Of a stretch of DNA of 38,687 bases, positions 1 to 38,687 are shown piece by piece. The stretch comes from Planctomycetota bacterium (GTDB lineage: Bacteria; Planctomycetota; Planctomycetia; Pirellulales; Pirellulaceae). Each line of letters opens with the position of its first letter. Position 1 is the first letter of the stretch. The notes below the pieces were generated by a model. That model did not search any database. It was not told the DNA's origin and worked only from the letters and a program-made list of their open reading frames with translations. The translations under genes were made by a program, and so were the position numbers. The stretch covers positions 1 through 38,687 of the forward strand of contig JAGWZB010000006.1 in assembly GCA_018969045.1 (NCBI GenBank). The letters are read 5' to 3'.

Positions 1-462
1 CCGGAACCTCCCCAGCGGCGCAAGCGAAGGACGTTTCGATCGTGTAGCACCGAGAGCTAGCGATGTCAGACCTGGCGGCAGCTGCTCAAGGACGCTGAAG
101 TCGGTCAGCCCGAAGATTCCAAGAGACAACGACTCCAGGCTTTGAAGCTCACAGAGGGCTTCGACGCGAGATGCCTGCATCAAACAGTCTGCAGCAAAGT
201 GACGGACGTTTGGAAGTAGACGGACGAAGCTCAGGTCGCATTCACGCGAGTAGTGTCCATAAACTCGCAGTTGAACGTCCGGCCGCGTTGTACAGAAGTG
301 CTCATTGACCAGACTCCACACGCCATCGCGGACCGGTTCGGAGCACTGGAGAACCCGCAGACGCGGCTCTTCTGCGAGAGCGCGAAAGTCATCCGCCGAT
401 GCCGAGTCATTGAACTCGGCTCGGGTCGCGTCCGCCATCCGGATGCCGCCCATGGGTGTCAT
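1..462 (-). CDS. Leucine-rich-repeat-like protein, 3' end beyond the window
   Basis: An open frame of 154 codons starts at the ATG at 460-462 and runs off the left edge without a stop. The first part is hydrophilic (MADATRAEF, ASADDFRALAEEPRLRVLQ). From about residue 60 the spacing of leucines becomes LRR-like: FVRLLPNVRHFAA, ALCELQSLESLSL, FSVLEQLPPGLTSLAL, each about 22-25 residues apart. Its ATG overlaps the TGA of the upstream gene as ATGA, which argues for translational coupling and for this start; in-frame ATGs also lie at 451-453 and 436-438. LRR proteins usually bind other proteins. The partner is unknown, but the neighbour at 792-1073 resembles an immunity protein, so a role in a toxin/immunity or self-recognition locus is possible. 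Confidence in the gene is good; the function is inferred. Confidence 0.6.
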   Translation of the reverse strand, partial: MTPMGGIRMADATRAEFNDSASADDFRALAEEPRLRVLQCSEPVRDGVWSLVNEHFCTTRPDVQLRVYGHYSRECDLSFVRLLPNVRHFAADCLMQASRVEALCELQSLESLSLGIFGLTDFSVLEQLPPGLTSLALGATRSKRPSLAPLGRFR

Positions 463-790
463 GGTTGTGCGCCTAACGACCGCGATAACCGAGTCGCGGC
501 GATAGATTTTCCATTGTTAAGAACGACGACTCCGCGACTGGGAAACAACACATCTTGCATTCGGGATTGATCGCGAGCAATTCGTTTAGAGAGTCCAAAG
601 AGTGTCTCAGAGACCTCATCCCAGGTGTCGATCAGCGGCGCAAGATTCACGGTCGCAAACCAGATCGGACTGTCGCTAATCGGACCAGTTGACGTTTCAA
701 TCCAACCTTTAATCCAAAATGGCACGATACCCTCACGATCTGACAAAAAAATTTCCTGCCGAGGATATTGCAAACGTCTTCGCCGACCAT
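459..790 (-). CDS. Unknown protein of about 110 residues, frame broken at a T7 run
   Basis: I do not recognise this family. The best start is the ATG at 788-790, one base after the TAG of the upstream gene. That frame reads MVGEDVCNILGRKFF and then meets seven T (745-751 on the plus strand, as A). Past the run the convincing protein continues in the -1 frame: LSDREGIVPFWIKGWIE, FATVNLAPLIDTWDEVSETLFGLSKR, FPSRGVVVLNNGK, ending with TGA at 459-461. If the sequence is correct and there is no slippage, the intact part could only start at a TTG (771-773) or at the GTG before PFWIKG. A base error, a real frameshift mutation or slippage on the T run would each explain it. It sits between an immunity-like gene and an LRR gene, overlapping the latter by four bases, so the three are probably one transcript. 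Confidence 0.5.
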
Positions 791-791
791 C

Positions 792-1073
792 CTAAGAGCT
801 TGCTCTATCGGGCTTATCGACGGTCAGTAGCGACAATCTTTCAGGTTGCTCCAGGTGCACCAAAAGCGCCAATGCACAGATCTCGGCATAAACCTCCTGA
901 CTAAGGCCTCGCTTTCGCACGATGGCCGTCGCCACCAACAAATCCAACGCCAATTGCCATTCGCCCGCATTGGTGAAACGCCTTACATCCTCCACCTCAA
1001 TGGGCGTGAAGGTTGGTAACTTATCTACCAGTTGGTCAAAACGCTCTATCACGGAACTCATGCATGCACTCAT
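792..1073 (-). CDS. Small MafI-like immunity-type protein (93 aa)
   Basis: This is a short acidic alpha-helical protein. Residues 20-60 carry the pattern FTPIEVEDVRRFTNAGEWQLALDLL, followed by LSQEVYAEICALALLV. A 'x-V-x-x-F-x-x-x-GEW-x-LAL-x-x-L ... E-x-Y-x-x-I-x-x-LA' pattern is what I remember from MafI-type immunity proteins, which neutralise polymorphic toxins. The assignment is by eye and no search was possible. The ATG at 1071-1073 is used; a second in-frame ATG four codons on (MSSVIERF) is an alternative, and neither has a strong ribosome site. It is first of three tightly coupled genes, its stop lying one base before the next ATG. No toxin gene is visible in the window; it would have to lie beyond the left edge or elsewhere. 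Confidence 0.5.
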   Translation of the reverse strand: MSACMSSVIERFDQLVDKLPTFTPIEVEDVRRFTNAGEWQLALDLLVATAIVRKRGLSQEVYAEICALALLVHLEQPERLSLLTVDKPDRASS

Positions 1074-1138
1074 GGCAAGGATACTGCTCAGCCTGCAACA
1101 AGATTAATTCAAAAGCACAACCCAGGCTACTGATTAAA

Positions 1139-1226
1139 CGCCTTCAAAGGCGCACTATTAGGTACATTTCATGTGCCGTTCTGTCGTACTTCATCAAGTG
1201 CAGATCGTTCCCAGGACAACGGCACA
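1139..1226. repeat. Inverted repeats in the 238-base gap 1074-1311
   Basis: No gene is visible between 1074 and 1311. A small hairpin lies at 1139-1152 (CGCCT, TCAA, AGGCG). A perfect 9-base inverted repeat pairs TGTGCCGTT (1172-1180) with AACGGCACA (1218-1226) across 37 bases. GGTACAT and ATGTGCC (1161-1177) could also pair with one wobble. The stretch could carry the promoter of the minus-strand gene at 1073 plus a folded leader, or a short RNA; nothing decides between these. Confidence 0.35.
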
Positions 1227-1260
1227 ACGGAGTGTGCCTATTACCTTGGCTGACACAAAG

Positions 1261-1296
1261 ATGTCTTCGGATGATTTCGGAGAAATCATCCGACAT
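1261..1296 (-). terminator. Stem-loop after the 1312-2958 gene
   Basis: TCGGATGATTT (1267-1277) pairs perfectly with AAATCATCCGA (1283-1293) around the five-base loop CGGAG, and ATG/CAT (1261-1263, 1294-1296) can extend it past a three-base bulge. It lies 18 bases after the stop of the minus-strand gene ending at 1312, where a terminator would be expected. There is no clean T run after it on the minus strand, so it may act as an mRNA-end stabiliser or attenuator rather than a classical intrinsic terminator. Confidence 0.45.
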
Positions 1297-1311
1297 GGAC
1301 CATTGGCCTTG

Positions 1312-2958
1312 TTAGCGACTAGGCAACAAGTAGGTGTCTGGATGGACCGATAGCTTGTTGCCTACACGGTGCTGCTGGATCGACGTAGAAGCGTCCCAAA
1401 GCTCCTGCCATTTGGCCATTTGCAGATCGAGTTTCCGAAGCTGATCCATGGTCTCTGAGGAAACACTCTGCCACATCTGATACGATTGCTCTTGTTTGGA
1501 AGCGATCGTCGCTGAGGCAAATTGATTCCATTGCTCCTGGGCATGACTGAGCCATTGTCGCTTGTTGTGCTCCAAAGCACTTTCCATCTCGAAAAGTATT
1601 CGTGGCTCTACCGCGATCGACTCCCATGCCACAGGGATCGATTTAGGTTCTAAGCGATCTGGGCGTTGAAGGGCTTGCCGAAAAGAAATCGCTAGCGGAC
1701 TGAGTCTAAGTTGCTCGGATGCCCGGGTCGATTGCCGGGGATCCCATGGCGCTACGAGGCTCACGGTCCGCTCATCGTCGCCTTGCTGGACCTGGATCCT
1801 CAAACGGCTGGGATTGGCTTCAAAGGCTTGCTCCCCCGGACCTAAGTACCAATGGCAATCCATCAGGATCTGCGCCGCGCCATCGGATGGACCTTGGCCC
1901 CCAAGACGCCGCTGCGCTTGAATCTCTAGCCGACCTTTCCTATCAGGCAATTCAAAATTCCAAACCGATGTGGTTGGATACTCAATCGCTCCGCCCCATG
2001 CCCACTGGCAGCTTTGGCATTCAAAGGGAACACTCAACTTCGAGCCCCTTGAGTCAACCAATTGCCCAGTTAGTGACGCTCGCCGAATCAGCGATGAAGA
2101 TTTGCTAGTAGAACTAGCACCAGATCCCCCAACAGGTGTCTTGCCCATAGGACTCATCTTCATGGCAGAGCTGACTAAATCGCAATAAGCAAGGACCGTC
2201 GGGCACACCCGTTGCGAGTAGGTTTTGGCAAGTTGCTGAATCTGAAGGTCTGCGTCTGGAACCATCTCCATCAGTTTGGATTGAAACCGTTCCGATAACG
2301 ATTCAGAGGCCTGCGCCCATCGTTTCGCATGGTCCTTGCCATGACCTCTTGCCTGGATTCGAAGCTCCGCTATCCGCTGCTTGATCGCATGGAATTCCTT
2401 GGCCATCCATGCAGTGTACCTTCGATCCTCCAAGTTCGAACGCTGGGACAGAAGCGTTCGATCTAAATCCGATCGAAGCTGGTCGGCTCGGCTTATAAGC
2501 TCTCGCGCTGTCAAAAGAACACGGCCAGCATCGCGATCCATCGAACCAGCTATGTCGCTTAGCCAAGGCTCGATCCAAGCCTGAACATCCGGTGGCGTAC
2601 CCAATTCATCGGGAAGCGTGGGAAGTTGAATAGACGGTGTGTTTGGGATAAGGGTCGGAACATGGACCCCCTGAAGGTCCAATTCATTGACAATCAAGTC
2701 ACCCTTCCAAATCGATCGCATATCCAAAATCGCATCGGCTCGATCGATTTGAACCCTCAGACCGTCGCCAAACTGAACTTGCGCATCAACATAGCGAACG
2801 GTCGAATTCTCGAACGAGGTGTCCATCGATTTCGAGGCGATGCGAACCGGAAACTTCGACGAAAAATAGGAAGTGATCAACGAGCGTCGTGCGGAATAGA
2901 CTCCTGCGAGTGCAAGGATGCAGAGAATTCCGATAAGCCAACGACGCCATTTCATCAT
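1312..2958 (-). CDS. Membrane-anchored TIGR03545/AsmA-like protein (548 aa)
   Basis: The start is placed at the ATG ATG at 2953-2958 because MMKWRRWLIGILCILALAGVY is a typical basic-then-hydrophobic anchor; the frame extends another 22 codons upstream, but those residues look non-native. After one membrane segment (about residues 7-22) comes a stretch with AsmA-like character (VRYVDAQVQFGDGLRVQIDRADAILDM, then DLIVNELDLQGVHVPTL). A long helical, charged middle follows (ARELISRADQLRSDLDR, KEFHAIKQRIAELRIQ), then a beta-rich part and a second helical stretch at the C-terminus. This order resembles the TIGR03545 family of unknown function, here recognised by eye. It probably sits in the inner membrane with the bulk outside the cytoplasm. 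The ATG overlaps the TGA of the upstream small gene by one base (TGATG), so the two are translationally coupled. Confidence 0.6.
   Translation of the reverse strand: MMKWRRWLIGILCILALAGVYSARRSLITSYFSSKFPVRIASKSMDTSFENSTVRYVDAQVQFGDGLRVQIDRADAILDMRSIWKGDLIVNELDLQGVHVPTLIPNTPSIQLPTLPDELGTPPDVQAWIEPWLSDIAGSMDRDAGRVLLTARELISRADQLRSDLDRTLLSQRSNLEDRRYTAWMAKEFHAIKQRIAELRIQARGHGKDHAKRWAQASESLSERFQSKLMEMVPDADLQIQQLAKTYSQRVCPTVLAYCDLVSSAMKMSPMGKTPVGGSGASSTSKSSSLIRRASLTGQLVDSRGSKLSVPFECQSCQWAWGGAIEYPTTSVWNFELPDRKGRLEIQAQRRLGGQGPSDGAAQILMDCHWYLGPGEQAFEANPSRLRIQVQQGDDERTVSLVAPWDPRQSTRASEQLRLSPLAISFRQALQRPDRLEPKSIPVAWESIAVEPRILFEMESALEHNKRQWLSHAQEQWNQFASATIASKQEQSYQMWQSVSSETMDQLRKLDLQMAKWQELWDASTSIQQHRVGNKLSVHPDTYLLPSR
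1320..1364. repeat. 11-base perfect inverted repeat across the gene end
   Basis: TAGGCAACAAG (1320-1330) and CTTGTTGCCTA (1354-1364) are exact reverse complements separated by 23 bases. The pair lies inside the last 17 codons of the minus-strand gene and just before its stop at 1312-1314, and a second strong stem follows at 1261-1296. The repeat may be part of the transcript end structure. Confidence 0.5.
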
Positions 2959-3404
2959 CAGTATTCCTGTTGGTCCACCGGACTTGCAGCGCCCGGATTG
3001 CACGTCTGAGGCTTCGCCGCCCAACTGGCTGTCAAATGCCTAAGAAGGTACCTCAGGGACTCGGTATGCCCACCGATGGCGATCGCTTTTGGAGCCAAGG
3101 GAGTTGCAACAGGAGATTCCATAGCATCCGACTTGGGGCCAGCATTCTCAATCATCGGCTTGCTCGATCCACTCGTTACGCTCGCGGGTGTGGTGGGTTT
3201 GGGCATCTGAGTCAGCATAAAACTCCAGGCATGTTGAAATATGGGACTGAATACCGCTTCTTTAGCATCGGACACACGTAAGCTCGAATTGAGATCAAAT
3301 AACAACGCTTGGGAAATTTCCCAAACTGCCCAAGGATCCCGCGTTTTGCTATCATTGATGAATGATTTGAGCGACACCCTCCTGCTTGTGAAAGACAAAA
3401 ACAA
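2958..3404 (-). CDS. Hypothetical protein coupled to the TIGR03545-like gene; start uncertain
   Basis: I do not recognise this gene. The frame is open from a TTG at 3402-3404 to the TGA at 2958-2960, which overlaps the next ATG. Readable pieces are DPWAVWEISQALLFDL, VSDAKEAVFSPIFQHAWSFMLTQ and a low-complexity Pro/Thr/Ser/Ala tail. The TTG lies at the same bases as the divergent sulfatase ATG, leaving no room for promoters, so the true start is probably further in. Candidates are the GTG at 3375-3377, directly after AGGAGG, or an internal start beyond the palindrome at 3309-3324. In other bacteria TIGR03545 genes pair with a DUF2062-type membrane protein; this one has no such membrane segments. 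It may be a real short gene or a remnant. Confidence 0.4.
   Translation of the reverse strand: MFLSFTSRRVSLKSFINDSKTRDPWAVWEISQALLFDLNSSLRVSDAKEAVFSPIFQHAWSFMLTQMPKPTTPASVTSGSSKPMIENAGPKSDAMESPVATPLAPKAIAIGGHTESLRYLLRHLTASWAAKPQTCNPGAASPVDQQEY
3309..3324. promoter_or_regulatory. 16-base perfect palindrome upstream of the sulfatase
   Basis: TTGGGAAATTTCCCAA reads the same on both strands. It lies 80 bases before the sulfatase start, in the region shared with the divergent small gene. A perfect even palindrome of this length is typical of a site for a dimeric repressor or activator. No regulator gene is adjacent. It falls inside the widest version of the divergent open frame, so its regulatory role depends on that gene starting later. 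Confidence 0.4.
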
Positions 3405-5344
3405 TGCGCGCTATCCTCGGTTTCTTGAGCCTGTGGATCCTCTCTTGGCCAGCTTGGACCCCTTCTGCCTGGATCGTATCTGCCCACGCACAGGAGCGGC
3501 CTCCAAACGTCGTTTTGATCCTCGCCGACGACATGGGCGTGTTTGACTTGGGCTGCTACGGCAGGAGCGATCATCGCACGGTGCACTTAGATCAACTGGC
3601 CTTGCAGGGGATCAAGCATACGAGCGCTTACTGCGGTTTGCCCATCTGCTCAGCTTCGCGAGCCTCATTGCTGACTAGCAAGTATCCAGCCAGATTGCAC
3701 CTGACAACCTACTTACCGGGCCGAGCCGATGCGACTAGCCAACGACTTATTCAACCGCAGATCGAGCCGGCACTTATCAGCAGCGCCCAGACGCTTGCCG
3801 AGGTCTTGAAACGGTCCGGCTATGCGACTGGAATCTTCGGGAAGTGGCATTTGGGATCCGGCCAATCCTCGGCATTGCAACAGGGGTTTGATGTTAGCGT
3901 CGAGCCTCCTGGAAACGGCGATCCGACGAGCACCGGGGGAAAGAACGAGAACCTGATCACTGACAAGGCGATCGAGTTCATCAAGGCAAACGGCGATAAG
4001 CCTTATTTTTGTTACGTTCCTCATCACTCTCCACACATCATGCTCCATGAGCAGCAGAGCAAGATCGATCGCAACGCAAAGGCTTGGAATCCTCTCTATG
4101 CAGCCACGATTGAATCTCTGGATGAATCGATTGGAAGGCTACTCAAGGCTATCGATGAATCGGGTCAAGCGGCCAACACCATCGTGATCTTTTCAAGCGA
4201 CAACGGTGGCTTGCACGTACCCGAGGGGCACCCAACTCCAGCGACTTACAATGGCATCTATCGGGCAGGCAAAGGCTATCTTTATGAAGGTGGATTGCGG
4301 ATCCCGTTGCTGGTTCGATGGCCTGCAAAGATTCAGCAATCCAGGACCATCGATGCACCGGTATCGTTGCTAGATATCATGCCAACGATTCTCGAAGCTG
4401 CTGGTATCGAGCCAGGCAAGAGTGTCGGACCGGTCGATGGACAAAGCCAACTGGCAGCCTGGACCCAAGGCAAAACGCCTCCCGAGGATCGTGTCTTCTA
4501 TTGGCACTTGCCTCACTACACCAACCAAGGGAGCAAGCCTACCGGAGCGGTCCGACGAGGCAAATGGAAATGGGTCGAAGACTATGAAATGCAAACCGGT
4601 GCGCTGTACGATCTGAGCCAGGATATTTCTGAGCAAAACAACGTAGCCAAGAGCCATCCAGAGGTCTCGGCTCAAATGCACCAACTCTTGGCAGGTTGGA
4701 AAAACAGCATCGCCGCCCAGGAGTGCCTGCCAAACCCAAAGGTCAATCCAGAACTCCATGCGGATTTGTACACCCTTCAAGACGCTTCAACCATCGATGG
4801 ACGCAGCCAAACCGCCCAACAAATCGCAGACGCTTGGGCCGCTTGGAGAGCCAGCATGAACCGTGCGATCGACAAGATCCCCGCAAAACTGAAAAAGACC
4901 CAAGGTGCACTAGTGCTGCATGCAAGCGACTCGAAACCTCAAGGAAAACGTATCCGATACGAACCGGAGACTTACAAGAATGTCGTCGGATACTGGACCG
5001 AAGTCGACGATTGGGTCGAGTGGTCGATGCAAATCCCCGCATCAGGCGTCTACCGCGTCGAGCTTCACTGCGGATGCGGCTCAGGAAACGGCGGATCGAT
5101 GGTCGATGTCCAAATCGACTGCCCAAAAGCCGACCCAAACAACACCGACAACTCTGAAATCACCACTCATACGCTAGAATGGAAAGTTCGCGATACAGGC
5201 CACTTCCAAAACATCGTTATCGAACCCTTGGGGACTGTCAAACTCCAAGCCGGAGCGGGGAAACTTCGCGTCAAACCGAAGACCAAAGCCGCCGCGGCTG
5301 TAGCGGATATACGCGAGGTCCACTTGATCCCAATCGGTGATTGA
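3404..5344 (+). CDS. Secreted sulfatase with C-terminal carbohydrate-binding-like domain (646 aa)
   Basis: A formylglycine-dependent arylsulfatase that would hydrolyse sulfate esters, probably on a polysaccharide. Residues 1-29 form a signal peptide with a likely cut after AHA. The sulfatase domain shows NVVLILADDMG (metal ligands Asp42, Asp43), then ICSASRASLLTSKYPAR, where Cys82 would be converted to formylglycine. The core motif is C-S-A-S-R, an Ala variant of the usual C-x-P-S-R. GIFGKWHLG and SSDNGG follow, supplying further active-site and metal residues. The catalytic part ends near residue 490. The last 120 residues (YKNVVGYWTEVDDWVEWSM, ASGVYRVELHCGCG) look like a CBM6/galactose-binding-type jelly roll, as often seen on planctomycete sulfatases. 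No sulfatase-maturing enzyme is in the window. The gene converges on the VWA gene with 20 bases between stops. The substrate cannot be told from sequence. Confidence 0.92.
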   Translation: MRAILGFLSLWILSWPAWTPSAWIVSAHAQERPPNVVLILADDMGVFDLGCYGRSDHRTVHLDQLALQGIKHTSAYCGLPICSASRASLLTSKYPARLHLTTYLPGRADATSQRLIQPQIEPALISSAQTLAEVLKRSGYATGIFGKWHLGSGQSSALQQGFDVSVEPPGNGDPTSTGGKNENLITDKAIEFIKANGDKPYFCYVPHHSPHIMLHEQQSKIDRNAKAWNPLYAATIESLDESIGRLLKAIDESGQAANTIVIFSSDNGGLHVPEGHPTPATYNGIYRAGKGYLYEGGLRIPLLVRWPAKIQQSRTIDAPVSLLDIMPTILEAAGIEPGKSVGPVDGQSQLAAWTQGKTPPEDRVFYWHLPHYTNQGSKPTGAVRRGKWKWVEDYEMQTGALYDLSQDISEQNNVAKSHPEVSAQMHQLLAGWKNSIAAQECLPNPKVNPELHADLYTLQDASTIDGRSQTAQQIADAWAAWRASMNRAIDKIPAKLKKTQGALVLHASDSKPQGKRIRYEPETYKNVVGYWTEVDDWVEWSMQIPASGVYRVELHCGCGSGNGGSMVDVQIDCPKADPNNTDNSEITTHTLEWKVRDTGHFQNIVIEPLGTVKLQAGAGKLRVKPKTKAAAAVADIREVHLIPIGD

Positions 5345-5364
5345 GCAAACCGTTGGTAAGTGGC

Positions 5365-6378
5365 TCAAGGCCTCGCAGGTGGTACTTTCACCGGGGTAAA
5401 AACTCCATCGTTTTCATCTGCGATCACCTTTAAAGTCGCAGCTCCGATCGGGCTGTGTAAAAGGACGGTATGGATCGGTATGCTTACCGAGACCGTACCA
5501 TCGTCTTGTTTGACTCGATTGTAAAACCTGAGTTCCTCAACCGTGCGGTCTTGGATCTCACCATCGGAGAGCAAAAAAATTGCATCAGGCTTGAGCTTCA
5601 GCGCCAATCCGATGCTGCTTGCAGGTAATGTCGCACCGCCATGGTTGATGCTGTTCAGCCATGAATTCAAACGGTAAATGCTTTGATCCGTCGGCGGTAA
5701 AAAAGAACCCGTCGGTGGATACAAATCAAACATCGGATGAGCTCCTATGTCAAAACTGATCACAAAGAACTCTTGATCCACAGACAATCCCTTGATGGCC
5801 CGAAGTAGTTCTCGACGAAGCGTTCCCCATCGAGAACCCTCAAGCATCGATTGAGAACTATCGATCACGAAAACAAATCGCTGTCCTGGAGCATACGTTC
5901 CAAAGAAGGAAGCTCCTTGACCATAGCCGGGCTCTTTCTCAGAAAGGATTGATTTTTTCCCAGCAGCCATAGCCGCCGCAGTCGCTTCTCCAAACACTCC
6001 CGATGGAGCCGAGGATACCAGAAGTCCACCATCGAATGCTAGCGGCGTAGGACTTGCTGAGAGCGAAGTCAGCGTGGTCGAAGCCACCGAGTCTTGGACG
6101 TCTGGCGTCTTGGACATCTCCTCTTGCGATGCGTCGCTTGCAATACTGCTGGATAGCTCCAGATGTGTCAGTTCGCTTGTCAGTGATTCTTGGCTCGAAT
6201 CGACCAACAATCGAATCCCCGTTCCTTCTTGGCCACTGCCTCCGATGAGAAATAAAGCCATTCCAACCAGTAGGCTCAAGTGGACACACAGGCTTACGAG
6301 GATGGCGGTTAGGGACTGTGCCCTAGGGAGCATCCTTGGAGCCTGATCGCTGGAGTCTTCAACTGGCGGCAGATTCAT
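5365..6378 (-). CDS. Membrane-anchored VWA-domain protein (337 aa)
   Basis: The start chosen is the ATG at 6376-6378; a GTG two codons earlier is possible. One membrane segment (about residues 23-47, TAILVSLCVHLSLLVGMALFLIGG) follows a short cytoplasmic tail, the layout of TonB-like anchors. A Ser/Thr-rich linker leads to a von Willebrand A domain from about residue 167: FVFVIDSSQSM gives the metal-site motif DxSxS (Asp173 to Ser177), GGATLPAS the threonine position, and AIFLLSDGE the second aspartate. VWA domains bind a divalent metal and usually a protein ligand. The domain would lie outside the cytoplasm. It follows a second VWA gene of the same design by 24 bases, so the two are probably co-transcribed and may pair. 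The ligand is unknown. Confidence 0.8.
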   Translation of the reverse strand: MNLPPVEDSSDQAPRMLPRAQSLTAILVSLCVHLSLLVGMALFLIGGSGQEGTGIRLLVDSSQESLTSELTHLELSSSIASDASQEEMSKTPDVQDSVASTTLTSLSASPTPLAFDGGLLVSSAPSGVFGEATAAAMAAGKKSILSEKEPGYGQGASFFGTYAPGQRFVFVIDSSQSMLEGSRWGTLRRELLRAIKGLSVDQEFFVISFDIGAHPMFDLYPPTGSFLPPTDQSIYRLNSWLNSINHGGATLPASSIGLALKLKPDAIFLLSDGEIQDRTVEELRFYNRVKQDDGTVSVSIPIHTVLLHSPIGAATLKVIADENDGVFTPVKVPPARP

Positions 6379-6402
6379 AAGCACACCGCCAGGGTGTCAG
6401 GT

Positions 6403-8076
6403 CTACGGCAAGATGCGGTTCTGGGGCCTGGGAACAAAGCGATAGGTGCCGCCATTTTCGTGCGCCAGCAGTTGCATCGAACGTTGGAATTCATCGCGGA
6501 AAAAATGGATGACATGGATCGGGACCTGGGTCCCTCCGTCGGATAACAACCCCTGGGAGGTATTGAGTTTGCGAACCACCTGGGTCCAATTATCGAGTTT
6601 GGTGTCGCCGTCGAACAGTAGGAAAATCCCATCGGGCTGCAATTCCAACGCGGATTTCACCGCTTCGATCGGAGGTTTCCCATCCTTTTGAATCGTAATT
6701 TTTCGAAGCCACTGGACCGATTTTTCAATATTTTCCGGAGTTGCGCTGACGGGCTGGTCAATTTTCTGCCCCGGCTCCAACTCAAGCGTCTCGACTTGGC
6801 CACCAAAGAAAAGCAATGCAAATCGCTGCTTGGATTGCATCGACCGCAGCGACCTTAAGATCTCCTCCTTGGCCGCATCAAAAGCTCGATCCCGACGCAT
6901 GCTCGGGGAGGCATCGATGATGTAGACAAACCGATTTCCCACCGCTTTGGAACCAAAAAACTCCGCCCCTTGCGTGACCTTGTTGCCCGGTGCTCCAGCC
7001 TTGGTCATCTGCTGGGAAATCGAACTCGACTGCGCCACAGCCTCGATCCCCAGATCGACCTGATCGACCGATATCGCATCGGTGTCGACTTGGATCTTTA
7101 TCTGCGAAGTATCCGGCGATGACAGATTTGCTGTATCGACGCTCGTTGAGTCCAATTCCGAAATCGACTCCATCGGCGTTTCCATCAGCACTTCATTGGA
7201 CTCGACCGTCGAAGCAACCACGCTTAACACCGGTGTGTTGTGCACCGTGACAACCACGCAGACGGCCAAGATCCCAAGCATCAGCCCATGGACCGCAAGA
7301 CTGATCCAAAGATCCAATCGATATTTCGCCAGCTTCCGTTTTCGCAGACCAACGGGCGTCGGCCCCCGGGACTCGTTCTCTACGGAAGTCTTCGCCGCTG
7401 ATGGCTTCACCGCTGACGTCTTCGCGGCTGACGTCTTCGCGGCTGATGGCTTCACGGCTGATGGCTTTGCGGCTGATGGCTTTGCCGATGATGGCTTTGC
7501 CGATGATGCTTTCTCTGGAGTGGCTAGTGATGGAGTGGCTAGTGATGGGGTGGCCAGTGATGGGGTGGCCAGTGATGGGGTGGCCAGTGATGGGGTGGCC
7601 ATGAAAGGGTCTTTTGCCGAGCTAGGTAGTCGCGTCGGCCGTGGTTGCTGGGCTTGCGCCTTGGTTTCAAGCGGTGCGGCATCGGTGTTGACCGACCTGC
7701 CGGAGTCAAAGTCGATCTGGGTGCTGTTTTCTTTACCTTCACCCAACGGCTCGCTCGGTTTGGCAGGGTGACAAGCCCTCCTGCTGGCTCCTTCGAGCAT
7801 GCTGGCCCATGGATTTTGCGTCACCAGCGGTGCGGGAGACAGTTCTATGGGATCATGACTCCAGGAGCCAAGCAACGCTTGCAGCTTGGTCTGATCCCCG
7901 ATTTCAGCAAGCGCGATGGCTTCGGCCAAACAGGCCGCTTGGGCACGGTAGCGCGCAGCTTGTTCGCGGCACTCTAGCGATTGCTGAACCAATCGTGCGC
8001 GTTCAATGAGACGCTGAGTTTGCAAGCCGAATGCCTGAGTGCGATCACCCTCAGTACCACCTACGTTCGAGTGCAT
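6403..8076 (-). CDS. Membrane-anchored VWA-domain protein with tandem-repeat cytoplasmic tail (557 aa)
   Basis: AGGAGG at 8083-8088 lies six bases before the ATG at 8074-8076 and decides the start; the frame runs on to a TTG at 8094. Residues 20-65 are helical and Arg/Gln/Ala-rich (QRLIERARLVQQSLECREQ). Residues 160-184 hold five copies of ATPSL and 191-230 eight copies of a degenerate SAAKP unit. After KRKLAKYR comes one membrane segment (about 256-278, LWISLAVHGLMLGILAVCVVV), then an acidic linker and a VWA domain from about 382 with FVYIIDASPSM (DxSxS, Asp388 to Ser392) and GIFLLFDGD. By the positive-inside rule the repeat tail is cytoplasmic and the VWA domain external. The Lys-Pro-Ala repeats resemble histone H1 tails or flexible spacers. 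It is upstream of, and probably in one operon with, the second VWA gene. Confidence 0.82.
   Translation of the reverse strand: MHSNVGGTEGDRTQAFGLQTQRLIERARLVQQSLECREQAARYRAQAACLAEAIALAEIGDQTKLQALLGSWSHDPIELSPAPLVTQNPWASMLEGASRRACHPAKPSEPLGEGKENSTQIDFDSGRSVNTDAAPLETKAQAQQPRPTRLPSSAKDPFMATPSLATPSLATPSLATPSLATPSLATPEKASSAKPSSAKPSAAKPSAVKPSAAKTSAAKTSAVKPSAAKTSVENESRGPTPVGLRKRKLAKYRLDLWISLAVHGLMLGILAVCVVVTVHNTPVLSVVASTVESNEVLMETPMESISELDSTSVDTANLSSPDTSQIKIQVDTDAISVDQVDLGIEAVAQSSSISQQMTKAGAPGNKVTQGAEFFGSKAVGNRFVYIIDASPSMRRDRAFDAAKEEILRSLRSMQSKQRFALLFFGGQVETLELEPGQKIDQPVSATPENIEKSVQWLRKITIQKDGKPPIEAVKSALELQPDGIFLLFDGDTKLDNWTQVVRKLNTSQGLLSDGGTQVPIHVIHFFRDEFQRSMQLLAHENGGTYRFVPRPQNRILP
7387..7599 (-). 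repeat. Two arrays of 15-base in-frame tandem repeats
   Basis: Five near-identical 15-base units around GATGGGGTGGCCAGT (about 7525-7599) encode ATPSL, with a diverged sixth. They are followed by about eight diverged 15-base units (about 7387-7506) encoding S-A/S-A/V-K-P/T. The unit length is a multiple of three, so copy-number changes would keep the frame. The first array is nearly identical between copies and therefore young or being homogenised; the second is older. This is a likely site of length variation between strains and of assembly error. Confidence 0.9.
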
Positions 8077-8166
8077 CGGTATCCTCCTTGGCAAACCTGA
8101 AATGCGGATCGAGTCTGTGTGAATCTCCTATTGTTCAAAAAACTCGAAAAACTGCCCGATTTTGGT

Positions 8167-9426
8167 TCAAAATATTTTCAACCATTCCCAAACGCACTGC
8201 TTTGCCTGTTGAAGCTTGTGAATCGCTTGCTGTGGGTCGCCTCCGGAACACAGTACCGTAGCGATCGGCATCCCAGCGGCAAACGCGACCTTGGCATCAA
8301 GCCCGCAAGTGACTGGAATCTGCGGGATATCGGCCATCCGAAACGCAAAACGATCCAGTTCCCCGAGGGTGCCTTGCCACCTGGATTGCCATAGCCTATC
8401 TAACTGCGTGGCATCGGCATGGATGTCACTAGGTGCATACAAAATTCCTTTTCCTAGGCTGCGCCCGCAGGTCACTTGAGGTCGGATCCAATCGCTCGCT
8501 ACCAGTTCCAATTCGGGTTGGATTTGCCCTCCTTGGATGACTGTTAAATGCTCCCGCATCCACGAAACACCTTGGCCGATTTCGTGCAACTCCATACTCG
8601 CTGACCAACGCGGATTGATTTCCAGGAGCCACGGATGTCCCATCGGATCGAGTTGAAAGTCAGCTTGCCATAGCCCTGCTAAAGAGGTCTGCTTGGCAAC
8701 CAACTTACCAAATTTCTGCAGCAACAATTCCAAGCCCGAGTTGACTCGAAAGGGTGCAATGTTTCCGGCATAGACAAAGGCCGATGGAGCATCCAGATGC
8801 TCGGCTCGGAGAGCTTGGGCAACACCGACCAAACAAGTTTTTTTTGAGTCCGAGCAGTAGGTCACCCCAATCGTCACCCCTGGGATAAAACGCTGCAAAT
8901 ACCACTGATTGGTATCTTGGATGCTAGAAACAGATTCAATCAATTGAGCGATTGTTTCGATGTACCGAACATGGACCCCTCCAGCACCAAGTTTTGGTTT
9001 GAGCACCCAGGGCGATTGCCAGGAGATTTGGGCCTCTGAGAACGGCGGTTGCAAGGTCGATGGCCAACCGATACCCGATTGATGCGCCCAGTCCTGCCAT
9101 CGCTGGACACTACGGATCTCCTGCAAAGCCTGGGGCCTCAGACCACAGAGCATTCCGTGCTTGATGCACAAGCTGAGCAACTCGGGTTTGTTCTCGATCC
9201 CTCCGCATAGCACCAGCGGCATTCTCTCCGAGCGTTCGGATTGGACCAAATCCGATTGCAAGTCCGATTGCAAATCCGATAACGCTTTGGCAAGTGCGAT
9301 ATGGACCAGATCGGCATCGGCAAAATCATCCCAAGCGTAGATCGTTTCGCATTGCGCTCTCTTGCAGGATTGAGCTGCGGCCCGACAGGATGCACCGATC
9401 AGACATACGCTTTTTGAATATCTCAT
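8167..9426 (-). CDS. ATP-grasp protein, COG2232-like (419 aa)
   Basis: ATP-grasp enzymes join a carboxylate to an amine or thiol through an acyl-phosphate. The ATG at 9424-9426 is chosen because MRYSKSVCLIGASCRAAAQSC is the expected first strand and Gly-rich turn; a GTG 14 codons earlier is possible. Seen are the N-terminal nucleotide-fold part, SPWVLKPKLGAGG (ATP-binding Lys and Gly loop, about residues 150-162), YLQRFIPG, and near the C-terminal third PWLLEINPRWSASMEL, with the metal-binding E-x-N. The length and the 'SCRAAAQSCKRA...DDFADADLV' opening match the COG2232 group, some members of which lie with tetrahydromethanopterin C1 genes in planctomycetes and methylotrophs; that link is recall, not shown here. 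Residues around 65-75 contain QSDLQSDL, a small DNA duplication. It follows transketolase by about 90 bases. Confidence 0.75.
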   Translation of the reverse strand: MRYSKSVCLIGASCRAAAQSCKRAQCETIYAWDDFADADLVHIALAKALSDLQSDLQSDLVQSERSERMPLVLCGGIENKPELLSLCIKHGMLCGLRPQALQEIRSVQRWQDWAHQSGIGWPSTLQPPFSEAQISWQSPWVLKPKLGAGGVHVRYIETIAQLIESVSSIQDTNQWYLQRFIPGVTIGVTYCSDSKKTCLVGVAQALRAEHLDAPSAFVYAGNIAPFRVNSGLELLLQKFGKLVAKQTSLAGLWQADFQLDPMGHPWLLEINPRWSASMELHEIGQGVSWMREHLTVIQGGQIQPELELVASDWIRPQVTCGRSLGKGILYAPSDIHADATQLDRLWQSRWQGTLGELDRFAFRMADIPQIPVTCGLDAKVAFAAGMPIATVLCSGGDPQQAIHKLQQAKQCVWEWLKIF

Positions 9427-9519
9427 CCAGTTTGAGTTTTGGGGGGTTCGCGTAAGTGCCGGATTCACTGACCGCTCATGGGCACTTATCCACGCTGATC
9501 ATCTCAACGATTAGGCGTA

Positions 9520-11568
9520 TTATGCAAGTGCGTTTCGGATCAAAAGCACGATCTGCTCGGACGTGATCTTGAAGTGCTTGTACAACTGATCTGCGGGCCC
9601 AGAGGCACCAAAGCCGGTCATGCCGACAAAGAGTCCATCGAGTCCGATGTACTTGTCCCAACCTAGACGCAAACCGGCCTCACAAGCGAGCCTGAGCGTC
9701 ACGCTCGGTGGCAACACCTCGTCTCGATATTCCTTGGACTGCTCATCGAAAAGTTCGCAGCAAGGCATACTGACAACCCGAACGGCTATGCCTTGGGTTG
9801 CAAGTTGCTCTTGCGCTTTCAAACAAAGCATCAGCTCGGTGCCAGTTCCGATGAGGATCGCCTGCGGTGCCCCTTGGCAATCGCTGACGATGTAGCCACC
9901 CTTTTGAGCCCCAGCAGCACTTGCCACCTTGGCTGGATCCATCGTCGGGACATTCTGCCTGGAAAGAACCATAGCGCTGGGATGATCGGTGATTTGCATC
10001 GCCGCACGATAACAATGAAGCACTTCGTTGGCATCCCCAGGTCGAAACACGTACAAACCTGGGATGGCTCGGCAAGCTGCCAAATGCTCGACGGGCTGGT
10101 GCGTCGGGCCGTCTTCTCCAAGGCCGATCGAATCGTGGGTCAAAACATACAAGACCGGTTGATGCATGATGCTGCTTAGACGCATCGAAGGTCGCATATA
10201 ATCGGTGAACACAAAGAAGGTTGCACCGTAAGGACGCAAACCGCACAGGCTCATGCCGTTGAGGACCGAAGCCATCCCGTGCTCGCGAATACCAAAGTGC
10301 ATATTGCGTCCAGAATAATCGTGGTGCGAGAAACCTTTTTCGCCATCGATGAGTGTCATGGTCGATGGAGCCAGGTCCGCAGAACCTCCGATGAAATTCG
10401 GAATGTGAGGCGAGAGCATGTTGAGCACTTTGCCGCTGGATACTCGCGTGGCCATCCCTTTGGCATCTGCCGCAAAGGCCTTGAGACCTTGGTCCCAACC
10501 TGCTGGTAATTTGCCCTCGAGGATCGATTGGACTTGAGCGGCCTCAGCCGGATACTGTTTGCTGTAAGCAGCAAACAGTGCGTTCCACTGAGCGGTCGCT
10601 TGAGAACCGCGAGCACCGAGAGTTTTTGCAAAGTGTTCGCGGACTTCCGCAGGCACCAAGAATTTTTCATTCTCCGGCCAACCGTAACACTGCTTGGTCA
10701 GCTTGCACTCGTCTTCTCCGAGCGGAGCACCGTGAGCGCCGTGGGTGTTGGCTTTGTTGGGCGAACCAAATCCGATGACTGAGTTAACGACGATGAGCGT
10801 CGGTCGATCGGCTGTGGCCTTGAATTCCTCGAAGGCAGCTTGCAACGCTCGAACATCATTGGCATCTGTGACGTGGATGGTGTGCCAGCCGAGACCTTGA
10901 AACTTCACAGCCATGCTTTCGCTGAAGGCCAAGTCCGTGTGGCCTTCGATGGTGATGCCGTTGTCGTCGTAGATCCAACACAGGTTCGATAGTTTGAGGT
11001 GCCCGGCGATCGAAGCCGCTTCGCTTGAGATACCTTCCATCAGATCGCCGTCGCTGCACAGCGCGTAGACATCGTAATCGAACAGGGTGTGGCCTGGGCG
11101 ATTGTATTTGGCTCCGAGGAATTTCGAAGCGATGGCCATTCCGACGGAGTTCCCTACACCTTGGCCCAAAGGCCCGGTAGTGGTTTCAATTCCCGTTGCA
11201 TAACCGAACTCGGGGTGGCCTGCGCATGGGCTATGGAGTTGTCGGAATTTCTTAAGGTCTTCGATCGAGAGCGACTCCCGATCGGTCACCTTCCCATGCT
11301 TATCCACATGATGAATCCCGGCCAAATGAATCATCGAATACAGGAGCATCGACGCATGACCGCAGGACAGGACAAAGCGATCGCGGTTGTGCCACAAGGG
11401 GTTCTTCGGATCGTATTTGAGATGGTGAGCCCAGAGCTGATAAGTCACCGGGGCCAAGGCCATCGGAGTGCCGGGGTGACCGCTGTTGGCGGCTTGCACT
11501 CCATCCATACTCAGAGTTCGGATGGTATTGATTGCCAGATCGCCAAGGGTGCTCGATGATGCGTTCAA
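9520..11568 (-). CDS. tkt: Transketolase (682 aa)
   Basis: A thiamine-diphosphate enzyme of the non-oxidative pentose phosphate pathway that moves two-carbon ketol units between sugar phosphates; cytoplasmic. All landmarks are present at normal length: ANSGHPGTPM with the active-site His31, RDRFVLSCGHASMLLYSMIHLAG, PLGQGVGNSVGMA, the diphosphate motif SDGDLMEG followed by IYDDNGITIEG, then GEDGPTHQPVEHLAACRAIPG, FRPGDANE and a C-terminal domain with LIGTGTELML. The start is a TTG at 11566-11568: AAAGGA lies about eight bases upstream and no ATG occurs before residue 21, within the first conserved helix. A gap of about 110 bases separates it from the ThuA gene, enough for its own promoter. I am confident of the identity. 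Confidence 0.97.
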   Translation of the reverse strand: MNASSSTLGDLAINTIRTLSMDGVQAANSGHPGTPMALAPVTYQLWAHHLKYDPKNPLWHNRDRFVLSCGHASMLLYSMIHLAGIHHVDKHGKVTDRESLSIEDLKKFRQLHSPCAGHPEFGYATGIETTTGPLGQGVGNSVGMAIASKFLGAKYNRPGHTLFDYDVYALCSDGDLMEGISSEAASIAGHLKLSNLCWIYDDNGITIEGHTDLAFSESMAVKFQGLGWHTIHVTDANDVRALQAAFEEFKATADRPTLIVVNSVIGFGSPNKANTHGAHGAPLGEDECKLTKQCYGWPENEKFLVPAEVREHFAKTLGARGSQATAQWNALFAAYSKQYPAEAAQVQSILEGKLPAGWDQGLKAFAADAKGMATRVSSGKVLNMLSPHIPNFIGGSADLAPSTMTLIDGEKGFSHHDYSGRNMHFGIREHGMASVLNGMSLCGLRPYGATFFVFTDYMRPSMRLSSIMHQPVLYVLTHDSIGLGEDGPTHQPVEHLAACRAIPGLYVFRPGDANEVLHCYRAAMQITDHPSAMVLSRQNVPTMDPAKVASAAGAQKGGYIVSDCQGAPQAILIGTGTELMLCLKAQEQLATQGIAVRVVSMPCCELFDEQSKEYRDEVLPPSVTLRLACEAGLRLGWDKYIGLDGLFVGMTGFGASGPADQLYKHFKITSEQIVLLIRNALA

Positions 11569-11679
11569 GAAAAGGTTCCTTTCAGTGGGATAATCTCAGG
11601 CTTTGTGGGCCGATTCGTTGCGGATTTTCGAAAGCCGAATGTAACGATTAGGCTGCTATTTTGCAATCGATGCTGGCCT

Positions 11680-12462
11680 TTATCGGCCCGCTGCCCAGAC
11701 AATGCCTCGCACAAGAGTCGTTAAGAAAACTTTATCGGTGAAAGTGTCATTGGAATGCCCGTAAGTGGTTCCGAAAACTCGGGCTTTGCCAAACTGATTG
11801 GTCCAGAAAACCGGTTGAACTAGACCTGTTTTCTCGCTTTTGGTCGTCGCAAGCACCTTGGTGTTGGGCCATATTTTCTCGACGATGTAGAGCTCATCCA
11901 TCGGGGTCTTGTAATCGACCGGAATCCCCTTGGTGATCGGGCTATCTTTGTCGACGACTTCTACGGGATATCGGCTTTGATGTTCATGCATCTTGGAAGT
12001 CACCCCCAAGAACTCTCGCCAGTCATCGATTTTGGCAGATCGATACGTATGCATGGCGCAATGAATCACCACCGCATTTACCCCTTGGCGATGCGGCTCC
12101 GTGATCTTTCGAATGTACTCCTGGTCGTCGGTATCGGCGAAGCACTCGTTGTGGACGACCACATCAAAACCCTTGGCCCAATCCGGCTTGTTGTACAGAT
12201 CGATCATGGCACGCGTCCCTTTGCCACCTTCAAAAACGATCGTCCACTCGATTTCCACCCCCTGCTCCTTGGCCGCCAATTGCATCGCCTTGGTCTGGTA
12301 ATCGTAGTCGTGGCAACAACCTCCGGTGATCACCAGCACTTTCACCGGCTCGGCGGCTTGAACACTCAACAAAGCCCAACACAGGCACATCAAGCTTACG
12401 AATTGCAAAGCGAAGTGTCTTGCAGAGCGAATACCGGGAAAAGGTGCGAGGGGTTGTATCAT
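11680..12462 (-). CDS. Secreted ThuA-like domain protein (260 aa)
   Basis: ThuA-like proteins have a class-I glutamine-amidotransferase-like fold and are abundant in planctomycetes, mostly without a proven activity. Residues 1-36 are a signal peptide (FALQFVSLMCLCWALLSVQAA). Mature residues start with KVLVITGGCCHDYDYQ, the hallmark GG-x-x-H, then FDVVVHNECFAD, GVNAVVIHCAMHTYR, SPITKGIP, DELYIVE and the closing ARVFGTTYGHSNDTF. The family name comes from trehalose utilisation, but the true substrate is not known. Its ATG overlaps the TGA of the HtrA-like gene (ATGA), so translation is coupled. With its signal peptide it would act in the periplasm, like the neighbouring protease and propeller protein. 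Confidence 0.85.
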   Translation of the reverse strand: MIQPLAPFPGIRSARHFALQFVSLMCLCWALLSVQAAEPVKVLVITGGCCHDYDYQTKAMQLAAKEQGVEIEWTIVFEGGKGTRAMIDLYNKPDWAKGFDVVVHNECFADTDDQEYIRKITEPHRQGVNAVVIHCAMHTYRSAKIDDWREFLGVTSKMHEHQSRYPVEVVDKDSPITKGIPVDYKTPMDELYIVEKIWPNTKVLATTKSEKTGLVQPVFWTNQFGKARVFGTTYGHSNDTFTDKVFLTTLVRGIVWAAGR

Positions 12463-13721
12463 GGTGCGAAACTGAGTTCTCCGAGGATGGCTTGGACGAC
12501 CAACCGCTGGCCGTCGCGTTGCAGATGGATTTCGATCGACTGACCTGCAGGTGTATCGCGTATCGTGTCGATCGCTTGTTCGACCGACACCACTTCGATG
12601 TCGCTGAGTTGGATCAGGCGGTCACCAGGCGCAAGGCCAGCTTGGGCAGCTGGCGAATCGGGCACGACGGCTCGGACCACAATCGCCGGTGTCTGGATCG
12701 ATGGATCAGAAAGTATTTCAGGAACCAATTCGATGCCCAACCAACCTCGGCGAACCCGTCCATGCTCGATCAATTGATCAAAGATTTCTTTGGCGATATT
12801 CGATGGGATAGAAAAACTCACTCCCCGGTAGGACTCCCCAACAATGGCGGTGTTGATTCCGATGAGCTCCCCTCGTCCGTTGACCAAAGGCCCCCCGCTG
12901 TTGCCGGGATTGACAGCAACGTCGCTTTGCATCAAGTCCGCGTAGCGGGACGAGATCCTTTCGCGCGAACTGCGGTACTGAGGATTGGCATTCAAGTCGA
13001 CGCGATGCTTGCCGCTGAGGATCCCAAATGAGACCGATCCGGTTAAACCAAATGGACTACCGACTGCCCATACCGGCGAGCCGATCTCGAGAGCATCGCT
13101 GTTGCCCCAATCGATCGGCATAAGCCCCTGAGCGTCGATCTTCAGCAGTGCCAAATCGGTCGTCTTGTCCACACCCACAATCTCTGCAGCCAACATCCTC
13201 TGGTCAGCAAGGTAGACAGCGATGTCGACTCCACCGTTTAGGACATGGTGGTTGGTCAAAATATAGCCATCGTCGCTGACGATCACACCACTGCCTTGTC
13301 CGCTGAAACTATAAGCATCGATGCTGCTGTCGGAGTTCCATCGGGTCTCGCGATTGGGACCTACTTTTGGTACCAAGTCCTTTGGTTTGCGGCTCAAGGT
13401 CGAACTTAGAGGCTGCGAATTCGAAACCGTAATGTGCACCACGCTGGGTTGAACGCGTTTGGTGACCAACCGTGATACTTGAGACAACCCCTCCCAAGAA
13501 ATCTGACCGAGACTCTCAGCGGATTGCTCATACTCAGCCCTTAAGTGCCCTCGATGCCAGGAATACCTGGAGGACTCGAGCATCGGAGGCAATAGAAAAC
13601 GAAGCACCGTTAGCAGGACCAAAACCACCAGCAAACTCAGCAACGACGAACCGACCAAATGGCGCATCGAAGGATGATTTTGTTGGGGAGAATCGGGTTC
13701 GTTGGGGCTGGTTTCACTCAT
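12459..13721 (-). CDS. HtrA/Deg-type serine protease with membrane anchor and one PDZ domain (420 aa)
   Basis: A trypsin-like quality-control protease. A cytoplasmic tail is followed by one membrane segment (about residues 22-46) placing the enzyme outside the cytoplasm, as in DegS. The protease domain spans about 80-300: SGVIVSDDGYILTNHHVL (His159), TTDLALLKID (Asp189) and NPGNSGGPLV (Ser275) give a complete triad. A single PDZ domain lies at about 310-415 (GWLGIEL, VPDSPAAQAGLAPGDRLIQL). The 30-residue insert RSSRERISSRYADL before the active serine is at the usual place of the sensor loops. It is downstream of the propeller gene by 30 bases and overlaps the ThuA gene by four. DegS-like stress signalling is possible, but no sigma or anti-sigma factor is nearby. 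Confidence 0.92.
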   Translation of the reverse strand: MSETSPNEPDSPQQNHPSMRHLVGSSLLSLLVVLVLLTVLRFLLPPMLESSRYSWHRGHLRAEYEQSAESLGQISWEGLSQVSRLVTKRVQPSVVHITVSNSQPLSSTLSRKPKDLVPKVGPNRETRWNSDSSIDAYSFSGQGSGVIVSDDGYILTNHHVLNGGVDIAVYLADQRMLAAEIVGVDKTTDLALLKIDAQGLMPIDWGNSDALEIGSPVWAVGSPFGLTGSVSFGILSGKHRVDLNANPQYRSSRERISSRYADLMQSDVAVNPGNSGGPLVNGRGELIGINTAIVGESYRGVSFSIPSNIAKEIFDQLIEHGRVRRGWLGIELVPEILSDPSIQTPAIVVRAVVPDSPAAQAGLAPGDRLIQLSDIEVVSVEQAIDTIRDTPAGQSIEIHLQRDGQRLVVQAILGELSFAP

Positions 13722-13751
13722 CGCCGTCGATGCTGGGCATGCACGTCAAGA

Positions 13752-15035
13752 TTACAGTTCAAAGCAACGCCACTTAGCATTGGAACCCCCGGAAGTCCTT
13801 ACGACAAGCAAATTCTTGCTCAAGGCGGGTAAAGCGCGGTATTTTCCGGAGGGTAATTGGGTCGCCCAGTGGGGTTTGAACCCCTTGGGACTGGCAGGCA
13901 CATACCACAATTTTCCATCGATCCCCACCAACAACAGATCGCTTTGAGCCTCGGATCTAATTCCGATCGTATGGCAAATCGGCATCCCCTCTTGAGTCCA
14001 GACCGTTTTGCCGGTCTTGCTGTCGATGCATACGAAACTTGCACTCCCGCCATCTTCGCGACCATCGGAACCGTAGACGTTCTGTCCTACCGAAATCGGA
14101 GTCGCATACTGGCTCGATATTGCGTCCCCTTTGTGCGCAATTTGAATTTTCCCATCGCTGGAATTTGCGATCAGAAAACCGATTCCATAACTGGCCGTCA
14201 AAAACAAACTGTTGTCTTGAGTACGAATCGGAGTGGCTGCATTGACCGTGGGACCTCGCTGTCCAAATGGCAACTTCCACAGCACCGTTCCATCGCTTGG
14301 ACTGAGCCCATAAGTATCCAACCGAGTGGCCGCGACGACTTGCTGGTTCCACAGGATCGGCGATGCGTAACTGGCATCGGCATCGGTGGCCTCCCAGACC
14401 GTTTTCCCATCAGCGACCCCTACGGCCACCATGCCCCCCTTCTTTCGCCCTCCAACATTGACGATCACTAGATTTCCGGCGACCAGTGGGGTGCTACCTG
14501 CACCAAAGTAGCCATCATCGGCGCCGTACTCTTTTCGCAATGGGCGAGTCCAAAGTTTCTTGCCGTCAGCGGCGTTTAAACAATGCAGCGTACCGGAGGC
14601 CGAATACGCGAAGACTTTGCCTTGGGCGATCTGAGGAACGCATCGAGGCCCGGTATCCGAATCGATGCCTTGCTTGTATTCGGCAGGATACGTAGTTTTC
14701 CAAATCGGATTTGCATTGCTTAGCGAAACAGCTTGGACGACGTCGTTTGCACCTTCGCGAAAGAACATCACCACTTGGTCTTGCTCGATTGCTGCCCCCG
14801 CGTAACCTTGACCTGCATCGATCTCCCAAAGCAACTTTGGGGGTTTCTTGGCATGGTCGGACACCTTGGCATCCTTGGCCGCAAATCCATCGCGATTGGG
14901 GCCAAGCAAACCAGGCCAATCGGCCATCGCAGGTAGGCTCAGCGCATGAAAGCCAACCAGCAGAGCGAAAACAAAACCACGAAAGTCCCTATCGCAAGAC
15001 TCTCGACACGGATCGGATACTTTGAGAATCGTCAT
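13752..15035 (-). CDS. Secreted PQQ-like beta-propeller protein (427 aa)
   Basis: The ATG at 15033-15035 is chosen: GGGG lies about eight bases upstream and a signal peptide follows (FRGFVFALLVGFHALSLPAMA). The mature part opens with DWPGLLGPNRDGF, the usual first line of planctomycete PQQ-like repeat proteins, and contains about seven blades with repeated tryptophan-docking turns: PKLLWEIDAGQG, LHCLNAADGKKLWTRPL, MVAVGVADGKTVWEA, LSPSDGTVLWKLP, FVCIDSKTGKTVWTQ. The fold is that of quinoprotein dehydrogenases and BamB, but I see no quinone-binding or catalytic residues, so an enzyme is not implied; a scaffold or binding role is likelier. It lies between the FabH-like gene (48 bases upstream) and the HtrA-like gene. 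Confidence 0.88.
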   Translation of the reverse strand: MTILKVSDPCRESCDRDFRGFVFALLVGFHALSLPAMADWPGLLGPNRDGFAAKDAKVSDHAKKPPKLLWEIDAGQGYAGAAIEQDQVVMFFREGANDVVQAVSLSNANPIWKTTYPAEYKQGIDSDTGPRCVPQIAQGKVFAYSASGTLHCLNAADGKKLWTRPLRKEYGADDGYFGAGSTPLVAGNLVIVNVGGRKKGGMVAVGVADGKTVWEATDADASYASPILWNQQVVAATRLDTYGLSPSDGTVLWKLPFGQRGPTVNAATPIRTQDNSLFLTASYGIGFLIANSSDGKIQIAHKGDAISSQYATPISVGQNVYGSDGREDGGSASFVCIDSKTGKTVWTQEGMPICHTIGIRSEAQSDLLLVGIDGKLWYVPASPKGFKPHWATQLPSGKYRALPALSKNLLVVRTSGGSNAKWRCFEL

Positions 15036-15082
15036 CGGGTCAACCCCTTCGATGCAAAAGCCGAACGCAGAACGCTGGAGTA

Positions 15083-16126
15083 CTAATAGCGGACCAAGGC
15101 CGTTCCCCAAGTCAGACCGGCCCCGAACCCGCAAAGCAAAATCAATGTACCCTTTTGCAGTCGACCTTGCAGGTTCGCTTCGTGAAGAACCAGCGGAATA
15201 CTGGCTGCCGATGTGTTTCCATAACGGTCTAAATTGACCACGACTTTGTCGGGGTCGATCCGAAGATCCTCGACCGCCGCATCGATAATCCGAGTGTTGG
15301 CTTGGTGCATCAGCACCAAATCGACCTGATCGATCGTATAGCCGGCCGTCGCAAGAACATCCCTACAACTATCGACCACACACCGTACAGCCCACTTAAA
15401 AACCGTCCTGCCATCCATTTGCATATATTGACGGCCTTGGGCCAATCGCTCGGGTGTCAAAGGCTCTCTGGACCCACCACCTGGTGTGCACAAAGCCTCA
15501 GGAGATCCTTCGGATCCAAGCGTAAATGCCAGGATCCCTGGGGATTCTTGGCCCGGGCCAGCGCCCGAGCCACCCGATGGCCCAAGCAGCGCCGCTCCAG
15601 CCCCATCCCCAAACAATGGATAAGTCTTCACATCCGTGGGGTTGACCGTCCGGCTCATGACCTCCGAGCCGACGACCAACGCATTGCGAGCCAACCCATT
15701 GGCGATGAACTGCGATCCAACAATCAGTCCATACATGAACCCCGAGCAAGCCGCATTGAGATCAAAAGCCGGAGCGATGCAACCGAGCTTCCGCTGCAAG
15801 ATGCACGCCGTCGACGGAGTCATGTAGTCCTGGGTGATCGTTGCAACCAAAACCAAATCGACTTGGCTAGGATCCAACTCAACTCGGCTTAGACAATCCA
15901 AGGCGGCCAAATACGCAAGGTCGCTTGTGGCTTGATCATCCCTGGCGAAGCGACGCTGGCGAATGCCCGTCCGTTGAACGATCCAATCGCTATCGCATCC
16001 AAGGCTAGCCAAGTCCTCGTTGGTCACTACCCGCTCAGGCACATACATCCCCGTCGATGCGATTTGGACCGATAAGGGTTTGCCGAGTCGGCTGCGCCCA
16101 CTCTGGACTAACGAATCGTTCATCAT
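15083..16126 (-). CDS. fabH: Beta-ketoacyl-ACP synthase III (347 aa)
   Basis: The thiolase-fold enzyme that condenses acetyl-CoA or another acyl-CoA with malonyl-ACP to start fatty acid synthesis. The triad is complete: DLNAACSGFMYGL (Cys127), LMHQANTRI (His274) and RYGNTSAASIP (Asn304). DWIVQRTGIRQRR and the closing LLCGFGAGLTWGTALVRY are standard. A proline/glycine insert (GPSGGSGAGPGQESP, about residues 182-196) is longer than in the E. coli enzyme. The start is the first of two adjacent ATGs. No plsX, fabD, fabF or acpP is beside it, unlike the usual fab cluster. The neighbours downstream encode exported proteins, so it may be a second, specialised KAS III; the primary role cannot be excluded. 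Confidence 0.9.
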   Translation of the reverse strand: MMNDSLVQSGRSRLGKPLSVQIASTGMYVPERVVTNEDLASLGCDSDWIVQRTGIRQRRFARDDQATSDLAYLAALDCLSRVELDPSQVDLVLVATITQDYMTPSTACILQRKLGCIAPAFDLNAACSGFMYGLIVGSQFIANGLARNALVVGSEVMSRTVNPTDVKTYPLFGDGAGAALLGPSGGSGAGPGQESPGILAFTLGSEGSPEALCTPGGGSREPLTPERLAQGRQYMQMDGRTVFKWAVRCVVDSCRDVLATAGYTIDQVDLVLMHQANTRIIDAAVEDLRIDPDKVVVNLDRYGNTSAASIPLVLHEANLQGRLQKGTLILLCGFGAGLTWGTALVRY

Positions 16127-16447
16127 GTTCGGTCAAGGCGTTGGTTCAGAATCCACTCAGGCAATCCCTAGGCTCATGCGATGGACAAGCCCCATACCGG
16201 TGGGTGGTTCCCAGCATGAGGCGATGAGTATAGCAACGCACTGCGAGGCGTCGGGGTGGAAAAAGGATTTTGACAAGATTTCAACAATTTTGACGATTCC
16301 TCCGTTTTGGGGGGTGACTACGCCTAGGTGGGCAAGTTAGATTCTACGGCTACTGCGGGCCTGCTATCACGCTTTGTATGCGTGAATCGTGGCCATTGCG
16401 CCGTGGCTCGTTTCCCCACTCCAGCCATAGAAAGTGCTGATGTTGCG
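16127..16447. other. Divergent intergenic region, 321 bases
   Basis: This lies between the minus-strand FabH gene and the plus-strand NRDE gene and must hold both promoters. TTGACA at about 16271 could be a -35 box for the plus strand, but the expected -10 position is a poor match. The frame of the NRDE gene stays open back to 16328, yet the residues before MCLIA do not look like protein. I see no RNA gene or strong hairpin. Confidence 0.35.
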
Positions 16448-17275
16448 ATGTGCTTGATCGCCATTCAATATCGCGTGGTTCCAGAGAGTCCAATCCTCGT
16501 GGCCACCAATCGCGAGGAGTTCTACGATCGTCGAAGTCATTCGCCGAGTATCCAATCTGGCAAACCCCGTGTACTGTGTCCCCTCGATCAACGTAACGGA
16601 GGGACTTGGCTGGGAGTCAATCAACATGGAGTCTTCGTCGGGATTTGCAACCGAAGGGTTTCGGAACCCTTGGGTTCGAACCGTTCCCGAGGTCTGCTCG
16701 TCAAAGAAGTGTTGAAAGCTCCCAGTAGTCGTGCAGCTGTCGAGCGGGCTCTGGAAGAGACCGCAAAACACCGCTTCGAAGCCTGTAACTTAATCATCGC
16801 AGACCGCGATTTCGGTTTTGCGGTCCATCATGATCAGGAAGACGAAGTCGTCGACTTGCAACCTGGACTGAGCATCATCGGCGGGCGGAATCTGAACGAT
16901 CCGCGCGACGAACGCGTCCAACTTGCAGGCCGATTGCTGACGCTTCAGAACCTCGATTCCCCTGTGAAATTCCTCGCTGTTGCCAGCAAGGTTTTCGCTC
17001 GCACCCCCAATCCACTAGCCCGCGCTAGCATGGTCATTCAAGGTGGTGAATACGGAACGGTATCGAGCACCCTGATCGCGTTGGGACCCAAACCCCGAGA
17101 CGCGATCTTCCAGTACGCGGATGGGCCTGCCAGCGAAGCTCGATTCGAGGACTACTCCCCTTTATTGCGGGATATCCTCAGCCGCGGACTTCGCGAATCT
17201 CGCACCAAAGCCGCAGCGGCCGTCGAAATGTCCGACATCGATGCCGAACTAGCCCAAACCGCTGACATCGATTGA
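16448..17275 (+). CDS. NRDE/TANGO2 family protein (275 aa)
   Basis: The start at 16448 gives MCLIAIQYRV, placing Cys at position 2, as is invariant in the family, which is thought to use an N-terminal nucleophile fold. The family name motif appears as ATNREEFYDRRS (residues 27-38; here N-R-E-E rather than N-R-D-E). It is followed by GGTWLGVNQHGVFVGICNRR, matching 'GGTWLG...G..A.LTN'. SRGLLVKEVL and FEACNLIIADRDFGFAVHH follow, and a late STLIALGP matches the usual 'SS..I'. The biochemical role is unsettled; the human homologue TANGO2 is linked to metabolic disease and haem or lipid handling. The gene overlaps the leader of the next one: its TGA lies nine bases before the ATG of the dehydrogenase, so the two are an operon. 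Confidence 0.85.
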   Translation: MCLIAIQYRVVPESPILVATNREEFYDRRSHSPSIQSGKPRVLCPLDQRNGGTWLGVNQHGVFVGICNRRVSEPLGSNRSRGLLVKEVLKAPSSRAAVERALEETAKHRFEACNLIIADRDFGFAVHHDQEDEVVDLQPGLSIIGGRNLNDPRDERVQLAGRLLTLQNLDSPVKFLAVASKVFARTPNPLARASMVIQGGEYGTVSSTLIALGPKPRDAIFQYADGPASEARFEDYSPLLRDILSRGLRESRTKAAAAVEMSDIDAELAQTADID

Positions 17276-17283
17276 GCCTTGCG

Positions 17284-18252
17284 ATGCCAACTGTAGCGAT
17301 CACCGACTATACCTTTGCCGATCTAGGGATCGAGAAATCCATTCTCGATCCCATCGCTCAGGTCGTCGGAGGACAGTGCAGGACCCCCGAAGCCTTGATT
17401 GAACTGGTGCAAGATGCCGATGCGGTGATCACCCAGTTTGCTCCGGTAAACGCGGCGGTCATCGAATCGATGCGGCGCGCCAAAGTGATTGTTCGCTACG
17501 GGATCGGAGTCGACAACGTCGATCTTCAAGCCGCCAAGCGGAAAGGGATCCCCGTTTGCAACGTACCCGATTACTGCATCGACGAAGTCGCCGATCACAC
17601 TCTTGCGTTCATACTGAGCATGACTCGCCAAGTCGTCCCCAACGCCATCGCTATACGGGATGGAAAATGGGGACTTGCGACCGACCTTGGTCACATGCGA
17701 ACTCTCAAAGACCAGTGTGTCGGAGTCATTGGACTGGGGCGTATTGGTCGCGAAGTCGTCTTGCGACTCAGGGCCTTCAAACCCCAAATCCTCGTCTATG
17801 ATCCTGTTGTCGACTCCGCTCAAATCGAAGCCTTAGGAGCGCGTAGCGTGTCGCTTGAGCAGCTCCTGGCCACCAGCGACATCGTGACGCTCCATTGCCC
17901 ATCGACCCCACAGACAAGAAAACTTCTGAATCCCGAATCCATCGCAACCATGAAGAAAGGCTCCTTGGTTGTCAATCTTGCTCGAGGGGATTTGATCGAT
18001 ACAGCAGCGATGGTCCAAGCACTAGAAACCGGGCAATGGAGTTCCGTAGCGATCGATGTATGCGATCCCGAACCCATTCCGCTAGAAAGCCCACTGCGCA
18101 GGATGCCCAACGTCATCGCCGCGTCCCATATCGCTTCGGCCAGCCCCAAAGCGGTCCGGAAGCTACGCGAGTCAGCCGCTCTTCACGCCGCAAACGCCCT
18201 GAGAAATCTCCCGTTGGCACACATCGTCAACGGTGTCCCAAGCCCTGTTTGA
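17284..18252 (+). CDS. D-isomer-specific 2-hydroxyacid dehydrogenase, CtBP/SerA-like (322 aa)
   Basis: An NAD-dependent enzyme interconverting a 2-oxoacid and a D-2-hydroxyacid. The substrate-binding part has VIVRYGIGVDNVDLQAA; the nucleotide fold has CVGVIGLGRIGREV (G150-x-G-x-x-G155) with an acidic residue after LVYD. The catalytic trio is Arg234 (NLARGDLID), Glu263 (CDPEP) and His282 (ASHIAS). At 322 residues it lacks the C-terminal ACT domain of full SerA, and the NVPDYCIDEVADHTLAF signature resembles the 'C-terminal binding protein' subgroup. It could be a phosphoglycerate dehydrogenase or act on another 2-oxoacid. The ATG at 17284 is used; a TTG at 17272 overlapping the upstream stop is the alternative. 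It is the second gene of an operon with the NRDE protein. Confidence 0.88.
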   Translation: MPTVAITDYTFADLGIEKSILDPIAQVVGGQCRTPEALIELVQDADAVITQFAPVNAAVIESMRRAKVIVRYGIGVDNVDLQAAKRKGIPVCNVPDYCIDEVADHTLAFILSMTRQVVPNAIAIRDGKWGLATDLGHMRTLKDQCVGVIGLGRIGREVVLRLRAFKPQILVYDPVVDSAQIEALGARSVSLEQLLATSDIVTLHCPSTPQTRKLLNPESIATMKKGSLVVNLARGDLIDTAAMVQALETGQWSSVAIDVCDPEPIPLESPLRRMPNVIAASHIASASPKAVRKLRESAALHAANALRNLPLAHIVNGVPSPV

Positions 18253-18391
18253 GCAGCGGTTGGACCATTGCCCCACTGCTCTGTGAGTGGGTTTCGAGGC
18301 GATGACGCTTTACAGAACGTCCCGATCAAGTTATTTTTAAGCGAACCGTCTTGGATTTTGCAGGGTCTACAAAGAGTCGCACTCGGGCGGT

Positions 18392-18409
18392 AAGCTTGAC
18401 GACAAGCTT
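18392..18409 (+). repeat. 7-base stem-loop just upstream of tRNA-Ser
   Basis: AAGCTTG (18392-18398) and CAAGCTT (18403-18409) form a perfect stem with the loop ACGA, ending two bases before the tRNA. It may mark a 5' processing site or be chance. The rest of 18253-18411 carries no gene. Confidence 0.4.
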
Positions 18410-18411
18410 TC

Positions 18412-18493
18412 GGAGGATAGCCGAATGGTTAGGAACCTGACTCGAAATCAGGCGCCGGGAAACCGGTTGAGGGTTCGAATCCCTTGTCCTCCG
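18412..18493 (+). tRNA. tRNA-Ser(CGA)
   Basis: Class II tRNA of 82 bases plus an absent CCA tail. The acceptor arm GGAGGAT pairs with GTCCTCC (one G-T), and the discriminator is G as in serine tRNAs. The anticodon stem CCTGA/TCAGG holds the loop CTCGAAA, giving anticodon CGA, which reads UCG. The long variable arm is CGCCGGGAAACCGGTT, and the T arm GAGGG TTCGAAT CCCTT. CCA is not encoded. Confidence 0.95.
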
Positions 18494-18587
18494 CTTCTGT
18501 GCGTCTAGGGTGTCTTTGTGGTTTGCTCCCTCTTTGCCCTCATCTCTGGCCCCTTGGCTGCCTGGTCCCTTGGCAGTCTGGAAGCCC

Positions 18588-18803
18588 CTACCTCGATGGT
18601 CGTTTGAAAACGGCAACCATCTCAACGGTTCGACCTTGGACCTCATTAAGACTGGTTGTCGACACTAATTCCCACCCGGCAAAACCGTATTGATTGAGCA
18701 TCGTCTCGAACTCGCTAGCCTTAAATACCATGCCAGCCCAGCTACCTTTGGTGCTGATCGTGACCGTCTTGTACTCCCATTTCACCATCGTGTCGTTGGT
18801 CAT
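18588..18803 (-). CDS. DUF4177 small protein (71 aa)
   Basis: A compact family of unknown function. The pattern KWEYKTVTI, then a loop, EFETMLNQYGFAGWELVSTTSLN and VEMVAVFKRP matches DUF4177: a beta strand starting with W-E-Y-K, a helix ending in GWELVS and a closing strand ending in FKRP. It is cytoplasmic with no signal or membrane segment. The ATG at 18801-18803 is used; AGAGG about 12 bases upstream overlaps the stop of the acyltransferase gene, from which only ten bases separate it. It is the last gene of the operon that begins with PSD1. Confidence 0.85.
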   Translation of the reverse strand: MTNDTMVKWEYKTVTISTKGSWAGMVFKASEFETMLNQYGFAGWELVSTTSLNEVQGRTVEMVAVFKRPSR

Positions 18804-18813
18804 AGTATTTGAA

Positions 18814-19719
18814 TTACCTCTTGAATATCCCCTGTGATAACTTCTGGATCACCATCGCGGCAAGCGTCGTGACACTCAGTCCGATCAGCATCGCAATCAT
18901 GGATCGGTAGCCGACATTTTGCGCACGAAATACCCGTAAACACCCGACCAAGAAAATACCATGCAGCAAATAGAATTCATAGGAGTATTTCGCAATCCAA
19001 GAGACGACCCCAGGAAGGGTTTCTATCGATAAAGAAACAGCAAGTAGAATCCAAACGAGTCCGACACTGAGAAACTCATACCGAAGACCCGATAGGACAA
19101 AACATGGAGCAGCAAGCAGCAGCAATGACTTGGCCGGCCATTCCGTCATGAACGCCAGAAGGGCTCCGTAGAAGACCAAGCAGTATGCGAAGTATCCTGC
19201 ATCGCAATCGAACAATACCAATACCGATGCAGCGATAGCAAGCAGTTGGATCGGCTTTTGAGGCCTGCTTGCCATGCGAGCTAGAAACACACTTAAGTAG
19301 AGCGCCACAAGCAATCCGATAAACCAAGTGGCGACGTTGATGAGGTCTTCCAGGAAGTACAGGCCCAAACCGCTGAGTTGCCAACCGAATTGGACGAGGC
19401 TAACTTGCTTGTAGCCCGAAACTGCTGCCGCGCCAAATGCTAAAAACGTTGCCATCCAGTACGCGGGGTAGATCTTCGTGAATCTTGCCAAAAGCCAATC
19501 CGTAGGGGGACGCCGATCGCGTGCGATCAGAGCTCCACTGATCCCTAGAAATAGCGTAACGCCCAGCGAACCTAAGCTTACGTTTGCTACTTTCGTCCAG
19601 TCCCTGAGTCCCAAGAGGACTAGGATATGAAAGACAACGACCAACCCCAACGCCAAAACTCTAAGCCAGTCAAATCCAGGAATTCTCTCGGCGGATCGCG
19701 GCATGGATTCTGGTTGCAT
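18814..19719 (-). CDS. Acyltransferase 3 (OafA/YrhL-like) membrane protein (301 aa)
   Basis: Integral membrane enzymes of this family transfer acyl groups, often acetyl, to extracytoplasmic sugars. The opening IPGFDWLRVLALGLVVVFHILVLLG has the family's RxxA and conserved His (VFH). The next landmarks are TLFLGISGALIARDR (matching 'ffFvlSGfll') and LLARFTKIYPAYW, which gives the conserved Arg. About nine to ten membrane segments follow, with a late YSYEFYLLHGIFL, the second conserved His region. At 301 residues it is shorter than OafA (no SGNH domain), the size of stand-alone members. The gene starts two bases after the WD40 stop, so it belongs to the same operon. The acceptor is unknown, perhaps a surface glycan. 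Confidence 0.85.
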   Translation of the reverse strand: MQPESMPRSAERIPGFDWLRVLALGLVVVFHILVLLGLRDWTKVANVSLGSLGVTLFLGISGALIARDRRPPTDWLLARFTKIYPAYWMATFLAFGAAAVSGYKQVSLVQFGWQLSGLGLYFLEDLINVATWFIGLLVALYLSVFLARMASRPQKPIQLLAIAASVLVLFDCDAGYFAYCLVFYGALLAFMTEWPAKSLLLLAAPCFVLSGLRYEFLSVGLVWILLAVSLSIETLPGVVSWIAKYSYEFYLLHGIFLVGCLRVFRAQNVGYRSMIAMLIGLSVTTLAAMVIQKLSQGIFKR

Positions 19720-19721
19720 CC

Positions 19722-20780
19722 TTAGTCGTTGATTTCATAGCTTTCAACTCGGCCAAAATCAGGGAACTTTCCTTCGTCGCTCTTGCTCGGTTGGCCTTGT
19801 CCCCCCACCACGATCAGTTTGTCTTGGTCATTAAAGAGCATTTGCGTGATGCGATACCCCGATTTGATCGTTCCAATCCGCTCTCCGCTTGCAAGATCGA
19901 ACAAGGCTGCATTCCACTCCCCACCGCGCAGACGCCCACCCATCAAAAAACTGGTCCCTGATGGATGCAGCACCAAAGCCTCCATAAGGCCTTCGCCAGA
20001 CTGCTTGTCGTTTGTCTGCAGGATCAGTTTGGACGATTGCCAATCCCATCGCTGCCAGAGCTGCTTGCCGTTGCCGGCCATGGGATCTCTCATGTCACCC
20101 ATCCCGCAGATGATCAAATGCTGATCATCTGGGGAAAACTCCATGGCAAAGATTCCACCTAGATAACAGTGGCTTTTAATGATGCCCCAACTGGTGAAGT
20201 CTTTGGACTCAAACATGGAGATCTGCTCCCCTGTAGAGACGTCCCATACTCGGACTTGGCCCATCAGGTTCCCAGCTGCAATCCACTTGCTGTTGTGACT
20301 AAAAGCAACCGACTGCACCGAAGGCACATGCGAGAGGCTATGAACAACAGCCCCGCTGGCCGCATCTAGGATCTTCACCGAAGGCTCTGTTTCTTGGGCG
20401 GGCGTGTATTTGTAATCGCCTGGTAGATACTGACCCGTGACGCTTGCAATCCATCGTTGGTCTTTGGATGCGGCCATATCCCAGGACCAAAAATCATGCG
20501 CTTTGACCTGCCGCACAAGCGCGTTGTCGCTGGCTGAAAACCACTTGAGCTTTCCATCGTAACCGGCTGTGACGAACGCTTGATGCTCTGTCAGCGAAAC
20601 CGCAGAGCTCGCATAGCTGTCGTGCTGGGAAATGCGATCGTATTTCTTGGACTCGATGTCGATTCGATAGATGCCATCCATGCATGCAGCGATCATCTGA
20701 CTGTGGTTCTCCAGCAAGCATGCGCCCAGGATCGCCGTGGGCAGCTTAAAGTCATGAATCCTTTTGATGTTTTTTTGCAT
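19722..20780 (-). CDS. WD40 beta-propeller protein (352 aa)
   Basis: About six to seven blades can be read: QMIAACMDGIYRIDIES, AFVTAGYDGKLKWFSAS, RWIASVTGQ...PSVKILDAASG, VQSVAFSHNSKWIAAGNLMGQVRVWDVSTG (the clearest WD repeat), GIFAMEFSPDDQHLIICGMG and MEALVLHPSGTSFLMGGRLR...AALFDLASG. No signal peptide is present, so the protein should be cytoplasmic and act by binding partners. It starts three bases after the DUF1501 stop and ends two bases before the acyltransferase. WD40 genes next to PSD1/DUF1501 genes are common in planctomycetes. No enzyme activity is implied. Confidence 0.85.
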   Translation of the reverse strand: MQKNIKRIHDFKLPTAILGACLLENHSQMIAACMDGIYRIDIESKKYDRISQHDSYASSAVSLTEHQAFVTAGYDGKLKWFSASDNALVRQVKAHDFWSWDMAASKDQRWIASVTGQYLPGDYKYTPAQETEPSVKILDAASGAVVHSLSHVPSVQSVAFSHNSKWIAAGNLMGQVRVWDVSTGEQISMFESKDFTSWGIIKSHCYLGGIFAMEFSPDDQHLIICGMGDMRDPMAGNGKQLWQRWDWQSSKLILQTNDKQSGEGLMEALVLHPSGTSFLMGGRLRGGEWNAALFDLASGERIGTIKSGYRITQMLFNDQDKLIVVGGQGQPSKSDEGKFPDFGRVESYEIND

Positions 20781-20783
20781 GAT

Positions 20784-22127
20784 TTACCCGACAAGCAGTT
20801 CTTCGATGGGTTGCACATTTCCTTCGACCCGATGGAACGTCGGTAGGTCGGGCAGATCGTACTGCTCCTTGGGATCGATCCCCAGGGCTTTGAAAATTGT
20901 CGCAAAGAGCCTGCGGTTATCGATCGCATCTTGTGTCACTTCAAACCCCATGGGGTCGGTTTGACCGATCAGAACACCGGGGCGAATTCCTGCACCGGCC
21001 ATCGCCAAGCTCCAAGCTTTGGAGTAATGATCCCGGCCCCTGGCTTCGTTGAGCCACGGAGTTCTACCAAACTCGCCCATGGCGATCACCAAGGTATCTT
21101 GCAGCAAACCGCGTTGTTCAAGGTCGCTGACGAGTTGATAGAGGATGTTGTCCAATTCGGGGACGAGCATCTGATGCATTTCGTGCTGGAAAACATGGTT
21201 ATCCCAAGGCATCCCGTTGGCGACCATGACAAAGGTCGATCCGTTTTCGATCAGATGGCGGGCTTGGAGCGCATGCTGTGCAAACGCACCTGGTCCATAG
21301 CGTTGCCGATCCGCTTCGGGAAGCTTATCTAAATCGAACAGTGGCGCGCAGCTCATCAAGCCCTTGACTCGTTCAAAGGCGGCGTTGTAACCAGCTGCGG
21401 CTTGGCTACGCTGGTCATTTTCAAACTTGCGACTCAGGAACTTGCGAAGCGCTTCGCGATCCTCATGGTCGACTTGCGAGATCGATTCGTGTCGGAGAAT
21501 GTCGGGGATCGAATACTCACCCCCCGAGCGGACAGGTCCGTATTGGGCCCCAAGCCATCCGGCCCAATTGCCAGCCTTGAACGACCTGAATTCGTTCCCG
21601 TCAGGACAAGGGTCCAGCAAAATGAATTGAGGGACGGGGCTGTCGAGTTGGCCAAGCTGCTGTGCGACGACCGATCCGAGGATGGGCCGAGTAAAGGGTG
21701 GCCTAGGTTGCTCGCCTCGCGTCAATACATCGATGCCTTGGAAGTGCTCGCTGGGCTCAGTGCTCATCGATCGAATCACCGAGAGCTTATGCATGATCGT
21801 CGCACAACGGGGCATCAACTGGCTGATTTGAACACCGGGAATCGAAGTTCCAATCGCACCGAAAGGTCCACCGGTTATCGTCCCAGGCTTGGGGTCCCAA
21901 GTTTCGAACTGGCTCGGGGCACCACAGAGCCACAGCAGGATGCACTTCTTGCCTTGCTTCTTGGTTTCCTGAGCGATCGCAGGGACCGAAAAAAGGGCAT
22001 TGAAACTGGCCACCGAGGCGATCCCCGAAGCCATGGATCCTTGGAGAAACAACCGCCGATGGGTGCGGTGCTCAGGACTGCCGCAGTCGATTGGATTGCT
22101 ATGCGTCTGCTTGGAATTCTCGGACAA
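20784..22127 (-). CDS. DUF1501 protein with Tat signal (447 aa)
   Basis: DUF1501 proteins have an alkaline-phosphatase/sulfatase-like fold and are hugely expanded in planctomycetes; no activity is proven. The N-terminus has a twin-arginine signal HRRLFLQGSMASG (Arg24, Arg25) and a probable cut after AIA, so it is exported folded. Family motifs are KKCILLWLCGAPSQFETWDPKP, MHKLSVIRSMSTEPSEHFQG, MPWDNHVFQHEMH, TLVIAMGEFGRTPWLNEARGRDHYSKAWSLAMAGAGIRPGVLIG and DNRRLFATIFKALGID. The H-x-x-x-x and D-H-Y positions are the likely metal site. The start is a TTG at 22125-22127, since a stop lies two codons upstream and no ATG precedes the Tat motif. It follows PSD1 by 25 bases, the standard pairing. Confidence 0.92.
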   Translation of the reverse strand: MSENSKQTHSNPIDCGSPEHRTHRRLFLQGSMASGIASVASFNALFSVPAIAQETKKQGKKCILLWLCGAPSQFETWDPKPGTITGGPFGAIGTSIPGVQISQLMPRCATIMHKLSVIRSMSTEPSEHFQGIDVLTRGEQPRPPFTRPILGSVVAQQLGQLDSPVPQFILLDPCPDGNEFRSFKAGNWAGWLGAQYGPVRSGGEYSIPDILRHESISQVDHEDREALRKFLSRKFENDQRSQAAAGYNAAFERVKGLMSCAPLFDLDKLPEADRQRYGPGAFAQHALQARHLIENGSTFVMVANGMPWDNHVFQHEMHQMLVPELDNILYQLVSDLEQRGLLQDTLVIAMGEFGRTPWLNEARGRDHYSKAWSLAMAGAGIRPGVLIGQTDPMGFEVTQDAIDNRRLFATIFKALGIDPKEQYDLPDLPTFHRVEGNVQPIEELLVG

Positions 22128-22152
22128 AATTTAGCTCACACAAAAACAGCAA

Positions 22153-23808
22153 CTAGTGATTGAATCGGAACTCTGCAGAGGTCAAAACAGCCCACAGTGC
22201 GTTTTGCCAAACACCCTTTGGGTCCACACTCGCTTTGTTGCTCAAACGCCTCTGGACAAAATCGAGCACCGTTTCGATTTCCTCTTGGCTTGGCTGGCGA
22301 CCTAACGCAGACAGGAACATCTGCTCGATGGCAAGCTTGGGATCTGCGTTTTGAGCAAGCTGGCTGACAAGACCTTCGGGCTTGCTAGCCGCAAGAAGCA
22401 TTTGATGCATTTTGGAATTGTTGGTCAAAAAGAGCGCATCGGAAATATCGGTGGTGATCGTCTCGGGGAGGACTTCGGGGATTCGATCTCGAAGGTCGCT
22501 CAAAAGCGGCAGGTCATGGTCAACTTGTTGGAACATCGCCACGTGCATCGAGCGAACCAATTGCTCGGCGGTCAACGGGCGTTCGATCGACCAAGCAAAG
22601 GCGGATGGGTCTTGGACACCTGCAAGCGGTTTGGAACTGAGCTGATAAGTGCGACTTGCGGCGATCCTGCGAACCAACCGTCGGATGTCATACCCTGAAT
22701 CGATGAAGTCTTTCGAGAGTCGCTCGAGCAACTCAGGGTGTGAGGGTGGGTGCACCGAATCCATCTGATCGAATGGGTGGACGATTCCTCGGCCCATGAG
22801 CATAGCCCAGACTCGATTGACGAAGGCTGGAGCCAACTGGGGATGACCTTTGAGAATCTCCTCGACAAACTTTTGGCGCCTGGAGAACTTTGGCGTACGG
22901 GGCTCTTTGGGATTGGCAGAAGGTTGATAGAGTTCGTCGAGATCTTCTTGTTTGGAATCTTTTTCCGGACGCGCTTCATCGATGGTTTTGGACTGATAAA
23001 AGGTCAACACGTTCGGATAGCTCGATCCATGAATATTTGCAAAATCAGAAAACCCTCCGATGGCCGATTCGCTGATACGTGGCCCGACCTCGGTTTTTTG
23101 GTTTTTGCTGCGGTTGAAAAAGGCGACTAGCCCCCAGTAATGCTGCTGATGGATTTCCGAAGCGATCATGTGATCGTGGCATTGAGCGCAGTCGATGCGG
23201 ATGCCGAAGAAAGCCGGAGCGACCGCTTCGGCAATCGCTTGGGCGTTGTCATTGCGTTCGTAGAGGAACCAAACCGCACCGGCTTGGTCGTCGCTTTCGG
23301 GGCGTGCAAGAAGGATCTCTCGAGCGACTTGATCCCAGGGGCGATTTTGGCGAAATACGTTTTCGAGATAAGGTCTCCAGTGTTTTCGTCGCTCGTTTAT
23401 TTTTGGGGTCGGAGCGCGGCCCATCAGCAGGGTGTCAAAGGTATCTGCAAAATGCTCGACGTAGTCTTCGCTTTGCAAAAGACGATCGATCCACTCGAGA
23501 CGTTTGTGCGGACTTGGGCTGTCCAAAAACTCCTTGCGCTCTTGCAGGGTTGGGATGCGACCAGCAAGATCGATCGTCAAGCGCCGAATCCATTGCTCGT
23601 CGGTGCACCACTCTAACGAATTTCGATCTATGGAAACTTTCGCATACCCTGCTTCGATGAGCGTGTCGATCGTCTCGGACGGATCGCTTGGGTTTTCGAC
23701 TTGGGCCATTGCCATCGGCAGGACCAATCCCAGCGCAAGCCAGACGATAGCCATCAAGCGATTGGACCGATGCAAAGCGAATGGGTGGATCGAGGAAGGC
23801 TTGTGCAT
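22153..23808 (-). CDS. DUF1549/DUF1553 (PSD1) protein (551 aa)
   Basis: A planctomycete-type secreted protein of unknown activity. The ATG at 23806-23808 gives a signal peptide (RLMAIVWLALGLVLPMAMA); the frame runs back to a TTG at 23910 with non-native residues. DUF1549 covers about 43-250 (RRLTIDLAGRIPTLQERKEFL, RPWDQVAREIL) and contains DCAQCHDHM, a single CxxCH (Cys207, Cys210, His211) that could bind one haem c. DUF1553 covers about 330-540 (FVNRVWAMLMGRGIVHPFDQM, HPELLERLSKDFI, ASRTYQLSS, ERPLTAEQLVRSM, FLSALGRQPSQEE). The N-terminal cytochrome domain (PSCyt1) of larger relatives is absent. It heads a five-gene operon with DUF1501, WD40, acyltransferase and DUF4177. Confidence 0.92.
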   Translation of the reverse strand: MHKPSSIHPFALHRSNRLMAIVWLALGLVLPMAMAQVENPSDPSETIDTLIEAGYAKVSIDRNSLEWCTDEQWIRRLTIDLAGRIPTLQERKEFLDSPSPHKRLEWIDRLLQSEDYVEHFADTFDTLLMGRAPTPKINERRKHWRPYLENVFRQNRPWDQVAREILLARPESDDQAGAVWFLYERNDNAQAIAEAVAPAFFGIRIDCAQCHDHMIASEIHQQHYWGLVAFFNRSKNQKTEVGPRISESAIGGFSDFANIHGSSYPNVLTFYQSKTIDEARPEKDSKQEDLDELYQPSANPKEPRTPKFSRRQKFVEEILKGHPQLAPAFVNRVWAMLMGRGIVHPFDQMDSVHPPSHPELLERLSKDFIDSGYDIRRLVRRIAASRTYQLSSKPLAGVQDPSAFAWSIERPLTAEQLVRSMHVAMFQQVDHDLPLLSDLRDRIPEVLPETITTDISDALFLTNNSKMHQMLLAASKPEGLVSQLAQNADPKLAIEQMFLSALGRQPSQEEIETVLDFVQRRLSNKASVDPKGVWQNALWAVLTSAEFRFNH

Positions 23809-23968
23809 GGCCCTTGATAGAACGTTGGCAAAGGGTGGGTGGTTGTGGGATTCGTTGGATTCGAGGATCCCAGGAAGGTTCTCCGAGGGTATTCTAATCA
23901 ACTTTGGCAAGCAAGTCAGGTTTTGCCGTTGGCATCCTTTCTGAAGCGATCTGTGATAGGCGGACCCT

Positions 23969-24814
23969 TTAGGATTGCAATTCCACTCGCCAGAAGTTCG
24001 AGGGAGTCTTTTCTACGCGCAGTGGGCACTCGAATAGCTTCGAGAGCCGATCGGCTTGCAAGGCAACTTCGGTAGAACCGTCAAAGGCGACCGAACCGCG
24101 ACGAAGTAGGATCGTACGCTCGATGCAGGGGAGGACTTCGCTGAGCTGATGGGTCACGAGGATCAAGGTGGTGTTTTGCTGAGCGATTTTTTCCAGATAT
24201 TCAAGCAATTGCCGCTGAGAGCCCAGATCTAGACCCGCAGTCGGTTCGTCCAGGATCAAAGCCAACGGGCGGTGGCAAATGGCCCGAGCCAGGAGGGTTC
24301 GGCGTCGTTCTCCGGTGGACATGGTCCCAAGAGTTCGATGCGCCAGCGATGCGATGCCCATAAGATCCATGGCATGTCGGGCCGCTTGGAGCATCGGCTC
24401 GGTGATCGCCTCTGGATCAGGCTCCAATTCGCTGGAAAAGAACCCGGTTAAGACCGCTTGCTGGGCTGTCAACCTACCGGACCTGCCGGCGTGGAAATGC
24501 TGATCGATCTCCCCGCTGACGAAGCCTAGTTGGGTTCGCAGGTCCCAGACATTCCAATGGGTTTGCCCAAGTAGTTCGATACTGCCAGGCTGTCCGTCGA
24601 CACAGGACGGGTAGAGATTTCGCATCAGGAGTTTTAGCAGGGTCGATTTCCCGGAACCGTTTGGGCCCAGAATCGCCGTATGCTGTCCCATGGAGATGCT
24701 CAAAGAGAGGTTCTGCAGCAAAGAACTGTGGCCTCGGATCACCGATACGTTGTGAACTTCGAGGATCTTTGGTGGATTGGGATGGTCTGGCGATGGACGG
24801 AAGTTGGATTGCAT
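23969..24814 (-). CDS. Orphan ABC transporter-type ATPase (281 aa)
   Basis: A single nucleotide-binding domain with a complete set of motifs: Walker A GPNGSGKST (50-58), signature MSTGERRR (165-172, a T-for-G variant of LSGGQ), Walker B LALILDEPTAGLDLGS (Glu190) and switch His222 (VTHQ). It resembles the YlmA/ModF-like group of stand-alone ATPases. No permease or binding protein is adjacent; a cognate permease elsewhere, or a non-transport role, is possible. It is divergent from the kinase gene with 107 bases between the starts, so the two may share a control region. It is separated from the PSD1 operon by 160 bases containing no gene. Confidence 0.88.
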   Translation of the reverse strand: MQSNFRPSPDHPNPPKILEVHNVSVIRGHSSLLQNLSLSISMGQHTAILGPNGSGKSTLLKLLMRNLYPSCVDGQPGSIELLGQTHWNVWDLRTQLGFVSGEIDQHFHAGRSGRLTAQQAVLTGFFSSELEPDPEAITEPMLQAARHAMDLMGIASLAHRTLGTMSTGERRRTLLARAICHRPLALILDEPTAGLDLGSQRQLLEYLEKIAQQNTTLILVTHQLSEVLPCIERTILLRRGSVAFDGSTEVALQADRLSKLFECPLRVEKTPSNFWRVELQS

Positions 24815-24921
24815 GGGACGAGGATTTTAGCTTAAAAAAGGCGATTCCATGATACCGATGAGCTAGAATTCGAGGGTTGTTTTTCGCGCCGATGGGATTT
24901 CAAGGGTACTCAAAATAGGTC

Positions 24922-27549
24922 ATGAGCAACGAGACGCCCAAAGATGGGCACCAGGATGCCGGGGTCACGCGTCGGCTGGATCCTGACGACAAGACTCAAA
25001 AGGGATGGGTACCGGAGAATGAGTTCGATTTCGATTTCGATTTTGGACGTTCTTTGGTGACCGGCCAACGGCGCACGCCGGTCCTGGGTGAGTACATCGT
25101 TCTGGATCGATTGGGTGCTGGTGGGATGGGTCAAGTCTATCGAGCTAGGCATCGGACGATGGACCGCGAAGTTGCGTTGAAGGTATTGCCCAGACGCATG
25201 TCCAGCGATGCTCAAGCCGTTGAGCGTTTTTATGCAGAGGTTCGGGCCCAGGGCAAGCTGATGCACCCGAACATCGTCACGGCCTTTGACGCTGGGTGCC
25301 ATCGCACTCGAACCAATACAGTCCATTACTTGGTGATGGAACTGATCCAAGGCGAGTCGTTATCGCATCGCGTGGGAGTTCAGGGTCCTTTGAGCGGTCA
25401 GGAGGCGATCAAGATCCTTGAGCAAGCCGCCGTGGCGCTCGAATATGCCCATGGTTTAGGGATTGTTCACCGGGACATTAAACCAGGCAATATGATGCTC
25501 ACGCACCAAGGGTTGCTCAAGATCCTCGATTTTGGATTAGCCGTCCTCAAAGACATCGGCGGTCCGGTCGACACGACCAAGAGTCAATTGATCGGTACGG
25601 TCGAGTACATGTCGCCCGAGCAGATCAACACCCCTGACTTGGTGGATCATCGGACCGATTTGTACTCGTTGGGAGCGACTCTGTTTTATTTGCTCATCGG
25701 CAGACCGATGTTCACTGGGGAGTTGATGCAAACGGCCATGGCTCAGTTGCGTCGCGCTCCACCGGCCCTCTACGAACTTCGCAGCGACCTGGATTTGCGC
25801 ATCGACTCGGTGTTTCAATGGTTGGTTGCCAAGGATGTTGTGGATCGATGCCCGTCGGCCCACCATTTGCTTGAGAAACTCTATGAGCTAAGGCTGCTTG
25901 ATCGACCCAATGTTTCGGTAGCAAGTCGCAAGGGCGATGGGATTGGCGGCCAGTTGCGAGATCGACCCACCAGTATAGGCCAAGGGACATCGACGTCCCG
26001 TAAGTCGTTCGGCCCCTTTGGAATCGACTTGGGCCTGATCCATTCCCGCTCGAGCTATGTGAACCACGAATTTAAAATCGAGCAAGTTCCATTGGATGGA
26101 GATCTTCCCGAGTTGCGAAACATGGTTTTTAGCGATCAAGGGGTGGTTCGCATCGGGGCCTCGGCGGCCCAGCAACGCGTTGCGCATCCTGAGCAGATCT
26201 TCTATGGCATCCAGCGCTGGTATGGTTTACCGCTTCTGGAGAAACCTTTCGGGGGACGCAGGGTACCCCCAGAGGTTCTCGTTGCGAGCATTTTAAGACA
26301 GATCGTGATGCAGACTAGGCGCAAGTACCCCAGCGCTTCGCATGCGGTTGTCACCGTGCCGGGTTGTTACGACCAAATGCATCGACACAGCACCAAAGTC
26401 GCCTGCTCGATCGCCGGCTTGGAAGTCCTGCAGTTGCTTGATAAGCCTTTAGCCGCCGCGCTTGCACACTGCGAGATCGAAGCCCGATTGGCGCAAGCTC
26501 GCGGGGACACCGACTACCAAAAGAACATTCTGGTCGTAATGCTCAGCGGCAGTGCCTGCGAAGCCGCAGTGGTCCGATCGACGACAACGCGGGTCGAAAC
26601 GCTTGGATCGATCGGTGATTGGCGGCGGGGCACCATCCGCTGGTATGATGTCGCCACCAAGAAACTCGCCGGGATCATCGAGAAAAAACATGGGATCAGC
26701 GCCCGAGAAAACTTAGGCCTAGCATCTCAGCTCCAGCGCACCATGGAACGAGCCTTTGAACGGCTTCGCCAAGCCGAGAAAGTCCCCTTCATCATCGAAC
26801 TGCAGAAGGGCAAGTACGAAGGGAGCCTCGAGCGTGATCGAGTGGCCGAATGGGTCGACGATTTGGTCTTAGACTGCGAGAGTTTCTCTAAAGAGGCGAT
26901 CGCTCGAGCCGGTGTCGATCCTCGCCAGATCGAAACACTGATCCTCATCGGAGATATCCGGTGGCTACCGATTTTGCAAAGCCGTATTACCTCGTTGGTA
27001 CATCCCAAAGCCCGAGTCATCCCGATGGGATCGACCGATTTGGCTCGGGGAGCTGCCGTCCAAGCTCGTCACTTGATGCCACCTCTGGATGCAAAGAACC
27101 CGATCGCTTACGGAGCTTCAAGCTACGATTTCGGATTGATCATCCAAGAGCCTGGAGGACACGTACAGCCCCCCAAGGTTCTGATCGCCAAGGACACTCC
27201 TTTGGGTCAGCAAGTCAGTCGAACCTTGCGATTTACCCGCGAAGGCAAACAGCAACCTGTTTTGCAATTCGTCGAGGGAACTCGATTTGGCAGTCTCAAT
27301 TGGAATCGATTGGCCAGTGTCGATCTGCAAACCTGTTTCGAGGATCGCCACAGGGCCGACCCCTTGCAACTGAACCTTGAAACCGACATCAATGGGATGC
27401 TCAACAGCTCGATCACTTGGCTGGCTGGAAACAAGCAACTGCCAGTACCCTCTCTTGGAATTCCCACCATGGACGCGATTTCGATGCGACACTGGCGCGA
27501 TTGGCTCGAGTCCCTCATGCTCTGCAGCACCCAACCCGAGACAACTTAG
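24922..27549 (+). CDS. Serine/threonine kinase fused to a degenerate Hsp70 (875 aa)
   Basis: Residues 57-325 are a Hanks-type kinase with all catalytic motifs: RLGAGGMGQVY (65-73), Lys87 in VALKVLP, HRDIKPGN (Asp185), DFGLAVL (Asp203) and GTVEYMSPEQ. After a 40-residue linker, residues 364-800 follow Hsp70 closely: FGIDLG, RIGASAAQQRVAHPEQIFYGIQRW, SHAVVTVPGCYDQ, IAGLEVLQLLDKPLAAALAH, LILIGDIRWLPILQ, DLARGAAVQA and the beginning of a substrate-binding sandwich (PLGQQVSRTLRF). The ATPase residues are lost: in DnaK numbering T11 is Leu372, K70 is Gln431, E171 is Lys508, D194 is Met540 and T199 is Ala545; only D8 (Asp369) stays. No membrane segment is seen, so it should be cytoplasmic. The N-terminus has a FDFDFDF stretch. 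The second half may bind clients or regulate the kinase. Confidence 0.88.
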   Translation: MSNETPKDGHQDAGVTRRLDPDDKTQKGWVPENEFDFDFDFGRSLVTGQRRTPVLGEYIVLDRLGAGGMGQVYRARHRTMDREVALKVLPRRMSSDAQAVERFYAEVRAQGKLMHPNIVTAFDAGCHRTRTNTVHYLVMELIQGESLSHRVGVQGPLSGQEAIKILEQAAVALEYAHGLGIVHRDIKPGNMMLTHQGLLKILDFGLAVLKDIGGPVDTTKSQLIGTVEYMSPEQINTPDLVDHRTDLYSLGATLFYLLIGRPMFTGELMQTAMAQLRRAPPALYELRSDLDLRIDSVFQWLVAKDVVDRCPSAHHLLEKLYELRLLDRPNVSVASRKGDGIGGQLRDRPTSIGQGTSTSRKSFGPFGIDLGLIHSRSSYVNHEFKIEQVPLDGDLPELRNMVFSDQGVVRIGASAAQQRVAHPEQIFYGIQRWYGLPLLEKPFGGRRVPPEVLVASILRQIVMQTRRKYPSASHAVVTVPGCYDQMHRHSTKVACSIAGLEVLQLLDKPLAAALAHCEIEARLAQARGDTDYQKNILVVMLSGSACEAAVVRSTTTRVETLGSIGDWRRGTIRWYDVATKKLAGIIEKKHGISARENLGLASQLQRTMERAFERLRQAEKVPFIIELQKGKYEGSLERDRVAEWVDDLVLDCESFSKEAIARAGVDPRQIETLILIGDIRWLPILQSRITSLVHPKARVIPMGSTDLARGAAVQARHLMPPLDAKNPIAYGASSYDFGLIIQEPGGHVQPPKVLIAKDTPLGQQVSRTLRFTREGKQQPVLQFVEGTRFGSLNWNRLASVDLQTCFEDRHRADPLQLNLETDINGMLNSSITWLAGNKQLPVPSLGIPTMDAISMRHWRDWLESLMLCSTQPETT

Positions 27550-27584
27550 GCCAAAGAAGTGTTTGGGGAATTGAGAAGACTTCG

Positions 27585-27600
27585 CTGGGATTGGCCCCAG
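27585..27600 (+). terminator. Possible terminator of the kinase gene
   Basis: CTGGG (27585-27589) pairs with CCCAG (27596-27600) across a six-base loop and is followed by ATTTCTATT. It lies 36 bases after the kinase stop. The stem is short and the T tract impure, so it would be weak. TATGAT at 27609-27614 just after it could be a -10 box for the larA transcript, without a clear -35. Confidence 0.3.
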
Positions 27601-27668
27601 ATTTCTATTATGATACAACCCACCTGGAACGGTGATTTGTTATCAAAAACTATAAGAGGAATGACTGG

Positions 27669-28964
27669 ATGCTCGATACTGTAGAGATCCGCTACGGGAA
27701 AAGTGAACTACCAATTAGACTTCCCAAAGGCTGTCAGCCTGTGGTGGTTCGCAAACCCCCAATGCCTCTGCTGGCAGACCCCAAGCAAGCGATTCAAGAT
27801 GCGCTTAGGTCGGGGGTCGGTTGCCCGTCGCTCTCGCAGGTGGCTCGAGGATCCACCCGAGTTTGCATCGTCATCTGCGATATCACACGCCCGGTTCCCA
27901 ACGGCCCGATTCTCAAGGGCATGATCGATGAGCTCAATGCTGCAGGGGTCTCCAACTCGCAAATCACCATCCTGATCGCCACCGGACTTCACCGTCCGAA
28001 CCTGGGCCAAGAGATGCTGGAAGTCGTCGGAGACCGGTGGGTATTTGATAACATCCGAATCGAGAATCACTTTGCTCGCGATACGGCTTGGATGGTGGAT
28101 TTGGGCCGCACACCTACCGATGGAATCCCGGTCATCCTGAATCGTCACTTGGTCGATGCGGACTTGCGCATCGTCGTCGGATTGGTCGAACCCCACTTCA
28201 TGGCAGGCTATTCTGGGGGTCGCAAAGTTGTCGCACCGGGTGTTGCGGGGGAAGAAACCATCCGAACTTTCCACAATTACCAGTTCATGGCCAACCCTTT
28301 GGCATGCAACGGCAACTTGATCGAAAACCCCTTGCATCGCGGTCAACTGGAAATCCTCAAGCTCCTGGGGCCGACTTATGCCGTCAATACAATCATCGAC
28401 GAGCAGCGCCAAATGAGCTTCGTGAACTTTGGCGAATGTGTCCAAAGCCACCTTCAGAGCGTCCAGTTGGTTCGCAAGTACGCGGAGGTTCCAATCCAGC
28501 AAAAGTTCGCTACTTTGATTACCAGCGCTGCGGGTTACCCGCTCGATAAGACGTATTATCAGACCGTCAAAGGGATGGTTGCACCGCTTCAAATCCTCGC
28601 CGATGGAGGACACATGATTGTCGCAAGCCGTTGCGAAGAGGGGCTCGGGAGTCATGAGTACAGGGATTCCCAAGCTCAATTGAAAAAGCTTGGAGCCCAG
28701 GGATTCATCGATCGGATCCGACGCATGCCCCTGGCGGATGTCGACGGATGGCAAACCCACATGCTCCTGCGGCCCCTTTCGATCGGGCGAGTTTCGTTGT
28801 ACAGCGAAGGCATCCAAGGATCCGACCGCGAGCTTACAGGTGTTGCGATGATCGATTCGATCGAGAAAGCCATCGAGCAAAGTGTGTCAGACTCAGGGGA
28901 CAAGACCATTGCGGTGATCCCTGAAGGGCCTTATGTGATTCCCATTTACAAAAACGCTCTGTAG
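27669..28964 (+). CDS. LarA-family nickel-dependent racemase-like protein (431 aa)
   Basis: LarA racemises D- and L-lactate using a nickel-pincer nucleotide bound covalently to a lysine; relatives act on other 2-hydroxyacids. Key positions are kept: ICDITRPVP (Arg74), LIATGLHRP (His108), VEPHFMAGYSGGRKVVAPGVAG (His176 and the pincer Lys186) and RTFHNYQF (His202). TLITSAAGYPLDKTYYQTVKG and YSEGIQG follow, where Asp-Lys-x-Tyr matches the substrate Tyr/Lys region. Length is normal. AGAGGA at 27655-27660 with eight bases of spacing fixes the ATG. The cofactor makers larB, larC and larE are not in the window. It is followed by a permease and a 2-hydroxyacid dehydrogenase on the same strand, which supports a lactate-like substrate. 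Confidence 0.88.
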   Translation: MLDTVEIRYGKSELPIRLPKGCQPVVVRKPPMPLLADPKQAIQDALRSGVGCPSLSQVARGSTRVCIVICDITRPVPNGPILKGMIDELNAAGVSNSQITILIATGLHRPNLGQEMLEVVGDRWVFDNIRIENHFARDTAWMVDLGRTPTDGIPVILNRHLVDADLRIVVGLVEPHFMAGYSGGRKVVAPGVAGEETIRTFHNYQFMANPLACNGNLIENPLHRGQLEILKLLGPTYAVNTIIDEQRQMSFVNFGECVQSHLQSVQLVRKYAEVPIQQKFATLITSAAGYPLDKTYYQTVKGMVAPLQILADGGHMIVASRCEEGLGSHEYRDSQAQLKKLGAQGFIDRIRRMPLADVDGWQTHMLLRPLSIGRVSLYSEGIQGSDRELTGVAMIDSIEKAIEQSVSDSGDKTIAVIPEGPYVIPIYKNAL

Positions 28965-28968
28965 CGTT
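28953..28968 (+). repeat. Small stem-loop over the larA stop codon
   Basis: AACGCT (28953-28958) pairs with AGCGTT (28963-28968) with the loop CTGT, covering the stop TAG at 28962-28964. A T8 run at 28994-29001 is too far to make a standard terminator. It may be chance or slow translation exit. Confidence 0.25.
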
Positions 28969-29028
28969 GACCCAGACCGAAATATCCGGAACCTTTTTTT
29001 TCTTTCCGTTTACAACAGACTCTCTACC

Positions 29029-30528
29029 ATGAATCTATTTGCAAGAAAGACACTCGAAGAGCTCAACGAGGAGGCAAGGGCCCAGGGCGATGGAACCCTC
29101 AAGCGGCATTTGGGACCAGTGAATTTGATCTTGCTAGGGATCGGAGCCATCATCGGTGCGGGTTTGTTTGTTCGCACCGCAGCGGCCGCTGCGGGCCATG
29201 CTGGCCCGAGCGTGACGCTCAGTTTCATCGTCGCTGCGGTGGGGTGTGCTTTAGCCGGGATGTGCTACGCGGAATTCTCGGCCATGACCCCAGTCTCAGG
29301 CAGCGCTTACACCTACTCCTATGCGACCATGGGAGAACTATTCGCGTGGATCATCGGCTGGGATTTGGTGCTCGAATACGCGCTTGGGGCCGCCACCGTC
29401 GCTATCGCTTGGTCGCAATACCTCAACAAACTCATCGAGAGTTTTATCGGTCCAGCTTACATGATCCCCTATCAGTTTTGTCACTCGCCATTTGAATCGG
29501 TCATGGTCGACGGCCAAAAAATCAGCGGCATAGTCAACCTTCCTGCCGTATTTATCTTGCTGATCCTCACGTTGATTTTGGTCAGGGGGATCAAGGAGTC
29601 GGCGGTCTTTAACGCGATCGTTGTGAGTGTCAAAGTCCTGATTGTGATTTTGTTCATCGCCTTGGGTTGGCAGTTCATCAACCCTGCCAATCATGTTCCT
29701 TTCATCCCAGAAGTAACCACGGTTCAAGACAGCATCACCGGGCAGGAGCATCCCTTTGGTGGAATATGGGGCATCCTCGGTGGTGCGGGTGTGGTCTTCT
29801 TTGCGTTCATTGGATTCGATGCCGTTTCGACCGTGGCCCAAGAAACGAAAAAACCCGAGCGAGATATGCCGATCGGTATCTTGGGTTCGCTTATCGTATG
29901 CACCGTTTTGTACATCCTTTTTAGCTGGGTGCTCACGGGCATTGCACCCTACGAAGATTTCCGAGATCCAACCAAAGGAAAAGAGGCCTCGGTCGCTTAC
30001 GCGATTCAAACGTACATGACCGGATACGGTTGGTTGGGTAAATTCATCACCGTTGCGATTCTCTTTGGTTTTTCGTCGGTGATCCTGGTGATGCTGCTGG
30101 GCCAAAGTCGCGTCTTTTACTCGATGGCCCGCGACGGGCTGGTTCCCAAAGTCTTCTCCGAGTTGCATCCTGTGTTTCATACACCCGCCAAATCGAACTG
30201 GATCTTTTTTGTGTTTGTTTCGATTTTTGCGGCGTTCATCCCCGATAGTGTGGTCGGGGACATGACCAGCATCGGTACCCTCTTTGCATTCGCTCTGGTC
30301 TCGATCGGGATCATTATCATGCGCAAGAGCGATCCCGATGCGCCTCGTCCATTCCGTACCCCGCTGGTCCCCCTGGTACCAATCCTTGCGGTGCTGGTAT
30401 GTGGATCGATGATCGCCGGATTGGGTCTGGGCAATTGGCTCAGGCTAGGCGTATGGCTTGCCATTGGCATGGTGATTTATTTCGCTTACGGTGTGAAGAA
30501 CAGTCGAGTGCAATTGTCCCGTAGGTAA
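29029..30528 (+). CDS. APC-superfamily amino acid permease, CAT-type (499 aa)
   Basis: A membrane transporter with about 12-13 segments. The first helix has the unwound-substrate-site motif NLILLGIGAIIGAGLFV, then AGPSVTLSFIVAAVGCALAGMCYAEFSAMTPVSGSAYTYSY, with the family's 'Y-x-E-x-x-x-x-P-x-x-G-x-x-Y'. GWDLVLEYALGAATVAIAWS and FFAFIGFDAVSTVAQETKKPERDMPIGI follow, the standard signature of the cationic amino acid transporter branch. An external loop (about 150-165) is longer than usual. The solute is normally an amino acid taken up with protons. Its place between larA and a 2-hydroxyacid dehydrogenase suggests the substrate may instead feed that pathway, but this is inference. The ATG at 29029 has no strong ribosome site. 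Confidence 0.9.
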   Translation: MNLFARKTLEELNEEARAQGDGTLKRHLGPVNLILLGIGAIIGAGLFVRTAAAAAGHAGPSVTLSFIVAAVGCALAGMCYAEFSAMTPVSGSAYTYSYATMGELFAWIIGWDLVLEYALGAATVAIAWSQYLNKLIESFIGPAYMIPYQFCHSPFESVMVDGQKISGIVNLPAVFILLILTLILVRGIKESAVFNAIVVSVKVLIVILFIALGWQFINPANHVPFIPEVTTVQDSITGQEHPFGGIWGILGGAGVVFFAFIGFDAVSTVAQETKKPERDMPIGILGSLIVCTVLYILFSWVLTGIAPYEDFRDPTKGKEASVAYAIQTYMTGYGWLGKFITVAILFGFSSVILVMLLGQSRVFYSMARDGLVPKVFSELHPVFHTPAKSNWIFFVFVSIFAAFIPDSVVGDMTSIGTLFAFALVSIGIIIMRKSDPDAPRPFRTPLVPLVPILAVLVCGSMIAGLGLGNWLRLGVWLAIGMVIYFAYGVKNSRVQLSRR

Positions 30529-30571
30529 CCCAGGGGCAGATAAGTTCGGGACCGGTCGTCCAGGGAGCGTT

Positions 30572-33532
30572 GTGGAAGCAGAACAAGCTAGAATCCAGGC
30601 GGATTTGAGAGGGATTCTCGATGGAGAGGTCTTTTGTGATCCATTGCACTCTCAGATGTACGCCAGCGATGCGAGCTTGTACCAGATCGCACCCATCGCG
30701 GTGGTCAGACCCCGTCATGGCGATGATGTCTCGAACTGCATCAAATACGCCGTCGAGAACGCCTTGCCTGTCTTCCCGCGAGGAGGGGGAACAGGCCTTG
30801 CGGGCCAATCGCTTGGTCCAGGCATCGTGCTGGATTTTTCGAGGTTCATGCGACGATTGCTCGATATCGACGTCGATGCGCACTTGGTTCGTGTCCAACC
30901 AGGAATAACACTTGGGGATCTGAATCGCCAGTTGGCCCAGCATCGATTGGTGCTGGGGATCGATCCTCCGATGCGGGCCGTAACGACCGTTGGCAGCTTG
31001 ATGGCGATCGATGCTTTGGGAAGTCACTACCCGCGTTACGGGACAGCCGGTTCGCACTTGGGGATGGCTCGAGCCGTCTTGGCCGACGGTCAGCAGGTCC
31101 TGTTGGGAAAAACATCCTGGCATTATCCCAACACGGGGAACGCCCAGCTTGATCGTATCGCAATCGAACTTGGACAACTCCTGACCCATCACAAAGATAC
31201 GCTTCTTTCGCCACCATGGAAGGGCGTTCCACGCGGATGCGGCTATCGGCTTGAATCGGTTCTTGAGGACGATCAAGTTCATCTAGCGCGACTGCAGTCA
31301 GGTGCCGAAGGTACGTTGTCGGTGATGACCGAACTGACCTTGAAAGTCGATCCGACTCCCAACGCTCGTGGCTTGGTTTTGCTGTTTTTTGAGAAACTCG
31401 AATTGGCTGCACGCGGAGCCTTGGAGGCTCGCAAGGATGAAGTGGCCGCTTGCGATTTGATGGATCGCAGACTCATCGAAATCGCTCGGGAACTGGACCC
31501 ACGTTACGAAGCGATGTTGCCACGCGGGGCCGAAGCCCTGCTATTGATCGAGCATCAAGGCCAAGAGATCAGCGATGTCAAACAACGCTTAAGCGCCTTG
31601 GTCCAGCGGATCGTCCGCAAAGCACCTTCGACCCAACAGACTTCGATCGTTGTCGACGATGCCGAGCGAGATTTCATTTGGCGACTGAGTCGTCGTATTG
31701 TTCCCCAATTGGTCCGGCTAGGTGGACCTCAAAAACCGATTTCCTTTGTTGACGATCTTTCCATCCAACCCGAGCGAATGCCCGAGTTTCTCCACGATGT
31801 TCAGAACATCCTCAAAACAGAGCGGGTAACAGCCACGCTCTTTGCGCACGCGGCTCAAGGCAATGTGCAACTGCGACCGTTTCTGGACCCGGGCTGCGAA
31901 GAGGACATCCAAAAGCTGCAGCGGATCGCCGAAAGGATCTTTGAAAAAGTCATCGAATTCAAAGGGGTCATCTCGGGCGAACATGCAGTGGGACTCAGCC
32001 GCAGCGGATACTTGCGCCAACAACTGGGCGATCTTTACCCGATCTGTCGCCAGATCAAATCATGGTTCGATCCCGACGGCATTCTGAATCCCGGAAAATT
32101 AATTACCGACTCCCCCCAGCGCGCTATCGACAATCTGCGAACCATCCGGAATCGATCGGTAGTCGATACCCAAGAGGCCCTACAGCCCAGCCGACCCATG
32201 CTCCCGATCTTGGACTGGTCAAGCGAGAAATCGCTACAAGCCACAAGCGACCAATGCAACGGATGTGGACGCTGCCGTACCAGCGCACCGGGCGAGCGGA
32301 TGTGCCCAATGTTTCGAGTTATACGCAGCGAAGAAGCTAGCCCACGAGCCAAAGCCAACCTCATGCGAGGATTGCTCTCCGGGGACATCTCGGGCCCACA
32401 GAGCGAAAGCGATCCAATGCGAGCCATCGCCGATCTATGTTTCCATTGCCATCAATGCCGATTCGAATGCCCTGCCCAAGTCGACATCCCCAGAATGGTC
32501 GTGGAACTCAAAGCCCAGCACACCGCCACCCACGGACTGAGAATTACCGATCGACTCCTCTCTCGAATCGATCTATTGACAGGGATTGCCTGCCGTTTTC
32601 CACGTCTAGCCAATTGGGCTATGGGCAACCGCTCGATGCGCTGGCTACTTGAAAAGTCAACTGGGATCGCAATGGGACGGCGATTGCCAAAGATCGCCAA
32701 TCAAACGTTTATGCGATGGGCAGTCAAACATAAACTCAATCGCATGAGCCGAGCAGGTGGACGCAAGGTCCTGTACTTGGTCGACCAGTACGCCAATTGG
32801 CATAACCCTTGGGTGGGCAAGGCGTTGGTCGAAGTCATGAAGCACCAAAGGGTCGATGTCTACGTACCGACTTGGCAGACCGTCACTTGGATGACCAAAA
32901 TATCCCTTGGCGATGTCGAAAGAGTCCGGCGGTTGGTCACCCCGCAACTGCGTAGGCTCGCCGATGCTGTCCGCCAAGGTTACACGATCGTTGCTACCGA
33001 GCCGACAGCCGCCCTGTGCTTGCAACATGAGTACCCCAACCTCTTTCCTAGCGACGATGCCACATTGGTTGCCGGCAATACCAAAGAAGCTGGAAGTTAT
33101 CTCTGGGAAATGCACAATCAAAATGAATTGGAGTTGGATTTCAGACCCTTGAGCATGTCGATCATGTACCACACTCCGTGCCACCTGAGAGCCTTGGATC
33201 CCAATTACAATGGACTCAAACTTTTGCAATTGATCCCTGGGCTGAATGTTCTGAATGCAGACTCCGGATGCTCCGGGATGGCCGGAGTGTATGGACTCAA
33301 ACGGGAGAACAATCGGACGAGTTTGCGGGTCGGTTGGGGACTCATCAGCACCATGCAAAAGACGCAAGCTCAGATCGGAAGCACCGAATGCGCCTCCTGC
33401 AAGTTGCAGATGGAGCAAGGAGTAGACAAACCGACCATCCCACCGATCGCGCTGCTAGCCTACGCCTACGGCAGACTGCCAGAAGTCAAGGCTTGGATCC
33501 AAACCCGACACGATAGCCTCGTGGTCCCTTAA
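30572..33532 (+). CDS. FAD/Fe-S 2-hydroxyacid dehydrogenase, GlcD-GlpC fusion, YdiJ-like (986 aa)
   Basis: The start is a GTG with GGGAG about seven bases upstream. Residues 30-500 form an FAD-linked oxidase of the VAO/GlcD type: FPRGGGTGLAGQS (69-81), VRVQPGITLGDLN, AVTTVGSLMAIDALGSHYPRYG, LQSGAEGTLSVMTELTL, and GEHAVGLSRSGYL with PDGILNPGKL. Residues 562-640 hold two Fe-S motifs: CNGCGRC...ERMCPMF (C-x2-C-x2-C-x9-C-P, the first Cys at 562) and CFHCHQCRFECP (from Cys623). The last 300 residues carry GlpC/CCG-type cysteines (MYHTPCHLRA, DSGCSGMAG, ECASCKLQM). The long spacing in the first cluster is typical of E. coli YdiJ, a D-2-hydroxyglutarate dehydrogenase; D-lactate is the other candidate, favoured by the larA neighbour. 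Electrons would go to the quinone pool or a carrier. The stop overlaps that of cutC on the other strand. Confidence 0.9.
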   Translation: MEAEQARIQADLRGILDGEVFCDPLHSQMYASDASLYQIAPIAVVRPRHGDDVSNCIKYAVENALPVFPRGGGTGLAGQSLGPGIVLDFSRFMRRLLDIDVDAHLVRVQPGITLGDLNRQLAQHRLVLGIDPPMRAVTTVGSLMAIDALGSHYPRYGTAGSHLGMARAVLADGQQVLLGKTSWHYPNTGNAQLDRIAIELGQLLTHHKDTLLSPPWKGVPRGCGYRLESVLEDDQVHLARLQSGAEGTLSVMTELTLKVDPTPNARGLVLLFFEKLELAARGALEARKDEVAACDLMDRRLIEIARELDPRYEAMLPRGAEALLLIEHQGQEISDVKQRLSALVQRIVRKAPSTQQTSIVVDDAERDFIWRLSRRIVPQLVRLGGPQKPISFVDDLSIQPERMPEFLHDVQNILKTERVTATLFAHAAQGNVQLRPFLDPGCEEDIQKLQRIAERIFEKVIEFKGVISGEHAVGLSRSGYLRQQLGDLYPICRQIKSWFDPDGILNPGKLITDSPQRAIDNLRTIRNRSVVDTQEALQPSRPMLPILDWSSEKSLQATSDQCNGCGRCRTSAPGERMCPMFRVIRSEEASPRAKANLMRGLLSGDISGPQSESDPMRAIADLCFHCHQCRFECPAQVDIPRMVVELKAQHTATHGLRITDRLLSRIDLLTGIACRFPRLANWAMGNRSMRWLLEKSTGIAMGRRLPKIANQTFMRWAVKHKLNRMSRAGGRKVLYLVDQYANWHNPWVGKALVEVMKHQRVDVYVPTWQTVTWMTKISLGDVERVRRLVTPQLRRLADAVRQGYTIVATEPTAALCLQHEYPNLFPSDDATLVAGNTKEAGSYLWEMHNQNELELDFRPLSMSIMYHTPCHLRALDPNYNGLKLLQLIPGLNVLNADSGCSGMAGVYGLKRENNRTSLRVGWGLISTMQKTQAQIGSTECASCKLQMEQGVDKPTIPPIALLAYAYGRLPEVKAWIQTRHDSLVVP

Positions 33533-34239
33533 CCTTGCGATGCCAGGCAAAAACCGTCCAATACTCGCCGAACCTTGGCGATCTCATCGCGATCAGGCAT
33601 CCGGGAGACTTGCCCGGCCGCTGTTCTGGTAAACGATCCGTGCAACTGCCGACATCCAGTGGACTCCAAGATCCACTGCGCATTGCCCGAGTGAACTCCA
33701 CCTGCTGGCAGTATCTCCAGACGATCGGCTGTCGCTATCTGCCATCGCCTGAGCGCATCTAGCGAACCGACCGCTTGCTCGGCTCCTCCACTGGTCAGTA
33801 TCCGGTCATATCCGATCTGTATCAACCTCTCGATGGAAACCATCGGATCAGGAACTTGGTCGAACACCCGATGCACGACCAAGCTAGCCGCTTGGGAAAC
33901 CGACTTCACAGCCCGATGCGCCTCGATGAGAAAACCCCAGTCGAGCGAACAATCCTCCAAACTGGCTCCGATGGCTACCCCGTCGGCCCCAAGCCCAATC
34001 GCTTCGGAGGCCTGATCGATCATTCGCCGGAGTTCCTCGTTTCGATACTTGAAATCACCGGCTCGGCATCTGACCAAGACAATCAACGACTCGCCGCAAC
34101 TTGCTCGCACCGCTTCGATCAAATCGGTCGATGGAGTCACTCCCCCTACTACCAGATTCTCGCTCAGCTCGATGCGCTGTGCCCCGGACTCGATGGCGAT
34201 CACTGCCCCTTCAAGCGTATCGACACAAACCTCTAGCAT
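33529..34239 (-). CDS. cutC: CutC family TIM-barrel protein (236 aa)
   Basis: The CutC family is named for copper homeostasis, but its true enzymatic or metal role is disputed. Expected motifs are present in order: LEVCVDTLEGAVIAIESGAQRIELSENL, VGGVTPSTDLI, IVLVRCRAGDFKY, LGADGVAIGA, LVVHRVFDQVPDP, DRILTSGGAEQAV, EILPAGGVHSGN and a final HGSFTRT. The mostly conserved 'ELCDNL.EGG.TPS' reads ELSENLVVGGVTPS here. Length is normal. AAAGGTGCG upstream and a 12-base gap to the CRTAC1 gene place it last in the cytochrome operon. It converges on the FAD/Fe-S gene, the two stop codons sharing TTAA. The haem and metal context fits a metal-linked role, weakly. Confidence 0.92.
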   Translation of the reverse strand: MLEVCVDTLEGAVIAIESGAQRIELSENLVVGGVTPSTDLIEAVRASCGESLIVLVRCRAGDFKYRNEELRRMIDQASEAIGLGADGVAIGASLEDCSLDWGFLIEAHRAVKSVSQAASLVVHRVFDQVPDPMVSIERLIQIGYDRILTSGGAEQAVGSLDALRRWQIATADRLEILPAGGVHSGNAQWILESTGCRQLHGSFTRTAAGQVSRMPDRDEIAKVRRVLDGFCLASQG

Positions 34240-34251
34240 CGCATCGCACCT

Positions 34252-36150
34252 TTAGAGGCTTTGCTCAACGGTCATGACTTGATCAAGCTTGTCGATGGGA
34301 ACTTTTTGCTCCGAACCATCTGGCCAACGAACGGTCAGTTCTTTAGGCTCGCGATCGCCTAGTCCAAACGTAGCGATCAGTTCCGTCTGGGACAAATAGC
34401 TGCGTGTCGTGGAGATCGTGCGCATCATCTTCTGGCCATCGCCCAAATCCATTTCGATGGTGGCTCCAATAGCTCCAGTGTTTGCCTTGTCTTTGAGCCG
34501 GATTCGAAGCCAGTGATTGCCTAGTTTCTGGTCATTGCGAAGCAATCTGGCTTTGCCTCCATTGGCCACCAGCAACACATCCAAATCACCATCGGAGTCG
34601 ATGTCCGCGACGGTCGCAGATCGTCCGACCAGGGGCTTTTGAAAATCGGCTCCGGTCTTGTCGGCGCTCAATGCTACGAACTGGGTAGGCTGCTTCTTAC
34701 CGGCATTCCAGAATAGCTGGCTGGATTGCTCGTACTGCTGCGTTGGGAATACCTTTTGAATTTCCGGTTCCAAGTGCCCGTTGGAGCAAAGGATATCCAG
34801 GCGACCATCCAAATCCAGATCAGCAAAGAGGGTGCCGAAAGTCAGTTTGATCCGCGTCTGTGGACCAAATCCGGTCGTGGGAGCCACGTCGGTGAAACTC
34901 GGTTTCAGCCCGTCGCTTAAGTACAAACTGGATTGCTCATTGGCGAAGTTCCCGATAACGATGCCGCAGCAATCATCATTGCGAAAGTTCGCACAGTCGA
35001 TACCCATCGCCCCGGTAGCTTGGCCATCTCGAGTCAAAGCGACCCCCATGGTGACCCCTTGGTCTTCGAATGTCCCGTCTTTCTTATTGACAAACAGGTA
35101 GTTCCTGACGGTATCGTTGGCAACACACACATCCATCCATCCGTCATGATTGGCATCGAGGATGGCAATCCCAAGCGATTTGGCTTCTGGCACCCCGGTT
35201 GCGGGATTCACAACGTGCAAGCCGGCTTGCTTGCCTACCTCTTGGAACTTACCTCCCCCCTGGTTATGGTACAGGTACATATGGACACCATCAAAGTTGG
35301 TTGGTTGTCCATAAGCCCGTTCTAGTCCGACGAGCGTCGATGCCAAAGACAGATCGATTTCGCGAGTCCATGCGACATAGTTGCCGACGATCAAGTCGAG
35401 CTTTCCATCCCGATCGTAGTCAAACCACATCGCCGGGCAACTCCACTGGTTTGCTACCCCTGCGACTCCCGCCGATTCGGTGACTTCGACGAATTTCCCA
35501 CGATCGTTTCGAAATAGATGATTGGTCCCAACGGCCGTGATGAAAACATCGACCCAGCCATCGTTGTCATAATCTCCAAACGCAGCCCCCATTCCGTAAA
35601 AGGACAAGCCCAGACCTGCTTCCTGAGTGACATCTTTAAAGTGACCTGTTCCATCGTTTTGATACAGGCGCATCGTCGGGCTCGGCTTGCTATCGTCTCG
35701 TTTACTCCAAGGCCAATCGCATGAATTGACAAACAGGATGTCTTGGTCTGAGTCGTTGTCATAATCGAAAAAACCGCTGCCTCCACCCATGGTCTCGGGC
35801 AAGAGTCTCTCGCCTTGCTTTCCATCGTAATGCGTGTAATCGATCCCGGCTTCTGAGGTGATGTCGGTAAAAGGTATCTGGGGAATCTCGACCGTCGCAG
35901 CTTTTCGCTGCTGAGGAAGGGCGGTTTGAGTTTTCTTTTCGACAAACTGCGATTTACCCGGCCGAGTCGCTAGATAAATCGCGGAACCTATAAGCACCAT
36001 CGCTGCGATCAAGCCTAGCGAGCGCCAAAACATCTTGCCGATGACCGAATCGTCTTCGCCCGAAGGTGGCTCTGTTGTTGATCGATTGGGCAAGTCGGCT
36101 TGGCGTCGTTTGATGTCACGACTCGAAGGTCTATTTTTTGGAGAAGGCAT
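34252..36150 (-). CDS. CRTAC1-type FG-GAP/UnbV repeat protein, membrane-anchored (632 aa)
   Basis: A Lys/Arg/Ser-rich cytoplasmic tail is followed by one membrane segment (about 43-62, SLGLIAAMVLIGSAIYLAT). The remainder is a beta-propeller of FG-GAP/VCBS blades with calcium loops: DYDNDSDQDILFVN, DYDNDGWVDVFIT, DYDRDGKLDLIVGN, DANHDGWMDVCVAN, DLDLDGRLDILCSN and DIDSDGDLDVLLVAN. The C-terminal 90 residues form an ASPIC/UnbV domain (GNHWLRIRLKDKAN, TGAIGATIEM, SYLSQTELIATFGLG, ELTVRWPDGS). Such proteins bind calcium and probably act outside the cytoplasm in adhesion or scaffolding. It lies 18 bases after the cytochrome gene and 12 bases before cutC. The pairing with a multihaem/TPR protein recurs in planctomycetes, but no function is proven. 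Confidence 0.92.
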   Translation of the reverse strand: MPSPKNRPSSRDIKRRQADLPNRSTTEPPSGEDDSVIGKMFWRSLGLIAAMVLIGSAIYLATRPGKSQFVEKKTQTALPQQRKAATVEIPQIPFTDITSEAGIDYTHYDGKQGERLLPETMGGGSGFFDYDNDSDQDILFVNSCDWPWSKRDDSKPSPTMRLYQNDGTGHFKDVTQEAGLGLSFYGMGAAFGDYDNDGWVDVFITAVGTNHLFRNDRGKFVEVTESAGVAGVANQWSCPAMWFDYDRDGKLDLIVGNYVAWTREIDLSLASTLVGLERAYGQPTNFDGVHMYLYHNQGGGKFQEVGKQAGLHVVNPATGVPEAKSLGIAILDANHDGWMDVCVANDTVRNYLFVNKKDGTFEDQGVTMGVALTRDGQATGAMGIDCANFRNDDCCGIVIGNFANEQSSLYLSDGLKPSFTDVAPTTGFGPQTRIKLTFGTLFADLDLDGRLDILCSNGHLEPEIQKVFPTQQYEQSSQLFWNAGKKQPTQFVALSADKTGADFQKPLVGRSATVADIDSDGDLDVLLVANGGKARLLRNDQKLGNHWLRIRLKDKANTGAIGATIEMDLGDGQKMMRTISTTRSYLSQTELIATFGLGDREPKELTVRWPDGSEQKVPIDKLDQVMTVEQSL

Positions 36151-36168
36151 AGGTCGGAACCAGAGGGG

Positions 36169-38661
36169 TTAAGGGAGAAGATTTTCCTGGGTAGACACCC
36201 CAGCCGATTTCGAGGCGGCCTCAGGCGGCAGTCCCGGTGCACCCGGACGTTGCAACAGATAGATCACCGTGGATTCGGCTGCGCGATTTGCCGCCGGATA
36301 CTTCTGGCGCGCTGGACGTCTTGCTAGATTGCTCGCGTTATCGTCGGGTTTATAGCGCAAGTTCGCTTGTCGATGAAACTCGGCTTGGTCCTCGATCCCC
36401 AGCCGTTCAAACACGGTGACCAAGTTTGCATGGGCCATGAGGTTCTCACTGTCGATCGTAAGAACCTTTTCGAACTCGCTACGGGCCAGTTGCAAGTACT
36501 TGTCTTTGCCTTCGTTGTCCTCGGCACTGGATGCGGCCAGGGCCAAGTCCAGGTAGGCCGACCCGAGCTGGTTACGGACCACATAGTCGAGTGAAAAATC
36601 GAATTGCCGTTTATTGCGTTCCTCGGTTTGGTCATAAAGAACGCTCTTGAAGTTCTCGACGGCGACATCGAACTGACCCTGTTGGCGGGCGATCTCACCC
36701 GAGAGCCAAGCGGACGTCCAAACCGGAGGCTTGGGATCCATCGCCACGGCCCGCGCGAGGGCTTGGGTGGCTCCATCGAGATTGCCTTCAGCAAAGTAAA
36801 CCCTTGCGGTGTTCAATGGACCATCGTAACGTCCGGCTTGCTCGACCTTGGCAAACGCTTCTGCAGCCTGTTTGAGTTGCGAACTCCCCGAGAGCAGCAA
36901 ACCGATGCCGTAGTCGTTCCAGCGTTGCCAAGTTGGTTCGATGGCCTTGTTGCTCTCTTGTTGTGGTTCGATCCTAGTGCCATCCGCTAGCACGACAGGC
37001 AACAAAAGTCTGTCTTGAGCGATGACCGTAATGGGCAATGGGTTGTGGCCGGCCTCGCGTTGGGCAAAGTCTCTATCGCCGGTTTGGAAAGCTTGATCCA
37101 TGAAATCGATGTATCCACGATCGAACTTGCGATAATTAAGCTTGACGGTCACCTCGATCGCTTCGGAGATGTCTTTGGGGACATCGAGTCGGTAGTGAAC
37201 GGTTTGGCCCGCACCGGGGGGAATTTGATGGTCGTAAAGGGCAATGAAAATATCCTGCGCGTTTCGTCTAGCGATGCGGTCACCATTTTTGTCGATGACA
37301 AAGTTATTGACAAAGTGGGACCACTCATCGACCGATCCGTCTTTGGTCCGACCACCGCTGATCCCGATGACTCGGTCGCCTGATTTGGCCTGGATCTCCA
37401 ACCACAATTCGTTCGAATCGACCGTCCCTTGGGTCAAGTGGTGTCCGACTTTCAAGGTTCGGATCACGGTTTCGAGCAAGTAAGCTTGGCCTGCCTCCAA
37501 TGCCGGAACTTCTGGCCGCAGCGGTGCGATCAACTCCCCTTCGAGGCTCCCCTCTTTCCTGATCCCAAAGATGTCGACCCGCGCACAGTCTTTAAGAATC
37601 GCTTGGGCTTTTTGGATCACCTCGTGGTCCCCTCTCCAGAACGGCAAAGCGGTATTGCCACCGGGAAAATAGTGATTGTGGACCACGTTTTTGCCTGTTT
37701 CGGGATGAGGCTTGGCAGCAAAGTCGTCGGATTCCTGGAAAGGCATATGGCAACCGTTGCAGTTGGTCTGCGCTTTTTCAGGATAGTAAAAGCTTCTAGC
37801 GCCGTGCCCTGCAACTCCGCTTAGCAAATACGAATCGTAATGATTTTGACCCCGGACCCATTCTTTGTATTTGGTCAGGTTGCCTGGCAAGTGGACTTTG
37901 TGGCAAGTGCTGCAAAACTCAGCGGACTTAAGTGCCGGCTTGAGCATCTCGCTCTTGTGAAACGCAGGCTTGGCCTTGACCAAGAGCATATTGATCTGCT
38001 GGAAAACGAAATTTTCGCTATACGCGAACGGATAATGCTGTGGCTCTTCGATGATGTAATCGGCGTTGCCTCGAGTCGACTCGACTTCGGTAATCGCATG
38101 GCATACCGTACAAGTGATCCCGGCTTGGCTGGTCGGATCGTTGACATCGTCGTAATGCGGATTGTCGAAAGCCCCCGAGAAGAATGGGACCGGATCATGG
38201 CATCCGGCGCAAAAACGCGCCGCATGGACGTTTCCATCCCGCTCCATCGAGACTTTGCGCGTCTCTCGAACGGCGTACAAATAAGCAGGATTGTTGAACG
38301 AGCTGAAATGGTGCGAACTGTGGAACCAATCGTCGTAAACACCCTGATGGCACTTCTTGCAGTACTCGTCGTTCATCAAAGCCCGCTGCGGGATAAAGTT
38401 TCCGTCGCGGGTGCTAGCGAGCGAATTTTCAAAATACCTTTGCCCATCGGTCGGAGCACGCTTGCTCCATTTCCGTGGATCCTGGGTCTGCGCAATGAGC
38501 ATCGCTCCAACAGCAAGCGCCGTAGCAATCCCAACTCGTTGGGCTATCACCCAACGGATCCGGGTCCCCACCAACCGATGTAGCCAGTAAAGCCACATCG
38601 CGATCAATGGGGTGATGATGTGAGCCCAATAAACAACTCGCTTGCTAAGTGGTCCACGCAT
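36169..38661 (-). CDS. Multihaem cytochrome c with C-terminal TPR repeats (830 aa or longer)
   Basis: Five CxxCH haem-binding motifs begin at Cys101 (CKKCH), Cys151 (CAGCH), Cys184 (CTVCH), Cys250 (CSTCH) and Cys301 (CNGCH). They are spaced within a cytochrome c554-like region with SSHHFSSFNNPAYL and RFCAGCHDPVPFFSGAF. Residues 10-58 hold two hydrophobic segments, so the protein is probably membrane-anchored with the haems outside the cytoplasm. A beta-rich middle (about 380-560) is followed by TPRs (about 600-780: ALARAVAMDPKPPVW, QGQFDVAVENFKSVL, ARSEFEKVLTIDSENLMAHANLVTVFERLG) and a Pro/Ser tail. The ATG at 38659-38661 is used, but the frame stays open to the window edge (eight more codons), so the true N-terminus may lie outside. 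It heads an operon with CRTAC1 and cutC. Redox partners are unknown. Confidence 0.9.
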   Translation of the reverse strand: MRGPLSKRVVYWAHIITPLIAMWLYWLHRLVGTRIRWVIAQRVGIATALAVGAMLIAQTQDPRKWSKRAPTDGQRYFENSLASTRDGNFIPQRALMNDEYCKKCHQGVYDDWFHSSHHFSSFNNPAYLYAVRETRKVSMERDGNVHAARFCAGCHDPVPFFSGAFDNPHYDDVNDPTSQAGITCTVCHAITEVESTRGNADYIIEEPQHYPFAYSENFVFQQINMLLVKAKPAFHKSEMLKPALKSAEFCSTCHKVHLPGNLTKYKEWVRGQNHYDSYLLSGVAGHGARSFYYPEKAQTNCNGCHMPFQESDDFAAKPHPETGKNVVHNHYFPGGNTALPFWRGDHEVIQKAQAILKDCARVDIFGIRKEGSLEGELIAPLRPEVPALEAGQAYLLETVIRTLKVGHHLTQGTVDSNELWLEIQAKSGDRVIGISGGRTKDGSVDEWSHFVNNFVIDKNGDRIARRNAQDIFIALYDHQIPPGAGQTVHYRLDVPKDISEAIEVTVKLNYRKFDRGYIDFMDQAFQTGDRDFAQREAGHNPLPITVIAQDRLLLPVVLADGTRIEPQQESNKAIEPTWQRWNDYGIGLLLSGSSQLKQAAEAFAKVEQAGRYDGPLNTARVYFAEGNLDGATQALARAVAMDPKPPVWTSAWLSGEIARQQGQFDVAVENFKSVLYDQTEERNKRQFDFSLDYVVRNQLGSAYLDLALAASSAEDNEGKDKYLQLARSEFEKVLTIDSENLMAHANLVTVFERLGIEDQAEFHRQANLRYKPDDNASNLARRPARQKYPAANRAAESTVIYLLQRPGAPGLPPEAASKSAGVSTQENLLP

Positions 38662-38687
38662 GAATTCAAACGACCCAAGCTTGATCA

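Follow-up and report, generated by a model that had tools for sequence, protein, structure and literature searches.

The stretch of planctomycete DNA analysed here, 38,687 nucleotides in all and called the window below, carries on its forward strand a gene for a protein of 875 amino acids, read in a single ORF at 24922-27549 from an ATG at 24922 to a TAG stop at 27547-27549. Pfam assigns residues 59-319 to Pkinase (PF00069, 1.6e-46) and residues 429-828 to HSP70 (PF00012, 9.2e-29; 100.5 bits, the curated cut-off being 20.6). Of the solved structures, a DnaK chain, 5obu_A, is the closest in sequence (5.3e-20). The genome from which the window comes gave two HSP70 matches, namely a true DnaK (L040, 834 bits) and the fusion protein. 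The features of the gene are, in window coordinates:

24922..27549, + strand: kinase/pseudo-Hsp70 fusion gene, 875 aa (ORF, Pfam)
24922..25071, + strand: N-terminal tail, residues 1-50, predicted to be disordered, with T16 (pLDDT <50; column count)
25096..25878, + strand: Hanks-type Ser/Thr kinase domain, residues 59-319, catalytic residues present (Pfam PF00069; invariant columns)
25909..26004, + strand: linker predicted to be disordered, residues 330-361, with T350 as a candidate phosphorylation site (model; column count)
26008..27081, + strand: pseudo-NBD of predicted actin/Hsp70 fold, residues 363-720, ATPase residues lost (Pfam, alignment, model)
26035..26037, + strand: Leu372 at the position of DnaK T11, Met or Leu in 78/78 members (alignment)
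26212..26214, + strand: Gln431 at the position of DnaK K70 (alignment)
26443..26445, + strand: Lys508 at the position of DnaK E171, Lys or Arg in 78/78 members (alignment)
26539..26556, + strand: Met540 to Ala545, corresponding to the D194-T199 phosphate loop of DnaK (alignment)
27097..27450, + strand: predicted SBD-beta sandwich, residues 726-843 (alignment, model)
27475..27528, + strand: predicted single C-terminal helix with W858 and W861, replacing the lid (model; column count)

A search with one peptide pattern of the dead family, i.e. the fusions in which the ATPase residues are lost, returned 76 related loci, the titles of which name Pirellula, Rhodopirellula, Rubripirellula, Roseimaritima, Stieleria, Roseiconus and other planctomycetes. 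A chance or mis-assembled fusion was rejected, since both domains are found at 76/76 loci, although the use of that pattern biases any statement that all members carry a kinase. Kinase and Hsp70 half lie in one frame at 75 of these loci (some cut by contig ends); the exception is L117 of Rhodopirellula maiorica SM1, where a frame break distributes the gene over two frames, through a sequencing error or because the copy is broken. Two tandem kinase domains precede the pseudo-Hsp70 in three loci (L052, L076 and L077).

The neighbours of the gene in the window code for an ABC ATPase, DUF1501 and PSCyt2 proteins, LarA, an amino-acid permease, an FAD/Fe-S oxidoreductase and CutC. None of these neighbours was frequent beyond close relatives, and no operon partner was found that hints at a function. 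The divergent ABC ATPase gene is common to 10 close relatives (an ABC ATPase gene also lies beside L081), and in 23 loci, each from the Rhodopirellula side, a gene named hemC by eye is at most three genes away from the fusion. Neighbours differ between the two halves of the dead family, the widest neighbour family spanning both being present in 6 loci (1 + 5). The LarA-family protein, the permease and the oxidoreductase are encoded consecutively at 27669-33532 (+), and LarA and the oxidoreductase are kept beside the fusion in L048, L049 and L050. Elsewhere in the window are genes for a trypsin-like protease with a PDZ domain (12459-13721, -), which at about 11 kb from the fusion was not taken as linked, and for a protein of the TANGO2 family (16328-17275, +; Pfam 2.2e-23), a family best known from eukaryotes.

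The kinase half

Judged from its sequence, the N-terminal half is a complete Hanks-type Ser/Thr kinase: K87, E106, D185, N190 and D203, which make up the catalytic set of Lys, Glu, HRD Asp, Asn and DFG/DLG Asp, are invariant in all 66 full-length rows of the family alignment. The top NCBIfam match of the domain is NF033483 (4.1e-77; 260.5 bits, under the cut-off of 450), so that it is akin to the kinase domain of PknB-like PASTA kinases. The latter, however, have PASTA repeats and a transmembrane helix, whereas the fusion has neither a PASTA match nor a transmembrane-like segment. The highest hydropathy over 19 residues is 1.43 in the window protein and ranges from 1.13 to 1.74 across the 66 rows; because no transmembrane-like stretch is present in the window protein, the fusion is probably cytosolic. 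The tail and the linker contain threonines, T16 and T350, each conserved as Thr in 60/66 aligned rows, and either segment may be autophosphorylated or act as an inbuilt ligand. An anti-phage reading was also considered and rejected, as the 25 PADLOC matches listed cover the kinase domain only.

Residues and predicted fold of the Hsp70 half

Alignment of the window protein with E. coli DnaK (L039) places L372 at T11, Q431 at K70, K508 at E171, M540 at D194 and A545 at T199, D8 being retained as D369. The same columns were then counted in 78 members (the window, 75 loci of the pattern search and two later loci, with L117 omitted). Thr is absent at position 11 (Met 69, Leu 9), Lys at 70 (Gln 41, Pro 30, Met 5, others), Glu at 171 (Lys 40, Arg 38) and Asp at 194, each in 0/78, and position 199 has Ala in 50 members, Gly in 22, Ser in 5 and Thr in 1. 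By contrast, the five columns are intact in 14/14 unfused Hsp70s from genomes of the order and in the DnaK of the same genome. K270 and G342 are lost as well in the dead family, T12 and S274 are scattered, and Trp occupies position 225, which we take to be close to the phosphate-binding glycines of Hsp70, in 67/78. By these residues the Hsp70 half lacks what is needed for ATP hydrolysis and would not be a chaperone with a working ATPase.

Other positions persist. An acid is found at position 8 in 78/78 (Asp 55, Glu 23), E267 is retained in 77/78, and P143 and R151, presumably the allosteric relay of DnaK, in 78/78. The glycines of the nucleotide pocket also persist (G10 77/78, G197 77/78, G341 71/78), so that binding of nucleotide without hydrolysis may have been preserved. 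In the part corresponding to the peptide groove, of which we assume I401, M404, V407, F426, V436 and I438 of DnaK to be sites, three positions stay hydrophobic (I401 is I, L or V in 65/76, F426 is Leu in 61 and I438 is Leu in 65). M404, V407 and V436 are altered to polar residues or proline, which argues against ordinary client binding and leaves the sensing of misfolded proteins as one among several possibilities. The hydrophobic interdomain linker VLLLD (DnaK 389-393) is not kept in the dead family. New highly conserved elements are the signature P-x-x-Y-D-Q-x-x-R and, in 66/66 rows, W858 and W861. The two tryptophans lie in the single helix (852-869) after which the chain stops, the helical lid (SBD-alpha) being missing.

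The window protein was modelled with AlphaFold2 from an alignment of 66 full-length rows (the window plus 65 loci; of the 76, L107 and ten with incomplete or broken frames were omitted). The model has a mean pLDDT of 83.7, mostly >90 in the Hsp70 half, and a whole-chain pTM of 0.62, the placement of the kinase relative to the Hsp70 half being poorly fixed; the N-terminal tail (1-50) and the linker (330-361) come out as disordered. Along the whole Hsp70 half it matches chains with docked NBD and SBD, namely AMPylated BiP (7b7z_B; 480 residues at Z 45.0 and rmsd 2.5), ATP-bound DnaK (4b9q_D; 478 at Z 44.4 and rmsd 2.3) and 4jn4_A (484 at Z 44.2 and rmsd 2.4), and the Foldseek list is headed by 6asy_A (BiP-ATP2). 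For undocked chains in the ADP state the match is confined to the NBD (5obv, 349 residues at Z 37.8; 2v7y, 344 at Z 37.3). A second model, of a R. baltica member, was built from 26 rows from its side of the family (mean pLDDT 86.9, pTM 0.87) and is likewise led by docked chains (6eob, Z 44.3, rmsd 2.5 over 475; 5obv, Z 37.2, rmsd 23.3). By predicted fold, the C-terminal half thus belongs to the Hsp70 family, with an actin/Hsp70 NBD followed by SBD-beta, and the models of these two distant members suggest that NBD and SBD-beta are docked as in ATP-state Hsp70s. AlphaFold2 may be biased toward the docked state for Hsp70s in general.

What the original prediction, made from the letters of the window, had observed was confirmed, and its interpretation was borne out in part. 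A complete kinase and an Hsp70 fold do lie in one protein; the five replacements and the kept D8 are as described, the replacements being family-wide in 78 members; and the terms "active-looking kinase", from the invariant catalytic residues, and "pseudo-Hsp70", from a predicted Hsp70 fold without its ATPase residues, both appear apt. The observation has to be amended in one respect: the substrate-binding sandwich is kept, as proposed, but not just its start, since the whole of SBD-beta is modelled confidently in the window protein, and it is the helical lid that is missing.

Distribution, relatives and selection

Of 241 genomes from the window's family, at least 97 gave a hit for the dead form in a profile search (E 1e-110), covering 15 of 68 genera and 25 of the 27 genomes of the window's genus. 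In the order-level sample, at least 24 of 49 genomes of the family were positive and the dead form was not found in 197 genomes of other families, where the best score, 355.5 bits, belonged to an unfused frame of 540 aa; in the phylum-level sample 2/392 genomes were positive, both in the window's family and none outside. Since at most 6 (family), 6 (order) and 3 (phylum) candidates were scored per genome, presence counts are lower bounds, and one further member, L245, indeed lies in a genome outside the 97. Two copies each are present in G146, G386 and G430. No genome outside the window's own family yielded the dead form in the family, order and phylum samples. Hsp70-like genes of another sort were noticed in R. 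baltica BR-MGV (L198, 1202-6279) and in L202 and L203: a tandem pair of long frames of about 630-720 and 900-1000 aa, whose similarity to the Hsp70 profile is mostly in its N-terminal part; those in L198 contain GIDLGTTN and GGGTTD. Similar weak matches occur in all 8 genomes surveyed for Hsp70.

Kinase-Hsp70 fusions with intact sites also exist. They have the same domain order, but T11, K70, E171, D194 and T199 are kept in 13/13 examined (L250, with a broken frame, was excluded from this count). They are found in other genera of the window's family and, for one (L155), in another family; the 11 genomes of the window's family from which they were read (G007, G016, G024, G026, G040, G044, G048, G057, G061, G068 and G094) are not among the 97 with the dead form. 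The original prediction had made the pseudo-Hsp70 reading depend on what homologues keep: those with catalytic residues turned out to be only these 13 distant fusions in other genera, with none among the aligned members of the window's own clade. A third, half-altered group of eight fusions, from genera g3, g6 and g9 (L148, L149, L150, L240, L241, L243, L246 and L247), retains K70, E171 and D194 and has T199K and G197A in 8/8; it possibly represents a stage that binds ATP without hydrolysing it.

Trees were computed with the dead-family rows thinned to every third of the 66-row alignment and later to every second of those. Half-altered and dead forms fall on one side of a branch in Hsp70 trees (92/89, then 98/89, long branches being flagged) and in a kinase tree (74/92, a branch not starred there). 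A single origin of all kinase-Hsp70 fusions looked likely from the first kinase tree, which had 36 rows together (96/95), but was not upheld with more kinases; L155 was omitted from two later kinase trees for its very long branch. In AU tests, a single origin gave p 0.0004 for the kinases when the contig-cut L248 was counted as non-fused, p 0.07 without L248, and p 0.11 for the Hsp70 halves. Our claim is therefore limited to dead and half-altered forms lying on one side of a branch.

Substitution patterns in the aligned genes argue that the dead Hsp70 half is under strong purifying selection. YN00 was applied to 30 of the 46 pairs of members at 78%-99.5% identity, none of the 30 including the window, and many values were not usable. 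Omega for the NBD was 0.017-0.094 in 21 of the 22 pairs giving a value and 0.27 in one (L055-L066, dS 0.06); it was 0.015-0.116 for the SBD in 20 pairs and 0.017-0.122 for the kinase in 19. For the other 16 pairs, five of them with the window, YN00 was mostly without value and NG86 was used instead. Between the window and its five nearest relatives (L042-L046) this gave 0.025-0.061 for the NBD and 0.029-0.051 for the kinase, figures that are rough because dS, at 1.5-3.3, is near saturation; four of these five pairs had reached saturation of dS in the SBD. The Hsp70 fold is maintained down to about 22-25% identity.

Possible roles of a kinase-linked pseudo-Hsp70

Taken at its safest, the Hsp70 fold probably serves the kinase as a module for binding or regulation, and does so with no ATPase cycle. 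Somewhat more specifically, we favour as reasonably likely a soluble Ser/Thr kinase for which the C-terminal pseudo-Hsp70 serves as a regulatory or recognition domain. The docked arrangement of NBD and SBD-beta would persist in the absence of a nucleotide cycle, perhaps because the acid at position 8 pairs with the base at 171; being present in 78/78, these two residues could replace the Mg-nucleotide in keeping the lobes together. The lidless SBD-beta, a conserved surface of the NBD, or both, would bind a protein partner or an inbuilt segment (the N-terminal tail or the linker), and this binding would alter kinase activity or deliver substrates, much as Ssz1 in RAC works without hydrolysing ATP. 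In the passages of PMC7083937 that deal with it, yeast Ssz1 binds ATP without hydrolysis, has no lid and is in a low-affinity ATP-like state, holding an inbuilt substrate segment provided by Zuo1. Going by sequence and models, the fusion would resemble it in a predicted loss of ATP hydrolysis, the missing lid and a modelled ATP-like docked state, but Ssz1 binds ATP and partners a J-protein, whereas the Hsp70 half of the fusion is joined to a kinase and has lost much of its nucleotide pocket. AMPylated BiP, which is among the top structural matches of both models, is described in the same source as caught in an ATP-like state of low affinity. In that case an active chaperone is locked by a modification, while in the fusion the lock would be built into the sequence.

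Three of the readings that we weighed are narrower or neighbouring versions of this regulatory module and overlap with it. The pseudo-Hsp70 could sense unfolded or nascent polypeptides, SBD-beta weakly binding hydrophobic segments and thereby switching the kinase on. The completeness and lidlessness of SBD-beta in both models, the groove positions that are still hydrophobic (I401, F426, I438) and the precedent of Ssz1 speak for it, but with M404, V407 and V436 turned polar or to proline, and with immediate neighbours in the window that are not proteostasis genes, we hold it to be conceivable though rather unlikely. Unlikely, too, is that the Hsp70 half binds nucleotide without hydrolysing it and reports the nucleotide state to the kinase. 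Glycines 10, 197 and 341 and E267 would suit such a role, as would the base at 171, which could contact phosphates, and Ssz1 is described in part of PMC7083937 as doing without hydrolysis while binding ATP; against it stand the loss of T11, K70, T199, K270 and G342, the scattering of T12 and S274 and the Trp at 225. To the same, low degree we would credit a passive scaffold for docking or oligomerisation with a fixed partner, catalysis being unregulated: the P-x-x-Y-D-Q-x-x-R signature and W858/W861 speak for it, but no partner gene is linked and the neighbours change between the halves of the family.

More elaborate, and to be considered doubtful, is a sensor of protein state in which the Hsp70 half would be frozen in an ATP-like, open form by the ion pair between positions 8 and 171 in place of the nucleotide, with the kinase's own tail or linker filling the lidless groove until a client or nascent chain displaces it and so releases the kinase. 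A decaying remnant without function is what loss of the active-site residues might at first suggest, but it is rejected by dN/dS, omega being far <1 in NBD and SBD, and is hardly credible given the invariant new residues and the confident fold in two diverged members. The regulatory or recognition module remains our preferred reading.

Such a fusion was already known as an architecture, which makes the "new signalling design" of the original prediction too strong a term: as early as 2005 a table of Krupa and Srinivasan had an entry "Kinase + HSP70" for Pirellula (Pirellula sp., gi 32474490; PMC1262709). The relevant parts of that paper describe a kinase with a C-terminal HSP70-homologous domain, i.e. 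the same domain order in the same bacterial group, and make no mention of a loss of ATPase residues. When five of the seven Hsp70 matches of R. baltica BR-MGV were read (DnaK and a duplicate being left out), the only one fused to a kinase was of the dead type, and the 2005 protein therefore probably belongs to the same dead family. Beyond this architecture, none of the open-licence papers listed by the searches reported a kinase joined to a dead Hsp70. The texts of PMC11032199 and PMC8567305 do not contain "Hsp70" or "DnaK", that of PMC11019930 does not contain "kinase", and PMC7159879, in the parts concerned, covers Hsp70s of GTPase-centred conflict systems. The conserved loss of ATPase chemistry is undescribed in the open-licence literature searched.

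An Hsp70 fold that is kept after losing its enzyme chemistry, behind a complete kinase at every locus examined, amounts to a natural experiment on the abilities of Hsp70 in the absence of ATP. Relatives with intact and half-altered sites occur in this bacterial family as well, so that the path from machine to sensor is open to stepwise study, and the fusion is an approachable candidate for linking the state of the cell to Ser/Thr phosphorylation in these bacteria.
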